A DNA stretch of 48,479 nt from Candidatus Paceibacterota bacterium (GTDB taxonomy: Bacteria > Patescibacteriota > Minisyncoccia > Phycocordibacterales > JAQTLZ01), in contig JAQTLZ010000002.1 of assembly GCA_028714635.1 (NCBI GenBank), positions 73,362-121,840 of the forward strand. Reading direction: 5' to 3'. Below are positions 1-48,479 of the stretch, piece by piece. Both the position numbers and the translations under genes were made by a program. A model generated the notes under the pieces. That model saw only the letters and a program-made list of their open reading frames with translations, made no database searches and was not told the origin of the DNA. How positions within the stretch are numbered: the stretch's first letter is position 1; each line of letters begins with the position of its first letter.

Positions 1-1
1 G

Positions 2-676
2 ACGGAAGACGTTCCCGTTCAAAAAAACGGCGAATGTGGTCCGTGCCCGCATCCGGGGTATGTAAAATTCCAGCGACCCGAAGATGGAAGCTGGGGCTGG
101 CAACGGCCCAAGTGTCCTGGAACTCCCGGAGTGGACTGGGTCTGGTACGAGTCAAAGGAAAACTGGATTGGTACCTGGACGATGAAAAGTTCAGATATGG
201 TTCAGGATTCCAAGAGCGGGAAGTGGCACGCGGCGCCGCAGCATAAAGCAGCGGCACCACATGCAGAACACCACGAGGAACACCACGTTGCGAGTGGCTT
301 ACCGCCGCTCGAACCGGGCCGCTTCTACGGCACGACCTGCGGTCATTGTGGACAAGTAGTAGAAGTGGGAAAACAGTGCGGGTGTCACAACACTCGCACA
401 GCAGTACGTCCGGTGGTGAAGGAGACTGTCATTGTCTACCGCGACCGCAATGTCTGTCCCCATGAAGGATGGGGCTGGATCGAGCATAAGGGTTGCTGGG
501 AAGCACCACCCCATCCTGGGCATTATTACCATACTGGGAATAGGCGCTGGGAACAGCCGCCTCGTCCGTACGGTAATAACTGGGAGTGGAATCCCAGGGG
601 TTGGTGGCAGAGTCCAGACACCTCAAGGTGGGGAGTTGGATTCGGCTTCCAGTATGGAGGAGGAGGGCACCACTAG
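2..676 (+). CDS. Cys/Trp/His-rich hypothetical protein, 5' partial
   Basis: The frame is open from the first bases of the window, so the start lies upstream and at least 224 residues are seen. I do not recognise the family. The protein is rich in Trp, Gly, Pro and His. It has a Cys cluster near the window start (CGPCPHPG) and a zinc-ribbon-like CGHC...CGC cluster in the middle. Its end is low-complexity Gly/Trp/His, finishing GGGGHH. Base composition is more GC-rich than in the following core genes. It is followed by its own strong terminator, so it is probably the last or only gene of its transcript. The internal GTG at 131 is unlikely to be the true start because the Cys-rich part lies before it. 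Confidence 0.6.
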   Translation, partial: TEDVPVQKNGECGPCPHPGYVKFQRPEDGSWGWQRPKCPGTPGVDWVWYESKENWIGTWTMKSSDMVQDSKSGKWHAAPQHKAAAPHAEHHEEHHVASGLPPLEPGRFYGTTCGHCGQVVEVGKQCGCHNTRTAVRPVVKETVIVYRDRNVCPHEGWGWIEHKGCWEAPPHPGHYYHTGNRRWEQPPRPYGNNWEWNPRGWWQSPDTSRWGVGFGFQYGGGGHH

Positions 677-710
677 TCACAAGACATTGAACAAAGAGGC
701 GAAATGAGGC

Positions 711-746
711 GAGGAGAACACAGCTAGTGCAGTGTTCTCCTCTTTT
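711..746 (+). terminator. Intrinsic terminator after the Cys-rich gene
   Basis: A perfect 11-bp stem (711-721 with 732-742, GAGGAGAACAC / GTGTTCTCCTC) is followed by four T. It lies 35 nt after the stop codon at 676. Confidence 0.85.
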
Positions 747-799
747 GTTACCTGGGTTTTTGTGTTGATGATGATGGGGTGGTAGAGTAGACTTTGAAT

Positions 800-1240
800 A
801 TGAAAAAAGTGAGCAAGAGTTTGGAAGAAACAGAAAAAATTTCGAAGGATTTTGTATCGAAGCTACCAGCTACGAGCAACAAGCTAAAAGCTACCCTCGT
901 CGGTCTGCATGGGGATTTGGGCGCGGGCAAAACCACCTTCATGAAAGGTATAGCAAAAGCTTTTGGAATAGAGGAAGATATAACCAGCCCTACGTTTATT
1001 ATTGAAAAACTTTTCAAATTGAAAGCTAGAGAGTTTGATCATCTCATTCATATTGATGCGTATCGCCTCGAGAGCTCGCGTGAACTTTTGAATTTGGGCT
1101 GGAAAGAAATTTCTGAAAATCCAAAGAATATTATTTTCATCGAATGGCCGGAAAAAGTCTCAGATATTCTGCCCAAAGAAATGCAGCATATTTATTTTAA
1201 ACACGTAGACGAAACGACCCGAGAAATTTCTTTTGAATAA
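800..1240 (+). CDS. tsaE: tRNA threonylcarbamoyladenosine biosynthesis ATPase TsaE
   Basis: TsaE is the ATPase that works with TsaB and TsaD to make t6A at position 37 of tRNAs reading ANN codons. The 146-residue protein has the Walker A loop GDLGAGKTTF, the SPTF motif, HIDAYRL and FIEWPE, all in family order. The ATG at 800 is preferred over an in-frame TTG two codons upstream. The stop codon lies a few bases before the polA start, so the two are probably co-transcribed. Oddly, residues about 20-33 are encoded by a degenerate AGCTA-type repeat also found in non-coding DNA elsewhere in the window, which lengthens the segment just before the Walker A strand. Confidence 0.93.
   Translation: MKKVSKSLEETEKISKDFVSKLPATSNKLKATLVGLHGDLGAGKTTFMKGIAKAFGIEEDITSPTFIIEKLFKLKAREFDHLIHIDAYRLESSRELLNLGWKEISENPKNIIFIEWPEKVSDILPKEMQHIYFKHVDETTREISFE
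859..896 (+). repeat. AGCTA-type low-complexity repeat inside tsaE
   Basis: A run of imperfect AGCTAC/AGCTAA units lies inside the tsaE reading frame. The same unit occurs in the non-coding leader of pilM (24935-24969), and a related TAGCG form flanks the ruvA-rpsT intergene. Confidence 0.6.
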
Positions 1241-1244
1241 TACG

Positions 1245-3668
1245 ATGCCGAAAAAAACCGAGAAAATAAAAAAAGAGGAGACGAAAAGTACGCCTGAAAA
1301 TGGCGGAAAGAAAAAACTCGCCCTATTGGATATGCACGCGATTATTCATCGCGCGTATCACGCACTTCCTGATTTTGCCACACGTGATGGCGTGCCTACT
1401 GGGGCTCTATATGGTCTTATTACCATGCTTCTCAAGCTTATTGGAGATATTAAGCCTGACTATATTATCGCTTGCTACGACTTGCCACAGGCCACCTATC
1501 GCCATGAGCTGTACGAGGACTACAAAGCTGGGCGGGCGAAAACGGATGAGGCGCTGGTTTCGCAGATTAAAAAATCTCGCGATGTGTTAAAGGTATTTGG
1601 CATTCCCTTTTTTGAAGTGGGAGGATTTGAAGCGGACGATCTTTTGGGGACGATTGTAGAAAAAGTGAAGGATGATAAAAATATTTCGGTTGTCATCTGC
1701 TCGGGTGATATGGATACGCTCCAGCTTGTCGATGATAAAAAAGTGCAGGTCTACACTTTGAAAAAAGGCATCAAAGACACGATTATTTATGACGAGGACA
1801 TGGTGCGGGAGCGGTTCGGATTTGGGCCGAAGCTTTTGCCTGATTACAAAGGCTTTCGAGGCGATCCATCAGACAATATTATTGGTATCAAAGGCATCGG
1901 AGACAAAACTGCTTCGATTCTCATTCAGAAATTCGGTTCAGTAGAGGAAATTTATAAAGCATTAAAGAAAAATAAGAAGCAGTTTATTGAAGCTGGTCTT
2001 ACGGAAAGGATTGTAGCTTTGCTTTCAGAACACGAAGAAGAGGCTATTTTCTCAAAGATGCTCGCTCTTATTCGCCGGGATGCTCCGATGGATTTCAAAT
2101 TGCCCGCAAAACATTGGAAAGAGAATGTGGATTTTGACGCACTCAAAAAACTTTTCCAAGAATTGGAATTTCGAACACTTGGCGCGCGAGTAGACGAGTT
2201 GGTAAATGGAAAGCCAACCCAGGGAGCGTTTCTTTCTTCGCCGACTGTACAAGAAAATGTCGCACCGCAACAGCTCAAAAAAGTATCTGTTGCCCTCTGG
2301 CTTTTGGATTCAAATATTACCAACCCGTCTCTCAAGGATGTCTTGGAATGGAGCGGAAAGAACACATTTGCGGAAGCACAGGATGTCATAATGAGCGAAC
2401 TCAAAAAGCAAAATTTAGAAAATGTATACAAAGATATCGAGTTTCCGCTCATTCGCATCACCGAAAAAATGAAGGAGAGAGGAGTAAAAATCGATGCGAA
2501 ATATTTGGCAGAACTTTCAAAGGAGTATCACAAAAAACTTTCAGCCCTCGAGGCGAAAATTTGGAAACATGCGGGGCAGGAATTTAATATTAATTCTCCC
2601 AAACAGCTCGGTGAAATTCTTTTCGACAAAATGGGATTGGCTCCCAAAAATCAGAAAAAGACCGCGGGAGGCGCAAAATCTACGAAAGAATCCGAGCTCG
2701 AGAAGATGAAAGACCTTCATCCGATTGTTTCTGAAATTTTGAATTATCGCGAACTTCAGAAGCTTCTCTCTACCTATATAGACACCATTCCGACGCTCAT
2801 TTCAGACGACGGACGGCTTCATGCTGAATTTATTCAAGCAGGTTCGACCACGGGGAGAATGGCATCAGCAAATCCGAATATGCAGAATATTCCGATAAAA
2901 AGCGAGCTTGGACGAGTAATTCGAAATGCGTTTGTGGCAGAGAAAGGATTCTCTCTTGTGGAGCTCGACTACTCGCAGATGGAGCTTCGTGTCTCCGCGT
3001 TTTTGTCAAAAGATAAAAGAATGATAGAGATTTTCAAAAATAATCGAGATATTCACAATGAAGTGGCGGCCGCTGTATTTGGTGTTTCCGCGGACAAAGT
3101 GGATTATGAAATGCGCCGAAAAGCGAAAGTCATTAATTTCGGTATTATCTACGGAATGGGAGTGAATGCGCTTAAGGCGACGACGGGTTCGACGCGCGAA
3201 GAGGCGCAGAAGTTTTACGAAGAATATTTCAAGAATTTTTCCGGACTTGCGGAATATCTCGAAAATGTGAAAAAAGAAGCCACTGCAAAAGGCTACACAG
3301 AAACTTTTTTCGGACGTCGAAGATTGTTTCCAGATCTTCGCTCAAGACTGCCATTTATAAAAGCGATGGCAGAAAGAATGGCCATCAATGCACCGATCCA
3401 GGGAACTTCGGCTGATATTGTAAAACTCGCGATGGGCAATGTCGATAAATATATTGAGAAAAATAATTTAGGCAAAGATGTCTATCTGCTTCTCCAAATT
3501 CATGACTCGCTCATGTATGAAATCAGAACTGACTTGGTGAAAAAAGTGTTGCCAGAAATTCAAAAGATCATGGAAAATGTCATTCCCCCAGAAAAAATAT
3601 TTGGAATTGTGTGCAAGACTAAGGCTTCGGTAGGGGAAAACTGGTCAGAAATGGAGGAGATACGATAA
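1245..3668 (+). CDS. polA: DNA polymerase I without a functional proofreading domain
   Basis: This is family A DNA polymerase, used for Okazaki-fragment maturation and repair. The 807-residue protein has an N-terminal 5'-nuclease domain (about 20-300, with LALLDMHAIIHRAYHAL near the start). A shortened middle region of about 100 residues follows, in which I see no intact 3'-5' exonuclease motifs. The polymerase domain follows: motif A DYSQMELRV with Asp575, motif B RRKAKVINFGIIYGMG with Lys628, and motif C QIHDSLMYE with Asp754. Motif C has Ser755 where the usual residue is Glu (HDE). The ATG at 1245 is chosen over a TTG at 1233 that overlaps tsaE. The E. coli enzyme has 928 residues; the difference lies in the middle domain. 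Confidence 0.95.
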   Translation: MPKKTEKIKKEETKSTPENGGKKKLALLDMHAIIHRAYHALPDFATRDGVPTGALYGLITMLLKLIGDIKPDYIIACYDLPQATYRHELYEDYKAGRAKTDEALVSQIKKSRDVLKVFGIPFFEVGGFEADDLLGTIVEKVKDDKNISVVICSGDMDTLQLVDDKKVQVYTLKKGIKDTIIYDEDMVRERFGFGPKLLPDYKGFRGDPSDNIIGIKGIGDKTASILIQKFGSVEEIYKALKKNKKQFIEAGLTERIVALLSEHEEEAIFSKMLALIRRDAPMDFKLPAKHWKENVDFDALKKLFQELEFRTLGARVDELVNGKPTQGAFLSSPTVQENVAPQQLKKVSVALWLLDSNITNPSLKDVLEWSGKNTFAEAQDVIMSELKKQNLENVYKDIEFPLIRITEKMKERGVKIDAKYLAELSKEYHKKLSALEAKIWKHAGQEFNINSPKQLGEILFDKMGLAPKNQKKTAGGAKSTKESELEKMKDLHPIVSEILNYRELQKLLSTYIDTIPTLISDDGRLHAEFIQAGSTTGRMASANPNMQNIPIKSELGRVIRNAFVAEKGFSLVELDYSQMELRVSAFLSKDKRMIEIFKNNRDIHNEVAAAVFGVSADKVDYEMRRKAKVINFGIIYGMGVNALKATTGSTREEAQKFYEEYFKNFSGLAEYLENVKKEATAKGYTETFFGRRRLFPDLRSRLPFIKAMAERMAINAPIQGTSADIVKLAMGNVDKYIEKNNLGKDVYLLLQIHDSLMYEIRTDLVKKVLPEIQKIMENVIPPEKIFGIVCKTKASVGENWSEMEEIR

Positions 3669-3673
3669 TCTGA

Positions 3674-3679
3674 TATAAT
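3674..3679 (+). promoter_or_regulatory. -10 box placing the start codon at the transcript end
   Basis: TATAAT ends 7 nt before the ATG at 3687, so transcription would start at or next to the A of the start codon and give a leaderless mRNA. This is the clearest example of a pattern seen at several core genes here. Confidence 0.55.
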
Positions 3680-3686
3680 TATTTAT

Positions 3687-4061
3687 ATGATTACCTCTTA
3701 TCTCATACCTTTCTTATATCTCCTGTTTTTTGCTCTTTTGGCTTATTTCTTTAGATCAAAGTCAAAATTGGCGCTTGCTTCACTCATATTAAGTGTTATT
3801 TTTTTCCTTTCTCAAGGAGCTCTCTTAGGCGAAACTTCTATAGTAATGAGGCCTCCAACATTGGCTGGAGCAATATTTTTTCTTTGTCTTACAATAATCG
3901 TTTGGTTAGCTTCTCTGATCTGTGGAATCGCTTCCCTTGTTGCAATAAAAAGAAATCCCTCTTTGGGGGGAAAAGGACTTGCAATTACAGGTATTGTTTT
4001 TGCATCTTTCGTCGCCTTTCTTGACGTGATGATTAGTCTTGTGGCAAGTACGGGTTTCTAA
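3687..4061 (+). CDS. Small four-helix membrane protein, DUF4190-like
   Basis: The 124-residue protein is almost entirely hydrophobic, with about four membrane segments: residues 4-22, 28-46, 60-88 and 98-122. The third-to-fourth helix region with SLICGIASLVAIKRN and GGKGLAITGIVFAS resembles the DUF4190-type membrane domain. No catalytic motif is visible and the function is unknown. It has its own TATAAT box immediately upstream and no Shine-Dalgarno, so translation is probably leaderless. The next gene is convergent, 33 nt away. Confidence 0.75.
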   Translation: MITSYLIPFLYLLFFALLAYFFRSKSKLALASLILSVIFFLSQGALLGETSIVMRPPTLAGAIFFLCLTIIVWLASLICGIASLVAIKRNPSLGGKGLAITGIVFASFVAFLDVMISLVASTGF

Positions 4062-4094
4062 TTTTTTTCTTTAAAAACTTCGAGCTTAACGTTT

Positions 4095-4637
4095 TCATCT
4101 CCAGAAGAGGTACTGAATGATGAACGTAAGAGTGCAGAGAATAATTCCCGTCAGTAAAACATTTCGAGCTGCTTTGAACAGTGCCCGTTTGGGACGGTAA
4201 TAATATCTCGCCACGTTGTATGTTTCGAGTGCATATTCAGAAAATGCTTTGTCGAGATCAAGCATCCGCTCTTTCAAGACTTTTTCATATTTTTCTCCAG
4301 AAGAGAAACTGGCAATCTCCTTGTTGTAGATAATGCTTTCTTTTTGCCCTTTCTTTCGGCTTTTTTTCGGCGGATGGATCGCGTAGAGTCCAATAATGGC
4401 GGATATCCCGCTGAAGAAACTCAAGATAAGAAAGAAAATAAAATTTTTGTTTGAAAAGATGATACTGGCTGAAAAGACGAAGAGAGCAGAGCTTACTCCG
4501 ATGAGGATGTTTGTTTGGGTGTCGAGATGCTGTACCATAGCTCGCGAGCCGGCAAGAATATCCGTCATAAGAGCGATAACCTTGTCTCTGCCAACCCATG
4601 CTTCATTTTTATTATCTGAAAGAGGTGACTCGTCCAT
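4095..4637 (-). CDS. Two-helix membrane protein resembling Pycsar effector (PycTM)
   Basis: The 180-residue protein has a soluble start, then HLDTQTNILIGVSSALFVF leading into a first membrane helix, then a second helix around ISAIIGLYAIHPP. A charged central part and a third hydrophobic stretch near the C-terminus follow. The aligned order of a His/Asp/Asn-rich turn followed by two helices resembles the Pycsar transmembrane effector domain (DUF5706). No nucleotide cyclase gene is adjacent, so a defence role is only an inference. The ATG at 4637 is preferred because TATAAT ends 6 nt upstream of it. An upstream in-frame ATG at 4763 would overlap the divergent gene's promoter region. Confidence 0.6.
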   Translation of the reverse strand: MDESPLSDNKNEAWVGRDKVIALMTDILAGSRAMVQHLDTQTNILIGVSSALFVFSASIIFSNKNFIFFLILSFFSGISAIIGLYAIHPPKKSRKKGQKESIIYNKEIASFSSGEKYEKVLKERMLDLDKAFSEYALETYNVARYYYRPKRALFKAARNVLLTGIILCTLTFIIQYLFWR

Positions 4638-4780
4638 AGTTCTATTATAGTCTGTCAGAGATTTTTTTACACTAGATGCTCGGTGCTGTAGCGACGCAAA
4701 AAATTTAATTGACAAAATTATAAAATAATGCCAGTCTGGGGTAGTGTAGTTTTTCTTTGGCAATTGGAAGCGGAGGTCGC

Positions 4781-5218
4781 ATGGATTACGAAATTCGTGA
4801 AATGCAACTGGAGCATTTCCCAGCGGTTCTCGACATTCTGAAGAAGCGTGGTCTTTGGGCGAAATGGTTTACGGAAACCAAGTTTCAGCAAACCCTGAAG
4901 ATGAAAAACGGCTTCTATCTCGTCGCTGTTCGGGACGAGAGAGTCCTCTCCGTTGTGTTCTGTGACTTTTTTGTTTTGAGATCGCAGGGATTTATTTATA
5001 AGTATGCCACTCACCCTGAATACGAGGGAAGAGGAATTGGCGGCACTCTTATAAATGAAATCATACGCAGAGCTCAAGCGGCGGGTCTTCGAAAGCTGAG
5101 CGCTGTGGTGAAGAAAAGTAATGCAAGGTCTCAGGCAAGTTTTCGCAGTCGGAATTTTAAAGATAAGAAGCCTCTCGGGGAAGAAGAGGAGCGTCTCGTT
5201 CTTCGGCTCCCGGGGTAA
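4781..5218 (+). CDS. GNAT family N-acetyltransferase
   Basis: The 145-residue protein is a full-length GNAT fold. The acetyl-CoA loop is YEGRGIGGTLINEI, preceded by the strand FIYKYATHPE and followed by a helix and the NARSQASFRSRNFK region typical of motif B. The substrate cannot be told. The ATG at 4781 has a good Shine-Dalgarno (GGAGGT) three bases upstream, unusual for this window, and is preferred to a TTG at 4757. The start region is divergent from the PycTM-like gene. Confidence 0.85.
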   Translation: MDYEIREMQLEHFPAVLDILKKRGLWAKWFTETKFQQTLKMKNGFYLVAVRDERVLSVVFCDFFVLRSQGFIYKYATHPEYEGRGIGGTLINEIIRRAQAAGLRKLSAVVKKSNARSQASFRSRNFKDKKPLGEEEERLVLRLPG

Positions 5219-5230
5219 GCGTTTGCTCTT

Positions 5231-5261
5231 CAGGTAGTTCTTTAGGGAACTGCCTGTTTTT
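5231..5261 (+). terminator. Intrinsic terminator after the GNAT gene
   Basis: A 9-bp stem (AGGTAGTTC / GAACTGCCT, with one T-G pair) is followed by a T run. It directly abuts the -10 box of holA. Confidence 0.75.
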
Positions 5262-5275
5262 GTTATAGTTATCAT

Positions 5276-5926
5276 ATGTTCTACCTTTTCTACGGTACGG
5301 ATAGGGATGCTTCACGAGCAAAAAGAAACGCGACGCTTTTGGGAGCCCAGAAGAAGCGCCCTGATGCGGAGGTTTTTTCAATGGATGGGGAAGATTTTTC
5401 CGCTTCCAAACTTCAGGAGTTCATCGGCTCCGCAGGGCTTTTTGAAAAGAAATTTATTGTTTGTGTGGATAGGATTGCGGAAAATAAAGAGTTTTTGGAA
5501 ATCTTGGTAGAAAAATTGCCGGAGATGAAAGAAACAGAAAATTTGTTTTTAATTCTTGAAGGGAAACTTGATGCAAAAACACTGGAGAAATATAAAAAAT
5601 ATGCTTTCAAGATTGACCAATTTGAAGAAAAAAAGTTTGAAAAACCAAAATTCAATGTCTTCGCTTTGAGCGATGCGTTCGGCCGTCGTGATGCGAAAGG
5701 TCTTTGGGCCCTTTATCTCAAAGCTTTAGAAGAAGAATCTGCCCCAGAAGCGATCGCAGGCATGCTTTTCTGGAAGATAAAGACACTTGTTCTTTCAGGA
5801 AGCAATCGCTATTCGCAAGCAGAGCTTGAAAAATATTCTTCGGATCTTGTTTCTCTCTACCATGATTCTCATCGGGGAATTCATGAGTTTGAGATTGCTT
5901 TAGAGAGGTTTGTTTTGGGGGTGTAA
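5276..5926 (+). CDS. holA: DNA polymerase III delta subunit-like clamp loader protein
   Basis: HolA opens the sliding clamp within the replicative clamp-loader complex. The 216-residue protein starts with MFYLFYGTDRDASRAK, the usual delta-subunit nucleotide-binding-like start. It continues with a strand/helix pattern including FIVCVDRIAENKEF and LFLILEGKLDAKTLEKYKK. It ends with the helical collar-type segment LFWKIKTLVLSG and IHEFEIALERFVLG. It is much shorter than the roughly 340 residues usual elsewhere, which is common for this lineage. TATAGT ends 6 nt before the ATG, so the mRNA is probably leaderless. Confidence 0.8.
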   Translation: MFYLFYGTDRDASRAKRNATLLGAQKKRPDAEVFSMDGEDFSASKLQEFIGSAGLFEKKFIVCVDRIAENKEFLEILVEKLPEMKETENLFLILEGKLDAKTLEKYKKYAFKIDQFEEKKFEKPKFNVFALSDAFGRRDAKGLWALYLKALEEESAPEAIAGMLFWKIKTLVLSGSNRYSQAELEKYSSDLVSLYHDSHRGIHEFEIALERFVLGV

Positions 5927-5930
5927 AAAG

Positions 5931-6080
5931 CGGGGAATCGACCCTTACAGGGTCAGTACCCCGATTGGATTTTTTCTCCGAAAAAATGCTCAATCGGGTT
6001 TCGATCCCTGACGCAAGCAAAATTGTTTGCTTGCTCTGGGCGCACAACAAAAAATCCGCTTTCGCGGAAATTTTTTGTTG
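5931..6080 (-). ncRNA. Multi-hairpin tRNA-trailing element, copy 1 (after tRNA-Lys)
   Basis: Read from tRNA-Lys outward on the minus strand, the element begins with a terminator-like hairpin (CCGCGAAAGCGG between an A tract and a T tract). Then comes an inverted copy of the tRNA-Lys 3' end, cut between T arm and acceptor strand by a 25-nt hairpin (6011-6035). Next is a stem CCCGATTG / CAATCGGG (5991-5998 with 5960-5967) with an asymmetric internal loop AGC/C and an inner A/T stem. Then come TACTG, a GACCCT-GTA-AGGGTC hairpin (5940-5954), and GATTCC. The same order, with compensatory stem changes, occurs at 47295-47445. Whether it is transcribed is not known; the type ncRNA is an inference from the structure. 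Confidence 0.55.
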
Positions 6081-6153
6081 TGCGCCCAGCAGGGATCGAA
6101 CCTGCGACCTTCTCCTTAAAAGGGAGCTGCTCTACCAGCTGAGCTATGGGCGC
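6081..6153 (-). tRNA. tRNA-Lys (anticodon TTT)
   Basis: The acceptor stem GCGCCCA / TGGGCGC, a D arm with AGCTGGTAGA, the anticodon loop CTTTTAA and a T arm GCAGG-TTCGATC-CCTGC are all present. The discriminator base is A and CCA is not encoded. Confidence 0.97.
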
Positions 6154-6230
6154 ATTTGAAAATACCAGCAAAATATAACAGAGAAAACGATATTTGAAAA
6201 GACTTTGGATTTAACGTATGCTTCCGAAAT

Positions 6231-6704
6231 ATGAAGAAAGAAATAGTTGTAATCCTTCACAACATCCGAAGCGAGCAAAACGTCGGCTCGATTTTTCGCA
6301 CCTCGGATGCTGCGGGGGTCTCAAAAATATATTTGACTGGTTATACTCCTGCTCCTCTCGACAAATTTGGACGAAAGGCAAAGGGGATTGCAAAAACTGC
6401 GCTCGGTGCCGAGGAATTTATTGCTTGGGAAAAGTTAAAAACTCCCGCATCTCTCTTTTCTAAACTTAAAAAATCAGGATTCAAAATCCTAGCTATTGAA
6501 CAGGATAAAAAAGCAGTGGATTATAAAAAAATAAAAATCGGCTTGAAAACAGCTTTTGTTTTCGGAAATGAGGTTGAGGGAATTTCAAAATCGCTTTTAC
6601 AAAAAGTAGATGAGATTGCTTTTATTCCGATGAAAGGTAGAAAAGAATCGCTGAACGTTTCAGTATCAGCGGGGATCGCTCTTTTTAGAATTTTAGGTAT
6701 CTGA
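6231..6704 (+). CDS. TrmH/SpoU-family RNA 2'-O-methyltransferase
   Basis: This is a SPOUT-fold enzyme that methylates a ribose of tRNA or rRNA using S-adenosylmethionine. The 157-residue protein holds motif 1 (HNIRSEQNVGSIFRTSDA), motif 2 (FVFGNEVEGIS) and motif 3 (IPMKGRKESLNVSVSAGI), which form the trefoil knot. There is no N-terminal substrate-binding extension. The exact target base is not predictable. It stands alone between tRNA-Lys (divergent) and a structured intergene. Confidence 0.9.
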   Translation: MKKEIVVILHNIRSEQNVGSIFRTSDAAGVSKIYLTGYTPAPLDKFGRKAKGIAKTALGAEEFIAWEKLKTPASLFSKLKKSGFKILAIEQDKKAVDYKKIKIGLKTAFVFGNEVEGISKSLLQKVDEIAFIPMKGRKESLNVSVSAGIALFRILGI

Positions 6705-6725
6705 CAACGTCTAAGCGAGGAATAG

Positions 6726-6868
6726 TTTTTAGAAACCCGCGCACGCCAGGCTGGCATGGTCTTTGTGGTGTAATTTTTGCTTTGGGCAAAAACTATACCA
6801 CAAAGCAGCCGGCGCCCAGCACAAGGAAAAACCGCCGCTGGCGGTTTTTCTGGGTTTCTCAAAAACTG
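6726..6868. repeat. Nested inverted-repeat intergenic region
   Basis: An outer stem GTTTTTAGAAACCC pairs with GGGTTTCTCAAAAAC. Inside lie a GCC-AGGCT-GGC hairpin, a long imperfect stem CTTTGTGGT...ACCACAAAG (about 6758-6803), and the terminator at 6827-6849. The region separates two convergent genes. Beyond termination its role is unknown. Confidence 0.5.
6827..6849. terminator. Bidirectional intrinsic terminator
   Basis: A perfect 10-bp stem AAAAACCGCC / GGCGGTTTTT with loop GCT lies between the convergent TrmH-type gene and the small membrane protein gene. It can serve both. Confidence 0.85.
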
Positions 6869-6881
6869 TTCCGAGCTACTT

Positions 6882-7061
6882 TTACTGCACAATATAGATC
6901 GTGCTCGTTGCTTCAGTAGATGTGGCTGTGGTTCCCGCGCGACTCGCTTTAAAACGATCATACCCACCGCTTGCATACCAAATAACTCCAAGACCAATAA
7001 CAATAAGCACTAAATATTTTAGGTCTTCGATCGCGTCTGGAGCTCCTTCTTCGTGTGCCAT
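6882..7061 (-). CDS. Small single-pass membrane protein, 59 residues
   Basis: The frame encodes a short acidic start (MAHEEGAPDAIEDL), one hydrophobic helix (KYLVLIVIGLGVIWYASGGY), then a Ser/Thr/Ala tail ending TSTIYIVQ. It looks like an N-in single-anchor protein. A TAAAAT box lies about 8 nt upstream of the ATG, as in the window's leaderless genes, and a bidirectional terminator follows about 30 nt after the stop. The family is not recognised. Its place just downstream of mutM on the same strand may mean co-expression, but it has its own promoter-like box. Confidence 0.65.
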   Translation of the reverse strand: MAHEEGAPDAIEDLKYLVLIVIGLGVIWYASGGYDRFKASRAGTTATSTEATSTIYIVQ

Positions 7062-7092
7062 ATGTTTCTATTTTACTCTTTCTATTTCATCA

Positions 7093-8001
7093 TTACCACT
7101 TTTTCTGGTGTACAGAGCAGAAATGGGCGCTTCTTCCGCCGATTTTAAGGCGTTTTATAATTCCTTTGCATCCGTATTTACTACACTTTTTTCCAGTGAG
7201 GCGATAAGCATGATGCTCTGCCTGGAATCTCCCTCTTTCGCCGAAAAGATTTCGATAATCAGACATGGAATCCCCGCCGAAGTCGATTCCTTTGAGAAGC
7301 AATTCTTTCATTGAGGTATACATAAGGCGCGATTCTTTGACAGGAATTTTGAGAACTTTTGTCTCTGGGTGAATTCCAGAAGCCCAAAGTATTTCATCTG
7401 AATAGATGTTTCCGATTCCAGCGACAAGCGTTTGATCCATGAGCGCTTGTTTTATTTTTGCATTTGGGCGCATCATGAGCCGGGTTTGGAATTTTTCCAA
7501 AGAGAACTTTGTATCGAGTGGTTCTGGACCGAGATGCGCCAAATCAGGATGGTGGGGAAGTTTCTCTTCCTCTGTGAGGCAGACTTTCGCGAATTTTCTC
7601 ATGTCAGAAAGTGCGAGCTGTTTGCCGTTTGAAAGCGAGAAGACCAGGTGAATGAATTTATTGAATGGATCTTGGAGAGGTCCCTTTTCGTCAGCAACCC
7701 ATGTTTTTTGTTTCCGCGAAAATTTTCCGTAGAGAAGATGTCCTGTCATTTTCATGTGGACGAGAATAACGAGATTTCCGCTTAAATGAATCAAGACATT
7801 TTTTCCCCGTCGAGCGCCTCCAAGGATTTTTTTTCCAACGATTTCATTCCGGAATGTCTTAAAATAAACAGGATTTTTGATGTTTCCTTTTCCGGAATGG
7901 AATGAGGAATTGTAATCAGTCCACGCGTCGGTAATGTTGAGACCGCGAAGCGTCGTGTCTACTCCATGTGCAGTTGTTTGGACTTCGGGGAGTTCAGGCA
8001 T
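7093..8001 (-). CDS. mutM: Formamidopyrimidine-DNA glycosylase (Fpg/MutM)
   Basis: This base-excision repair enzyme removes oxidised purines such as 8-oxoguanine and nicks the abasic site. The 302-residue protein starts MPELPEVQT, so Pro1 and Glu2 form the active site after Met removal. RRGKNVLIHL carries the expected Lys, and PNAKIKQALMDQTLVAGIGN is the helix-two-turn-helix. The C-terminal zinc finger is unusual: it reads C-x4-C ... C-x2-H instead of four Cys. The ATG at 8001 is fixed by the MPELPE start. The gene is divergent from the amidase gene, with only 25 nt between the two start codons. Confidence 0.95.
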   Translation of the reverse strand: MPELPEVQTTAHGVDTTLRGLNITDAWTDYNSSFHSGKGNIKNPVYFKTFRNEIVGKKILGGARRGKNVLIHLSGNLVILVHMKMTGHLLYGKFSRKQKTWVADEKGPLQDPFNKFIHLVFSLSNGKQLALSDMRKFAKVCLTEEEKLPHHPDLAHLGPEPLDTKFSLEKFQTRLMMRPNAKIKQALMDQTLVAGIGNIYSDEILWASGIHPETKVLKIPVKESRLMYTSMKELLLKGIDFGGDSMSDYRNLFGERGRFQAEHHAYRLTGKKCSKYGCKGIIKRLKIGGRSAHFCSVHQKKW

Positions 8002-8026
8002 GTTAGTATATATAGCACATTTATCC

Positions 8027-8977
8027 ATGAGGAACATTCTTCTTATCGTTTGCATCGGGATTGTCCTCCTCACCGGCGTTTCTTTCTTTTTTATTCACAG
8101 CAACATTTCTCGCGGACTGACGTTTGAATCAGTCCGTCATTTTGTAGCATCAGTATTTTTTGTGGATAGCTCCACCTCTGAAATTCTTCACCAGAAGTAT
8201 GCAGCTGCAGAAAATGGAGAAAAGTTTCGAGTCCTTATTGTTCCTGGACATGATGATGAATACAGCGGAACCGAATTTTGGGGCATAAGGGAGGCTGATA
8301 TGACGGCAGAACTTGGAGGAGAGCTCGCGAACATGCTTTCAAAAGATCCTCGATTTGTCGTAACACTTTCCCGTACCCACAAAGACGGGTACAACCCTAT
8401 TTTTCAGGAATATTTCGCAACACAAAGACAGATGGTGAATGATTTTATGGAAAATCAAATTGCGACGATGGATGATTTGGAAGCGAAAGGACTTCTCCAA
8501 ACCGTCACGGGGGTTCCTCATCGAACCGCGGTAAGCGAAGTGGCATATCACCTTTACGCTATAAATAAATGGGCGAATGATAACAAGATGGATCTTGTCA
8601 TTCATATCCATTTCAACAATTATCCTCGAAAGGATCTTACTACCCCAGGAATATACAAAGGATTCACGATCTATATTCCGGAAGGTCAGTACTCAAATTC
8701 GAAAGGAAGCCAGGCGATAGCGAATTCTGTGTTCAATGAACTCTCGAAAGAATATTCGGTAAGCACCCTTTCGCACGAAGATTTGGGAGTTGTGCCCGAG
8801 CAGGATCTCATTGCTATCGGTTCTCACAACTCGCTTGATTCAGCAGGAATGCTCATTGAATACGGCTATATTTATGAACCGCAATTTTTGACATTGCAAA
8901 AACGCACTCAGGCGATTTCAAATCTTGCGCTTTTGACCTATAACGGAGTTGAAAATTTCTTTAATCCGATTCAGTAG
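8027..8977 (+). CDS. N-acetylmuramoyl-L-alanine amidase, membrane-anchored
   Basis: This zinc amidase cleaves the bond between MurNAc and the stem peptide. The 316-residue protein has an N-terminal signal anchor (NILLIVCIGIVLLTGVSFFF), then an Amidase_3-type domain. Predicted zinc ligands are the His in LIVPGHDDEY, the Glu in GIREADM and the His in VIHIHFNNYP; the late Glu in MLIEYGYI is the expected catalytic acid. Start at ATG 8027, because the hydrophobic anchor begins there and the frame upstream overlaps mutM. Expected location is the outer face of the membrane, acting in cell separation or wall turnover. Confidence 0.88.
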   Translation: MRNILLIVCIGIVLLTGVSFFFIHSNISRGLTFESVRHFVASVFFVDSSTSEILHQKYAAAENGEKFRVLIVPGHDDEYSGTEFWGIREADMTAELGGELANMLSKDPRFVVTLSRTHKDGYNPIFQEYFATQRQMVNDFMENQIATMDDLEAKGLLQTVTGVPHRTAVSEVAYHLYAINKWANDNKMDLVIHIHFNNYPRKDLTTPGIYKGFTIYIPEGQYSNSKGSQAIANSVFNELSKEYSVSTLSHEDLGVVPEQDLIAIGSHNSLDSAGMLIEYGYIYEPQFLTLQKRTQAISNLALLTYNGVENFFNPIQ

Positions 8978-8979
8978 GA

Positions 8980-10257
8980 TTAGTTCAGTACTTTCACAAG
9001 TTCTTCTCGCACTACAGTCGCATCATCCCAAGGAGTTTTCTGCCCATTCGCTTCCATAATATAAGGATCAGTTCCTTTGCCGGTGATGATGACCACCTCA
9101 CCTTTACGAGCATCTTTGAGTGCTGAATGTATAGCTTCTCGCCGGTCCATAATGATCCTCGGATGATGTTTTATCATTCCCTTTGCCATCTCCTTAACGA
9201 TCCCTTCGGGATCTTCGTCGTACGGATCTTCATTGGTGAGAATGATTTGAGAGCAATAGGTATCAGCTATTTTCCCCATCTCTGGCCGTTTCCATTTATC
9301 TCTTCCTCCTCCGGTATTGCCGAGGACGCAGATTTTTTCGGATGCGCCGAATGTTTGATACACTTTTTCCAAAGAATCCGCAGTGTGGGCGTAATCTACG
9401 ATCACCGTGAAGTCCTGTATTTTTTTCGTCTTCACATCTCCTGGCAAAGTTACTCTTTCCATTCGGCCTCGCACCAGCGTCACTTTCTCAAGAGCTTTTT
9501 TTATCACGGGAGTCTCAATGGCTTGGCTTTTTGCAAATGTAGCGACGCCGAGCATATTGTAGATATTGAAAAGTCCGGGAAGAGGGGAGGAAATTCTTAC
9601 TCCATTGAAACCAAATTCAATTCCTGCTCCACCAAGCGTGTGCGAACCTGCGTCTTTCAGCGAGTATGGGTATTTTCGAGGAATATTCAGCGAGAGAAAT
9701 TTTTCTGATTCGGCACTATCCTTATTTACGATAATCGCTCGATTTTTTTTCTCGGAATGTTCAAGCGCGTGAGCGATAGAGAGTTTTGCTTCAACATATT
9801 TTTCATACGAACCGTGGGATTCAATATGTTCTGGAGAGATGTTGGTAACAATGAGCGCGTCGAGGTCAATATATTTGTGACGAAATTGTTTTGCTCCTTC
9901 AGAAGTCATTTCAATCACAGCCCAATCGCAGCCTGCATTTACAGCATCGTGCAAAAATTTCTGGGTGAAAAATCGCCCGGGCATTGTCATTTTGTAAAGA
10001 TTTCGCTTTGTATCTCCTCCGATTTTGAACTGAAGCGTGCCCATTGAGGCAACTTTAAACCCCGCTTCCTCAAGTACTCTTGCAGTGAGCTCTGTAGTTG
10101 TCGTCTTTCCCTTTGTTCCAGTAATTCCAACTACTTTGATCTTTCGAGAAGGGAAGCGATAGAGAATCGCCCCAAGAAGAGCGATTTTGTAGTGATATAT
10201 CGGCTGGAGCTTTTTAAATATGCTCTGCGGAATAATTTTTCGTAAAAAAGAAATCAT
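8980..10257 (-). CDS. murE: MurE-type UDP-MurNAc-peptide ligase
   Basis: This Mur ligase adds the third stem-peptide residue to UDP-MurNAc-dipeptide using ATP. The 425-residue protein has the ATP loop GITGTKGKTTTTEL, the central motif IEMTSEG, VTNISPEHIESHGSYE, VDYAHTADSLE and GNTGGGRDKWKRPEMG. The third-residue selection motif reads TNEDPYDEDP, not the DNPR of classic meso-diaminopimelate enzymes, so the amino acid added is uncertain. The start codon follows the ruvA stop directly (TAAATG), showing translation coupling on the minus strand. Confidence 0.88.
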   Translation of the reverse strand: MISFLRKIIPQSIFKKLQPIYHYKIALLGAILYRFPSRKIKVVGITGTKGKTTTTELTARVLEEAGFKVASMGTLQFKIGGDTKRNLYKMTMPGRFFTQKFLHDAVNAGCDWAVIEMTSEGAKQFRHKYIDLDALIVTNISPEHIESHGSYEKYVEAKLSIAHALEHSEKKNRAIIVNKDSAESEKFLSLNIPRKYPYSLKDAGSHTLGGAGIEFGFNGVRISSPLPGLFNIYNMLGVATFAKSQAIETPVIKKALEKVTLVRGRMERVTLPGDVKTKKIQDFTVIVDYAHTADSLEKVYQTFGASEKICVLGNTGGGRDKWKRPEMGKIADTYCSQIILTNEDPYDEDPEGIVKEMAKGMIKHHPRIIMDRREAIHSALKDARKGEVVIITGKGTDPYIMEANGQKTPWDDATVVREELVKVLN

Positions 10258-10839
10258 TTATGAGTGCATTGCTAAAATTTTTAAAGCGTGTTTCACTTTT
10301 TCCGAGGTGTTTTCGATTTTCTTATCAATTTTCTTGAGCGCCTCGCGAGCTTCCCGTTCAGGATACCCGAGAGACTTCAAAGCTTCAAGCACGTCAGAGG
10401 CGCCGCGGAAATCAGTTTTTTCGCTTTCTTCGACAAGGCCGATCTTGTCGCGAAGTTCCAAAATAATTTTGTCGGCATTTTTCCGTCCGATTCCTCCCAT
10501 TTTAGTGAGAAGCGACGAATCTCCGGAGGCAATTGCTTGGCGAAGCGTAGATACTGTGGCGCCGGAAAGAATTCCCATTGCAGTTTTTGGACCGATGCCA
10601 GAGATAGAGATTAAAAGTCCGAAAAAATTCAAGCCTTCTTCATCGAGAAAGCCGTACAGGTCGAGCGCGTCTTCTCTGACAGCTAAATGAGTGAAAAATC
10701 TCACTGGTTCAGACCCCATTTTCTTCACTTTTTCAAAGGTATCACCGGAAATGAATATCTTGTAACCCACGCCATGTACGTCCAAAACCACCTTTTTCAG
10801 GTCTTTAGAGACGATTTTGCCTGTGAGTTCAGAGATCAT
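10258..10839 (-). CDS. ruvA: Holliday junction DNA helicase subunit RuvA
   Basis: RuvA binds four-way junctions as a tetramer and loads the RuvB motor. The 193-residue protein has the N-terminal OB fold (MISELTGKIVSKDLKKVVLDV), helix-hairpin-helix regions (LLISISGIGPKTAMGILSG and KMGGIGRKNADKIILELRD), and a C-terminal RuvB-binding helix bundle (SDVLEALKSLGYPEREAREA). It is first in a two-gene minus-strand unit with murE, an odd pairing in function. Confidence 0.95.
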   Translation of the reverse strand: MISELTGKIVSKDLKKVVLDVHGVGYKIFISGDTFEKVKKMGSEPVRFFTHLAVREDALDLYGFLDEEGLNFFGLLISISGIGPKTAMGILSGATVSTLRQAIASGDSSLLTKMGGIGRKNADKIILELRDKIGLVEESEKTDFRGASDVLEALKSLGYPEREAREALKKIDKKIENTSEKVKHALKILAMHS

Positions 10840-10962
10840 AGTGGGTAGCGTATAGCTTATAGCGTATAGCGTTTAGGGTAAAAACGCAAAGAAATTTGCT
10901 TTTATTCGCTGCTTTTGCTATCTTTTCTGGACGCTCGACGCTAAACGCTCGACGCTACCCAT
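10840..10962. promoter_or_regulatory. Divergent ruvA/rpsT promoter region with mirrored TAGCG repeats
   Basis: Both edges carry degenerate TAGCG-type repeats: TAGCGTATAGC units at 10843-10875 and GACGCT/AACGCT units at 10931-10957. The outermost GGGTAGCGT and ACGCTACCC form an inverted pair. Tandem units of this sort resemble the AGCTA repeats at 859 and 24935. The two start codons face away from each other, so both promoters must lie here. Confidence 0.5.
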
Positions 10963-11229
10963 ATGGCAATTACGACATCTGCAAAAAAGGCTATCCGAGT
11001 TTCCGACAGGAAGCGAGTTTTCAATATTCGCCGAAAGCGGGTGATGGAAGATCTTATCAAAGAGATCCGAATTATGGCTCAAAAGAAAGATAAAAAAGGA
11101 TTTGAGACAATGCTTCCACAGACTTTTCAGGCGATCGACAAAGCGGCAAAAACCAAATATATCAAGAAAAATACTGCTGCGAGATACAAGTCACGACTCT
11201 CAGCGCTTCTCACAAAAATTTCAGCTTAA
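10963..11229 (+). CDS. rpsT: 30S ribosomal protein S20
   Basis: S20 is a primary 16S rRNA-binding protein of the small subunit. The 88-residue basic helical protein has the family start MAITTSAKKAIRVSDRKRVFN. It ends with the usual AAKTKYIKKNTAARYKSRL region. Length matches the family. It is a single-gene unit with a terminator directly after the stop. Confidence 0.95.
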   Translation: MAITTSAKKAIRVSDRKRVFNIRRKRVMEDLIKEIRIMAQKKDKKGFETMLPQTFQAIDKAAKTKYIKKNTAARYKSRLSALLTKISA

Positions 11230-11252
11230 AAAACACCCGAGAGGGTGTTTTT
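11228..11252 (+). terminator. Intrinsic terminator of rpsT
   Basis: A stem AAAACACCC / GGGTGTTTT with loop GAGA overlaps the rpsT stop codon and ends in a T run. Confidence 0.85.
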
Positions 11253-11261
11253 GTTTTTAGA

Positions 11262-12161
11262 TCAAGTCAAAAGATATTTCAACAAAGCCATTCTAATCAG
11301 GAGTCCATAATGGACTTGTTTGAAGTACATTGCTTTTGGAGAAGCATCTACTTCTGTAGCGATCGTATGTACTCGCGGCAGGGGATCCATAATGATCGCT
11401 TCTTTTTTCATTTGAGTAACTAGATGCATATCAACCCGATAAAAATCTCGAAGTCTCAAATATTCTTTTTGATTTTTGAATCGTTCTTTTTGAATTCGTG
11501 TCTGGTATAAAACATCAATAGAGCTGATTATGGATTTTGTATTTTCCATTTCTTCAAAAACAACTTTATGCTTTTTTAAATATGTCTTGATTTCATTATT
11601 TATCTGAAGGGATTTCGGCGAGACAAAATATATTTTTATGTTTTTGTATTTCCCTAAAAGATATGAGAGTGATCTTATGGTTCTGCTGTTTTTTAAGTCA
11701 CCAACCAAAGCAATTCGAATCCCATCAATTTTTCCAAGTTCTTTTTTAATCGTGTAAAGATCTAGTAAAGCTTGGGTGGGATGTTGTCCGGGCCCGTCGC
11801 CTGCGTTTATGAGTGGTATTTTCGACACGGAAGCAGCTCTTTTTGCTGCACCTGCTTCATAATGTCTCATTACGATAACATCAGCATAATTATTTATAAC
11901 TTTGATCGAATCTTCCAGAATTTCTCCCTTTGAAGCGGAAGAAAATTCTCTGGCATTTTCCGTGCTAATTACGCTTCCTCCGAGCCGTAGCATCGCCGAT
12001 TCAAAAGAAAACCGAGTTCTGGTACTCGGTTCATAAAACAGTGAAGCTAATATTTTGCCCCGTAGCGGGGTATCGGTTTTCTTTTTTAATCTATCTGCAA
12101 TGGAGAAAATTCTTTCGATGAATTTTGTATCAAATTCTTCGGATCCTACGATGTGATGCAT
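11262..12161 (-). CDS. pyrB: Aspartate carbamoyltransferase catalytic subunit
   Basis: This enzyme joins carbamoyl phosphate and aspartate in pyrimidine synthesis. The 299-residue protein has the carbamoyl-phosphate loop (FYEPSTRTRFSFESAMLRLG), the 80s-loop region, HPTQALLDLYT, VGDLKNSRTIRSL and DPLPRV. Length is usual for PyrB. No pyrI, carA/B, pyrC or pyrD is nearby, so it is a lone pathway gene here. A TACAAT box ends 9 nt before the ATG. The next gene upstream carries its own terminator between the two. Confidence 0.93.
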   Translation of the reverse strand: MHHIVGSEEFDTKFIERIFSIADRLKKKTDTPLRGKILASLFYEPSTRTRFSFESAMLRLGGSVISTENAREFSSASKGEILEDSIKVINNYADVIVMRHYEAGAAKRAASVSKIPLINAGDGPGQHPTQALLDLYTIKKELGKIDGIRIALVGDLKNSRTIRSLSYLLGKYKNIKIYFVSPKSLQINNEIKTYLKKHKVVFEEMENTKSIISSIDVLYQTRIQKERFKNQKEYLRLRDFYRVDMHLVTQMKKEAIIMDPLPRVHTIATEVDASPKAMYFKQVHYGLLIRMALLKYLLT

Positions 12162-12177
12162 TGGGGGTATTGTACAT

Positions 12178-12207
12178 TAAAAACTGACCGATTGTACAAT
12201 CGGTCAG
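12178..12207 (-). terminator. Intrinsic terminator of the phosphoribosyltransferase-like gene
   Basis: A perfect 24-nt palindrome (12184-12207, arms CTGACCGATTGT / ACAATCGGTCAG) is followed on the minus strand by five T. It lies 8 nt past the stop codon. Confidence 0.85.
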
Positions 12208-12215
12208 CAAAATAC

Positions 12216-13073
12216 TTAAAAACACTTCCTGAGCGCAATAACAAAACGTGCGCTATTAGTTGGAAGGCCAATGACTTTCCGTTCAAGATCAGCACAACAG
12301 ACGTCCTTTCCTGAACATTCCTCTATCGCCTCAAACAGGAAGATGGTTTGTTGAATACAAAAACGAGAGAAAGGTTTCTGCCACTCGTCTGGAACCGAAG
12401 CCCATTTTCCAGGATGACCGAAGGGCAAAAGATATGGAATTCCAACATCTTCACCTCCAGTAAGCAACCTGCCTGAAAGTGGCACTCCAGGATAGAAGTC
12501 GCGTTCGCAAATTTCATCGATCACTTGCTCGTAAATACGGACGGAGCGAACTTCGCATCTTTTCTCGGTGCGTTTTATTCCTTCTACAATACTGATGCCC
12601 GCGTATACCACGGGGACATGAATCCCAACTTTTTCGAACAAGTCTATCACTCGTTCGATGAGGCTACCCGAAAAGATGACATCGTCGATCAGTGCAACCT
12701 CTGTGTTGCCACTTTTCTTCACGTGCCTGAGTTGATGAAGAATCGAAGGAGTTCCGGCACGATGTCCGAGACCGTAATCGTTTCCATGTTCATCAGAAAG
12801 ACGTGCGATCTCAAAAGCAAGTTCGCTGTGAGAGTACACACGATCCAATGAGACAACAGGCAAGGTATTTTCCACGAGTAGTTCAGAAATTCCTTCCAAC
12901 AATTCTTTTTCCGAAACAAATTCAAAATTCGGAAAAATTTGTTTCATGAATTCGACAAATTTTCCTCTTAATTCAGAGAAAAATTCATCGCTTGGTAGCG
13001 CAAAACCTCTTTGCAATGCCCACTTACGCAAGAGCAATTGAATGTCTGCCGAAACGACGTAGGGCTTGTCCAT
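12216..13073 (-). CDS. Phosphoribosyltransferase-fold protein, type I
   Basis: The 285-residue protein contains a PRPP-binding motif VALIDDVIFSGSLIERVI in its middle, preceded by a nucleotide-fold core and followed by a divergent C-terminal region ending SARFVIALRKCF. The substrate is unknown. It is larger than simple purine PRTases and looks like a lineage-specific member. The ATG at 13073 is chosen because GGAGGAA lies 8 nt upstream, a strong Shine-Dalgarno; an ATG at 13109 is also in frame. The gene has a hairpin-bearing leader and its own terminator, and a more GC-rich style than its neighbours. Confidence 0.7.
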   Translation of the reverse strand: MDKPYVVSADIQLLLRKWALQRGFALPSDEFFSELRGKFVEFMKQIFPNFEFVSEKELLEGISELLVENTLPVVSLDRVYSHSELAFEIARLSDEHGNDYGLGHRAGTPSILHQLRHVKKSGNTEVALIDDVIFSGSLIERVIDLFEKVGIHVPVVYAGISIVEGIKRTEKRCEVRSVRIYEQVIDEICERDFYPGVPLSGRLLTGGEDVGIPYLLPFGHPGKWASVPDEWQKPFSRFCIQQTIFLFEAIEECSGKDVCCADLERKVIGLPTNSARFVIALRKCF

Positions 13074-13128
13074 GCTTTCTTCCTCCACTGGGGGTTTAAA
13101 AAAGAACATCCTTCCATCAGAAAAGAGA

Positions 13129-13149
13129 AATCCCTTCTGAGAAGGGATT
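13129..13149 (-). promoter_or_regulatory. Leader hairpin upstream of the phosphoribosyltransferase-like gene
   Basis: Two 10-nt arms (AATCCCTTCT / AGAAGGGATT) around a single central base lie about 56 nt before the start codon. A T-rich stretch follows on the minus strand, so it could act as an attenuator or as a stable 5' leader structure. Confidence 0.45.
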
Positions 13150-13239
13150 GAATGTGGAGAAAAATGATAATTCTAAAAGCCACAACCAAGCTCTTCTCGG
13201 AAGAGTTGATTGTGATGGTGTGTGGTCGAAAATTTTTGC

Positions 13240-13794
13240 TTATTTTTTCGCATATTTTTGTTTTATAAGCCTAAAAGCTCGTGAGACCGCTTCTTTTGGT
13301 GTTTTTGCGGTTTCAATTTTTATTCTTTTTCTGTCATCGAGATACTCTCCAGCCAGCTTTTCACTCCATCCGCCAGTTCCGGAAAGTGTGATGATTGGTA
13401 TATTTGCCTGGTATGCAATTGCAATTTCAGTCAGAGTTCCAGAACCACCGTTCAGAGTAATAATCGCATCGCAACTTAAGACAAGAGCTAATTCTCTTCC
13501 ACCACCTCGTTCAAGACCGCTTGCAATCACAATATCTGCATATTGTTTTTCAAAAATATCCAAACCTTTGTCATAGGTAATACCGATAGTCATTCCTTTT
13601 GCCTTTTTTGCTCCACGACAGGCTGCGGTAGAGAGGGAATCGTAGTCTTTTTCAGCACCGAAAATGAGTGCGGCTTTTTTCTTTGCGACCCAGTAGCCGA
13701 CTTCTTCCGCCAGTTTTTCAAGATTTTTTGAATACTTAAGATCGGCAGCGGAACCCATAACTCCTATCTGTATTTTTCGTGATTGTGTTTTCAT
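13240..13794 (-). CDS. LOG/TIGR00725-type Rossmann-fold nucleotide-binding protein
   Basis: The 184-residue protein begins QIGVMGSAADL and contains ALIFGAEKDYDSLSTAA, GLERGGGRELALVLSCDAII and NGGSGTLTEIAIAYQ. This is the GGxGTxxE pattern of the LOG/SLOG superfamily. Relatives include cytokinin-activating phosphoribohydrolases and nucleotide sensors; the substrate cannot be read from the sequence. The stop of the upstream YerC-like gene abuts its ATG, so the two form an operon. A role in nucleotide metabolism under control of that repressor is an inference. Confidence 0.82.
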   Translation of the reverse strand: MKTQSRKIQIGVMGSAADLKYSKNLEKLAEEVGYWVAKKKAALIFGAEKDYDSLSTAACRGAKKAKGMTIGITYDKGLDIFEKQYADIVIASGLERGGGRELALVLSCDAIITLNGGSGTLTEIAIAYQANIPIITLSGTGGWSEKLAGEYLDDRKRIKIETAKTPKEAVSRAFRLIKQKYAKK

Positions 13795-14073
13795 TTACTT
13801 TATTCTCTTTAACACCAGTTTATAGCCACCTTCTCTGCCATTCAGCCATTTAGATACACGAGCAATTGTAGTCGAGCTTAGACCCGTTTCTTTCTCGATT
13901 TTTTCATACGAAATGTTTTGAGAGAGCATTTCGGCCGCTTTAAGGCGTTTTGAAAATTCCTCAATTTCTCCTTCGGTCATGAGATCACGAAGAAAACACT
14001 CGGCTTCCGCAGTTGTTTTTAAAGCTAAAATTGCCCTGATAAACTTTGTTTTTTCTTTACTATTCCAATCCAT
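13795..14073 (-). CDS. YerC/TrpR-like DNA-binding regulator
   Basis: The 92-residue helical protein matches the TrpR-like YerC/YecD family. It has FLRDLMTEGEIEEFSKRLKA followed by a helix-turn-helix (ISYEKIEKETGLSSTTIARV) and a short tail KWLNGREGGYK. It probably represses its own two-gene operon: a 20-bp inverted repeat overlaps the -35 box of its promoter. Promoter spacing gives a leaderless transcript with six bases between the -10 box and ATG. Confidence 0.88.
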   Translation of the reverse strand: MDWNSKEKTKFIRAILALKTTAEAECFLRDLMTEGEIEEFSKRLKAAEMLSQNISYEKIEKETGLSSTTIARVSKWLNGREGGYKLVLKRIK

Positions 14074-14079
14074 ACCCCC

Positions 14080-14116
14080 AGTTTAGCAAAGTGGAGTACT
14101 TTAGTCAAGTAAAGTA
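14080..14116 (-). promoter_or_regulatory. Promoter and candidate operator of the YerC-like operon
   Basis: On the minus strand, TTGACT (14103-14108) and TAAACT (14080-14085) are 17 bp apart. The -10 box ends 6 nt before the ATG. An inverted repeat TACTTTA-(6)-TAAAGTA (14097-14116) covers the -35 box, a good site for autorepression. Confidence 0.7.
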
Positions 14117-14124
14117 TATATTTG

Positions 14125-14196
14125 TCCCCCCGTTTGGAATTGAACCAAAATTTCTTCCTTCGCAGGGAAGTGTCCTATCCGTTGAACGACGGGGAG
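14125..14196 (-). tRNA. tRNA-Arg (anticodon GCG)
   Basis: The acceptor stem CTCCCCG / CGGGGGG (one T-G pair), the anticodon stem CTTCC / GGAAG with loop CTGCGAA, and the T arm TTTGG-TTCAATT-CCAAA fold cleanly. The discriminator is A and no CCA is encoded. The anticodon GCG is unusual: most bacteria read CGN with an ACG (inosine) tRNA. Confidence 0.93.
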
Positions 14197-14232
14197 TTTA
14201 AAATAAAACAGTTCTAACTTATCATAGACTCC

Positions 14233-14697
14233 TTAGAATCCCAAGTATTCCATTATTTTTTGAGTGAGGGGTTCTTCGTGTTCAGCTTCGACGAGGTAAT
14301 ATGCTAGATATTTTCTCACCACTTCTTCATTTATCGTATCGAGGGGAATGATAATGAACGCCATCATTTTTTTCTTCGATTTAATAACAAGCTTGGGCAT
14401 TTCCGGAGCGTAGATGTCTATTCCGAAAGAGTCGAGTGTTGAATATGGATACATCGTGTTTCCGATAACGATTCCTTTTTCGTTTATTTCATAACGAAGC
14501 AATTGAGGCGCCCTGCTTGCAAAAACAGAGAGAGCGAATGTTCCCACGATAAGCACCCCTGCAAGCATAATGTTGCCGTAAATCACCGATATGGCTCCGA
14601 GTGAGATGACGACAATCCAAACCGTCCAGTACCAATCAGCCGTTTTATGCCGGTAGGAGTATTCGTAGGTTTGCCAAATGAGAGGTCTTTGCGCCAT
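14233..14697 (-). CDS. Two-helix membrane protein with PH-like domain
   Basis: The 154-residue protein has two adjacent membrane segments (about residues 23-37 and 43-62, WTVWIVVISLGAISVIYG and LAGVLIVGTFALSVFAS). A soluble beta-rich domain follows (YEINEKGIVIGNTMYPYSTLDSF and PKLVIKSKKKMMAFIIIPL) resembling PH-like DUF5673 proteins. Function is unknown. It is a single gene; the tRNA-Arg gene follows on the same strand. Confidence 0.7.
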   Translation of the reverse strand: MAQRPLIWQTYEYSYRHKTADWYWTVWIVVISLGAISVIYGNIMLAGVLIVGTFALSVFASRAPQLLRYEINEKGIVIGNTMYPYSTLDSFGIDIYAPEMPKLVIKSKKKMMAFIIIPLDTINEEVVRKYLAYYLVEAEHEEPLTQKIMEYLGF

Positions 14698-14715
14698 CGT
14701 TATAGTATAACAAAT

Positions 14716-14865
14716 ATGTTCGCGAAAGTTGTGTTTGCAATTTGTGATGAGAGAGTAGAATGGGAAGATCGTGTAATAGAGAATCGGATATTGAGAAAAT
14801 CTTTACGTAAGCAAGGACATAAAATGCAAAAAACCGGCGTTGCCGGCTCTTTGCGTGCGACTTAG
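14716..14865 (+). CDS. Possible 49-residue basic protein, doubtful
   Basis: An ATG frame follows a TATAGTATAAC box by 8 nt, in the style of leaderless genes here. It encodes a short basic helical peptide (KVVFAICDERVEWEDRVIEN and following). Its last third runs through a terminator-like hairpin (ACCGGC-GTT-GCCGGT type, about 14828-14850), which argues against it. Listed only as a possibility. Confidence 0.22.
   Translation: MFAKVVFAICDERVEWEDRVIENRILRKSLRKQGHKMQKTGVAGSLRAT
14826..14852 (+). terminator. Terminator-like hairpin
   Basis: AAAAAACCGGC and GCCGGCTCTTT form a stem with loop GTT and a short T run. It probably ends whatever starts at the promoter near 14705. The rest of the gap to 14958 shows only promoter-like A/T sequence. 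Confidence 0.5.
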
Positions 14866-14958
14866 TGTCCGATCATAAGAGTTTCGGTTTGCACTGATAA
14901 GTCGACCAAAGTTAGTATATCATTTAGAATTAATTTTGTATTTCAGACCATAACAACC

Positions 14959-16146
14959 ATGCCTTTATCACAAAAGAATAGATGCCTTTACTGCGGAAAT
15001 AATCAGACAAATCACCCTATGGACAAGCTTACGGGGCTTTTCAATGGGGCGACCGCCTCTTTTAATGAATATGTCCTCTATTCATACCCAGGGAGAAGGC
15101 TCATGCACGCAATTGAAAAAGGCCTTGTTCTTTTATCCTGGATTTGGTTCCCGCTTCACATTGCAAAGTGGAGCAATGACATTTCGAAAACAAAAATCGC
15201 CCGCGGGAAAGTGCTTTGGGAAGAAGCCGAGAAACGGGGCATAGCGATGGAACAGCTTATGGTTTTTGGACGGGCGACGGATATCTATCGCGTTTATCTT
15301 GGCGATAAGTGGCGCCCTTTTACAAGCCTTCCTCGTCCAGATTCGATCGAAGTTCCTGCTGCTGCGTGGATAGATGATAAAGCGGTGCTTAAGAAAAAAC
15401 TTGCGAGAGCAGGAGTTTCCGTTTCCAAAGGCGCTGGGTTTTTTTGGTACTGGAGCGCACTGCGGATGTTTCGGAAATTAGAAAAGCCGGTCGTGGTGAA
15501 GCCGAGGTTTGGTTCCCGCGGAAGACATACGACCACTTTTGTTTCGACAGAAGAAGAATTTAGGAGAGCATTTAAAGTTACAAAAACACTTTGTCCATTT
15601 GTCATAGTTGAAGAGCATCTTGTGGGACCGGTTTTTCGCGCGACTGCTATTGATGGAGAAGTCAGAGGACTTCTTGCCGGAGAGCCTCCGCGAATCATTG
15701 GAGATGGAATTCATACTATTCTTGAGCTTATTCGTGAAAAAGATGCTCGCAAAACTGGCGAAGTAAAAGATGTTCCTGTACACGCTCTTCTAGACGGCTA
15801 TTTAAAGAGGCGGGGTTTTTCTCGGGACAGCGTTTTACCGAAAGGGAAAGAGATTGATCTGACTGAAAAGATCGGGGTTTCGTACGGAGGGAAAAGCATT
15901 GAGGTTATGGATATTGCTCATCCGAAATTTATTCCGGCTTTAAATAAAGCTGCGCAATTTATTGATGACCCAATCTTGGGCTTTGATTTTATTGCCGAAG
16001 ATATTACGAAAGACCCGGATATGCAGAAGTGGGGAATTATCGAATGCAATGCGGTGCCGTTCATTAATCTTCATCATGATCCGCTCGAAGGGAAGCCTTC
16101 TAATGTCGCCTCGGCAGTGTGGGATATGTATTTAAAGAGGATGTAA
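14959..16146 (+). CDS. ATP-grasp protein related to cyanophycin synthetase
   Basis: The 395-residue protein opens with a CLYCGNN mini zinc motif and a hydrophobic segment (GLVLLSWIWFPLHIA). It then carries an ATP-grasp ligase core: KPVVVKPRFGSRGRHTTTFVS binds ATP, CPFVIVEEHLVGPVFRATAIDG is the hinge, and IIECNAVPFINLHHDP is the metal-binding end. The GDGIHTILELI segment is the element typical of cyanophycin synthetase and glutamate-cysteine ligase type ATP-grasp proteins. It probably ligates an amino acid or peptide; the substrate is unknown. The stop codon overlaps the start of a 123-nt inverted-repeat element. Confidence 0.8.
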   Translation: MPLSQKNRCLYCGNNQTNHPMDKLTGLFNGATASFNEYVLYSYPGRRLMHAIEKGLVLLSWIWFPLHIAKWSNDISKTKIARGKVLWEEAEKRGIAMEQLMVFGRATDIYRVYLGDKWRPFTSLPRPDSIEVPAAAWIDDKAVLKKKLARAGVSVSKGAGFFWYWSALRMFRKLEKPVVVKPRFGSRGRHTTTFVSTEEEFRRAFKVTKTLCPFVIVEEHLVGPVFRATAIDGEVRGLLAGEPPRIIGDGIHTILELIREKDARKTGEVKDVPVHALLDGYLKRRGFSRDSVLPKGKEIDLTEKIGVSYGGKSIEVMDIAHPKFIPALNKAAQFIDDPILGFDFIAEDITKDPDMQKWGIIECNAVPFINLHHDPLEGKPSNVASAVWDMYLKRM

Positions 16147-16267
16147 AACAAATAAAATAACCCGTCTGCTTCGTTGCGAAACATATTTTCTCTCTCAACG
16201 TAGCATCCGTACGTCTCTTTCGAAAATATATTCCGCGCCTCGCATTCAGGGCTATTTAATTTGTTTT
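16145..16267 (+). repeat. 123-nt inverted-repeat element, copy A
   Basis: The outer arms (16145-16163 and 16249-16267) pair at 17 of 19 positions. Inside lie CTTCGTTGC, a central ACGTA-(7)-TACGT hairpin, an ATATTTTC / GAAAATAT stem, and GCCTCGCA. The element begins within the stop codon of the ATP-grasp gene. A related 124-nt element with the same boxes and a compensatory change in the central stem starts in the yvcK stop codon at 33162. Confidence 0.6.
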
Positions 16268-16269
16268 AA

Positions 16270-16304
16270 AAAAAGCTCCGAGCACAAAGTGCTCGGAGCT
16301 TTTT
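16270..16304. terminator. Bidirectional intrinsic terminator
   Basis: A perfect 16-bp stem with loop AAA (arms 16270-16285 and 16289-16304) lies between convergent genes. Confidence 0.92.
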
Positions 16305-16308
16305 GAAA

Positions 16309-16539
16309 TCAATACGTATGTCTTTCTAGGTCCGTAAGCATCCGGTCAATTTTCTGATATACATCTTTGAGATATCGGTGGATTCCTCGGAGATTGCTTT
16401 GTGCTTCTCCTTCATCCTGCGCGCCGTCAGTGTAGTAATAATTGATAACATCCCGATCCATCTCGTCGCGAATGACCCGCAACTGGTCTATGACCTGATT
16501 CTGATATTTTCTCGATTCATCTAGATTGAAGTCTGCCAT
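16309..16539 (-). CDS. Small coiled-coil hypothetical protein
   Basis: The 76-residue acidic protein is predicted all-helical (SRKYQNQVIDQLRVIRDEMD and LKDVYQKIDRMLTDLERHTY), with a likely coiled coil. I do not recognise the family. The start is 9 nt from the start of the upstream peptidase gene's stop codon, so the two may be co-transcribed on the minus strand. Confidence 0.6.
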   Translation of the reverse strand: MADFNLDESRKYQNQVIDQLRVIRDEMDRDVINYYYTDGAQDEGEAQSNLRGIHRYLKDVYQKIDRMLTDLERHTY

Positions 16540-16548
16540 AGCTATAGT

Positions 16549-17055
16549 TTAAAGATAAAAGCTTATCGTTACAAGGAGAATTGCATACAAAAACCAGAGA
16601 TACCTCGCATTATTTACCCATTTCATGGGGTATACAAAGAGAAGCGATGCGTAGCGGAAGACAAATCCCAGAGTGACGAGATCCATAAACCGCAAGGGCG
16701 TTCTCGAAGCATCTATAATATTGTCCATATCCTGATCGCTTGGAAATGCGTTGAGGCCTGCCGAAAAAGAGATCCAAATTAAAAATATGCGCAAATTCAT
16801 TTCTGTATCCCCGTGAAAAGCAAGATAGCCGGCGACGAGAGCAATGATCGTATTTAAGATGAGGGGTCCTGAAGAAATCCAGAACACTTGGCGGTATTTC
16901 GTCGGCTCGGCGTGAATGACTTGCCCGACAGGATTTCCGAGGCGGAAGTATGAAACTTTAAAAACCGCCACACCGAACCAATCGCAAAATTTCTTGTGGG
17001 CGAATTCGTGGAGTATAACGCCGGGGAAGGTGAGAAAGCAGATGAACCATGCCAT
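16549..17055 (-). CDS. M50-like membrane zinc metalloprotease
   Basis: The 168-residue integral membrane protein has HEFAHKKFCDWFG (HExxH) in its first membrane segment and NAFPSDQDMDNI, the NxxPxxxxD-type second motif of site-2 protease relatives. About four hydrophobic segments are visible. It probably cuts or binds membrane substrates. TATAAT on the minus strand ends 6 nt before the ATG, so the transcript is probably leaderless. It is divergent in function from its neighbours. Confidence 0.8.
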   Translation of the reverse strand: MAWFICFLTFPGVILHEFAHKKFCDWFGVAVFKVSYFRLGNPVGQVIHAEPTKYRQVFWISSGPLILNTIIALVAGYLAFHGDTEMNLRIFLIWISFSAGLNAFPSDQDMDNIIDASRTPLRFMDLVTLGFVFRYASLLFVYPMKWVNNARYLWFLYAILLVTISFYL

Positions 17056-17082
17056 CCAAAAATTATAACACCTTCACGTTTT

Positions 17083-18846
17083 TCATTCCTGCAAAAATCC
17101 ACCTGTCTGATGATTCCACAATTCTGCGTAAACTTTGTTTTCGGCTACAAGCTCGGCATGCGTTCCCATTCCCGCGATCTCGCCATTTTCGAGAACCACA
17201 ATTCTGTCCATTGTCTGCACAGTGCTTAATCTGTGCGCGATGACGATAGTGGTCTTGTTTTTCATAAGTTCTGTGAACGCCTCTTGAATATATGATTCGC
17301 TCACGCTATCAAGGGAACTCGTAGCCTCATCGAGAATAAGGATCGGCGCATTTTTAAGCATTGCTCTGGCGATCGCGACCCGCTGTCTCTCCCCCCCGGA
17401 GAGCTTTACTCCTCTTTCTCCGACTAGGGTCTCGTATCTTTTTGGAAGTTTTATTATGAATTCATGAGCGTGCGCCTTTTTCGCCACGTCTTGTATTTCC
17501 TCCTCACTTGCTTCCGGTTTTCCGTAGGATATGTTTTCTCGGATGGTTCGGTGAAAAAGAATCGAATCTTGCGGTACGTAAGAGATTACTGATCGCAGAT
17601 CGTTCTGTGTGATTTCCTTTATATCTTGTCCGTCAATCTTCACTGCGCCTTCTGTGACATCGATGAATCGGAGGAGTAGTTTCGTGATGGTTGATTTCCC
17701 GGCTCCAGAATGCCCGACAACGCCTATTCGTTCTCCAGAGCGAATAGCGAGGGTAAAATGTTCAAGCACTTTTATTCCTCCTTTATATACGAAAGACACA
17801 TCATCGAAGAGAATTTCACCCTTTCCGATTTTCGCCTGCTCTGGTTTTGGAGAATCTGAGACATCTATCTCCAAATCAAAAATATCCACTATCTCTTTCA
17901 TATCCGTACTCGCTTTTATTGCTTTTGTGAGAGATTTTCCCAAGCTCCAGAGAATGTCAAAAAGATTGAACATGTAAAAAACCATGAGAGCAAAAGTTCC
18001 GATAGACAGTAATCCCCGATACCATAAACCGATGCTTACGTATATCACAGTGATTTGAAGAATTGCCATGAGAAAAGCTTGCATGGCATTTTGGAAATTC
18101 CCCATATACCACGCATGCCTGCGTCTTTTCTCTTCGTCTAAAGTTACTCCTTGGAACGCATTGCTTTCTTCTTTGTCTCTCGCAAATATTTTTATTGTAA
18201 GAACGTTAAGGATTGCGTCTGAAAGCCGGGCGGTAACACGAGAATCGGCGGCCGCTTCCTCTATGTCGTATGACATCTTTCTTTTTATGAAGAGGATAGT
18301 GATCGCGATATAGAGAAGCGCCCAGGCCAAAAATATCCAAGCGAGAAGAGGTGCTTTTATGAAAAGTATCGTAATGATTCCCGAAACAGTAACCAGAGAA
18401 AAGAATATTTGGTACGAGATGATGTCTGCCAGAGTCTCGAATGACCTGGTAAAGCGTTTTGTTTTTGCGACGATGCTTCCGGAGAAATTATTTGAGAAGA
18501 AATAATACGAATGTTTCAGAAGCCGATCAAAGGTGGAATCATAGAGATCTTTCATGACTTTGCTTTGAAAGTACGAGCTCGCATAATCACCAACACGAAA
18601 GCCGACGTTGTGCAGAATGATGCTAAGTACCAAAAATCCCACGATTGGCATAAGTGCAGCGAGAATCGCGTCGGGTGCGACGCCGGAAGAAACGTTGTCT
18701 ATGATTTCCTTGTAGAGGTAGGGTTTTACGATGCTGTCGAAAATAATTCCGAATGCGTAGCTGAAAAAAATCAAAAAGAAAGAGACCTTATATTTTTTGA
18801 TATGAGGCTTGAGATAGAAGAGAATTCTTGAAAAATAGGATTTCAT
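17083..18846 (-). CDS. ABC exporter, fused permease and ATPase
   Basis: The 587-residue half-transporter has six membrane segments in the first 320 residues and a C-terminal ATPase with Walker A (GVVGHSGAGKSTITKLLL), Q loop (SYVPQDSILF), signature (VKLSGGERQRVAIARAML), Walker B (ILILDEATSSLD) and the H loop (VIAHRLSTV). It would work as a dimer exporting lipid, peptide or drug. Its ATG lies only three bases (CAA) after the 3' end of tRNA-Ser on the same strand. tRNA 3' processing could therefore itself generate the mRNA 5' end. Confidence 0.92.
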   Translation of the reverse strand: MKSYFSRILFYLKPHIKKYKVSFFLIFFSYAFGIIFDSIVKPYLYKEIIDNVSSGVAPDAILAALMPIVGFLVLSIILHNVGFRVGDYASSYFQSKVMKDLYDSTFDRLLKHSYYFFSNNFSGSIVAKTKRFTRSFETLADIISYQIFFSLVTVSGIITILFIKAPLLAWIFLAWALLYIAITILFIKRKMSYDIEEAAADSRVTARLSDAILNVLTIKIFARDKEESNAFQGVTLDEEKRRRHAWYMGNFQNAMQAFLMAILQITVIYVSIGLWYRGLLSIGTFALMVFYMFNLFDILWSLGKSLTKAIKASTDMKEIVDIFDLEIDVSDSPKPEQAKIGKGEILFDDVSFVYKGGIKVLEHFTLAIRSGERIGVVGHSGAGKSTITKLLLRFIDVTEGAVKIDGQDIKEITQNDLRSVISYVPQDSILFHRTIRENISYGKPEASEEEIQDVAKKAHAHEFIIKLPKRYETLVGERGVKLSGGERQRVAIARAMLKNAPILILDEATSSLDSVSESYIQEAFTELMKNKTTIVIAHRLSTVQTMDRIVVLENGEIAGMGTHAELVAENKVYAELWNHQTGGFLQE

Positions 18847-18849
18847 TTG

Positions 18850-18936
18850 CGGAGGCGGTGAGATTCGAACTCACGACCCAGTTGCCCAGGTAACAGTTTT
18901 CAAGACTGTCTCTTTAGACCGCTCAGACACGCCTCC
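18850..18936 (-). tRNA. tRNA-Ser (anticodon TGA)
   Basis: The acceptor stem GGAGGCG / CGCCTCC, an anticodon loop CTTGAAA, a long variable arm and a T arm with TTCGAAT mark a class II tRNA-Ser. Discriminator G; no CCA is encoded. The 5' end overlaps the 3' end of a LAGLIDADG gene by 14 nt. Confidence 0.96.
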
Positions 18937-19948
18937 CTAATATATGCCATCGGTTCAAGTGTTTGGGGTTACTCGTGCCGATAGTTTTGAAATACTGCCA
19001 TATTTCCGCCTTATTTTCAAGTTGTACTGCTGAATTGCGGCCGTTTTTTCTTAATCGTGCTTTGAAATTTAGATCGATAAGAATATTAAAAACTGAAGTT
19101 GCTAGCGATGGGGAGGCTGTCACAAAGTTCAGCCGAGGATAGGAATATTTTTTACCTTTTATGAGATGTGTTTCGTAAAATAAACACCCATCGGTATCGA
19201 TAAGTCCGCGCAGGCACATTTTTTGGTATTTTTTATTTTTCATAATCCACTCAGGAATATCAAGATTTTGTTTTAATTTGTCTCCCGACTTGAGGCCAAG
19301 AAGGATGAGATACTTATTTATCCCTTTTCTTGAGACAACAATGTCTATCCCATCAGATTGTTTTCTTAGCTGTTTTTTTGCCCTGATTCTGAATAATTTT
19401 TTGATTAGATTTCGGACGTAAAGAGAATACTTTTTGTCAGTTTTTCCATTTAATGAAATACGAAACTGATATTTTGTTATACCTCCGTCCCCAAGCATTA
19501 TTCCCATGAATTCTGCGAGAAGCGGACTTTGTTTGGGTAAATGGACCCTCTTTTCCAAAAGAACAGAATTCATCCGGAATTTACCCTTCGTATCCCACCA
19601 CTTTTTCCATTGAGATTTTCTGTATTCCTGGTTCCCGATTAGAGGTCCGTATTTTTCATGCACAACTTTTCCTCCGATTGGCGCCCCAATCTTCGCGTAC
19701 CAGTATCTCTCCTTTATTTCTATATTTTTAGGTCTTGCTAATTTACAAAGGGTACATAAAGTTTCAAGAGAAGAAAGGGTCATCGTATTCTTTTCTCGGA
19801 GCCAATCTGAAAAAGAGCGGGGATGGATTTTAAGGAGAGAAGCCAGCTTGCTTTGAGATAAAGACAGAGAGCTTAGTGCCTTCTGTAAAAATTTTCTTTG
19901 CCTACCTTCGGAGAACAAAACTCTATTATATTTAGACGACTTTGCCAT
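18923..19948 (-). CDS. Free-standing LAGLIDADG endonuclease-like protein with HTH
   Basis: The 341-residue protein has an N-terminal helix-turn-helix (LSQSKLASLLKIHPRSFSDW) and two LAGLIDADG helices: LLAEFMGIMLGDGG (about 143-156) and CLRGLIDTDGCL (about 255-266). Between and after them is the usual alpha-beta fold. Free-standing members act as homing endonucleases or as DNA-binding regulators; both motif acids are kept, so cleavage is possible. Its stop codon is inside the tRNA-Ser gene (14-nt overlap), so transcription of the ORF runs into the tRNA. Neither intron nor intein borders are seen. Confidence 0.85.
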   Translation of the reverse strand: MAKSSKYNRVLFSEGRQRKFLQKALSSLSLSQSKLASLLKIHPRSFSDWLREKNTMTLSSLETLCTLCKLARPKNIEIKERYWYAKIGAPIGGKVVHEKYGPLIGNQEYRKSQWKKWWDTKGKFRMNSVLLEKRVHLPKQSPLLAEFMGIMLGDGGITKYQFRISLNGKTDKKYSLYVRNLIKKLFRIRAKKQLRKQSDGIDIVVSRKGINKYLILLGLKSGDKLKQNLDIPEWIMKNKKYQKMCLRGLIDTDGCLFYETHLIKGKKYSYPRLNFVTASPSLATSVFNILIDLNFKARLRKNGRNSAVQLENKAEIWQYFKTIGTSNPKHLNRWHILGRRV

Positions 19949-19992
19949 ACCTCTATTATACTTCCTACGGAAAAGATATACAATACTTCTTT

Positions 19993-20919
19993 ATGAAACC
20001 AATCCTTGTCACTTCATACGTCAACCCTGATCTCGACGGGCTCTCTTGCCTCTTTGCTTACACAGAATTTTTGAAAAGCCAGGGGAAAAATGTCGTCGCG
20101 GGAATTATCGGCATTCCCCACGAAGAAGCGAGATATGTTTTCGATCGTTTTAAGATTTCATACCCCGAGACATTTAAAAATACGGATGCATTCGATCAGG
20201 TGATTATGCTCGACGGGAGTTCTATTGCCGTAACTGAAAACAGGATTAAACCGGAACAAGTCATTGAAATCATTGATCACCGTCAAACGCACGAGCTTGA
20301 AAAATTCCCAAATGCCATAGCGCAAATTGAGCTTGTTGGAGCGGCGGCAACGCTTGTAGCGGAGAAATTTATCGCAAACAAAGTTGAGATTTCAAAAGAA
20401 TCCGCGATACTTTTGTCTACCGGAATCATTTCAAACACATTCAATTTCAAAGCCACTGTTACAACAGATCGCGACAAGGAAGCGGCAAAGTGGCTGAATG
20501 CCATCGCCAAATTGCCGGAAAATTTCTGGAGGGAACTTTTCGAGGCGAAATCTGATATGACAGGAGAGAAACTCTGGGAGAAAATGGACGGGGATTTTTC
20601 ATTAAAAAATCTATACGGCAAGAGAGTCGGAATGGCGCAACTCGAGATGATCGGCGCAGAAGCTTTGATTCAAAGCCGGCTTTCAGAAATTCTTGAGCTT
20701 CTCCATCGCATTAAAAAGAACGAGAAGCTCGATATGATATTTTTGAATGCTGTCGATCTTGAAAAAGGGGAGGCCTTCCTCATTTGCGACGAAAAAGATA
20801 CAATGCGGATTCTAGAGGATATTTTGCATGTGGAATTTAAAAATAATATTGCAGAAAAGAAAGGTTTTCTTATGAGAAAAGAAATCACCCCGCTTTTCAA
20901 AAAAGCTTTAGAAAAATAA
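19993..20919 (+). CDS. DHH-family phosphoesterase, Mn-dependent pyrophosphatase-like
   Basis: The 308-residue protein has the DHH-type metal motifs SYVNPDLDGLS, IMLDGSS and IEIIDHRQTHEL, then STGIISNTFNFKATVTTDRD and a C-terminal DHHA2-like domain. It resembles family II inorganic pyrophosphatases and exopolyphosphatase relatives. The first motif differs from the GHxxPDxD of classic enzymes (Tyr and Val before Asn-Pro-Asp), so the substrate is uncertain. ATG 19993 is preferred because the motif begins right after it. It lies one base before ribE and may lead the riboflavin cluster transcript. Confidence 0.8.
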   Translation: MKPILVTSYVNPDLDGLSCLFAYTEFLKSQGKNVVAGIIGIPHEEARYVFDRFKISYPETFKNTDAFDQVIMLDGSSIAVTENRIKPEQVIEIIDHRQTHELEKFPNAIAQIELVGAAATLVAEKFIANKVEISKESAILLSTGIISNTFNFKATVTTDRDKEAAKWLNAIAKLPENFWRELFEAKSDMTGEKLWEKMDGDFSLKNLYGKRVGMAQLEMIGAEALIQSRLSEILELLHRIKKNEKLDMIFLNAVDLEKGEAFLICDEKDTMRILEDILHVEFKNNIAEKKGFLMRKEITPLFKKALEK

Positions 20920-20920
20920 T

Positions 20921-21499
20921 ATGTTTACTGGAATCATTACACATCTTGGAAAATTCGAACGAAACGAGAAGGAGAAATTTTTCTTCTCTGCCTCGGCATC
21001 TTTCCTCGATATGCTCCATTCAAGCGATAGTGTGGCGGTAAACGGCACGTGCCTGACTGTGGTGAAAAAAACCAAGGGAGAATTTTTAGTGAATCTTATG
21101 CCTGAAACAGTAAAAAGAACGATGCTCGGGACTTTGCTTCCCAAGACTGTCGTAAATCTGGAATTGCCTGCAACGCCTCGTTCGTTTCTTGCTGGGCATA
21201 TCGTGCAAGGGCACATCGATGGAATCGGGACTCTTTCGAAAATGGAAAAGAAAGGGAGTAGCAGGGTTTTGGAAATAGTCGTCGAGAGGAAATTAATGCG
21301 CTATATTGTGGATCAAGGTTCTGTCGCAGTGAATGGGATCTCACTTACGGTTATCGAGGCAAAGCAGAAAAGTTTTACCTTCGGTATTATTCCTTATACA
21401 TGGGAACATACGATGCTTAAGGGAATAAAATTAGGGGACAAGGTGAACATAGAAGTCGATATTCTTGCAAAATATGCTGAAAAAATCTCAAAGTACTAA
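20921..21499 (+). CDS. ribE: Riboflavin synthase alpha chain
   Basis: This enzyme converts two lumazine molecules to riboflavin. The 192-residue protein has the two repeated barrels (MFTGIITHLGKF..., then AGHIVQGHIDGIG...) with DSVAVNGTCLTVV in the first and GSVAVNGISLTVI in the second. Length matches the family. It is the first of four overlapping or adjacent rib genes. No FMN riboswitch is seen upstream; the preceding gene ends two bases before. Confidence 0.95.
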   Translation: MFTGIITHLGKFERNEKEKFFFSASASFLDMLHSSDSVAVNGTCLTVVKKTKGEFLVNLMPETVKRTMLGTLLPKTVVNLELPATPRSFLAGHIVQGHIDGIGTLSKMEKKGSSRVLEIVVERKLMRYIVDQGSVAVNGISLTVIEAKQKSFTFGIIPYTWEHTMLKGIKLGDKVNIEVDILAKYAEKISKY

Positions 21500-21968
21500 A
21501 AACATCCCGCGCGTTTTTGCGGGCAAAATAAAGATCGGCATTGTCCGAAGTGTTTTTAATTCGGAAATGACGGAGAGTCTGGAAGATGCTTGCCGAAAAA
21601 CTTTATTGAAAGCTGGAGTACAAGAGAAAAATATTACCACTACGACCGTGCCGGGTGCGCTTGAAATTCCGATCACTGCTCAAACTTTAGCGAAAAAGAA
21701 GCGGTATGATGTGCTTATTGCTCTCGGTGTAGTCTTTAAAGGAGATACTTATCATTTCGAACTAGTGGCCAATGAATCCGCGCGCGGCTGCATGGACGTC
21801 TCTCTCAAATGGAATATTCCCATCATCTGCCAGATTCTCTCTGTTTATAATATGCAGCAGGCCAAGGCTCGCACGGGGAATAATGGATTCAATAAAGGCA
21901 TTGAAGCAGCGCATGGAGCTCTCGCAATCGCCTCTACGCTTCAGGATATAAACAGAAAACATGCGTAA
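21474..21968 (+). CDS. ribH: 6,7-dimethyl-8-ribityllumazine synthase
   Basis: Lumazine synthase makes the substrate for RibE. The 164-residue protein has IGIVRSVFNSEMTESL, VPGALEIPITAQ, ALGVVFKGDTYHFELVANE (catalytic His) and the end motif GNNGFNKGIEAAHGAL. ATG 21474 is used; it overlaps ribE by 26 nt, a sign of coupled translation. An in-frame TTG nine bases upstream is less likely. Confidence 0.94.
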   Translation: MLKKSQSTKNIPRVFAGKIKIGIVRSVFNSEMTESLEDACRKTLLKAGVQEKNITTTTVPGALEIPITAQTLAKKKRYDVLIALGVVFKGDTYHFELVANESARGCMDVSLKWNIPIICQILSVYNMQQAKARTGNNGFNKGIEAAHGALAIASTLQDINRKHA

Positions 21969-22566
21969 AAAAGATTTGCCGAAAGTAAAAAAAGTAGCCT
22001 CGACTCTTTTACCGACCGTCTACGGCGATTTTACATTTGATGTGTTTGAAGACGCGCAGGGTCGCGAACATATTGTCCTCTCCGCTGGGAATATCAAAAA
22101 AAATGATCCGCTTTTGCTCCGTATCCATTCGTCATGTATCACCAGTGAAATATTTCTCTCGGGGAAATGCGACTGTCGCGGCCAGCTTCTCAAGGCTATG
22201 AAAATAATTTCCGAAAAAGGCGGTGCAATCATTTATCTTCAAGAAGAAGGACGGGGCATTGGTTTGACCAATAAAATTCGCGCATACAAACTTCAGGCAG
22301 GCGGTCTTGATACGGTTGAAGCAAACGAAGCACTCAATTTTCCTGCCGACCTTCGGGATTATGGTGTGGCAATTTCCATCCTCGCCGTTTTGGGCAAAAA
22401 AAGAGTGAAGCTTCTCACTAATAATCCGGCAAAGGTGAAAGCTTTGGAAGGCCGTGGTATTAAAGTTGTTGAGCAACTGCCTCTCGAGGTTCCTCCTACC
22501 CGCTCTAATAAGGGTTATCTTTTGGTTAAAAAAAATAAACTAGGACACCGATTAAAAATTAGATAA
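21961..22566 (+). CDS. ribA: GTP cyclohydrolase II
   Basis: This enzyme opens GTP to start riboflavin synthesis. The 201-residue protein has the zinc motif HSSCITSEIFLSGKCDC, the catalytic LQEEGRGIGLTNKI and DLRDYGVAISIL, and the end motif LLTNNPAKVKALEGRGI. It lacks the fused DHBP synthase (RibB) domain that many bacteria have, and no ribB lies in the window. Overlaps ribH by 8 nt. Confidence 0.93.
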   Translation: MRKKDLPKVKKVASTLLPTVYGDFTFDVFEDAQGREHIVLSAGNIKKNDPLLLRIHSSCITSEIFLSGKCDCRGQLLKAMKIISEKGGAIIYLQEEGRGIGLTNKIRAYKLQAGGLDTVEANEALNFPADLRDYGVAISILAVLGKKRVKLLTNNPAKVKALEGRGIKVVEQLPLEVPPTRSNKGYLLVKKNKLGHRLKIR

Positions 22567-22571
22567 TTTCT

Positions 22572-23657
22572 ATGAAATCTCCCCGTCTTTCCGACGAATA
22601 TTTTATCGATGAGACGTTGAAGCTCGCCAGACGAGCGCAGAGCTGGACCAATCCCAATCCGATGGTTGGGGCGGTGATTGTAAAGAACGGTAAAATTATT
22701 GCCCGTGGATATCATAAGCGAGTGGGTTCTCATCATGCTGAAGTTGAAGCGCTCAAGGCGGCCAAGGAGAGCGTTCGAGGAGCCACACTGTATGTGAATC
22801 TCGAGCCGTGCAGTCATTACGGAAGAACACCTCCATGTGTCGACGCAGTTATCAAAGCGGGTTTCAAGCGCGTTGTCTGCTCAACGCTCGATCCAAACAA
22901 AAAAGTGCGCGGTCGCGGGATAGCGAAATTAAAAAAAGCCGGAATCGCAGTTTCTGTAGGTGTCAGAGAAAAAGAGGCGAGGGTGCTCAATGAAGCATTT
23001 CTTACTTTCCATGAGAAAAGACGCCCCTTTATTGCCCTCAAGTTCGCAGCTAGCCTCGACGGGAAAATGGCGACCTCTACGGGAGATTCAAAATGGATTA
23101 CGAATGAAAAGGCTCGCCGTTTTGCTCGGGCACTTCGGAGTGAATACCAGGCTATTCTCGTGGGGATTAATACCGTTATACACGACGATCCAAATCTCGG
23201 CGCGCGCCAAAGCGGGAAAAAAGACCCAATCCGGATTATTTTAGATTCCAAGCTGGACATCCCCCTGAATGCCCAAGTATTGAGGGATACCAATGTTATA
23301 ATCGCAACGACTGAGCATGCTCAAGCGGGAAAGAAAAAACTCTTGGCAAAACGTGGCATTACGATTCTCACTTTTAAAGGCAAACAAGTACCAATTCCGA
23401 AACTCATCTCGGCATTGCGAGAGAGGGAAATCATCAGTGTTTTTGTAGAAGGAGGCGGAAAAGTCTTGGGAAGTTTTGTTGATGCAAAAATCGCTGATAA
23501 GTTGTATGCTTTTTATGCGCCGATTCTCGTTGGCGGTGAGAAAGCCGTAACGATTCAAGGAGATGGAATACAAAAAATGCGGGATGCAATAACCTTCAAA
23601 AATTTTTCCATCAAGCATTTTGAAGATAATTTTCTTGTCATAGGTTCTTTAAGCTAA
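22572..23657 (+). CDS. ribD: Bifunctional riboflavin deaminase/reductase RibD
   Basis: RibD deaminates and then reduces the pyrimidine intermediate. The 361-residue protein has the zinc deaminase domain (HHAEVEAL and EPCSHYGRTPPCVDAVI) and the reductase domain (FIALKFAASLDGKMATSTGDSKWIT, then VFVEGGGKVLGSFVDA). Both active domains look intact and the length is normal. It is the last of the rib cluster, 5 nt after ribA. Confidence 0.94.
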   Translation: MKSPRLSDEYFIDETLKLARRAQSWTNPNPMVGAVIVKNGKIIARGYHKRVGSHHAEVEALKAAKESVRGATLYVNLEPCSHYGRTPPCVDAVIKAGFKRVVCSTLDPNKKVRGRGIAKLKKAGIAVSVGVREKEARVLNEAFLTFHEKRRPFIALKFAASLDGKMATSTGDSKWITNEKARRFARALRSEYQAILVGINTVIHDDPNLGARQSGKKDPIRIILDSKLDIPLNAQVLRDTNVIIATTEHAQAGKKKLLAKRGITILTFKGKQVPIPKLISALREREIISVFVEGGGKVLGSFVDAKIADKLYAFYAPILVGGEKAVTIQGDGIQKMRDAITFKNFSIKHFEDNFLVIGSLS

Positions 23658-23662
23658 TTAAA

Positions 23663-24055
23663 ATGAAACCGCCTAAAATTGTAACTGCTATTTTCGTTAA
23701 CCCTGAGGAATTATTTCAAAAATTCCCGCCAAGACATACCAAACTTTTCGGAACTCATTCTTCAATTGCGTATGATCCAGTTTCCTTAGATGATGTAGAA
23801 GTTGGGAAACATTGCACACTTAAAATTATGGGCAGAGTGTCAGATGAAAAATGTGATGTGCTCATTGTAGAAAACAAAAAATCAAAATTAAAATATCCGC
23901 ACATAACGCTTTCTTGTTCTCCGACTGGCCATCCTATTGAATCGAATGAGTTGCTAGAGCGAGCTATGAAAGGAAACTCTGTTGAATATCTTAAAGAACC
24001 AATTTCTATCGAGGGAGTAGAGGGATATTGGGACGGCGATATTAAGCATATTTAA
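23663..24055 (+). CDS. Hypothetical protein with two H-x-[ST] motifs (2H-like)
   Basis: I do not recognise the 130-residue protein with certainty. It has two His-centred motifs 48 residues apart, HSSIAY (His32) and HITLSC (His80). They fit the paired H-x-[ST]-hydrophobic pattern of 2H phosphoesterases and RNA cyclic phosphodiesterases. The strands DVEVGKHCTLKIMGRV and KCDVLIVENKKS lie between. An RNA-end processing role would be an inference. It sits 5 nt after ribD and 3 nt before ruvX, so it is part of the same run of genes. Confidence 0.6.
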   Translation: MKPPKIVTAIFVNPEELFQKFPPRHTKLFGTHSSIAYDPVSLDDVEVGKHCTLKIMGRVSDEKCDVLIVENKKSKLKYPHITLSCSPTGHPIESNELLERAMKGNSVEYLKEPISIEGVEGYWDGDIKHI

Positions 24056-24058
24056 TTT

Positions 24059-24496
24059 ATGAAATACCTCGGAATTGATTATGGTTCAAAAAGGGTAGGG
24101 ATCGCGACCTCGGATGAAGGAGGCAAAATTGCTTTTCCGAAGGTGATTTTGCCTCGAGATGCGAAACTCCTCGATGAAATTCAAAAAATCTGCACCGAAG
24201 AAGAAATCGGCGAAATTGTGATAGGTGAGTCAGTTGATTACAAAGGACAGCCTAACTCGATCATGAAAGATATTTTAATTTTCAAAACTGCTCTTTTGGG
24301 AAAAGTTTCTCTGCCAGTCCATTTCGAACCAGAATTCATGACTTCCCACGAGGCTTCGAAAAATAAAAATAGAATGCAGACAATGGCGAATGAAAGGGAA
24401 GACGGCAGAGCAGGACGAAAACCGCAAGCGAAAGAATCAGTAGATGCATCTGCAGCAGCGCTCATTTTACAGAACTTTTTAGACAAGAAAAAATAA
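24059..24496 (+). CDS. ruvX: RuvX/YqgF-type Holliday junction resolvase-like nuclease
   Basis: The 145-residue RNase H-fold protein starts KYLGIDYGSKRVGIATSD (first catalytic Asp) and continues IGEIVIGESVDYKGQ and SVDASAAALILQNFL (last Asp). Members act in 16S rRNA end processing and may resolve junctions. The segment between, NKNRMQTMANEREDGRAGRK, is longer than in E. coli YqgF. It lies in a compact run with its neighbours. Confidence 0.88.
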   Translation: MKYLGIDYGSKRVGIATSDEGGKIAFPKVILPRDAKLLDEIQKICTEEEIGEIVIGESVDYKGQPNSIMKDILIFKTALLGKVSLPVHFEPEFMTSHEASKNKNRMQTMANEREDGRAGRKPQAKESVDASAAALILQNFLDKKK

Positions 24497-24497
24497 T

Positions 24498-24881
24498 ATG
24501 GAAGAAAAAAAAGAAGAGAAAAAGATCGAATCAAAACCCGCTGCGCCGGCAAAAATTTCTTATGATGATTTTGCAAAAGTAGAAATTCGCGCGGGAAAAA
24601 TACTTTCTGCCGAAAAAATTCCTGATACTGATAAACTTTTGAAGCTTATGGTGGATTTCGCCGAAGGCACGCCTCGCCAAATTGTTTCTGGTATTTCAGC
24701 ATATTTTCCTGATCCTGCTGTTTTAGTCGGAAAAACTTGTATGTTTGTGACGAATCTTGAGCCTAGGACAATAAAAGGCTTTGAAAGCAATGGTATGCTT
24801 TTCGCAATAAGTACTCCAGAAGGTGTCTTCTCTCTTCTCGAGCCGAAGGAGGGGATTGTTCCCGGAACAAAAGCTAAATAA
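24498..24881 (+). CDS. Free-standing MetRS C-terminal-like tRNA-binding protein
   Basis: The 127-residue protein has a charged N-terminal tail, then the OB fold shared by Trbp111 and the C-terminus of MetRS. That part runs ISYDDFAKVEIRAGKILSAE, then DKLLKLMVDF, RQIVSGISAYF, VTNLEPRTIKGFESNGML and a final strand. It would bind tRNA as a dimer or assist a MetRS lacking this domain. It starts one base after the ruvX stop codon. Confidence 0.88.
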   Translation: MEEKKEEKKIESKPAAPAKISYDDFAKVEIRAGKILSAEKIPDTDKLLKLMVDFAEGTPRQIVSGISAYFPDPAVLVGKTCMFVTNLEPRTIKGFESNGMLFAISTPEGVFSLLEPKEGIVPGTKAK

Positions 24882-24934
24882 TTCGGCATTGGTGTGTATA
24901 AGGACCCTTTTTTCTTTGGTATACTATCTCTATG

Positions 24935-24969
24935 AAGCTACAAGCTAACAGCTACAAGCTATAAGCTAT
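24935..24969 (+). repeat. AGCTA-type low-complexity repeat before pilM
   Basis: Five AGCTA-containing units (AGCTACAAGCTA, AGCTAC, AGCTATAAGCTA) fill the leader between a TATACT box at about 24920 and the pilM ATG. The same unit sits inside tsaE at 859-896. Confidence 0.6.
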
Positions 24970-24974
24970 TTTTT

Positions 24975-26099
24975 ATGTCCTTTGTTTCTTCAAAACATCC
25001 TCATCCGGACGCGGCAAAATTTTTTCCCGTTCCAAAATTTCTCGAAATGCCTTTCGCTGGAGTCGATATCTCCGAAGGAGCAATTCGGGCTGTAAAACTT
25101 GAAAAGACAGCATTCGGCTTCCATGTCGAAAAATATTTCGAGCAAGTTTTGCCTCCCGGAACGATTCTCTCTGGTTCTGTGGAGCGGCCAGGGCCAATTG
25201 CCGAGGCGATCCGAGCACTTCGCCGAGCGTTCAAGGTTCAATTTGTGAAAGTGTCTTTGCCTGACGAGAAAACATATCTCTTCCGCGCAGATGTTCCATT
25301 TATACAAGGCTCGGATTTGAAAGAGAGCATTGAATTTCTTTTGGAAGAAAACGTGCCTCTGAATCCAACCGACGCATTGTTTGAATATGCTGTGATGCCA
25401 GGAACACTTCCGCATGAGCGCATCCCTGTCATCGTCTCTGTAGTGCCGAAAGATGTAGTCTCTTCGTATCTTTCACTTTTTCATTCTGCGGGGCTCCTCC
25501 CTATTTCATTTGAAATAAGGTCCCAAGCGCTCGCTAACGCGGTTTTACAAAGGGGTGATATGCGCGCGACACTTCTTGTACATATTGGTCATTCAAAAAC
25601 CACCATTGCCGTCGTTCAGGGAGGCGCTGTGCAATTTTCTTCCGTCGTTGCTGTTGGAGGGACAACGCTCACTGCAGCAGTCGCCCGGACTTTTTCCGTG
25701 TCAAATGAAGAAGCGAGTCAGATGAAAGAGAAAAAGAGTTTCATAAATACGACGAATAATCAGGAATTTTTCTCCTCTCTTTTAAGTTCTGTTTCAGTTA
25801 TTAAGGATGAAATGCGAAAAGTGAATGGGTACTGGGAAGATAAAGTGAGCGATCCTAAAGGTTCTGCCAAAAAGATCGAAAGAATCATTCTTTCTGGGAA
25901 AAATGCCGCGATGTCAGGACTTCGGGAACATATGGCGCTTGAGATGAACAAAAAAGTCGATGTCGCCAATATTTGGACGAACGTTGCCTCGCAAGATGTA
26001 TATATTCCCCCTATCTCTTTACTCGAATCTCTCTCATTCGCGTCCACTGTCGGTCTCGCGCTTCCATGGCCCGTTTCTGCACAAATCTATCATGCTTGA
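24975..26099 (+). CDS. pilM: PilM-like type IV pilus assembly ATPase-fold protein
   Basis: PilM is an actin-like cytoplasmic protein that links PilN to the pilus motor. The 374-residue protein starts with PFAGVDISEGAIRAVKLEK, then VKVSLPDEKTYLFR, EFLLEENVPLNP, LLVHIGHSKTTIAVVQGG (phosphate loop) and IILSGKNAAMSGLREHMA. It leads a cluster with PilN- and PilO-like proteins, showing an inner-membrane pilus platform. Its stop overlaps the next start by 8 nt. Confidence 0.9.
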   Translation: MSFVSSKHPHPDAAKFFPVPKFLEMPFAGVDISEGAIRAVKLEKTAFGFHVEKYFEQVLPPGTILSGSVERPGPIAEAIRALRRAFKVQFVKVSLPDEKTYLFRADVPFIQGSDLKESIEFLLEENVPLNPTDALFEYAVMPGTLPHERIPVIVSVVPKDVVSSYLSLFHSAGLLPISFEIRSQALANAVLQRGDMRATLLVHIGHSKTTIAVVQGGAVQFSSVVAVGGTTLTAAVARTFSVSNEEASQMKEKKSFINTTNNQEFFSSLLSSVSVIKDEMRKVNGYWEDKVSDPKGSAKKIERIILSGKNAAMSGLREHMALEMNKKVDVANIWTNVASQDVYIPPISLLESLSFASTVGLALPWPVSAQIYHA

Positions 26100-26628
26100 T
26101 TTTCTTCCAAAAGAAATAAAAAAGTTTTTGAAGAACGAATACGCGCTTCGGGTAGCAACGCTCGGCTTCCTTCTTTCGTTCATGCTTTTTGTTCTGTATG
26201 GTGCTTTTCTTCTGCCTTCTTTTTTCCTATCACAAGTCAAAGAAAATGTAGCAGTCGAGCGGGCCAAGCCAGTTCTCTCTTCGGAGGATTTTCAGAAAAG
26301 CAAATCGCTCCATGCGAGCTTGGCGTCTCTCAAGAAAAATTTGGGAAGTCTAAAGATTGTTTCAGATTCATCTCCTTTGCCTACTGAAGTTATTGATGCC
26401 GCGTTGAACCGGCCTTCCGGAATACAGATCGAGTCTTTCCAGTATGCAAAGCTAACTGGTTCAGGCGCTCTCCAGATTATCGGCACTGCTTCTAGCCGCG
26501 ATGCAATCGTGAGTTATGTAAAAATGCTTCAAAGCCAGAGATTTTTCAGCAAAGTTGATTTCCCGATTTCGAATCTTGCTTCGGATAAAGATATTAATTT
26601 CACCATCAATGCAACCGGAACATTCTGA
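26092..26628 (+). CDS. pilN: PilN-like pilus assembly protein
   Basis: The 178-residue protein has a short cytoplasmic start (MLDFLPKEIKKFLKNEYALR), a membrane helix (LGFLLSFMLFVLYGAFLLPS), a coiled-coil segment and a ferredoxin-like periplasmic end (GALQIIGTASSRDAIVSYVK). This is the PilN order. ATG 26092 overlaps pilM by 8 nt and fixes the start. Confidence 0.78.
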   Translation: MLDFLPKEIKKFLKNEYALRVATLGFLLSFMLFVLYGAFLLPSFFLSQVKENVAVERAKPVLSSEDFQKSKSLHASLASLKKNLGSLKIVSDSSPLPTEVIDAALNRPSGIQIESFQYAKLTGSGALQIIGTASSRDAIVSYVKMLQSQRFFSKVDFPISNLASDKDINFTINATGTF

Positions 26629-27172
26629 AAAAATTCCTCGGACCAAGACCAAATCGCTTTTTGCGCTTGTGTTTGTTTTGAATCTTCTCGCGATCGCGGG
26701 CGTGGCTTTCCTTTTCATTATGATTCGCGACAAGAATGAACACGCATCAATTGTGAATAACGATCTGGAACGAGCTCTTACAGAAAAAAGTGATATGCAA
26801 TCGCTTCAGAAAGAGGTGAGTGCTATCGAGGCGGACAGCAAAACTCTCAATTCATTTTTGGTGGGGAAGGATAATGTTGTAGCTTTTTTGGAAAGCGTCG
26901 ATGCGCTTGGGAAAACGACTGGCTGTGAGACAAAGGTGAAAACTGTGGAGGAGATTAAAGATCCAAAAGTATCCAAAATACATCTTGTTGTTTCTGCAAA
27001 TTGTCCTTGGAGCTCACTCCATACTTTTTTCTCGGCGCTTCTCTCCATTCCTTATAAAATAGAGCTAAAAAATGCTTCTCTGGTGGCTTCTCTAGAGACA
27101 GAATCGGTTCAGGCTAAAGCAAAGCGCGCTTGGATAGGGACGTTTGATTTCACTGTCCTTGAAGCAGAATAA
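26609..27172 (+). CDS. pilO: PilO-like pilus assembly protein
   Basis: The 187-residue protein has a short cytoplasmic start, a membrane helix (LFALVFVLNLLAIAGVAFLF), a coiled coil (SDMQSLQKEVSAIEADSKTL) and a compact periplasmic domain (SKIHLVVSANCPWSSLHTFF). This is the PilO order. Its start overlaps pilN by 20 nt. Similarity is by architecture, not strong motifs, so the name is tentative. Confidence 0.7.
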   Translation: MQPEHSEKIPRTKTKSLFALVFVLNLLAIAGVAFLFIMIRDKNEHASIVNNDLERALTEKSDMQSLQKEVSAIEADSKTLNSFLVGKDNVVAFLESVDALGKTTGCETKVKTVEEIKDPKVSKIHLVVSANCPWSSLHTFFSALLSIPYKIELKNASLVASLETESVQAKAKRAWIGTFDFTVLEAE

Positions 27173-27182
27173 TACACACACC

Positions 27183-27503
27183 ATGGAACATTTTCTAAAA
27201 AATCTCTTTAAAAAGAAAGAAAAACAGCTTGTGAGGCGAGCTTGGCCTCGCTCGAAAAGGGATTGGGAAATTCTTCTTGGCGGTTTCCTCTTTCTTCTCA
27301 TTGCGGGAGCTATCGCTTCAGGCTTTCTGTTTCTTAACATTTCCCGCGGAGAAATTTTCCAGATTCAAAAATCTTCGCAAGATGACACTTCGATTATCGA
27401 TAGCGAGCTTTTGAAAAAGACGATTGATTTCTATGAGAATAAGGCGCTGAATTTGAAGGAGATTACTACTCACTCGAAGGTGATTGGGGATCCGTCGCTG
27501 TAA
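27183..27503 (+). CDS. Small single-pass protein ending the pilus cluster
   Basis: The 106-residue protein has a basic N-terminus, one membrane helix (ILLGGFLFLLIAGAIASGFL) and a polar tail with a short coiled coil (DSELLKKTIDFYENKALNLK). I do not recognise the family. Its place 10 nt after the pilO-like gene suggests a part in the pilus platform. ATG 27183 is preferred over 27144, which would overlap pilO more. Confidence 0.65.
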   Translation: MEHFLKNLFKKKEKQLVRRAWPRSKRDWEILLGGFLFLLIAGAIASGFLFLNISRGEIFQIQKSSQDDTSIIDSELLKKTIDFYENKALNLKEITTHSKVIGDPSL

Positions 27504-27545
27504 ATAGACTAATTTACGGAATCAAGTAAGATAATGAAGTTTCTC

Positions 27546-27617
27546 GCCCCCGTAGTTCAATGGATAGAACACTGGACTTCTAAGCCAGTTATGTAAGTTC
27601 GATTCTTACCGGGGGCA
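27546..27617 (+). tRNA. tRNA-Arg (anticodon TCT)
   Basis: The acceptor stem GCCCCCG / CGGGGGC, the anticodon stem CTGGA / GCCAG-type with loop CTTCTAA, and the T arm GTAAG-TTCGATT-CTTAC are present. Discriminator A; CCA is not encoded. Confidence 0.96.
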
Positions 27618-27621
27618 CATG

Positions 27622-27655
27622 AAAAGAAAAAGCCAAACAGTTGGCTTTTTCTTTT
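27622..27655 (+). terminator. Intrinsic terminator of tRNA-Arg(TCT)
   Basis: A perfect 15-bp A/T-flanked stem with loop ACAG lies 4 nt after the tRNA. The following 27656-27759 is a GC-rich stretch in which I see no gene, only a possible short hairpin near 27725-27751. Confidence 0.85.
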
Positions 27656-27759
27656 ACATGGGCCGGACGGAGCGTTGCCGAGCCAGTAGGCGAGGCCGCG
27701 AGTCGGGGTTGCGGAAATTTGTGAGTGACGACGAGTAAATTATTCGTGACCACAGATAA

Positions 27760-27786
27760 AATAAAAAACCAGCACATGCTGGTTTT
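27760..27786 (-). terminator. Intrinsic terminator of tRNA-Val
   Basis: A stem AAAACCAGC / GCTGGTTTT with loop ACAT lies 8 nt past the tRNA-Val 3' end on the minus strand, with a T run on that strand. Confidence 0.8.
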
Positions 27787-27794
27787 CTATTTTG

Positions 27795-27867
27795 TGGGCG
27801 ATGCAGGACTCGAACCTGCGGCATCTTCAGTGTAAATGAAGCGCTCTACCAACTGAGCTAATCGCCC
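27795..27867 (-). tRNA. tRNA-Val (anticodon TAC)
   Basis: The acceptor stem GGGCGAT / ATCGCCC, a D arm with AGTTGGTAGA, the anticodon loop TTTACAC and the T arm GCAGG-TTCGAGT-CCTGC are clear. Discriminator A; CCA is not encoded. Confidence 0.97.
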
Positions 27868-27956
27868 ATGATCAGACTGCAAATAATAGTAGCACGTCTT
27901 TTCAAAAACTTAAAGATAATATAGAATATAGTGTATATAATACATAACTCAATGGT

Positions 27957-28631
27957 ATGAAAAAAATAGAAAGAGACAAGGCTATCATTTTGCGAAGGAA
28001 CGGGAAGTCATTTAGGCAAATTGCGAAAGAGATTGGTGTGGCAAAAAGCAGTCTAAGTTTATGGCTTAGGGATGTGATACTTGATCCAAAACTGAAGAAG
28101 AAGCTTTCCGAGCAACCCTTTACAAGAGACGCGATAGAAAAAAGAAGGAAGTCTCGGCTTTCGAACGAAAAACAAAAAAGAATTTCTGTTATAAAACAAG
28201 CCGAGAAAGAAATAGAAACACTTACTCCTGCAACACTTCGTATTGCTGGTATTTGCCTCTATTGGGCAGAAGGAGGAAAGACAAGAAGCGGGGGAGCGAG
28301 ATTTTCTAATAGCGATCCGTATATGATTCGCTTAATGATGAGATTTTTCCGTACAATATGCCGAGTGAAAGAAGATAGATTTAGATGTCATATTCATACT
28401 TATTCACATTTGAATGTTTCCAAATCTGAAGAGTACTGGTCGCGCATAACTCGCATACCGCTAACGCAATTTTTTAAAACTTATTCTAAACCGAGCAAAG
28501 CAAGTTTGGGCAAACGAGATACCCTTCCGTACGGAACTATTGATGTTTCTATCCATGATACGAAGCTTTTTTTGCAACTTATGGGTTGGATTCGAAAAAT
28601 CGGCTCTGTCCCTTCTTTGGGTGAGAACTAA
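27957..28631 (+). CDS. HTH protein with a degenerate homing-endonuclease-like domain
   Basis: The 224-residue protein begins with a helix-turn-helix (KSFRQIAKEIGVAKSSLSLW). A domain with IAGICLYWAEGGK, ARFSNSDPYMIRLMMRFFR and a later LFLQLMGWIRK follows, a layout I associate with LAGLIDADG-like proteins that have lost the classic motif. The EGGK acids might still bind metal. It is close to a tRNA (tRNA-Val, divergent), as is the LAGLIDADG gene at 18923. It could be a selfish nuclease or a regulator. Confidence 0.6.
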   Translation: MKKIERDKAIILRRNGKSFRQIAKEIGVAKSSLSLWLRDVILDPKLKKKLSEQPFTRDAIEKRRKSRLSNEKQKRISVIKQAEKEIETLTPATLRIAGICLYWAEGGKTRSGGARFSNSDPYMIRLMMRFFRTICRVKEDRFRCHIHTYSHLNVSKSEEYWSRITRIPLTQFFKTYSKPSKASLGKRDTLPYGTIDVSIHDTKLFLQLMGWIRKIGSVPSLGEN

Positions 28632-28637
28632 GAAATA

Positions 28638-29378
28638 TTAACTAGAAAGTCTTTGTCTCTTTTGAATCCATCTCGCTATTATTTCATTCGCTTCTTTTTG
28701 AAGTTCTGGATATTTCGAGAGACTATGCGGTGCATTTTTTATAAGCGCGTGTTCGAGATGTTTCGAATCTGTTATCGCATTTTTGAAATTAAGAATTGTC
28801 TGGTGGGGGACCATTTCGTCTTTTTCTGATTCGATAATGAGAATTTCTCCGGGGAATGTATGTATGGCTCGCAAAGCAAATGTGGATTCAGAATCTCTTT
28901 TGTGTTCACGCCATTCATTTATTTTTGCTTGTTCGAAGATCATTCCTTTCGGTGTTTCAAACGTCTCGTCAGGATAATCTGCCGGAGCTCGAAGTATTAT
29001 GAAATTCAGATTTCTTTTTTGACTAAGGAGGAGCGCGAGGTATCCTCCAAAAGAGCTTCCGCTTACTCCAATTTTTTCTGTATCTACTTCAGACCGTTTC
29101 GCAAGGAAATCATATCCGGCAATTACATCTTGAAGGAAATCTCTGCGGGAGAGGGAATTTTTATCATCCGCGCTTTTCCCGTGTCCTCGTAAATCCAAAG
29201 TGAGACAGACGAAGCCGAATTTCTCCGCAAGCATTTTTGCCGTATCAAACATTCTTTCTTGCGTACTATTCCACCCATGGAGAAGCAAAACGGCAGCTTT
29301 TTTGGCCACTTTTGAATCAGGCCTGAAGATATGTCCATCAAGGGAATAGCCATTCCCCGGAATCTCAGTTTTTTCCAT
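28638..29378 (-). CDS. Alpha/beta hydrolase (serine esterase/peptidase-like)
   Basis: The 246-residue protein has a full alpha/beta hydrolase triad: the oxyanion strand VLLLHGWNSTQERM, the nucleophile elbow GVSGSSFGGYLALL, Asp in LIIESEKDEMVPHQ and His in NAPHSLSKYPEL. The RGHGKS turn is also kept. The substrate is unknown. The ATG at 29378 is chosen because it gives the usual start; an ATG at 29402 is in frame. It is convergent with the upstream HTH gene. Confidence 0.85.
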   Translation of the reverse strand: MEKTEIPGNGYSLDGHIFRPDSKVAKKAAVLLLHGWNSTQERMFDTAKMLAEKFGFVCLTLDLRGHGKSADDKNSLSRRDFLQDVIAGYDFLAKRSEVDTEKIGVSGSSFGGYLALLLSQKRNLNFIILRAPADYPDETFETPKGMIFEQAKINEWREHKRDSESTFALRAIHTFPGEILIIESEKDEMVPHQTILNFKNAITDSKHLEHALIKNAPHSLSKYPELQKEANEIIARWIQKRQRLSS

Positions 29379-29466
29379 AAGATTGATTGTAGCGCATATC
29401 ATATTTTGACCCTAATAAACGAAGATTTTAGCAAGCAATAGAGCCATATTCTCTCAAGTGAAGCAC

Positions 29467-29578
29467 TTGACTTTTAACTCTAAATATGCTATCATTAACC
29501 CAGAACCTATGTTGTTTTATCGCTTCCGTATTGGTACGGAGCGGATAGGTTTGGTCTCTGAAAGGAAGGGGTTGGAAC
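29467..29578 (+). promoter_or_regulatory. Promoter and 5' leader of the cold-shock-like gene
   Basis: TTGACT (29467-29472), a 17-bp gap and TATCAT (29490-29495) form a good promoter. The roughly 77-nt leader contains a hairpin CGCTTCCGTA-TTGG-TACGGAGCG and a purine-rich Shine-Dalgarno-like GGAAGGGG before the ATG. The promoter lies just after the start of a divergent gene. Confidence 0.65.
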
Positions 29579-30496
29579 ATGGTTACAACGAGAGTTTTGT
29601 CAGCTTGTGCGGCGGTCGTTGCGGCAATGGGTCGCGAGGGAGCAGCACAGTGGGCATTCCGGAATGGCAACATGGTCTATTCACATCCGGCGCTCGGCGA
29701 AATCGAGATCGGCGTCACGGGGCGGGAAATTTTTGCTCCGGAATCTGACGGCCCGAACCACTCGGCGAGCATCAACATGGATGCGGGAGAGGATCAGCAT
29801 CCTGCCAAGTTGTCGCTCACGTTTGCGGCACACTTGGCGGAAGGGATCAAACTTCTCCACTACGTGGGGAGTGCCATGACCGACGTTACCACGGGCGCAA
29901 TCCCACAGCTCGACGTCGAGGTTACGTGGAAGAGGGGCGAGACAGTTCCGTATACACGCAAGACGGACGCGGACAACATCGATTTGTTGCTCCTCGCTCC
30001 GAACGGCGCGTTCCTGGTGCTCCAAATATCGCTGGTCACCCGCGACGGCAGTTTCTACATCTGTTGTCAGGAGAAGTACGGCGGTCAGTTGGTGCATGGC
30101 GCCGATGGCAACGTGGGCGGGATTCCGGTTTATTCCGGCAATGCTTATCCGGGGAGCGGTTTTGCAAAGAACTGCCACACGAACGCCGGAAGCCTCATCC
30201 CTTACGCGCAGCGAATCGGGTACGTGAAGGAAGGCGAATTCACGGCGGCGCAGTGGAATCCCGAAGATGGAGAAGACATGACGCTCATGGGCACCGAAGA
30301 AATGGGCATCGTGACGTGGTTCAATATGGTCTTGGGCATCGGGTTTATCCGCTGCCGCGACAGTGAGAAGGACATCTTCGTCCACTTCTCGAAGATCGAG
30401 GAGTTCGCACTTCGCCCGGAAGCGCGCGTCGTATTCAAGCAGATTCCCGGTCAGAAACCCGGGACAACCCAGGCCAGCGAAGTTCGCATGGTCTGA
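29579..30496 (+). CDS. Orphan protein with a C-terminal cold-shock-like domain
   Basis: The 305-residue protein has an N-terminal part I do not recognise: ALGEIEIGVTGREIF, a middle strand-rich region LLLLAPNGAFLVLQISLVTR, and Cys pairs around FYICCQEKYGG. The last 70 residues read MGIVTWFNMVLGIGFI, then DIFVHFSKIE, EARVVFK and ASEVRMV. That is the cold-shock (CSD) RNA-binding pattern, with the usual lysine-glycine before GFGFI changed. A joint RNA-binding and unknown domain is an inference. The gene is GC-rich and has a separate promoter, leader and terminator. Confidence 0.65.
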   Translation: MVTTRVLSACAAVVAAMGREGAAQWAFRNGNMVYSHPALGEIEIGVTGREIFAPESDGPNHSASINMDAGEDQHPAKLSLTFAAHLAEGIKLLHYVGSAMTDVTTGAIPQLDVEVTWKRGETVPYTRKTDADNIDLLLLAPNGAFLVLQISLVTRDGSFYICCQEKYGGQLVHGADGNVGGIPVYSGNAYPGSGFAKNCHTNAGSLIPYAQRIGYVKEGEFTAAQWNPEDGEDMTLMGTEEMGIVTWFNMVLGIGFIRCRDSEKDIFVHFSKIEEFALRPEARVVFKQIPGQKPGTTQASEVRMV

Positions 30497-30530
30497 CCAA
30501 ACCAAAACAACAAGGAGGGAAAAAGTAGTA

Positions 30531-30570
30531 GGCGGAACGCACAACTGAAAAGGTTGCGTTCCGCCTTTTC
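30531..30570 (+). terminator. Intrinsic terminator of the cold-shock-like gene
   Basis: A long stem GGCGGAACGC...GCGTTCCGCC (with a small bulge and a GAAA-type loop) is followed by TTTT. Confidence 0.88.
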
Positions 30571-30624
30571 ATTTGTCTCCAATTTTATATGCGGGGAGGA
30601 GCATTTTTTGTTACTATATTCTCA

Positions 30625-32094
30625 ATGAATAAAAACCCTTACCCTTGGAGCAAATGGAAAGAGCTTATTCCTGATATCGATTCTGTAATACGGGAGATGG
30701 AGAAGACGGATGTTCTCTCGGTAGGTGTTACTCCCTATACTCGCATCATTCCCGCATTTTTTTTGAATACGTATTCTATCTATACCGTCCAGCATTCAAG
30801 CGATGTGGATATATTGCAGGAATATCTGCGCATGCATGTGCTTGAAGACCACCATCCTGCTATTGCTAAAAAAGTGCACGGCACCGGCTATCTTGTCGGC
30901 AATCATGTTTTTCAAAGTTTCTTGCGGTCATGGCGCAGAAGACCCGCACTCGTTTTTAATACAATAAATGAAAAGACCATCCAAACGCTTGAGGGTCTAA
31001 AGGTGCCCTGGCTTGGGAACGCGCCGAAAACTTTTGAAAGTGTTGTATACAAAGGGTCTTTTAGGGAATTAGTCAGGCAATACGGACTTCCTTCTCTTCC
31101 ATCTGAAACATATGCACTTCAGGACTTTCTCGCTTCTTCTTTCGATGCCCTTTGGCAAAAATTCGAAGGCCCTTTCGTTGTTCAAAGAGGAGATAAGGAG
31201 GTGGGCGGAAATGATGGAACTTTTTTTATCCACGAGAAAAAACAATTTGAATACTGCACCGCACTTCTCTCTCAAGAGACAGGATTTACCACAGTAGTCG
31301 TAACTGCCTTTATAGAAGGAGATTCTACCTCTGTGCTTGGATGCGTTATGCCGAAAGGGATCTTGACTGGACCTCTGCAATTGCAACTTATCGATATACC
31401 GCAATCTTTGCACGGAATGAAACCGGGCGGATGTTTTTTCGGCAATGATATGGGGTATCATCCTTGGGATGCTGAAATTGAATCAACTGCTCAAAAAGTC
31501 GTCGAGAGGATCGGTGAGCATTTAAGAGAGAAAGGCTATTTGGGGATATTCGGCATAGATTTTTTGTATGATAAAAGACGCAACAAAATATTTCCAAATG
31601 AGTGCAACCCTAGAAGTCCAGGCTCGACTACTTTGTATTCCTTGATGCTCCTTGAAATCGGAGTCCCTCCCCTGGAGTTTTTTCATCTTATGGCGCATCT
31701 TGGAATTGAATCATCGTATGATTTTGAAAAAGTGAATGTGAGTTTAAAAAAAAGATTGCCCTGTGCCCACATCGCTTTTTCTCCAAAAGATATTCCTTTT
31801 ATGAATTTGCCCTTGCTTGCGGGCCTCTATTCGTATAATTCTTCAAAATCAGAATTATCGTACAAAGGTGCGGGCATTTCACTCCATGATCTCAAAGATG
31901 AAAAGGATTTTTTGGTGATCGATACTGTCCCAACCATGAAAGCTCCCATTGAACAAAATGTGCCGCGACTATTTAAATTTATTTTCAAGCGAAGCATTGC
32001 TAAATCCTCCTATGAAATAGATAAGGAAGCGGGGTATCTTCTCGAGCGATTTTCGCTCTCTTTGATTGAAGCAGCAAAAGAAAATAGGGAATAA
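30625..32094 (+). CDS. Large ATP-grasp protein of unknown substrate
   Basis: The 489-residue protein has an ATP-grasp core: GPFVVQRGDKEVGGNDGTFFI (ATP-binding), TTVVVTAFIEGDSTSVLGCV and GIFGIDFLYDKRRNKIFPNECNP (metal-binding). It has a separate N-terminal domain (SVGVTPYTRIIPAFFLN) and an additional C-terminal domain of about 130 residues. It probably makes an amide or ester bond between unknown substrates. TATATT lies just upstream of the ATG. The ATG at 30589 is unlikely, as it would lie before the promoter. Confidence 0.75.
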   Translation: MNKNPYPWSKWKELIPDIDSVIREMEKTDVLSVGVTPYTRIIPAFFLNTYSIYTVQHSSDVDILQEYLRMHVLEDHHPAIAKKVHGTGYLVGNHVFQSFLRSWRRRPALVFNTINEKTIQTLEGLKVPWLGNAPKTFESVVYKGSFRELVRQYGLPSLPSETYALQDFLASSFDALWQKFEGPFVVQRGDKEVGGNDGTFFIHEKKQFEYCTALLSQETGFTTVVVTAFIEGDSTSVLGCVMPKGILTGPLQLQLIDIPQSLHGMKPGGCFFGNDMGYHPWDAEIESTAQKVVERIGEHLREKGYLGIFGIDFLYDKRRNKIFPNECNPRSPGSTTLYSLMLLEIGVPPLEFFHLMAHLGIESSYDFEKVNVSLKKRLPCAHIAFSPKDIPFMNLPLLAGLYSYNSSKSELSYKGAGISLHDLKDEKDFLVIDTVPTMKAPIEQNVPRLFKFIFKRSIAKSSYEIDKEAGYLLERFSLSLIEAAKENRE

Positions 32095-32162
32095 ATAAGG
32101 GAGTGTTTCTGTCTACCTTTTCTGTCTAAAATACGCTAGACTAGCGATATTCGTTTCAAATC

Positions 32163-33164
32163 ATGCGAGGCAAGAATCATAATGGAATAAAGGCTGTAGT
32201 AATGGGCGGAGGCACGGGGACCTTCATGGTGCTTTCTTCGCTCAAACATTTCATAAGCGATATTACTGCAATCGTGACGATGGCGGATGACGGGGGCTCC
32301 ACTGGAGTACTACGCGATGAATACGGCGTCCTTCCTCCCGGAGATATTCGCCAGTCTCTTGTCGCGCTCTCTTCTTCATCGGAAGTGATGCGCGAACTTT
32401 TTAATTATCGCTATTCGACCGGAGTATTTTCTGGCCACGCATTTGGGAATCTTTTTCTTTCTGCGCTTGAGAAAATTACGGGAAGTTTTCCAAAAGCTGT
32501 GCAGACTGCGGGAGAGATCTTGCAGATCACGGGAAATGTTGTGCCAGTAACGACAGATGATATTCGTTTAAGTGTCCGCAGAGAAAATGGAGAAGTTGTG
32601 AAGGGGCAGAAATATATGATTTCATCCGGCTTTAAGAAGGGAGAGAATAATACTTTTTATCTCGAGCCGGAAGCTAAAATAAATCCAGCTGCAGAAAAAG
32701 CAATCCTCGAAGCCGATATGATAATTCTCGGCCCCGGGAATCTTCATTCATCGCTTGTGCCTATTCTTCTTGTCGCTGGAGTTTCAGAAGCTTTGAAAAG
32801 GGCGAGAGCAAAGAAGATATATATCTGCAATATGATGACTCAGCCAGGACAGACAGAGCTCTATACTGTGGCGGATTTTGTGGATGAAGTAGAAAAATAT
32901 GGAGGGAAAGATCTGTTTGATTTTGTTGTGTTCAATAACAAGAAACCCCCGCAGGAATTCATAGATGCTTACGCGCGTCAGGGTGAACAGCTTGTTTCAT
33001 CTGATAAAAAAGATTTTGAAGGAAAGAGATATGTACCAGTTGGAGAGAATCTGGTTTCTTCAAAAGTGATACAGCCGAAAGCGGGGGATAAGATACCTCG
33101 TCCGCTTATTCGTCATGATGGGAATAGGGTTGCTCGCCTCCTTATGAAAATCTATTTCAGCTAG
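32163..33164 (+). CDS. yvcK: YvcK/CofD-like gluconeogenesis factor
   Basis: The 333-residue protein begins AVVMGGGTGTFMVLSSLK and has VTMADDGGSTGVLRDEYG, GVLPPGDIRQSLVALS, ILGPGNLHSSLVPILLV and IYICNMMTQPGQTE. These are the substrate- and nucleotide-binding motifs of the CofD-like family. In Bacillus, YvcK is needed for wall synthesis on gluconeogenic carbon and binds UDP-sugars. The stop codon is also the first bases of an inverted-repeat element. Confidence 0.92.
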   Translation: MRGKNHNGIKAVVMGGGTGTFMVLSSLKHFISDITAIVTMADDGGSTGVLRDEYGVLPPGDIRQSLVALSSSSEVMRELFNYRYSTGVFSGHAFGNLFLSALEKITGSFPKAVQTAGEILQITGNVVPVTTDDIRLSVRRENGEVVKGQKYMISSGFKKGENNTFYLEPEAKINPAAEKAILEADMIILGPGNLHSSLVPILLVAGVSEALKRARAKKIYICNMMTQPGQTELYTVADFVDEVEKYGGKDLFDFVVFNNKKPPQEFIDAYARQGEQLVSSDKKDFEGKRYVPVGENLVSSKVIQPKAGDKIPRPLIRHDGNRVARLLMKIYFS

Positions 33165-33285
33165 AACTTTCATATTTGGTAAACTTCTTCGTTGCCCGCT
33201 CGTTTGCTCCTGCAATGTAGAATACTACATTTTAGTCGCAAGCCTCGCAGGCGTCTCGAATTTTCCTCAAATCTGAAAAGTTCTA
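33162..33285 (+). repeat. 124-nt inverted-repeat element, copy B
   Basis: The outer arms (33162-33178 and 33268-33285) pair with one gap and one mismatch. Inside are CTTCGTTGC, the central hairpin ATGTA-(6)-TACAT and GCCTCGCA, in the same order as copy A at 16145-16267. The first bases are the yvcK stop codon. Confidence 0.6.
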
Positions 33286-33296
33286 ATATATCGAAT

Positions 33297-33584
33297 ATGA
33301 AAAAAGAAATTGTAGTTACGGTTACTGGGAGAGTGCAAGGGGTGATGTTTCGTGATTTCGCTCAAAGAAACGCGAGAGGCCTTCGGCTTGTGGGTACGGT
33401 TCAGAATATGAAAGACGGCTCGGTACGAATTGTTGCAGTAGGCGAAGAATCGGATCTTCAGACCTTTCTTAAAAAATTAGAGCGAAGGCCTCTTTTGTCC
33501 CGAATTGTGTCTCGAATTGAAAATATAGAGGCGGTGTGGAGTGAACCCGTGCACACTTTCACCAAGTTTGATATCCTCTACTGA
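33297..33584 (+). CDS. acyP: Acylphosphatase
   Basis: The 95-residue enzyme hydrolyses acylphosphates. It has VTVTGRVQGVMFRDFAQRNA (catalytic Arg) and VGTVQNMKDGSVRIVAVGEE (catalytic Asn), the full family pattern. ATG 33297 is preferred because the domain begins right there; the frame upstream runs through copy B of the inverted-repeat element. Confidence 0.93.
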   Translation: MKKEIVVTVTGRVQGVMFRDFAQRNARGLRLVGTVQNMKDGSVRIVAVGEESDLQTFLKKLERRPLLSRIVSRIENIEAVWSEPVHTFTKFDILY

Positions 33585-33586
33585 TT

Positions 33587-34291
33587 ATGGCAGGAAACAT
33601 GGGAGAGCCAACAATACGATCTGTCGGAGTTATCATGGATGGCAATCGCCGATGGGCAAAAGCCAAAAACCTTTTCCCTTGGAAAGGACATGAAGAGGGC
33701 TACCAGAGATTGAAAGATCTCATTAAATGGTCAAAAGAGTCGGGCGTACAAAACTTGATCGTCTACGCTTTTTCAACTGAAAATTGGAAGCGAGAAAAAG
33801 AAGAGGTGTCATTTCTCATGAATCTTGCGCGGTTTGTTTTTGGAGACAGTGCTGATTCGATTCGAAATGAGAAAATTCGAGTGCGATGCATCGGCGATCT
33901 TTCGCGGTTATCAAAAGATTTGCAGGAAGCGATTGCTAAAACAGAAAAAGAAACTGCCGACTACGAAGGCATTACGCTCTATGTCTGCATCTCCTACGGA
34001 GGAAGGGAAGAAATTTTACAAGCTATTCAAGAAGCGGCAAAAAAGGTTCCCGAGAAAATTTCTGCGATCACGGAGAAAGAGTTTGAAAAATATCTCTACA
34101 CCGCTGAAATTCCAGATCCGGATTTGATTATCCGTACCGGCGGGGAAATGCGTCTTTCCAATTTTCTTCCGTGGCAATCGGTCTATAGTGAATTATTTTT
34201 TACGAAGACTTTGTGGCCGGATTTTTCTCACGAAGAATTTCTATCCATTCTTTCCACTTTTAGGGAGCGAAAGCGTAACTTCGGCGTATGA
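33587..34291 (+). CDS. uppS: Undecaprenyl diphosphate synthase
   Basis: This cis-prenyltransferase makes the lipid carrier for cell-wall synthesis. The 234-residue protein has SVGVIMDGNRRWAKAKNL (Asp-Gly-Asn-Arg), NLIVYAFSTENWKR and ISYGGREEILQ, and IIRTGGEMRLSNFLPWQSVY near the end. It overlaps the next gene by 4 nt, a typical coupled arrangement. Confidence 0.95.
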   Translation: MAGNMGEPTIRSVGVIMDGNRRWAKAKNLFPWKGHEEGYQRLKDLIKWSKESGVQNLIVYAFSTENWKREKEEVSFLMNLARFVFGDSADSIRNEKIRVRCIGDLSRLSKDLQEAIAKTEKETADYEGITLYVCISYGGREEILQAIQEAAKKVPEKISAITEKEFEKYLYTAEIPDPDLIIRTGGEMRLSNFLPWQSVYSELFFTKTLWPDFSHEEFLSILSTFRERKRNFGV

Positions 34292-35331
34292 AAAAACCAA
34301 ATCAGGTGCTGGCTCTGTTCGAGCGATATCAAAAAGAACTCGATCCTCTTATCGAAGCATACCTAAAGAGTCGGGGAAGTTCGAAGATGTATGGCATGAT
34401 GCGGTATTTCATGGGATTTACCGATGTGTCTTTTCGCCCTACGAAAGTATATGGAGGGAAGCGTTTTCGTCCGGCGCTAGCACTTTTCATCGCCGATGCA
34501 TTCAACGCAAAGAAACGCGTTATGGATGCTGCAATGTCTATCGAACTTTTTCATAATTTCACCCTTATCCATGATGATATCGTCGATGGCGATACGCTAC
34601 GGCGCGGGCGCGAGACCGTTTGGAAAATTTGGGGAGTCGATGAGGCAATAAATACTGGAGACGCGCAGTCGCTCCTCGCTTGTCAAAAACTTATCGAGTG
34701 TGCGCAAAAATATCCTGATACCGGAGTAAGGATTGCAGAATCGCTGGTCTCTTTTTATAGAGAAGTTGCAGAGGGTCAGCATTTGGATTTTGCTTTGGCG
34801 AAATTACCGATAGATGACAGCGGTGTCACTGAAAAAGCATACCGCGCAATGATAGAGAAAAAGACCGCTGTTTTGGTAGGCGCTTCAGCGAAAGCGGGCG
34901 CACTTGCCGGAGGATGTTCTCCGAAAGAGAGTGAACAATTTTTCCGCTTCGGGCAATCGCTTGGTTTTGCCTACCAGCTTTATGATGATTATGCTGATAT
35001 TTGGGGTGGTCAAGAAGTATCCGGGAGAGATTTAGGCCGCGATTTGAAAGAAAAGAAAAAGACGCTTCCTGTCATACACGCATTTCAATCCCTTTCAGAA
35101 AGTGAACGGAAGAGTTTCGCGAAGATGTATAACGCTTCTTCGTCGCTAACGAGTACGTCGGTTCAAAAAGTACTCCGTCTTATTAATGCAACTGACGCGA
35201 AAGAATATACAAAATCTGCGATTCAAAAGGCTGTCGTACTTTCTCGCGACGCCGCCAAAGCGACCTCGCTTCCAAATGAAAAAAAGGACATACTGCTTAC
35301 TATTATTGATGCTCTTATCCCGCTCGTATGA
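34288..35331 (+). CDS. Trans-polyprenyl diphosphate synthase
   Basis: The 347-residue protein has both Asp-rich motifs: FTLIHDDIVDGDTLRRGRET (first) and FAYQLYDDYADIWGG (second), with KRFRPALALF before. It would make the geranyl- or farnesyl-type diphosphate used by UppS. The gene order with uppS (4-nt overlap) supports this. Chain length cannot be told. The start overlaps uppS and its stop overlaps the next gene. Confidence 0.9.
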   Translation: MKKPNQVLALFERYQKELDPLIEAYLKSRGSSKMYGMMRYFMGFTDVSFRPTKVYGGKRFRPALALFIADAFNAKKRVMDAAMSIELFHNFTLIHDDIVDGDTLRRGRETVWKIWGVDEAINTGDAQSLLACQKLIECAQKYPDTGVRIAESLVSFYREVAEGQHLDFALAKLPIDDSGVTEKAYRAMIEKKTAVLVGASAKAGALAGGCSPKESEQFFRFGQSLGFAYQLYDDYADIWGGQEVSGRDLGRDLKEKKKTLPVIHAFQSLSESERKSFAKMYNASSSLTSTSVQKVLRLINATDAKEYTKSAIQKAVVLSRDAAKATSLPNEKKDILLTIIDALIPLV

Positions 35332-36050
35332 TGAAAAAAATTCCTATTATTTTTGAAGACAAAGATGTCTTGGTTTTAAATAAGCCTTCCGGGCTTGTTG
35401 TTCATGCTGATGGGAAGACGAAAGAGGCGACTGTCGCGGACTGGGTTTTGAAAAACTATCCGAAAATGAAAGAGGTAGGGGAGCCGACTGTTCTCGCAAA
35501 CGGAGACAAAATTTTGAGACCAGGAATCGTGCATCGTATTGACCGAGAAACTTCCGGAATTTTACTTCTCGCCAAAAATCAAAAAGCATTTGAATATTTG
35601 AAAAAACAATTTCAGGACAGGACGATAGAGAAAACCTATCTCGCATTTGTAAGCGGGGAATTGAAAAATAAAAAAGGTGTTATTGATAAGCCGATCGGCA
35701 GAAGCTCGACTGATTTCCGCAGATGGACGAGCGGGAAGGGTGCACGAGGCACGCTTCGCGATGCGGTAACTGCCTACACGACACTCGAAACAGGGAAGGG
35801 ATATTCGTATGTGGAAGTAAAACCGAAGACTGGTCGGACTCACCAGATCCGCGTGCATTTCAAATTTGTTCAGCATCCGATTTTGGGCGATGCTCTCTAC
35901 GCTCCGAAACTTGGCTACGCGCTCGGCTTCAGTCGCCTCGCGCTTCACGCGTATCAGATAAAATTTACTCTTCCGAGCGGAAAAGAAATGTCCCTTGAAG
36001 CTCCAATTCCGAAAGATTTTCTCGAGGCAAAAAAGCTTATGTTAAAATAA
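35328..36050 (+). CDS. RluD/RluA-family pseudouridine synthase
   Basis: The 240-residue enzyme turns uridine into pseudouridine in rRNA or tRNA. It has LVLNKPSGLVVHADG, the catalytic GIVHRIDRETSGILLLAK, KTYLAFVSGEL and VKPKTGRTHQIRVHFKFV. An S4 domain is not present. It overlaps the prenyl synthase by 4 nt. The specific site is unknown. Confidence 0.92.
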   Translation: MMKKIPIIFEDKDVLVLNKPSGLVVHADGKTKEATVADWVLKNYPKMKEVGEPTVLANGDKILRPGIVHRIDRETSGILLLAKNQKAFEYLKKQFQDRTIEKTYLAFVSGELKNKKGVIDKPIGRSSTDFRRWTSGKGARGTLRDAVTAYTTLETGKGYSYVEVKPKTGRTHQIRVHFKFVQHPILGDALYAPKLGYALGFSRLALHAYQIKFTLPSGKEMSLEAPIPKDFLEAKKLMLK

Positions 36051-36054
36051 AGAT

Positions 36055-36858
36055 ATGGAATCACCAAAAGATGAAAAGCCTCAAATAGAGAGTTTGGAAG
36101 CTTTTCAAAAAGCGGCGATAGAAAATCGAAAACCGGAAGATGGAGAGGGGCTCCTTTTTGAAGACATCTATGAGTTAAAGAAACCTTTCGAAGCCCTTCT
36201 TGATCAGATGCGATCCAAAATAGATTCTGGTGCCTACACTCTTCTTGTTGGAGATGATGTTTCTGGCCGTATTCCAACTCTTATATTCAGAGAATTTCTT
36301 AGGCAAATGTATGAAGGGACTTCTCAAAAAGTTCCCGAAGCACTGTTTTTTTCTGGACACCATGGTGAGACAGATGCGTCTTTTTTAAATCAAAATGCGG
36401 AAGAAGTTGCTCATGGTATAGAAAAAAGATATTCCGGTAAGGGTGATATTCTTTTTATCACTGAAGCTATTCAGACCGGTCGAACACTCACACAGTTTGA
36501 AAATGCTTTTGCTAAACTTCCCATAAAGCATGATGTTATGACAATCGGTATAACTGGGGGAAGAGAAAAACCTTTGACTGTCGAGGAATATTTTAAGATG
36601 AGAAATGACCTTCAGAAAAAATTTGGTACTACCATATACTCCGCCTGCAATGGGGCACCCAACATTGCATATTCCCCGGATTCGCACCCCTATGAAGGAG
36701 TGTTCAATCAATCTAAAAGTTTGCACTCCACTGTTTCGAAGAATCATCGTGCGAATCCAGATCACAAAGAGTTATTTCAGGCTGTAGTGGAAGAATCTCG
36801 AAAAGACGTTAAGTTAATGGCTACTATGCTGGCTGAGCATTATAGAAAGGGTGCTTAA
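36055..36858 (+). CDS. Phosphoribosyltransferase-fold protein
   Basis: The 267-residue protein has a Rossmann-like strand YTLLVGDDVSGRIPTLIFREF and the phosphate loop DILFITEAIQTGRTLTQFE, matching type I phosphoribosyltransferases. The usual second Asp of the loop is Glu-Ala here. Length and the C-terminal half are unlike purine enzymes; the substrate is unknown. ATG 36055 lies 4 nt after the rluD-like stop, so it may be in that transcript. Confidence 0.65.
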   Translation: MESPKDEKPQIESLEAFQKAAIENRKPEDGEGLLFEDIYELKKPFEALLDQMRSKIDSGAYTLLVGDDVSGRIPTLIFREFLRQMYEGTSQKVPEALFFSGHHGETDASFLNQNAEEVAHGIEKRYSGKGDILFITEAIQTGRTLTQFENAFAKLPIKHDVMTIGITGGREKPLTVEEYFKMRNDLQKKFGTTIYSACNGAPNIAYSPDSHPYEGVFNQSKSLHSTVSKNHRANPDHKELFQAVVEESRKDVKLMATMLAEHYRKGA

Positions 36859-36902
36859 GTTTCTTTCTAAAAAATAGCCTCAAATAAAGCTTGTAAACCA
36901 CC

Positions 36903-37121
36903 GCAAATCCTTGATTTTGTCAATGATTTGCAGTATAATACCCATCAGTTTAGAACTTTCAAATACTTGCGAAAATAGGATTTGCCACACAAAAAAGTCC
37001 CGAGGGACTCGAGATTTTCTTGTGTGGCGAAACCACTGTGGTCTAGCCATTTTGCAAAGGTGTCTGCTTCTGGTACCAACGTATGTTGGAGCTTGAGGTG
37101 GACTAAAAAAAAGGAGGAGTT
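36903..37121 (+). promoter_or_regulatory. Promoter, dyad operator and structured leader of the 37122 gene
   Basis: TTGATT (36911-36916), 17 bp and TATAAT (36934-36939) form the promoter. A dyad GCAAATC-c-TTGA-ttttg-TCAA-t-GATTTGC (36903-36931) overlies its -35. The roughly 175-nt leader has a long hairpin (36984-37028, GCCACACAA / TTGTGTGGC with an inner AGTCCC-GA-GGGACT stem), a second palindrome near 37033-37043, and a strong Shine-Dalgarno GGAGGAG before the ATG. Confidence 0.7.
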
Positions 37122-37751
37122 ATGAGCGAAGAGCCCGTAACTTTACCGCAAGGGCAGTGCGTGCAGAAGATCGCAAACGACAAGCATGTCGGTCGCGTCG
37201 CATTTCAGCAGGCTTTGGACGATGGTCGATTCGCCCGGTTTCTGGACGGATTGAAGATGGGCGAGTATGTGCCGCCCAAAGGTGCGCGCATCGAGGTCGT
37301 CCGCATCCGCTTCAAACCGGATCGGCAGTGGCAGGAGGCCATCACTAAAGGTGGCTCGAATACTGCGGAGAACTTCGGTGTCCGGAAGGTGGGCGATCAA
37401 TACTCATCGATTGACACCGAGGAGATTGAAGAATGTCTCATTTTGCTCAATTGCCCGAAAGACGATGGGAATTGGGACAAGGCTTTGGCATGGGCCGAAG
37501 GTGCTGGCCTCAAGCGCACGGTCCCGTGTGAAGTGTCTGCGATTGGCGAAAATCATTTTCGCCTGCATACAAAGCACGAGATGGCCCCGGTGTCTGTCGT
37601 GGCGACGGAGTGTATCGTGGGGAAGGAGGGTCTCGTAAAGGGCGACCGGCTTGCCTTCTGTGTCTGGTTGGACGCTTCGGAGCGCAAGTCGAGCCTGTTC
37701 TGTGTTGAAAGTCTTGACGACGTGTACTGCTGGTTTGCTTTTCGCAAGTAG
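37122..37751 (+). CDS. GC-rich orphan protein, unknown function
   Basis: I do not recognise the 209-residue protein. It reads as a soluble two-part protein. The first half has RVAFQQALDDGRFARFLDGL and IEVVRIRFKPDRQWQEAI; the second has CPKDDGNWDKALAWAEGAGL and FRLHTKHEMAPVSVVATECI, with a last part DRLAFCVWLDASERKSSLFC. GC content and codon use differ strongly from the core genes around it. It has its own promoter, dyad operator, structured leader, Shine-Dalgarno and terminator-like hairpin, like the gene at 29579. Confidence 0.65.
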   Translation: MSEEPVTLPQGQCVQKIANDKHVGRVAFQQALDDGRFARFLDGLKMGEYVPPKGARIEVVRIRFKPDRQWQEAITKGGSNTAENFGVRKVGDQYSSIDTEEIEECLILLNCPKDDGNWDKALAWAEGAGLKRTVPCEVSAIGENHFRLHTKHEMAPVSVVATECIVGKEGLVKGDRLAFCVWLDASERKSSLFCVESLDDVYCWFAFRK

Positions 37752-37758
37752 CACTGTG

Positions 37759-37800
37759 GATTCAGAACCTCTAATTTTGATTCCTGAATCTTTGTCTTTT
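37759..37800 (+). terminator. Probable terminator after the 37122 gene
   Basis: A stem GATTCAG / CTGAATC with an 18-nt loop is followed by TTTGTCTTTT. It is weaker than other terminators here because of the long loop. Confidence 0.45.
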
Positions 37801-37960
37801 CGGCAATTTTTGTCAAACCGCTTTGGGGGAATAGCGTTTCAACCTCCCAGCCCATACTAACCATATGGGCTTCAACATTTCTATAATCAAAAAAGTTGCG
37901 GATTTAGGCTCCCTGTGTTAGATTGGTATGCGTTCACATTTTGGAAAATCTCATAAAATC

Positions 37961-38473
37961 ATGACTATTCATTCCCCGATAAACGTTGAAGAAAGAAAGA
38001 ATCTTGACATTCGCCCAGGCGATACTATTCGCGTTTGGCAGAAAATTACTGAACGATACAAGGAAAAGGATAAGATCAAAGAAAAGAAGCGACTTCAGGC
38101 TTTTGAAGGCCTCGTTCTTGCTCGAAAACACGGAACGGAAGCTGGCGGGACATTCATTGTCCGACGAGTTGCGAGCGGAGTAGGAGTAGAAAGAATTTTC
38201 CCTTTGTATTCTCCAACGATTGATAAGATTGAAATGATTCGCCGAGCAAAGGTGCGACAAGCAAAGCTCTACCACATCCGAGACAAGGCTGCGAAAGAAA
38301 TCAGCCGAGAAATGAGACGAACAATCACTCTCACTCGAGCCGAGACCGAAGCAAAGGTAAAAGCAAAAGAAGCAGCAGAATCTGCAAAAGCAGATGAAGC
38401 AAAGATGAAGGCAAAGGAGATGGCAGCCAAGGCTGAAGAAAAGGCAGAAAAGAAAGAAGAAGCAAAAGCATAA
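37961..38473 (+). CDS. rplS: 50S ribosomal protein L19 with Lys/Ala-rich tail
   Basis: L19 lies at the subunit interface. The 170-residue protein has [53 protein letters not shown] and [12 protein letters not shown], the whole L19 fold. A C-terminal tail of about 55 residues of Ala, Lys and Glu ([20 protein letters not shown]) is added; classic L19 ends near 115. ATG 37961 is used; ATG 37928 is in frame but upstream of the natural fold. Confidence 0.92.
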
Positions 38474-38480
38474 TAAAAAC

Positions 38481-38506
38481 AAAAAAGAGCCAAAAGGCTC
38501 TTTTTT
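38481..38506 (+). terminator. Intrinsic terminator of rplS
   Basis: A perfect 11-bp stem AAAAAAGAGCC / GGCTCTTTTTT with loop AAAA lies 8 nt past the stop. Confidence 0.92.
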
Positions 38507-38515
38507 CGTACTGAG

Positions 38516-38544
38516 TTGAAAATTGTGCGGAACTCAGACATAAT
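38516..38544 (+). promoter_or_regulatory. Promoter of tRNA-Leu
   Basis: TTGAAA (38516-38521) and CATAAT (38539-38544) are 17 bp apart, with the tRNA 5' end 15 nt after the -10 box. Confidence 0.65.
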
Positions 38545-38558
38545 AGGCGGGTGTTAAT

Positions 38559-38641
38559 GCACGGGTGGCGAAATTGGTAGACGCACTACCTTGAGGTGGT
38601 AGCGCCGTAAAGGCATGGAGGTTCAAGTCCTCTCCCGTGCA
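38559..38641 (+). tRNA. tRNA-Leu (anticodon GAG), integration target
   Basis: The acceptor stem GCACGGG / CCCGTGC, the anticodon stem CTACC / GGTAG with loop TTGAGGT, a long variable arm and the T arm GGAGG-TTCAAGT-CCTCT are clear. Discriminator A; CCA is not encoded. The last three bases form the first part of the attL core. The recombinase reading frame on the other strand ends inside the gene. Confidence 0.96.
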
Positions 38642-40182
38642 CAGCAAGAGACATCGGCAAATTCGGCAAAAACAAAATCGTATCGCTTCGCGATATGTGA
38701 GGCATCGGAAATCCGTCCGGCCTTTAGACAATGGGCAAAATCCCAGAGGTCTCCCCAGCGTATGGAAACCATTTTGTCCTTGATTTCCGGGTTAGAGCCG
38801 ATTTTCTGAAAAAACTTCTTCCATTCCAAATGTGAGGAAGTTTTTTCAATTTCGGCGGCCTCTTTCAAGGACAAAATGAAACTCCGCAAAGGTTCGACCC
38901 AATTCTTTCTCTGTTGCCCAAAATCTTTCAAACTTTCCTCAAGCTTGAGCTTTTGGCGCATCAAAACATCTTTTCGTTCGAGATATACCGCTTTTTCAAT
39001 ATCTCCATCGAGGTATATCGAGACCAGCCGATCAAGCTTGATTTGAGTTTCGGAAAGTTTGTCTTTCAGATTTTGGGCAATATCTCCTCTCGCGGAAATT
39101 GATTCCTTTCCCCAAGCAGTAACCTGCTTTTCCGCTTCTTGAATTTCCGCGAGAGGAAACGACACTGATTGAAGCAGTGATTGAATTTGTGCGGCGAGTG
39201 ATCCTTCCTGCACGTACGGCTGTGCGCACTTTCCGTTCTTTTTGGTACAGCGATAATATCCATACTTCACGCCGTAGCGGTTGGTGGAATATTGAGCCGT
39301 GATCGCACAGCCACACTCGCCACACTTCAGAAATCCAGTGAAAGCAAACGGAAGAAGCTGTTTTTGCTTCCTCGGCTTCTTCCGTTTGTTGAACACCTTT
39401 TGCACTGCTTCAAACAGGGTCGGAGAAAGAATTGGCTCAAAGTTTCCGTTGTGCCATTCACCGCGATGTTTGATGAATCCGAGATAGGCGCGGTTGCCGA
39501 GCATTTTCACAACGGAAACTTTGGCAAGTGGCGTTCCTTTTTTCTGTACAACATCATGTTCCGCCAAAAAATCCGCCAATGTGAGAAGCGTATGGGTTCC
39601 CGTGGCGTATTCCTCGAACGCTCGCTTGATGACGCGGGATTTCACCGGATCAGGCTCGATATTGTGTGTTTTGTAATTATTCACATAGCCCATTGGAGCG
39701 AGCGTGAGCCATTCGCCACGCCGGATTTTTTGGCGGATTCCACGCTTCACATTCTCGACAAGGTTGTCAGAAAAATATTTGGATTGTCCGAACGCCACTT
39801 GCAACATAAATTTGCCTTGCGGAGTCGGCTCAAACCAAAACTGCGGAAAGCGTAAAGAGGCAATTCTGTTGATATCGACTAAGTAAATAATTTTTCCGCC
39901 ATCAACAGAATTACGGGCGAGACGGTCAGGATGCCATGCCAAAATGCCAAGCGGTACTTTGCTTGTCTCTATATACGCGAGCATTTTGGCAAACTCTTCT
40001 CGCCCGGGCGTCTTTGCGCTTTTCGCCTCCGTGAATACTTTCACGATTTCAATGCGTTCTCTGCTCGCAAACTCTCGCAATTCAAAAAGCTGTGCCTCAA
40101 TCGACATCACTTGCTTGTCATCTTCCTCGGTGCTCTTGCGAGCATAGAGAACGCATTGAGTTTTGGTTTGTGCAGTTTCCAT
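38623..40182 (-). CDS. Large serine recombinase (integrase) with ends in inverted repeats
   Basis: The enzyme should integrate and excise the element using an active Ser. The 519-residue protein has a resolvase domain (LYARKSTEEDDKQVMSIEAQ with Ser17, and AWHPDRLARNSVDGGKI), the recombinase domain, a zinc ribbon (CGECGC...CTKKNGKC) and a coiled coil (SETQIKLDRLVSIYLDGDIE). The ATG at 40182 lies in the right copy of repeat a; an in-frame upstream start at 40341 would read across the internal attP-like site. The last 48 or so codons are in the left copy of repeat a, and the stop codon lies in tRNA-Leu, so the tail changes when the element excises. Confidence 0.9.
   Translation of the reverse strand: METAQTKTQCVLYARKSTEEDDKQVMSIEAQLFELREFASRERIEIVKVFTEAKSAKTPGREEFAKMLAYIETSKVPLGILAWHPDRLARNSVDGGKIIYLVDINRIASLRFPQFWFEPTPQGKFMLQVAFGQSKYFSDNLVENVKRGIRQKIRRGEWLTLAPMGYVNNYKTHNIEPDPVKSRVIKRAFEEYATGTHTLLTLADFLAEHDVVQKKGTPLAKVSVVKMLGNRAYLGFIKHRGEWHNGNFEPILSPTLFEAVQKVFNKRKKPRKQKQLLPFAFTGFLKCGECGCAITAQYSTNRYGVKYGYYRCTKKNGKCAQPYVQEGSLAAQIQSLLQSVSFPLAEIQEAEKQVTAWGKESISARGDIAQNLKDKLSETQIKLDRLVSIYLDGDIEKAVYLERKDVLMRQKLKLEESLKDFGQQRKNWVEPLRSFILSLKEAAEIEKTSSHLEWKKFFQKIGSNPEIKDKMVSIRWGDLWDFAHCLKAGRISDASHIAKRYDFVFAEFADVSCCARERT
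38639..38643. other. attL core
   Basis: GCACA spans the last three bases of tRNA-Leu plus two. Left of it is tRNA sequence; right of it is AGCAAGAG..., which also appears on the arm of the internal attP-like site. It is the hybrid expected of attL. Confidence 0.8.
38639..38769 (+). repeat. Inverted repeat a, left copy (131 bp)
   Basis: These 131 bases are the exact reverse complement of 40175-40305 as read by eye. The copy starts with the GCACA core and ends with TATGGAAAC. It holds the 3' end of the recombinase frame. Confidence 0.92.
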
Positions 40183-40305
40183 ACGCTGGGGAGACCTCTG
40201 GGATTTTGCCCATTGTCTAAAGGCCGGACGGATTTCCGATGCCTCACATATCGCGAAGCGATACGATTTTGTTTTTGCCGAATTTGCCGATGTCTCTTGC
40301 TGTGC
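40175..40305 (-). repeat. Inverted repeat a, right copy (131 bp)
   Basis: The exact inverted copy of 38639-38769. It contains the recombinase ATG and the bases before it, and ends at the TGTGC core. Confidence 0.92.
40301..40305. other. Internal attP-like core, inverted
   Basis: TGTGC (GCACA on the minus strand) is flanked on one side by repeat a and on the other by repeat b, the exact combination expected of attP. It faces the opposite way from attL and attR. Confidence 0.75.
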
Positions 40306-40518
40306 TGTTTTAATTGCGTTTGCTCGAACTTTCTTCGACAAACTCCGCTAATGCGTACGCGCCGAGCCCGTATCAACTCCAACGCTAATCCTACGCTCGA
40401 CTAACTCGTCCCGTCCCGCGCGGAGTACCGCGCGGTCGCACCCCGCCTCGCCACGAGCTCCTCCATACAAGATTTGTTTCGCGCGGATTTCTTTTTTCGG
40501 AATGGAGTGGCGGGCGGG
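40301..40518 (+). repeat. Inverted repeat b, left copy (218 bp)
   Basis: The exact reverse complement of 47077-47294 as read by eye, from the core to the sequence GGCGGGCGGG. It is GC-rich and holds a strong hairpin CCGCGCGG-AGTA-CCGCGCGG at 40416-40435. Confidence 0.92.
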
Positions 40519-40533
40519 GGCGGATTTATACCT

Positions 40534-40583
40534 ATTACATTATACTATAATATTGGTGTATAATGTAATCATCGGGGTATAAT
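40534..40583 (+). promoter_or_regulatory. Operator and promoter of the C-R-M operon
   Basis: A perfect 11-bp inverted repeat ATTACATTATA / TATAATGTAAT (40534-40544 and 40559-40569) lies directly upstream of a TATAAT box (40578-40583) that ends 8 nt before the controller ATG. This arrangement suits binding by the controller protein. Confidence 0.7.
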
Positions 40584-40591
40584 ATGTGGAT

Positions 40592-40798
40592 ATGAAAAGT
40601 GAGTCCGCAAAGTTAGGTAAAAACCTAAAGCGTATCCGTACAGGAAAAGGTATAACACAGGGCGATATTGTTAGAACTCTTGGCGTCAGCCGAAGCTTTG
40701 TCAGTAATATTGAGAATGGAAAGACAAATCCAACACTCTCGACAATTACAAAGTTAGCGAAGGCGGTTGGAGTTTCATCTGATGAATTGATAAAATAG
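40592..40798 (+). CDS. Small HTH controller (C) protein of the restriction system
   Basis: The 68-residue protein is one XRE-type helix-turn-helix: NLKRIRTGKGITQGDIVRTL then GVSRSFVSNIENGKTNPTLS. Its size and its place just before the endonuclease gene match C proteins, which delay endonuclease expression on entry to a new host. The operator lies upstream. ATG 40592 is used; a GTG at 40586 is in frame. Six nt separate it from the endonuclease gene. Confidence 0.8.
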   Translation: MKSESAKLGKNLKRIRTGKGITQGDIVRTLGVSRSFVSNIENGKTNPTLSTITKLAKAVGVSSDELIK

Positions 40799-40803
40799 AT
40801 TAT

Positions 40804-42048
40804 ATGCTCCCTAAAGACATCCAAGATATAATCGACGGTTCTGCTCCAATTTCGATAGATTCTGAAAAAGCAGAATTAGCTAGAAAACTTGTAGAAGAGG
40901 CGTATAAAATGCCCCAAAAGGAAATCGGTTTATCATTAGCTGCAGCTTTTGATTTATTGGTATCCGCTGAATATTATGGCCGCGTCACTAACAGAGGCTG
41001 GATTTATTGTCCTCATAATGGAAATCCGCTGTTACTTTTTTCGTATACTAATATATGTCCGCGCTGCAATCTTGCAGGCAAATTTAAGTATCACAAATCA
41101 AACAAACCAAGTTCAGGAAGTATTGGCGCCATTGCTGTTGATCTTCTAGGTCTTATGCTAAAAATTTTGTTTGAGAAACATGGAAGAAAAATTGAAATTT
41201 TCAAAGCTGCAGAGCCTGCAGACTTGATTTTTTACGAGAAGGAAAAACATATTGTGCTTTTTGCCGAAGTTAAATCTTCTCCTTTGGTAACCATGCCTTT
41301 AGCAACAAATACTGAAAAACAAACAGAAGAGAGTGGGGATCAAGAAGTTGAATCGGGACATCTCACTTTGAATAACACTAATCTTTCTTCAAACAAGCTC
41401 GGGATTTTTTTACCGTTGATTGAGAAAAAGGGGGAACGAGGTGAATCATATAAAATATTTGATATTGGCATAATGAACCAGAAATCAAAAAAAGATTGGG
41501 TATATAAAGGGATAAACGACCTACTCAAAACAGACTTCTTCAAATATTATCATTCGTTCTGGTTACATGCTTTTAAAACATATGAGGCAAGAGGGCGACT
41601 GTCAGTTGGGGCTATTGATCCTATTTATTGGATGACAAATGCTTGTGGGCAGCCGTGGCCAAGACCAGAAAACTGGCCCCAGCGCCGTGTGGGTGCCAGC
41701 GGTTACGAATCTATTTCCGATAGTAAATCTAGTGTAGGCATGGATAGAACAGATGACATTAAAAAAGGAACATACCAGGTTCTGAAACTTGGTGCTACAA
41801 ATAAACCAAAAATTGATGGAATAAATATCAAGACTGGACTTCTATCCAATCTTCACGCGATCAGACATTTTGAGGAATATCTGCAAGACTTAAAAGATGT
41901 TGTGTGGACAAAAGATCAAACAGGTAAAGCAAAGCGTGTGAAAGATTTACCACCCAATGAGCCACTTTATAATCTCTATGATGGTATTGTCTCCTTCTCA
42001 TCTACTTATGCAAGAGACGAGTGGGTTAAAGAAAATTTCTCGTTCTGA
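40804..42048 (+). CDS. Type II restriction endonuclease, PD-(D/E)XK-like
   Basis: The 414-residue protein has a zinc-like cluster (Cys69, His71, Cys85, Cys88: YCPHNG and ICPRC), then a nuclease core PADLIFYEKEKHIVLFAEVK with Asp140, Glu155 and Lys157. The C-terminal part is long (over 200 residues) and includes ACGQPWPRPENWPQRRVG. No recognition sequence can be read. It is between the controller and methyltransferase genes. The class is inferred from motif and context. Confidence 0.78.
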   Translation: MLPKDIQDIIDGSAPISIDSEKAELARKLVEEAYKMPQKEIGLSLAAAFDLLVSAEYYGRVTNRGWIYCPHNGNPLLLFSYTNICPRCNLAGKFKYHKSNKPSSGSIGAIAVDLLGLMLKILFEKHGRKIEIFKAAEPADLIFYEKEKHIVLFAEVKSSPLVTMPLATNTEKQTEESGDQEVESGHLTLNNTNLSSNKLGIFLPLIEKKGERGESYKIFDIGIMNQKSKKDWVYKGINDLLKTDFFKYYHSFWLHAFKTYEARGRLSVGAIDPIYWMTNACGQPWPRPENWPQRRVGASGYESISDSKSSVGMDRTDDIKKGTYQVLKLGATNKPKIDGINIKTGLLSNLHAIRHFEEYLQDLKDVVWTKDQTGKAKRVKDLPPNEPLYNLYDGIVSFSSTYARDEWVKENFSF

Positions 42049-42052
42049 TTTC

Positions 42053-43135
42053 ATGCAAACCTTAATTAATAATCACATAGCTCGTAAAGTTGGACCGGAT
42101 TCGCAGAAGCGGATTAATGCTTTAGGTATTGGCCAGAGAATGCAGGATTTACCTGAAGAATTGTGGCATGAGAGTTTTAAATATTATGTGAAGCATGATG
42201 AAAACAGAGTTGGTGGACCAAATTTGAGAATTATCAGGCTTGATCCTCAAAAACCGTCTCTAACTGTTACGGGTTTCATTTTTAACAAATTTGTACATCC
42301 TTTCGAGAATCGCTATATCACAGTCAGAGAAGCACTGCGCTTACAGGGTTTTCCAGATGATCTTGAATTGAAGGGAACACTTACAAGTACTCAGCAACAA
42401 GTTGGGAATGCTGTTCCTGTCCCTTTAGCAAAAGCCGTATTTGAACAGATTGTGAAGCAAGGGTTGAAGGCTAGCGGGAAAAAAATAATGACTGCTTTTA
42501 GTTTGTTCTCTGGTATCGGAGGCTTAGACATAGGTGCGGAATTAACAAAAAAGATTACGACCCAGGTTGCTTTGGATAAGTGGAAAGATGCGTGTAATAC
42601 ACTAGAAAGTTACCCGAAAAATAGAGCAAAAGTAATATGTGAGGACATCACAAAAGTCACTGATCCTCTTAAATTTTGGAAAGAACACTCGGGAGTAAAA
42701 GAACGTCCGGATATTATTCACGGGGGACCACCCTGTCAATCTTTTAGTCAAGCGGGAAAACAAAAAGGACTTGAGGATGATAGAGGATTGTTGATTTTTG
42801 AATTTTTGCGATTTGTCGAAAAAATAAAGCCATCGTTCTTCGTGATGGAAAATGTATCTAATTTAAAGGGAGTTGGTGGTGGAAAGTTGTATAGACAAAT
42901 TTTAAAGAGAGCTGAAACTGCTGGATATTCCGTTACAACTGATATTTTGCTCGCGGCCAATTATGGAGCTCCACAAATGAGGCGAAGAATACTTTTTATT
43001 GGTTCTCGAAAAGGATACCCGAAAATACAGATGCCAGTGCCAACTCACGAACGGGAAGGGTCTCTTTTTGGTGGGCAGGCCTACGTTTCTGTCGACGAAG
43101 CATTTAAGGGCTTACCGACTACTCAACAAGGTTAG
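42053..43135 (+). CDS. Circularly permuted cytosine-5 DNA methyltransferase
   Basis: The enzyme should methylate cytosine in the site cut by the upstream endonuclease. Motif order is permuted in the 360-residue protein. Recognition-domain sequence and motif IX (IIRLDPQKPSLTVTGF), YITVREALRLQGFPDDLE and motif X (QQQVGNAVPVPLAKAV, near residue 118) come first. Then motif I (FSLFSGIGGLDIGAEL), motif IV (GGPPCQSFSQAG, Cys228), motif VI (MENVSNL, Glu266) and motif VIII (QMRRRILFIG) follow. It ends with VSVDEAFKGLPTTQQG, normally just before the recognition domain. ATG 42053 is 4 nt after the endonuclease stop; a start at 42008 is possible. Confidence 0.88.
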   Translation: MQTLINNHIARKVGPDSQKRINALGIGQRMQDLPEELWHESFKYYVKHDENRVGGPNLRIIRLDPQKPSLTVTGFIFNKFVHPFENRYITVREALRLQGFPDDLELKGTLTSTQQQVGNAVPVPLAKAVFEQIVKQGLKASGKKIMTAFSLFSGIGGLDIGAELTKKITTQVALDKWKDACNTLESYPKNRAKVICEDITKVTDPLKFWKEHSGVKERPDIIHGGPPCQSFSQAGKQKGLEDDRGLLIFEFLRFVEKIKPSFFVMENVSNLKGVGGGKLYRQILKRAETAGYSVTTDILLAANYGAPQMRRRILFIGSRKGYPKIQMPVPTHEREGSLFGGQAYVSVDEAFKGLPTTQQG

Positions 43136-43626
43136 AAATGAAGATTTAGGTTCATCAGTCTAAATTTCATCGCTTCTTCACTAACTTGATATTTTTCTGC
43201 TAATTCAGACAGTTCATCTTCCGTGAACCCGTCTTTTGAGAGAATACGGAAGTCTTTCTCAAGTAAACTTCGAGGCATAAGTAACGAGGTGGCAAACATA
43301 TTAGCTTGCTTCTCAATAGGTGTTCGCATTACATCTTTTTTATTGTCTCTAAAATCGACAAAGGTGTCTTTTCTTGGGTGTAGAGAAAAATGACCTAATT
43401 CGTGAGCAATTGAAAATCTTTGTCTCACAGGGGCCTCATTACTGTTTATTCCGATCAGTGCTCGGCCATCTTTGCGAATTAACATGCCAGAAAAGTCGCC
43501 ACTAGGAGCACGACTAATCTTAATTTGAAGCTTGTTAGCTATTTCTTCTACCGGAATAGGTAAAATCTTCAAATTTAATTTATTTAAAATTTCTTCTGCG
43601 CAAAATTCTATTTTTTCTAAAATCAT
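43132..43626 (-). CDS. ImmA/IrrE-type metallopeptidase
   Basis: The 164-residue protein has the zinc motif IAHELGHFSLH (His75, Glu76, His79) and EKQANMFATSLLMP downstream. ImmA proteases cleave a partner repressor to derepress a mobile element. It overlaps the upstream XRE gene by 4 nt and its stop overlaps the methyltransferase stop. The pair fits the control of excision or of the cargo. Confidence 0.9.
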   Translation of the reverse strand: MILEKIEFCAEEILNKLNLKILPIPVEEIANKLQIKISRAPSGDFSGMLIRKDGRALIGINSNEAPVRQRFSIAHELGHFSLHPRKDTFVDFRDNKKDVMRTPIEKQANMFATSLLMPRSLLEKDFRILSKDGFTEDELSELAEKYQVSEEAMKFRLMNLNLHF

Positions 43627-43985
43627 ACTTTTTTCTCTTTACCAAAAAGTGTTTTTGCCCAATCTGCTGCTTTTTTACCACTTTCCTGTTCTACCTTATG
43701 GAGATCAACTCTTGTAATCCCATATCCATCGGGAACAGTTGGAAAGAAATCATGAACATCACAATTGAAGAGAGTCGCGAGTTTCCATAAAACGACCGCA
43801 GATACATTATTCCTCCCGTTTTCAATATGAGTAATGGCTTCTCGGGAGATTTTCAACTCTTGCGCAATGCGCAAGGCACTCTGCCCAAGTTTGTTGCGCA
43901 TCTCTTTTATTTTTCTACCGATCTCTTTCTTAACTTCAATCTCGGTAGCGCCTCTGTCATTTATTATATCTTTTTTCTTCTTCAT
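43623..43985 (-). CDS. XRE-family repressor, partner of ImmA
   Basis: The 120-residue protein has an XRE helix-turn-helix (GQSALRIAQELKISREAITH, then IENGRNNVSAVVLWKLATLF) and a C-terminal tail. It probably represses promoters in the 43986-44172 gap and is cut by ImmA. Two 11-bp direct repeats and a 15-bp palindrome lie just outside its start. Confidence 0.85.
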   Translation of the reverse strand: MKKKKDIINDRGATEIEVKKEIGRKIKEMRNKLGQSALRIAQELKISREAITHIENGRNNVSAVVLWKLATLFNCDVHDFFPTVPDGYGITRVDLHKVEQESGKKAADWAKTLFGKEKKV

Positions 43986-44172
43986 CCTAAAGATGGGTTG
44001 TGAGTAACTCGGTATACTGTATACCCGATGGTATTGCCGGTAACATTAATGGTCTTGTGAGTAACATCTGTTCCATCTAGTTACCTTGTAATGGTATCAC
44101 CAGAGGTATAATATATCAAACAGCAGAGGCCAGGGCTGCAAAAATTAATTTTAAAACTGGCAGAATAATATC
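43986..44172. promoter_or_regulatory. Divergent control region with palindrome and direct repeats
   Basis: TTGTGAGTAAC occurs twice (43998-44008 and 44055-44065) and GGTATACTGTATACC is a perfect palindrome (44011-44025). GGTAAC and GTTACC form another inverted pair further on. TATAAT (44108-44113) serves the Ubl operon, with a leader of about 55 nt. These are candidate sites for the XRE protein. Confidence 0.65.
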
Positions 44173-44439
44173 ATGGATAAAGACAACAGTGAACATAAGG
44201 AAAAGGAGGTAAAGATAATCGTTAATACCCGAGAGAAAGTTTGGAATAAAAAGGAAATCTCATACGAGGAGGTCGTCGTATTGGCTTTCGGCTCTCATTC
44301 TCAGGACGAGAATGTTGTTTATACAGTTACCTTCTCAAAGGGGCCAGACGGACACCGCGAGGGCTCTCTCGTGAAGGGAGAGAGTGTGAAGGTTAAGGAT
44401 GGAATGATCTTCAATGTCACACAAACTAATAAGTCATAG
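44173..44439 (+). CDS. Ubiquitin-like protein (multiubiquitin-domain family)
   Basis: The 88-residue protein is a single Ubl domain: VKIIVNTREKVWNKKEISYE, EVVVLAFGSHSQDENVVYTV, then [20 protein letters not shown]. It matches the Multi_ubiq pattern with one repeat. It ends TQTNKS with no terminal glycine pair, so how it would be activated is not clear. It overlaps the E1-like gene by 26 nt. I expect it to be the modifier of the cassette, attached to targets during defence or another response; that role is inferred. Confidence 0.8.
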   Translation: MDKDNSEHKEKEVKIIVNTREKVWNKKEISYEEVVVLAFGSHSQDENVVYTVTFSKGPDGHREGSLVKGESVKVKDGMIFNVTQTNKS

Positions 44440-45592
44440 CCCCGACCTCAAGAAGTTGCGTGACGAAGGATACGAAATTGAAGTAAAGCAGGCGCACCTA
44501 CTCGTACACAATATTCCCTATGTAAACGCCGAGAAAGAAATTGCTTTAGGGATACTTATATCTCCCCTTGGCGATTTAGCGGGTGATCGAACCGCAAGGC
44601 CGCAAGACCACGTAATTTATTTTACAGGCGGCCATCCGTGCGACAAGGAAGGAAATATCATAAAGGGAATCGTGCACTCAAGCGGTCGTAAGACTCTCGC
44701 AGATGGAATAGAAACAGATCACTCATTCTCTAACAAACCAGCAGAGGGCTATCCCGACTACTACGAAAAAGTGACGACCTATATCAAAATAATTTCTTCA
44801 CAGGCAGAATCCATTGATCGTTCTGCTACAGCAAAAACTTTCAAAGTCGTCGAATCAAACGATCCTGAAATTGTCTTTAACTACTTAGATGCAAATTCAA
44901 GTCGAGCTCAAATTGGAGTTATTTCTGAAAAACTTCAGAATTTGAAAATTGCTATCATTGGCTTAGGAGGCACTGGCTCCTATGTGTTGGATTTTGTTGC
45001 AAAAACACCCGTAAAAGAAATTCATCTCTTTGATCAAGACGACTTTCATTCTCATAATGCCTTTCGTGCTCCTGGCGCTGCTTCGCTCGATACGTTACGA
45101 GAAAGCCCTAAAAAAGTTGCCTACCTTCATGGCATATATTCACGAATGCGGAAAGATATTATTCCCCATGAATATCATCTCACCTCGTCAACACTAGAAG
45201 AATTGTCAAAGATGAGCTTTGTTTTTATCTGCATCGATGAAGGAGAAATCAAAAAATTAATAATTCAGAAACTGATAGGGGTCGGTATTCCTTTTGTGGA
45301 CACGGGAATAGGAGTCAACGCGTTGGATGGAATGTTAACAGGAAGTGTGAGGGTAACAACTTGTACTCAAGAGAAAAAGGATCATGTCGACAAAAGGATT
45401 TCTTTTGCTGATAATGGTAATAACGACTACGACAAGAACGTACAGATAGCAGAGATCAATGCTCTAAATGCTGCCCTTGCCGTCATAAAATGGAAAAAGT
45501 TATTTGGTTTCTATCACGATCTTGGTAAGGAGTGTCATGCGATTTATGAAATTAATACAAATCAATTAGTAAATGACGAAGCTATCTCATAA
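44414..45592 (+). CDS. E1-like ThiF adenylyltransferase with N-terminal DUF6791-like domain
   Basis: The 392-residue protein has an N-terminal domain of about 160 residues containing [15 protein letters not shown] (Cys76), which I match to DUF6791 and suspect is E2-like. The E1 core follows: [18 protein letters not shown] (ATP loop, 180-197), [20 protein letters not shown] (Asp and Arg for ATP) and [12 protein letters not shown]. Then come [11 protein letters not shown] (Cys317) and [20 protein letters not shown] at the end. It would adenylate the Ubl C-terminus. Cys76 and Cys317 are thioester candidates. The E2-like suggestion is untested. Confidence 0.85.
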
Positions 45593-45953
45593 ATTCGTAA
45601 AAAATATTCCCGACAATCCCGAGAATGGAGTATTGTATGTTTCTATCGATTATTCAACAGCCATTCATAAATGTTTTTGTGGATGCGGCAACGAGGTAGT
45701 CACTCCTCTTTCTCCAACAGACTGGAAGCTGACATTTAACGGCGAGACGATCTCTCTGTACCCTTCGATAGGAAACTGGAACTTCCCCTGTCAATCGCAT
45801 TACTGGATTAGAAATAACGAAATCGAATGGGCACCTAAATGGTCAAAGGAACAAGTTGAAGATGGCAGAGAGGAAGACGGGAAAAACAAGGAAATTTATT
45901 ATGGAAAGAAGAAAAAGAAGAGCCCTTTGTTCGAGTTCTTTTTTCGGAAGTAA
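45573..45953 (+). CDS. DUF6527-like zinc-binding protein of the Ubl cassette
   Basis: The 126-residue protein has [17 protein letters not shown] (Cys34, Cys36, Cys38) and [17 protein letters not shown] (Cys73, His76), a likely zinc site. It ends in a Lys-rich tail. I recall DUF6527 beside ThiF/DUF6791 genes; its role is unknown, with a ligase-like adapter or Ubl processing both possible. It overlaps the E1-like gene by 20 nt, which marks a tight three-gene operon. Confidence 0.75.
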
Positions 45954-45967
45954 ATACTACTAACCCC

Positions 45968-46496
45968 ATGCCCCCAGACGACACAACAACTCTTCCCGAC
46001 ACCGCTGCACCAGATTCTGTAATTCCACCTGCATCTGAGCCTGAAACGCCAGTTTCGGGCGATTCCCCACAAACCCCAGAAACCACCCCTCCCGAAGAAT
46101 CAAGCCCCCAAGCACCCCCTGAGGCCCTAGAAGCCCCTAGGGGCGATGGTAATTTAGGAGCGGTCATGGAACACAGCTCCTAAAACCGAGCCTCCTCCTC
46201 AAGAACCCCAAAAAGAGCCCGAATCCCCAGTCGCGTCAGCGACGGTTCCCGCACCCAATTTCCTCCGCGATTTGCTTCTGCGAGCGCGAGCTCGCATACA
46301 GGAGCGAAAAGGAAAGAAGTTAAATAAAATTCTCGACGAACTCACAAAGAAAGGGAAAATCTCCAACGACCAAGTACAAAAGCTCCTGTATGTCTCGGAT
46401 GCGACAGCGACGAGATATCTTTCCGCGCTAGAGAGCCAAGGAAAGATAAAACAGTTTGGAAGAACGGGAAAATATACTTTCTATACAAAAATTTAA
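45968..46496 (+). pseudogene. Pro-rich HTH protein split by a frameshift
   Basis: The first frame (45968-46183) gives a Pro/Glu/Thr-rich segment ending in GNLGAVMEHSS and a stop. The +1 frame is open from 46158. It continues the Pro-rich composition (TEPPPQEPQKEPESP) and leads into LLLRARARIQERKGKKLNKI and a winged HTH (VSDATATRYLSALESQGKIK). Together they match a common CPR layout of Pro-rich N-terminus plus HTH. The shift lies in or near a hairpin AGGAGC...GCTCCT (46156-46181), so it could be a mutation, a sequencing error or programmed shifting. Confidence 0.65.
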
Positions 46497-46893
46497 CGGC
46501 TCACATACACCAAGTGAGCCGTTGAGTCTTCACGGGAGCCCGCCGTCTCCTCCTCTCTTTGAGACGGCGGGAATTTGTGCGCGCACGGGTGGGAAAGGCG
46601 CGTGCGTACTCGCACGCGCTGGGGCAAGCACATGCAGTCAGCGTCTCGGGCTTCCCTCGGGCATTTTCCGCGACGGGCTTTTTACAATAATGAGCGCCGA
46701 CCCGAACGAAGTTACAGAATTTTGGCAGCGAAAGCGACACCACTACACACAGAGATGAAAACGAGCAAGGGGGTTGTGCGAGGGTGTGAAAACAACCCGA
46801 CGCTGGGGGGAGGATTCCTTCCTCCCCCCAAATGGACGCGGGTAATTTTTTCTGTAACGGCTCATTTGGTGTATTTGAGCCGTTACAGAAAAA
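46495..46893 (+). ncRNA. Hairpin-rich non-coding tract bounded by mirrored hairpins
   Basis: No convincing gene lies here. Five strong hairpins occur: 46495-46523, 46539-46571 (11-bp stem), 46598-46619 (9-bp stem), 46805-46829 (10-bp stem) and 46847-46893 (18-bp stem). The first and last share AACGGCTCA...TGAGCCGTT stems and the same nine-base loop, in opposite orientation. It could be a structured RNA or a replication or transfer site. The type is an inference. Confidence 0.4.
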
Positions 46894-47076
46894 TACTTGC
46901 CCGCTCCTAGGCATCTAGGCGCGAGTAGCCCTAGCGGAAATGCCCGAGGCGAATGCCGAGGGTAATACCAACGAACAATTACCACGGAAAGAAAGATATG
47001 CTAAAGTAAAGCCCGAGATTCCTTTTGCATCCGCATTCGAGTTCCGTCCTTCTCCTCTTCAAAGGAGAAGACGCAT
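46894..47076. other. Gap between hairpin tract and repeat b
   Basis: I see no gene in this 183-base stretch. It has only short A/T-rich and Pro-coding-like sequence with weak pairings such as CTCCTCTT / AAGGAG near 47052-47069. Confidence 0.4.
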
Positions 47077-47294
47077 CCCGCCCGCCACTCCATTCCGAAA
47101 AAAGAAATCCGCGCGAAACAAATCTTGTATGGAGGAGCTCGTGGCGAGGCGGGGTGCGACCGCGCGGTACTCCGCGCGGGACGGGACGAGTTAGTCGAGC
47201 GTAGGATTAGCGTTGGAGTTGATACGGGCTCGGCGCGTACGCATTAGCGGAGTTTGTCGAAGAAAGTTCGAGCAAACGCAATTAAAACAGCACA
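47077..47294 (-). repeat. Inverted repeat b, right copy (218 bp)
   Basis: The exact inverted copy of 40301-40518, ending at the attR core GCACA (47290-47294). Confidence 0.92.
47290..47294. other. attR core
   Basis: GCACA is flanked on the left by repeat b and on the right by AATAAAACCGCG, the sequence that would follow tRNA-Leu in the empty site. Confidence 0.8.
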
Positions 47295-47445
47295 ATAAAA
47301 CCGCGAAAGCGGTTTTTTTAGTGCACGGAGTGAAGCGCGGGGCGCTTCACGGGAGAGGACTTGAAGCCCGATTGAGCATTTTTCTTCGTCCGTGAGGGCG
47401 TAAGAAAAATCCAATCGGGATACTGGTCGTGTAACGACCAAGATT
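47295..47445 (+). ncRNA. Multi-hairpin tRNA-trailing element, copy 2 (tRNA-Leu)
   Basis: Read after the attR core: an A-tract/CCGCGAAAGCGG/T-tract hairpin, an inverted copy of the tRNA-Leu 3' end split by a hairpin (GTGAAGCGC / GCGCTTCAC), GGGAGAGGACTTGAA, and the stem CCCGATTG / CAATCGGG (47367-47374 with 47412-47419) with the AGC/C internal loop. TACTG, a GGTCGT-GTA-ACGACC hairpin and GATTCC follow. In the empty site it would lie directly downstream of tRNA-Leu, as copy 1 does after tRNA-Lys. Confidence 0.55.
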
Positions 47446-47492
47446 CCTCGAATCTTTTCCGCACCCTCTTTCCATGCTAAAATACCACCATC

Positions 47493-48479
47493 ATGAAAAA
47501 ATACCTTTTTGTCCTATTTCTCGCCCTTTTTGCCTTTATTCCAGTGGCAAAAGCCGAAAGCTATAATTTTGAAACCAATCTCACCATTGGTGCCTCTGGT
47601 GCAGATGTAGTAGCCCTCCAGACATTTCTCGAAACTCATTCCTATCTTGTGATGCCTGAAGGCGTCCCGAAAGGATATTTTGGATTGCTTACACAGATGG
47701 CAGTTGCAAAATATCAAACTGCGAAAGGAATACAGCCTGCTTTAGGATACGTTGGCCCTATCACTCGAGCGCAGATAACAGCTGATTCAGGAGTCCAGAC
47801 TTCGGATCTCAAAGTCACTTCTCCAAATGGCGAAGAAAATTGGCAGATCGGAATTAATCACGCAATTACATGGACCACGCCGACAGCGACCTATGTTGAT
47901 ATTAAACTTGTTCCATACCAGCCTCCTTGTACAACCCAAGTTTGTCCGATGATAGCGACAGCGCAATCCTTGCGAGCTCCCTACATCATTGCGACTCATG
48001 TAAGCGCTGATGCTCCTTCATACACTTGGCGAGCGGGGGATTATATGGATCCGACAGCTGATATTCCGAATGCCGGAGCGAGCGCTCCGATCTATCCGGG
48101 CCAGTATCAAATTCAAATTTGCGAATCAAACACGGATACCAATAATTGCGACTCAAGCGATGCGCCGTTCACGCTTTCTTCAAACGATAAATCTCCGGTG
48201 GTAAACGGCATTGATGCGCCGACAAAACTTTCGATAAACGAGAAAGGGGTCTGGACTATTCGCGCATCTGATCCTTCTGATGGAACACTTAGTTATTTTG
48301 CACACTGGGGCGATGAGCCAGTCTACGCGACACCGGCAGGGGAAGCATCTTCAACCACTGCAACTCAAGCGACACCGCAATTTGTGCAAAGTTCTTCATT
48401 CCCGCATTCGTATGATAGAGCCGGGACTTATACGATCACTTTCACGGTACAGAACAGCGCTGGACTTATGACGCAGGCG
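47493..48479 (+). CDS. Secreted peptidoglycan-binding domain protein, 3' partial
   Basis: The frame is open to the window end (329 codons seen). A signal peptide (MKKYLFVLFLALFAFIPVAKA) is followed by a PG_binding_1-type domain (TNLTIGASGADVVALQTFLE then GYFGLLTQMAVAKYQ and GYVGPITRAQI). Next comes SPNGEENWQIGINHAITWTT, a Ser/Thr-Pro-Asn-Gly beta domain common in CPR surface proteins, and an Ig-like or PKD-like domain (YFAHWGDEPVY, GTYTITFTVQNSAG). It would be an extracellular surface protein. TGCTAAAAT lies 9 nt upstream of the ATG. Confidence 0.85.
   Translation, partial: MKKYLFVLFLALFAFIPVAKAESYNFETNLTIGASGADVVALQTFLETHSYLVMPEGVPKGYFGLLTQMAVAKYQTAKGIQPALGYVGPITRAQITADSGVQTSDLKVTSPNGEENWQIGINHAITWTTPTATYVDIKLVPYQPPCTTQVCPMIATAQSLRAPYIIATHVSADAPSYTWRAGDYMDPTADIPNAGASAPIYPGQYQIQICESNTDTNNCDSSDAPFTLSSNDKSPVVNGIDAPTKLSINEKGVWTIRASDPSDGTLSYFAHWGDEPVYATPAGEASSTTATQATPQFVQSSSFPHSYDRAGTYTITFTVQNSAGLMTQA

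Follow-up and report, generated by a model that had tools for sequence, protein, structure and literature searches.

Large serine integrases are typically carried by elements that have a single attP site, which is split on integration. In their sites, the zinc-ribbon motif of attP is more distant from the core than that of attB, by about 5 bp (PMC3783163). The filamentous phage CTXphi, which has no integrase of its own, instead uses host XerCD to integrate as a folded single strand whose sites are ∼90 bp apart (PMC3089051). Integrase autoregulation has been described for intS of KplE1, in which att and the int promoter overlap, whereas convergent layouts do not show it (PMC2951348).

The element described here lies in a window of 48,479 nucleotides (the whole stretch of DNA that was analysed) from a Candidatus Paceibacterota bacterium. 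It belongs to a large clade of small integrative elements in Patescibacteria that encode a large serine integrase and target tRNA and tmRNA genes.

An integrative element with two inverted attP sites

A repeat search of the window revealed two inverted pairs, each of 100% identity: repeat a, of 131 bp (38639-38769 and 40175-40305), and repeat b, of 218 bp (40301-40518 and 47077-47294). As inverted repeats these are too long and too exact to be due to chance. A GCACA core is present at attL (38639-38643), at attR (47290-47294) and, inverted, at an internal site (40301-40305). The features of the element are listed below.

38559..38642, plus strand: tRNA-Leu(GAG), the target gene, intact after integration (ARAGORN; Rfam RF00005)
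38639..38643, plus strand: attL core GCACA at the 3′ end of tRNA-Leu (sequence; common to attR and the internal site)
38639..38769, plus strand: repeat a copy 1, the P′ arm at attL, encoding on the minus strand the last ∼44 integrase codons (repeat search)
38623..40182, minus strand: 519-aa large serine integrase, starting with the ATG at 40182 and ending inside the tRNA gene (Resolvase, Recombinase and Zn_ribbon_recom domains)
40175..40305, minus strand: repeat a copy 2, the P′ arm of the internal inverted attP, overlapping the integrase ORF by 8 nt (repeat search, sequence)
40301..40305, minus strand: core of the internal inverted attP (repeat search, sequence, family comparison)
40175..40518, minus strand: complete internal attP, inverted, 344 bp, between the integrase and XRE genes (repeats; attP-type motif spacing family-wide)
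40301..40518, minus strand: repeat b copy 2, the P arm of the internal attP (repeat search)
40586..40798, plus strand: XRE-family regulator, divergent from the integrase, in the same place in 38 loci (domain match; family comparison)
40804..42048, plus strand: cargo, type II restriction endonuclease (PADLOC REase_II, 1.9e-113)
41957..43135, plus strand: cargo, cytosine-5 DNA methyltransferase, circularly permuted (Pfam PF00145 split over two stretches, C-terminal motifs before N-terminal)
43132..43626, minus strand: cargo, CapP-like ImmA/IrrE metallopeptidase (Peptidase_M78, 1.2e-24; PADLOC capP, 1.5e-36)
43623..43985, minus strand: cargo, HTH regulator, partner of the peptidase (domain and PADLOC matches)
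44173..44439, plus strand: cargo, multiubiquitin-like protein (PF14452)
44414..45592, plus strand: cargo, E1/ThiF-like protein with DUF6791 (PF20590, PF00899; NF004805)
45573..45953, plus strand: cargo, DUF6527 protein (PF20137)
46272..46496, plus strand: small winged-helix protein, putative directionality factor (HTH_24)
47077..47294, plus strand: repeat b copy 1, the P arm at attR (repeat search)
47290..47294, plus strand: attR core GCACA (sequence)
47298..47320, plus strand: terminator hairpin and T run, moved away from the tRNA by integration (sequence; empty site of G031)

The integrase matches PF00239, PF07508 and PF13408, and its matches in the PDB include the A118 and SPbeta integrases. 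Its ORF runs into both copies of repeat a, with the ATG 8 nt inside copy 2 and the last ∼44 codons encoded within copy 1. A genome of the same genus (G031) has an unoccupied tRNA-Leu site with flanks as in the window, where a comparable hairpin adjoins the tRNA. No empty site was found among the assembled sequence of the window’s own genome.

The integrated element reads, in order, tRNA gene, P′ arm, int, a complete inverted P′P site, an optional xre, cargo, P arm and flank. This order requires that the excised circle carry two identical attP sites in opposite orientation. By arithmetic on the coordinates, this inferred molecule is 8,651 bp long; a pair of 344-bp inverted repeats, both containing a GCACA core, separates unique stretches of 1,405 and 6,558 bp. 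The repeats, the shared core, the dimensions of the modelled circle and the entry of the integrase gene into both repeats had all been put forward in the original prediction, and all were borne out. In contrast to the usual single, split attP, a complete inverted copy (attP2) stays in the chromosome after integration.

Motif spacing across related loci provides a means of classifying the internal site. A GTTC motif lies 18 nt from the core in the tRNA arms, compared with 23-24 nt in the attP arms, and in 54 of 72 loci the attP motif is further out than that of the tRNA half-site by 4-6 bp. Because this spacing follows the attP/attB rule for serine integrases, the internal site is, by its sequence, identified as a true attP.

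A clade of related islands in Patescibacteria

No bacterial element of this kind was known to the original prediction, which proposed a search for the same repeats beside serine recombinases in other genomes. Relatives in Patescibacteria share the layout, which proves to be clade-wide. Among the 108 related Patescibacteria loci for which both integrase flanks were available, the integrase lies between inverted P′ arms in 97; an inverted P-arm pair is present as well in 41 loci. The integrases with inverted P′ arms all belong to one clade, and the feature is absent from sister integrases and from phage and plasmid relatives. We found no published description of the paired inverted attP layout in open-access papers.

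Of the 397 genomes sampled from the order, 138 (about a third) carry the integrase. Integration targets include many tRNAs as well as tmRNA, and the cargo of the family comprises restriction, reverse-transcriptase and other genes. A viral origin was rejected: there is no relative in IMG/VR, and identities among the phage and plasmid matches listed are all below 29%. An extra repeat pair in one locus (L019) lacks att features and was judged unrelated.

Contigs frequently end at the internal junction, with 52 of 128 breaking within 420 bp upstream of int, as might be expected if the junction were an assembly chimera, a worry raised at the outset. However, the same layout is found in four single-contig genomes, which hold six complete elements, and in many contigs whose two attP copies differ by several percent (3-15% in relatives). 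These observations refute a chimera at the level of the family, and we find such an artefact scarcely credible.

Identity between arms is 95.8% within loci versus 76.8% between loci (int, 89.8%), and this within-locus likeness is seen in 41 of 47 pairs. Differences between core-near and core-far positions were set aside as biased by repeat ends. The comparison indicates that the two copies evolve together and are kept alike within each element. Concerted evolution of this kind, along with the existence of some clade loci that have no detectable second copy, could reflect a second attP that arose once and persists by gene conversion alone, with no function. We consider such a relic rather unlikely, given that the second attP is retained at the frequency noted above among integrases whose identity falls to about 42-48%, that losses are rare and scattered, and that its position beside int and xre is constant.

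Orientation of the integrase module

The 3′ end of the integrase gene is at the tRNA in 128 loci, whereas in seven the 5′ end is there and int reads out of the tRNA. Contigs of the flipped loci end at repeat b. In one pair of loci from two assemblies (L027 and L028) the int module is inverted although 6,347 bp of flank are 100% identical. The arms of this pair are identical over their outer ∼115 bp, and the crossover consequently cannot be placed; inversion may have proceeded via homologous recombination or via integration through either attP.

Such loci raise the possibility of an orientation switch, in which a flip of the int module or integration through attP2 would couple int to tRNA transcription in an active, short-lived state, with the usual orientation opposing the tRNA and remaining quiet. 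Consistent with this, L027 and L028 would represent both states of one locus, the 128:7 bias fits a transient state, and in the window the tRNA terminator has been displaced to attR while the P′ arm has none. Yet a terminator lies beyond attR in only seven of 33 elements and in the P′ arm in five of 33, such that displacement was rejected as a general trait, and we regard the switch as possible but doubtful. Tentative, too, is the reading that int is an invertible module between inverted attPs, whose orientation would select either the attP/XRE control region or the host tRNA promoter, and that the live chromosomal attP could recombine with further tRNA genes. If this were true, one locus (L015), whose int module is bordered on each side by a tRNA-Leu gene, would represent a product of this kind.

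The geometry of the circle, the integrase gene entering the repeats and the homogenized repeats recall the yeast 2-micron plasmid, and might point to a cycle in which attP-attP inversion in a replicating circle switches the replication mode and amplifies the element. However, orientation is far from 50:50, recombination between two attPs by serine integrases is inefficient (PMC3783163), and no replication or partition genes were seen in the window’s annotated cargo or among the top families listed for 108 cargo proteins. Also, XRE lies beside the internal attP and divergent from int in 38 of the 38 loci where it is found near int. The proposed likeness to 2-micron holds for the geometry, here with a large serine recombinase; a flipping and amplifying lifestyle is not supported, and we consider it very improbable.

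Either strand of the modelled circle would also yield a perfect 344-bp attP duplex, and CTXphi uses two inverted attPs in this manner (PMC3089051), suggesting a single-stranded route in which the sites fold one strand into a duplex attP for integration. Serine integrases exchange both strands, however, and such an exchange on a folded strand would cap the ends of the chromosome with hairpins; moreover, the loops would be 1.4 and 6.6 kb rather than ∼90 bp. We assign this route an extremely small likelihood.

A possible role for the second attP

The reading that we favor, with chances that we judge to be about even, is that the second, inverted attP is kept at the int control region as an Int-binding operator for self-regulation, alongside an ancestral attP1. 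The attP1 site, at the 3′ end of int, would be the usual site of integration. Set between int and the divergent XRE regulator, the second attP would allow Int to bind its own control region and regulate itself, which the convergent tRNA-int layout would otherwise not provide. This copy would have to follow the shifting specificity of Int, and recombination between the repeats would secure that. Only with the copies inverted would such recombination flip int rather than delete it, and a flip leaves int intact because both of its ends lie in the repeat. Inversion, or integration through attP2, would then produce the rare alternative, with int reading out from the tRNA.

Several observations run counter to the operator model. 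An operator would need only ∼50 bp, whereas the shared copy spans 200-500 bp; XRE was found in just 19 of the 41 complete elements; and a few clade loci have no detectable second copy. A -10-like (TATAAT-like) box is found in the P arm in 36% of cases versus 10% when shuffled, but is confined to some lineages, and an attP-borne promoter was rejected as a general reason for attP2. This rationale was dropped also because integration through attP1 never parts int from its promoter.

These findings bring to light mobile islands of a class that is common in Patescibacteria and was probably overlooked because short-read assemblies break at paired attPs. They also provide a natural family of serine integrases with the conserved tRNA T-arm inside the target half-site, which should be useful for studies of target choice, and they pose the question of why a second, inverted attP has been retained for so long.

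Comparison with known systems

Among described systems, the 2-micron plasmid (PMC6594588) resembles the modelled circle in having a recombinase site within each of two long inverted repeats and a recombinase gene next to or running into a repeat. The element differs in that its recombinase is a serine enzyme rather than a tyrosine recombinase (Flp), it is integrative and its orientation is strongly biased. CTXphi (PMC3089051) likewise carries two attPs in opposite orientation, but the window element has its own serine integrase, its sites are 1.4 kb apart and no phage genes were seen in its domain annotation. As with KplE1-type integrases (PMC2951348), an att region over the int promoter would permit self-repression by Int, although in that system attL itself provides the overlap and the enzyme is a tyrosine integrase, whereas here the overlap would be due to the extra inverted attP.

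Small serine invertases such as Hin, Gin and PinQ also act on an invertible segment between inverted recombination sites. In our case, however, the enzyme is a large integrase with C-terminal domains that would normally join attP to attB, and the invertible segment is the integrase gene. Elements with large serine integrases, including A118-, SPbeta- and phiC31-type phages, serine-recombinase IMEs and SCC cassettes, have the same Resolvase-Recombinase-zinc-ribbon architecture, attL, attR and attB sites with a short common core, and an attP motif located further out than that of attB. The Patescibacteria islands depart from these in having two inverted attPs, one of which is left complete in the chromosome, in the concerted evolution of the copies, and in a target half-site formed by the tRNA T-arm across many tRNAs and tmRNA.

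An element with two inverted attachment sites

The integrative element at 38639-47294 measures 8,651 bp from core to core. Both inverted pairs lie where the original prediction placed them, the GCACA core occurs at both ends and, inverted, at an internal site, and the large serine integrase gene (int) enters both copies of a (starting 8 nt within one and ending within the other), all as it had claimed.

Features of the element in the window
38639-38769 and 40175-40305, inverted pair: repeat a (P′ arm), 131 nt, 100% identity
40301-40518 and 47077-47294, inverted pair: repeat b (P arm), 218 nt, 100% identity
38639-38643: GCACA core at the 3′ end of tRNA-Leu(GAG)
40301-40305: internal GCACA core, inverted
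47290-47294: GCACA core at the far end of the element
38623-40182, minus strand: integrase, 519 aa, with Resolvase, Recombinase and zinc-ribbon domains
40586-40798, divergent from int: XRE-type regulator, beside the internal attP
41957-43135: cytosine-5 DNA methyltransferase, circularly permuted (C-terminal motifs ahead of N-terminal ones)

Joining the element ends creates a second b-core-a that faces the opposite way from the internal copy. The circle is therefore predicted to carry two identical 344-bp inverted repeats with 1,405 and 6,558 bp between them, in agreement with the arithmetic first proposed.

Integration of the element is real. The genome G031, from the same genus, has only 34 bp between the left flank (through tRNA-Leu(GAG)) and the right flank, and these include a terminator hairpin directly after the tRNA. 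A comparable hairpin stands just past attR in the window (47298-47320), indicating that integration parted the tRNA from its terminator. Also just outside attR is a palindromic sequence of ∼110 bp (47329-47447), a dispersed small repeat: it has matches of 70-96% identity at many sites, both here and in two congeneric genomes, and some of these sites lie near tRNAs.

The internal site and its targets

In serine integrase sites the zinc-ribbon motif of attP lies 5 bp farther out than that of attB (PMC3783163). Measured from the core, a GTTC motif stands at 18 nt in the tRNA arms and at 23-24 nt in the internal site's P arm; 54 of 72 loci show a difference of 4-6 bp. By this spacing the internal site is an attP. 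On the tRNA side the motif is the conserved T-arm. This would account for the range of targets among relatives: many tRNAs (Leu, Glu, Ala, Ile, Val, Gln, Lys, Gly, Ser, Arg, Pro, Tyr, Met, Trp, Phe, Cys and Thr) and also tmRNA (loci L033, L129, L177 and L181, by sequence or ARAGORN). The core is the tRNA end (discriminator plus CC(A)) and varies with the target, and the internal core matches the element's own in nearly all complete elements. Beyond attR in L007, L008, L041 and L051 there is sequence like another family member's P′ arm, which implies that islands are stacked at one tRNA.

A widespread integrase family

Scanning genomes with the integrase yielded 75 loci, almost all in Patescibacteria bins, and the same inverted pairs recur when these loci are compared with themselves. 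With later searches included, the comparison set comprises 166 distinct integrase loci. The search of other genomes for such repeats beside serine recombinases, suggested with the original prediction, revealed the inverted a pair in 97 of the 108 loci having enough sequence on either side (taking every locus that has the pair, its median identity is 98.6% and its median length 125 bp); the b pair is present as well in 41 loci. All of attL, inverted internal attP and attR are readable in approximately 40 elements, six of which reside in four single-contig genomes (G406, G535, G507 and G565). The original prediction had allowed that the internal junction might be an assembly chimera. For the family, such an artefact is ruled out by the divergence of 3-15% that internal copies often show from their partners, and the layout recurs in single-contig genomes.

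Of 397 genomes of the order, 138 carry the integrase at E≤1e-60; in a sample of 380 spread across the phylum, 82 do so at E≤1e-80. No relative was detected in IMG/VR, and among the matches listed from phage and plasmid records all relatives are below 29% identity. Short-read contigs break within 420 bp upstream of int at 52 of 128 loci, and the contigs of all five flipped loci in this count end within 160 bp downstream; breakage at this site may be why the family was overlooked. One member (L043, MGRG01000014.1) is in a bin labelled Deltaproteobacteria, reflecting either cross-phylum transfer or mis-binning.

The inverted-repeat trait marks a single integrase clade. In a FastTree phylogeny of 148 integrases, every one of the 115 that have inverted repeats belongs to this clade, which also contains loci without data and a few whose second copy is not detectable. 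The repeats are absent in the immediate neighbours L219 and L221 and in more distant serine recombinases, among them two others of the window's genome (L002, L004), L136 and L137 from related genomes, and L170-L174 from phages or plasmids. The smallest all-inverted-repeat clade has low support (0.21), but support is high (0.94 and 0.98) at the nodes joining the clade to L219 and then to L221. Two members are unusual: the L025 integrase is a mosaic (N-terminal half resembling L021, C-terminal half L029/L034) with mismatched arms, and in L065 (8313-11120) ∼1.4 kb of extra sequence splits the integrase gene, with the repeats still in place.

Family cargo is diverse, including restriction-modification systems, reverse transcriptases, MADS-like genes and metabolic genes; no replication or transfer gene was seen in a non-exhaustive survey. 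The window carries a CapP/CapH-like pair, a ubiquitin-like operon and a type II restriction-modification system, in which the methyltransferase gene (41957-43135) overlaps that of the restriction endonuclease. The peptidase-HTH pair is divergent from the operon, which encodes multiubiquitin, E1/DUF6791 and DUF6527, and this region (43132-45953) is possibly a regulated ubiquitin-like defence module.

Recombination, orientation and the second attP

Arm comparisons show that the two copies recombine. Among 47 locus pairs sampled for concerted evolution (integrase DNA 85-98.5% identical), arm identity averages 95.8% within a locus versus 76.8% for corresponding arms between loci, and both within-locus identities exceed both between-locus identities in 41 pairs. 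Moreover, one pair of assemblies (L027 and L028; WY3 and WY5 bins) carries integrase modules that are 99.8% identical in opposite orientations, beside an identical chromosomal flank of 6,347 bp. A single case, L015 (9798-11622), has its integrase module between tRNA-Leu(CAA) and tRNA-Leu(GAG), and is a candidate for recombination between the internal attP and a second tRNA; its partner attR may be in G401:C30.

The orientation of int is not random: its 3′ end is at a tRNA or tmRNA in 128 loci and its 5′ end in seven (L010, L024, L028, L059, L063, L078 and L189). An XRE-type regulator, divergent from int, adjoins the internal attP (attP2) in every one of the 38 loci with such a gene detected near int. 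This bias and placement imply that the usual state holds int, attP2 and xre together. One explanation, the main rival, is that attP2 belongs to a tRNA-promoter switch instead of an operator. We favour a role as operator/second attP because an Int operator would be expected where attP2 stands, between int and its regulator, because KplE1 intS is a documented case of autoregulation through an overlapping att, which convergent tRNA-int layouts lack (PMC2951348), and because an inverted copy would spare int, which recombination between direct copies would delete.

Comparison with known systems

Searches of open-access papers directed at the paired inverted attP arrangement or at its host group turned up no description of it, in keeping with the initial remark that no such bacterial element was known. 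CTXphi likewise has two inverted attPs, but it relies on XerCD and on a single strand that folds (PMC3089051). The 2-micron plasmid, to which the original prediction likened the element, has two 599-bp repeats bearing Flp sites (PMC6594588). The element differs from that plasmid in recombinase class, integrative life and orientation bias, and no replication genes were seen in it; the part of the likeness that stands is the geometry of the circle.
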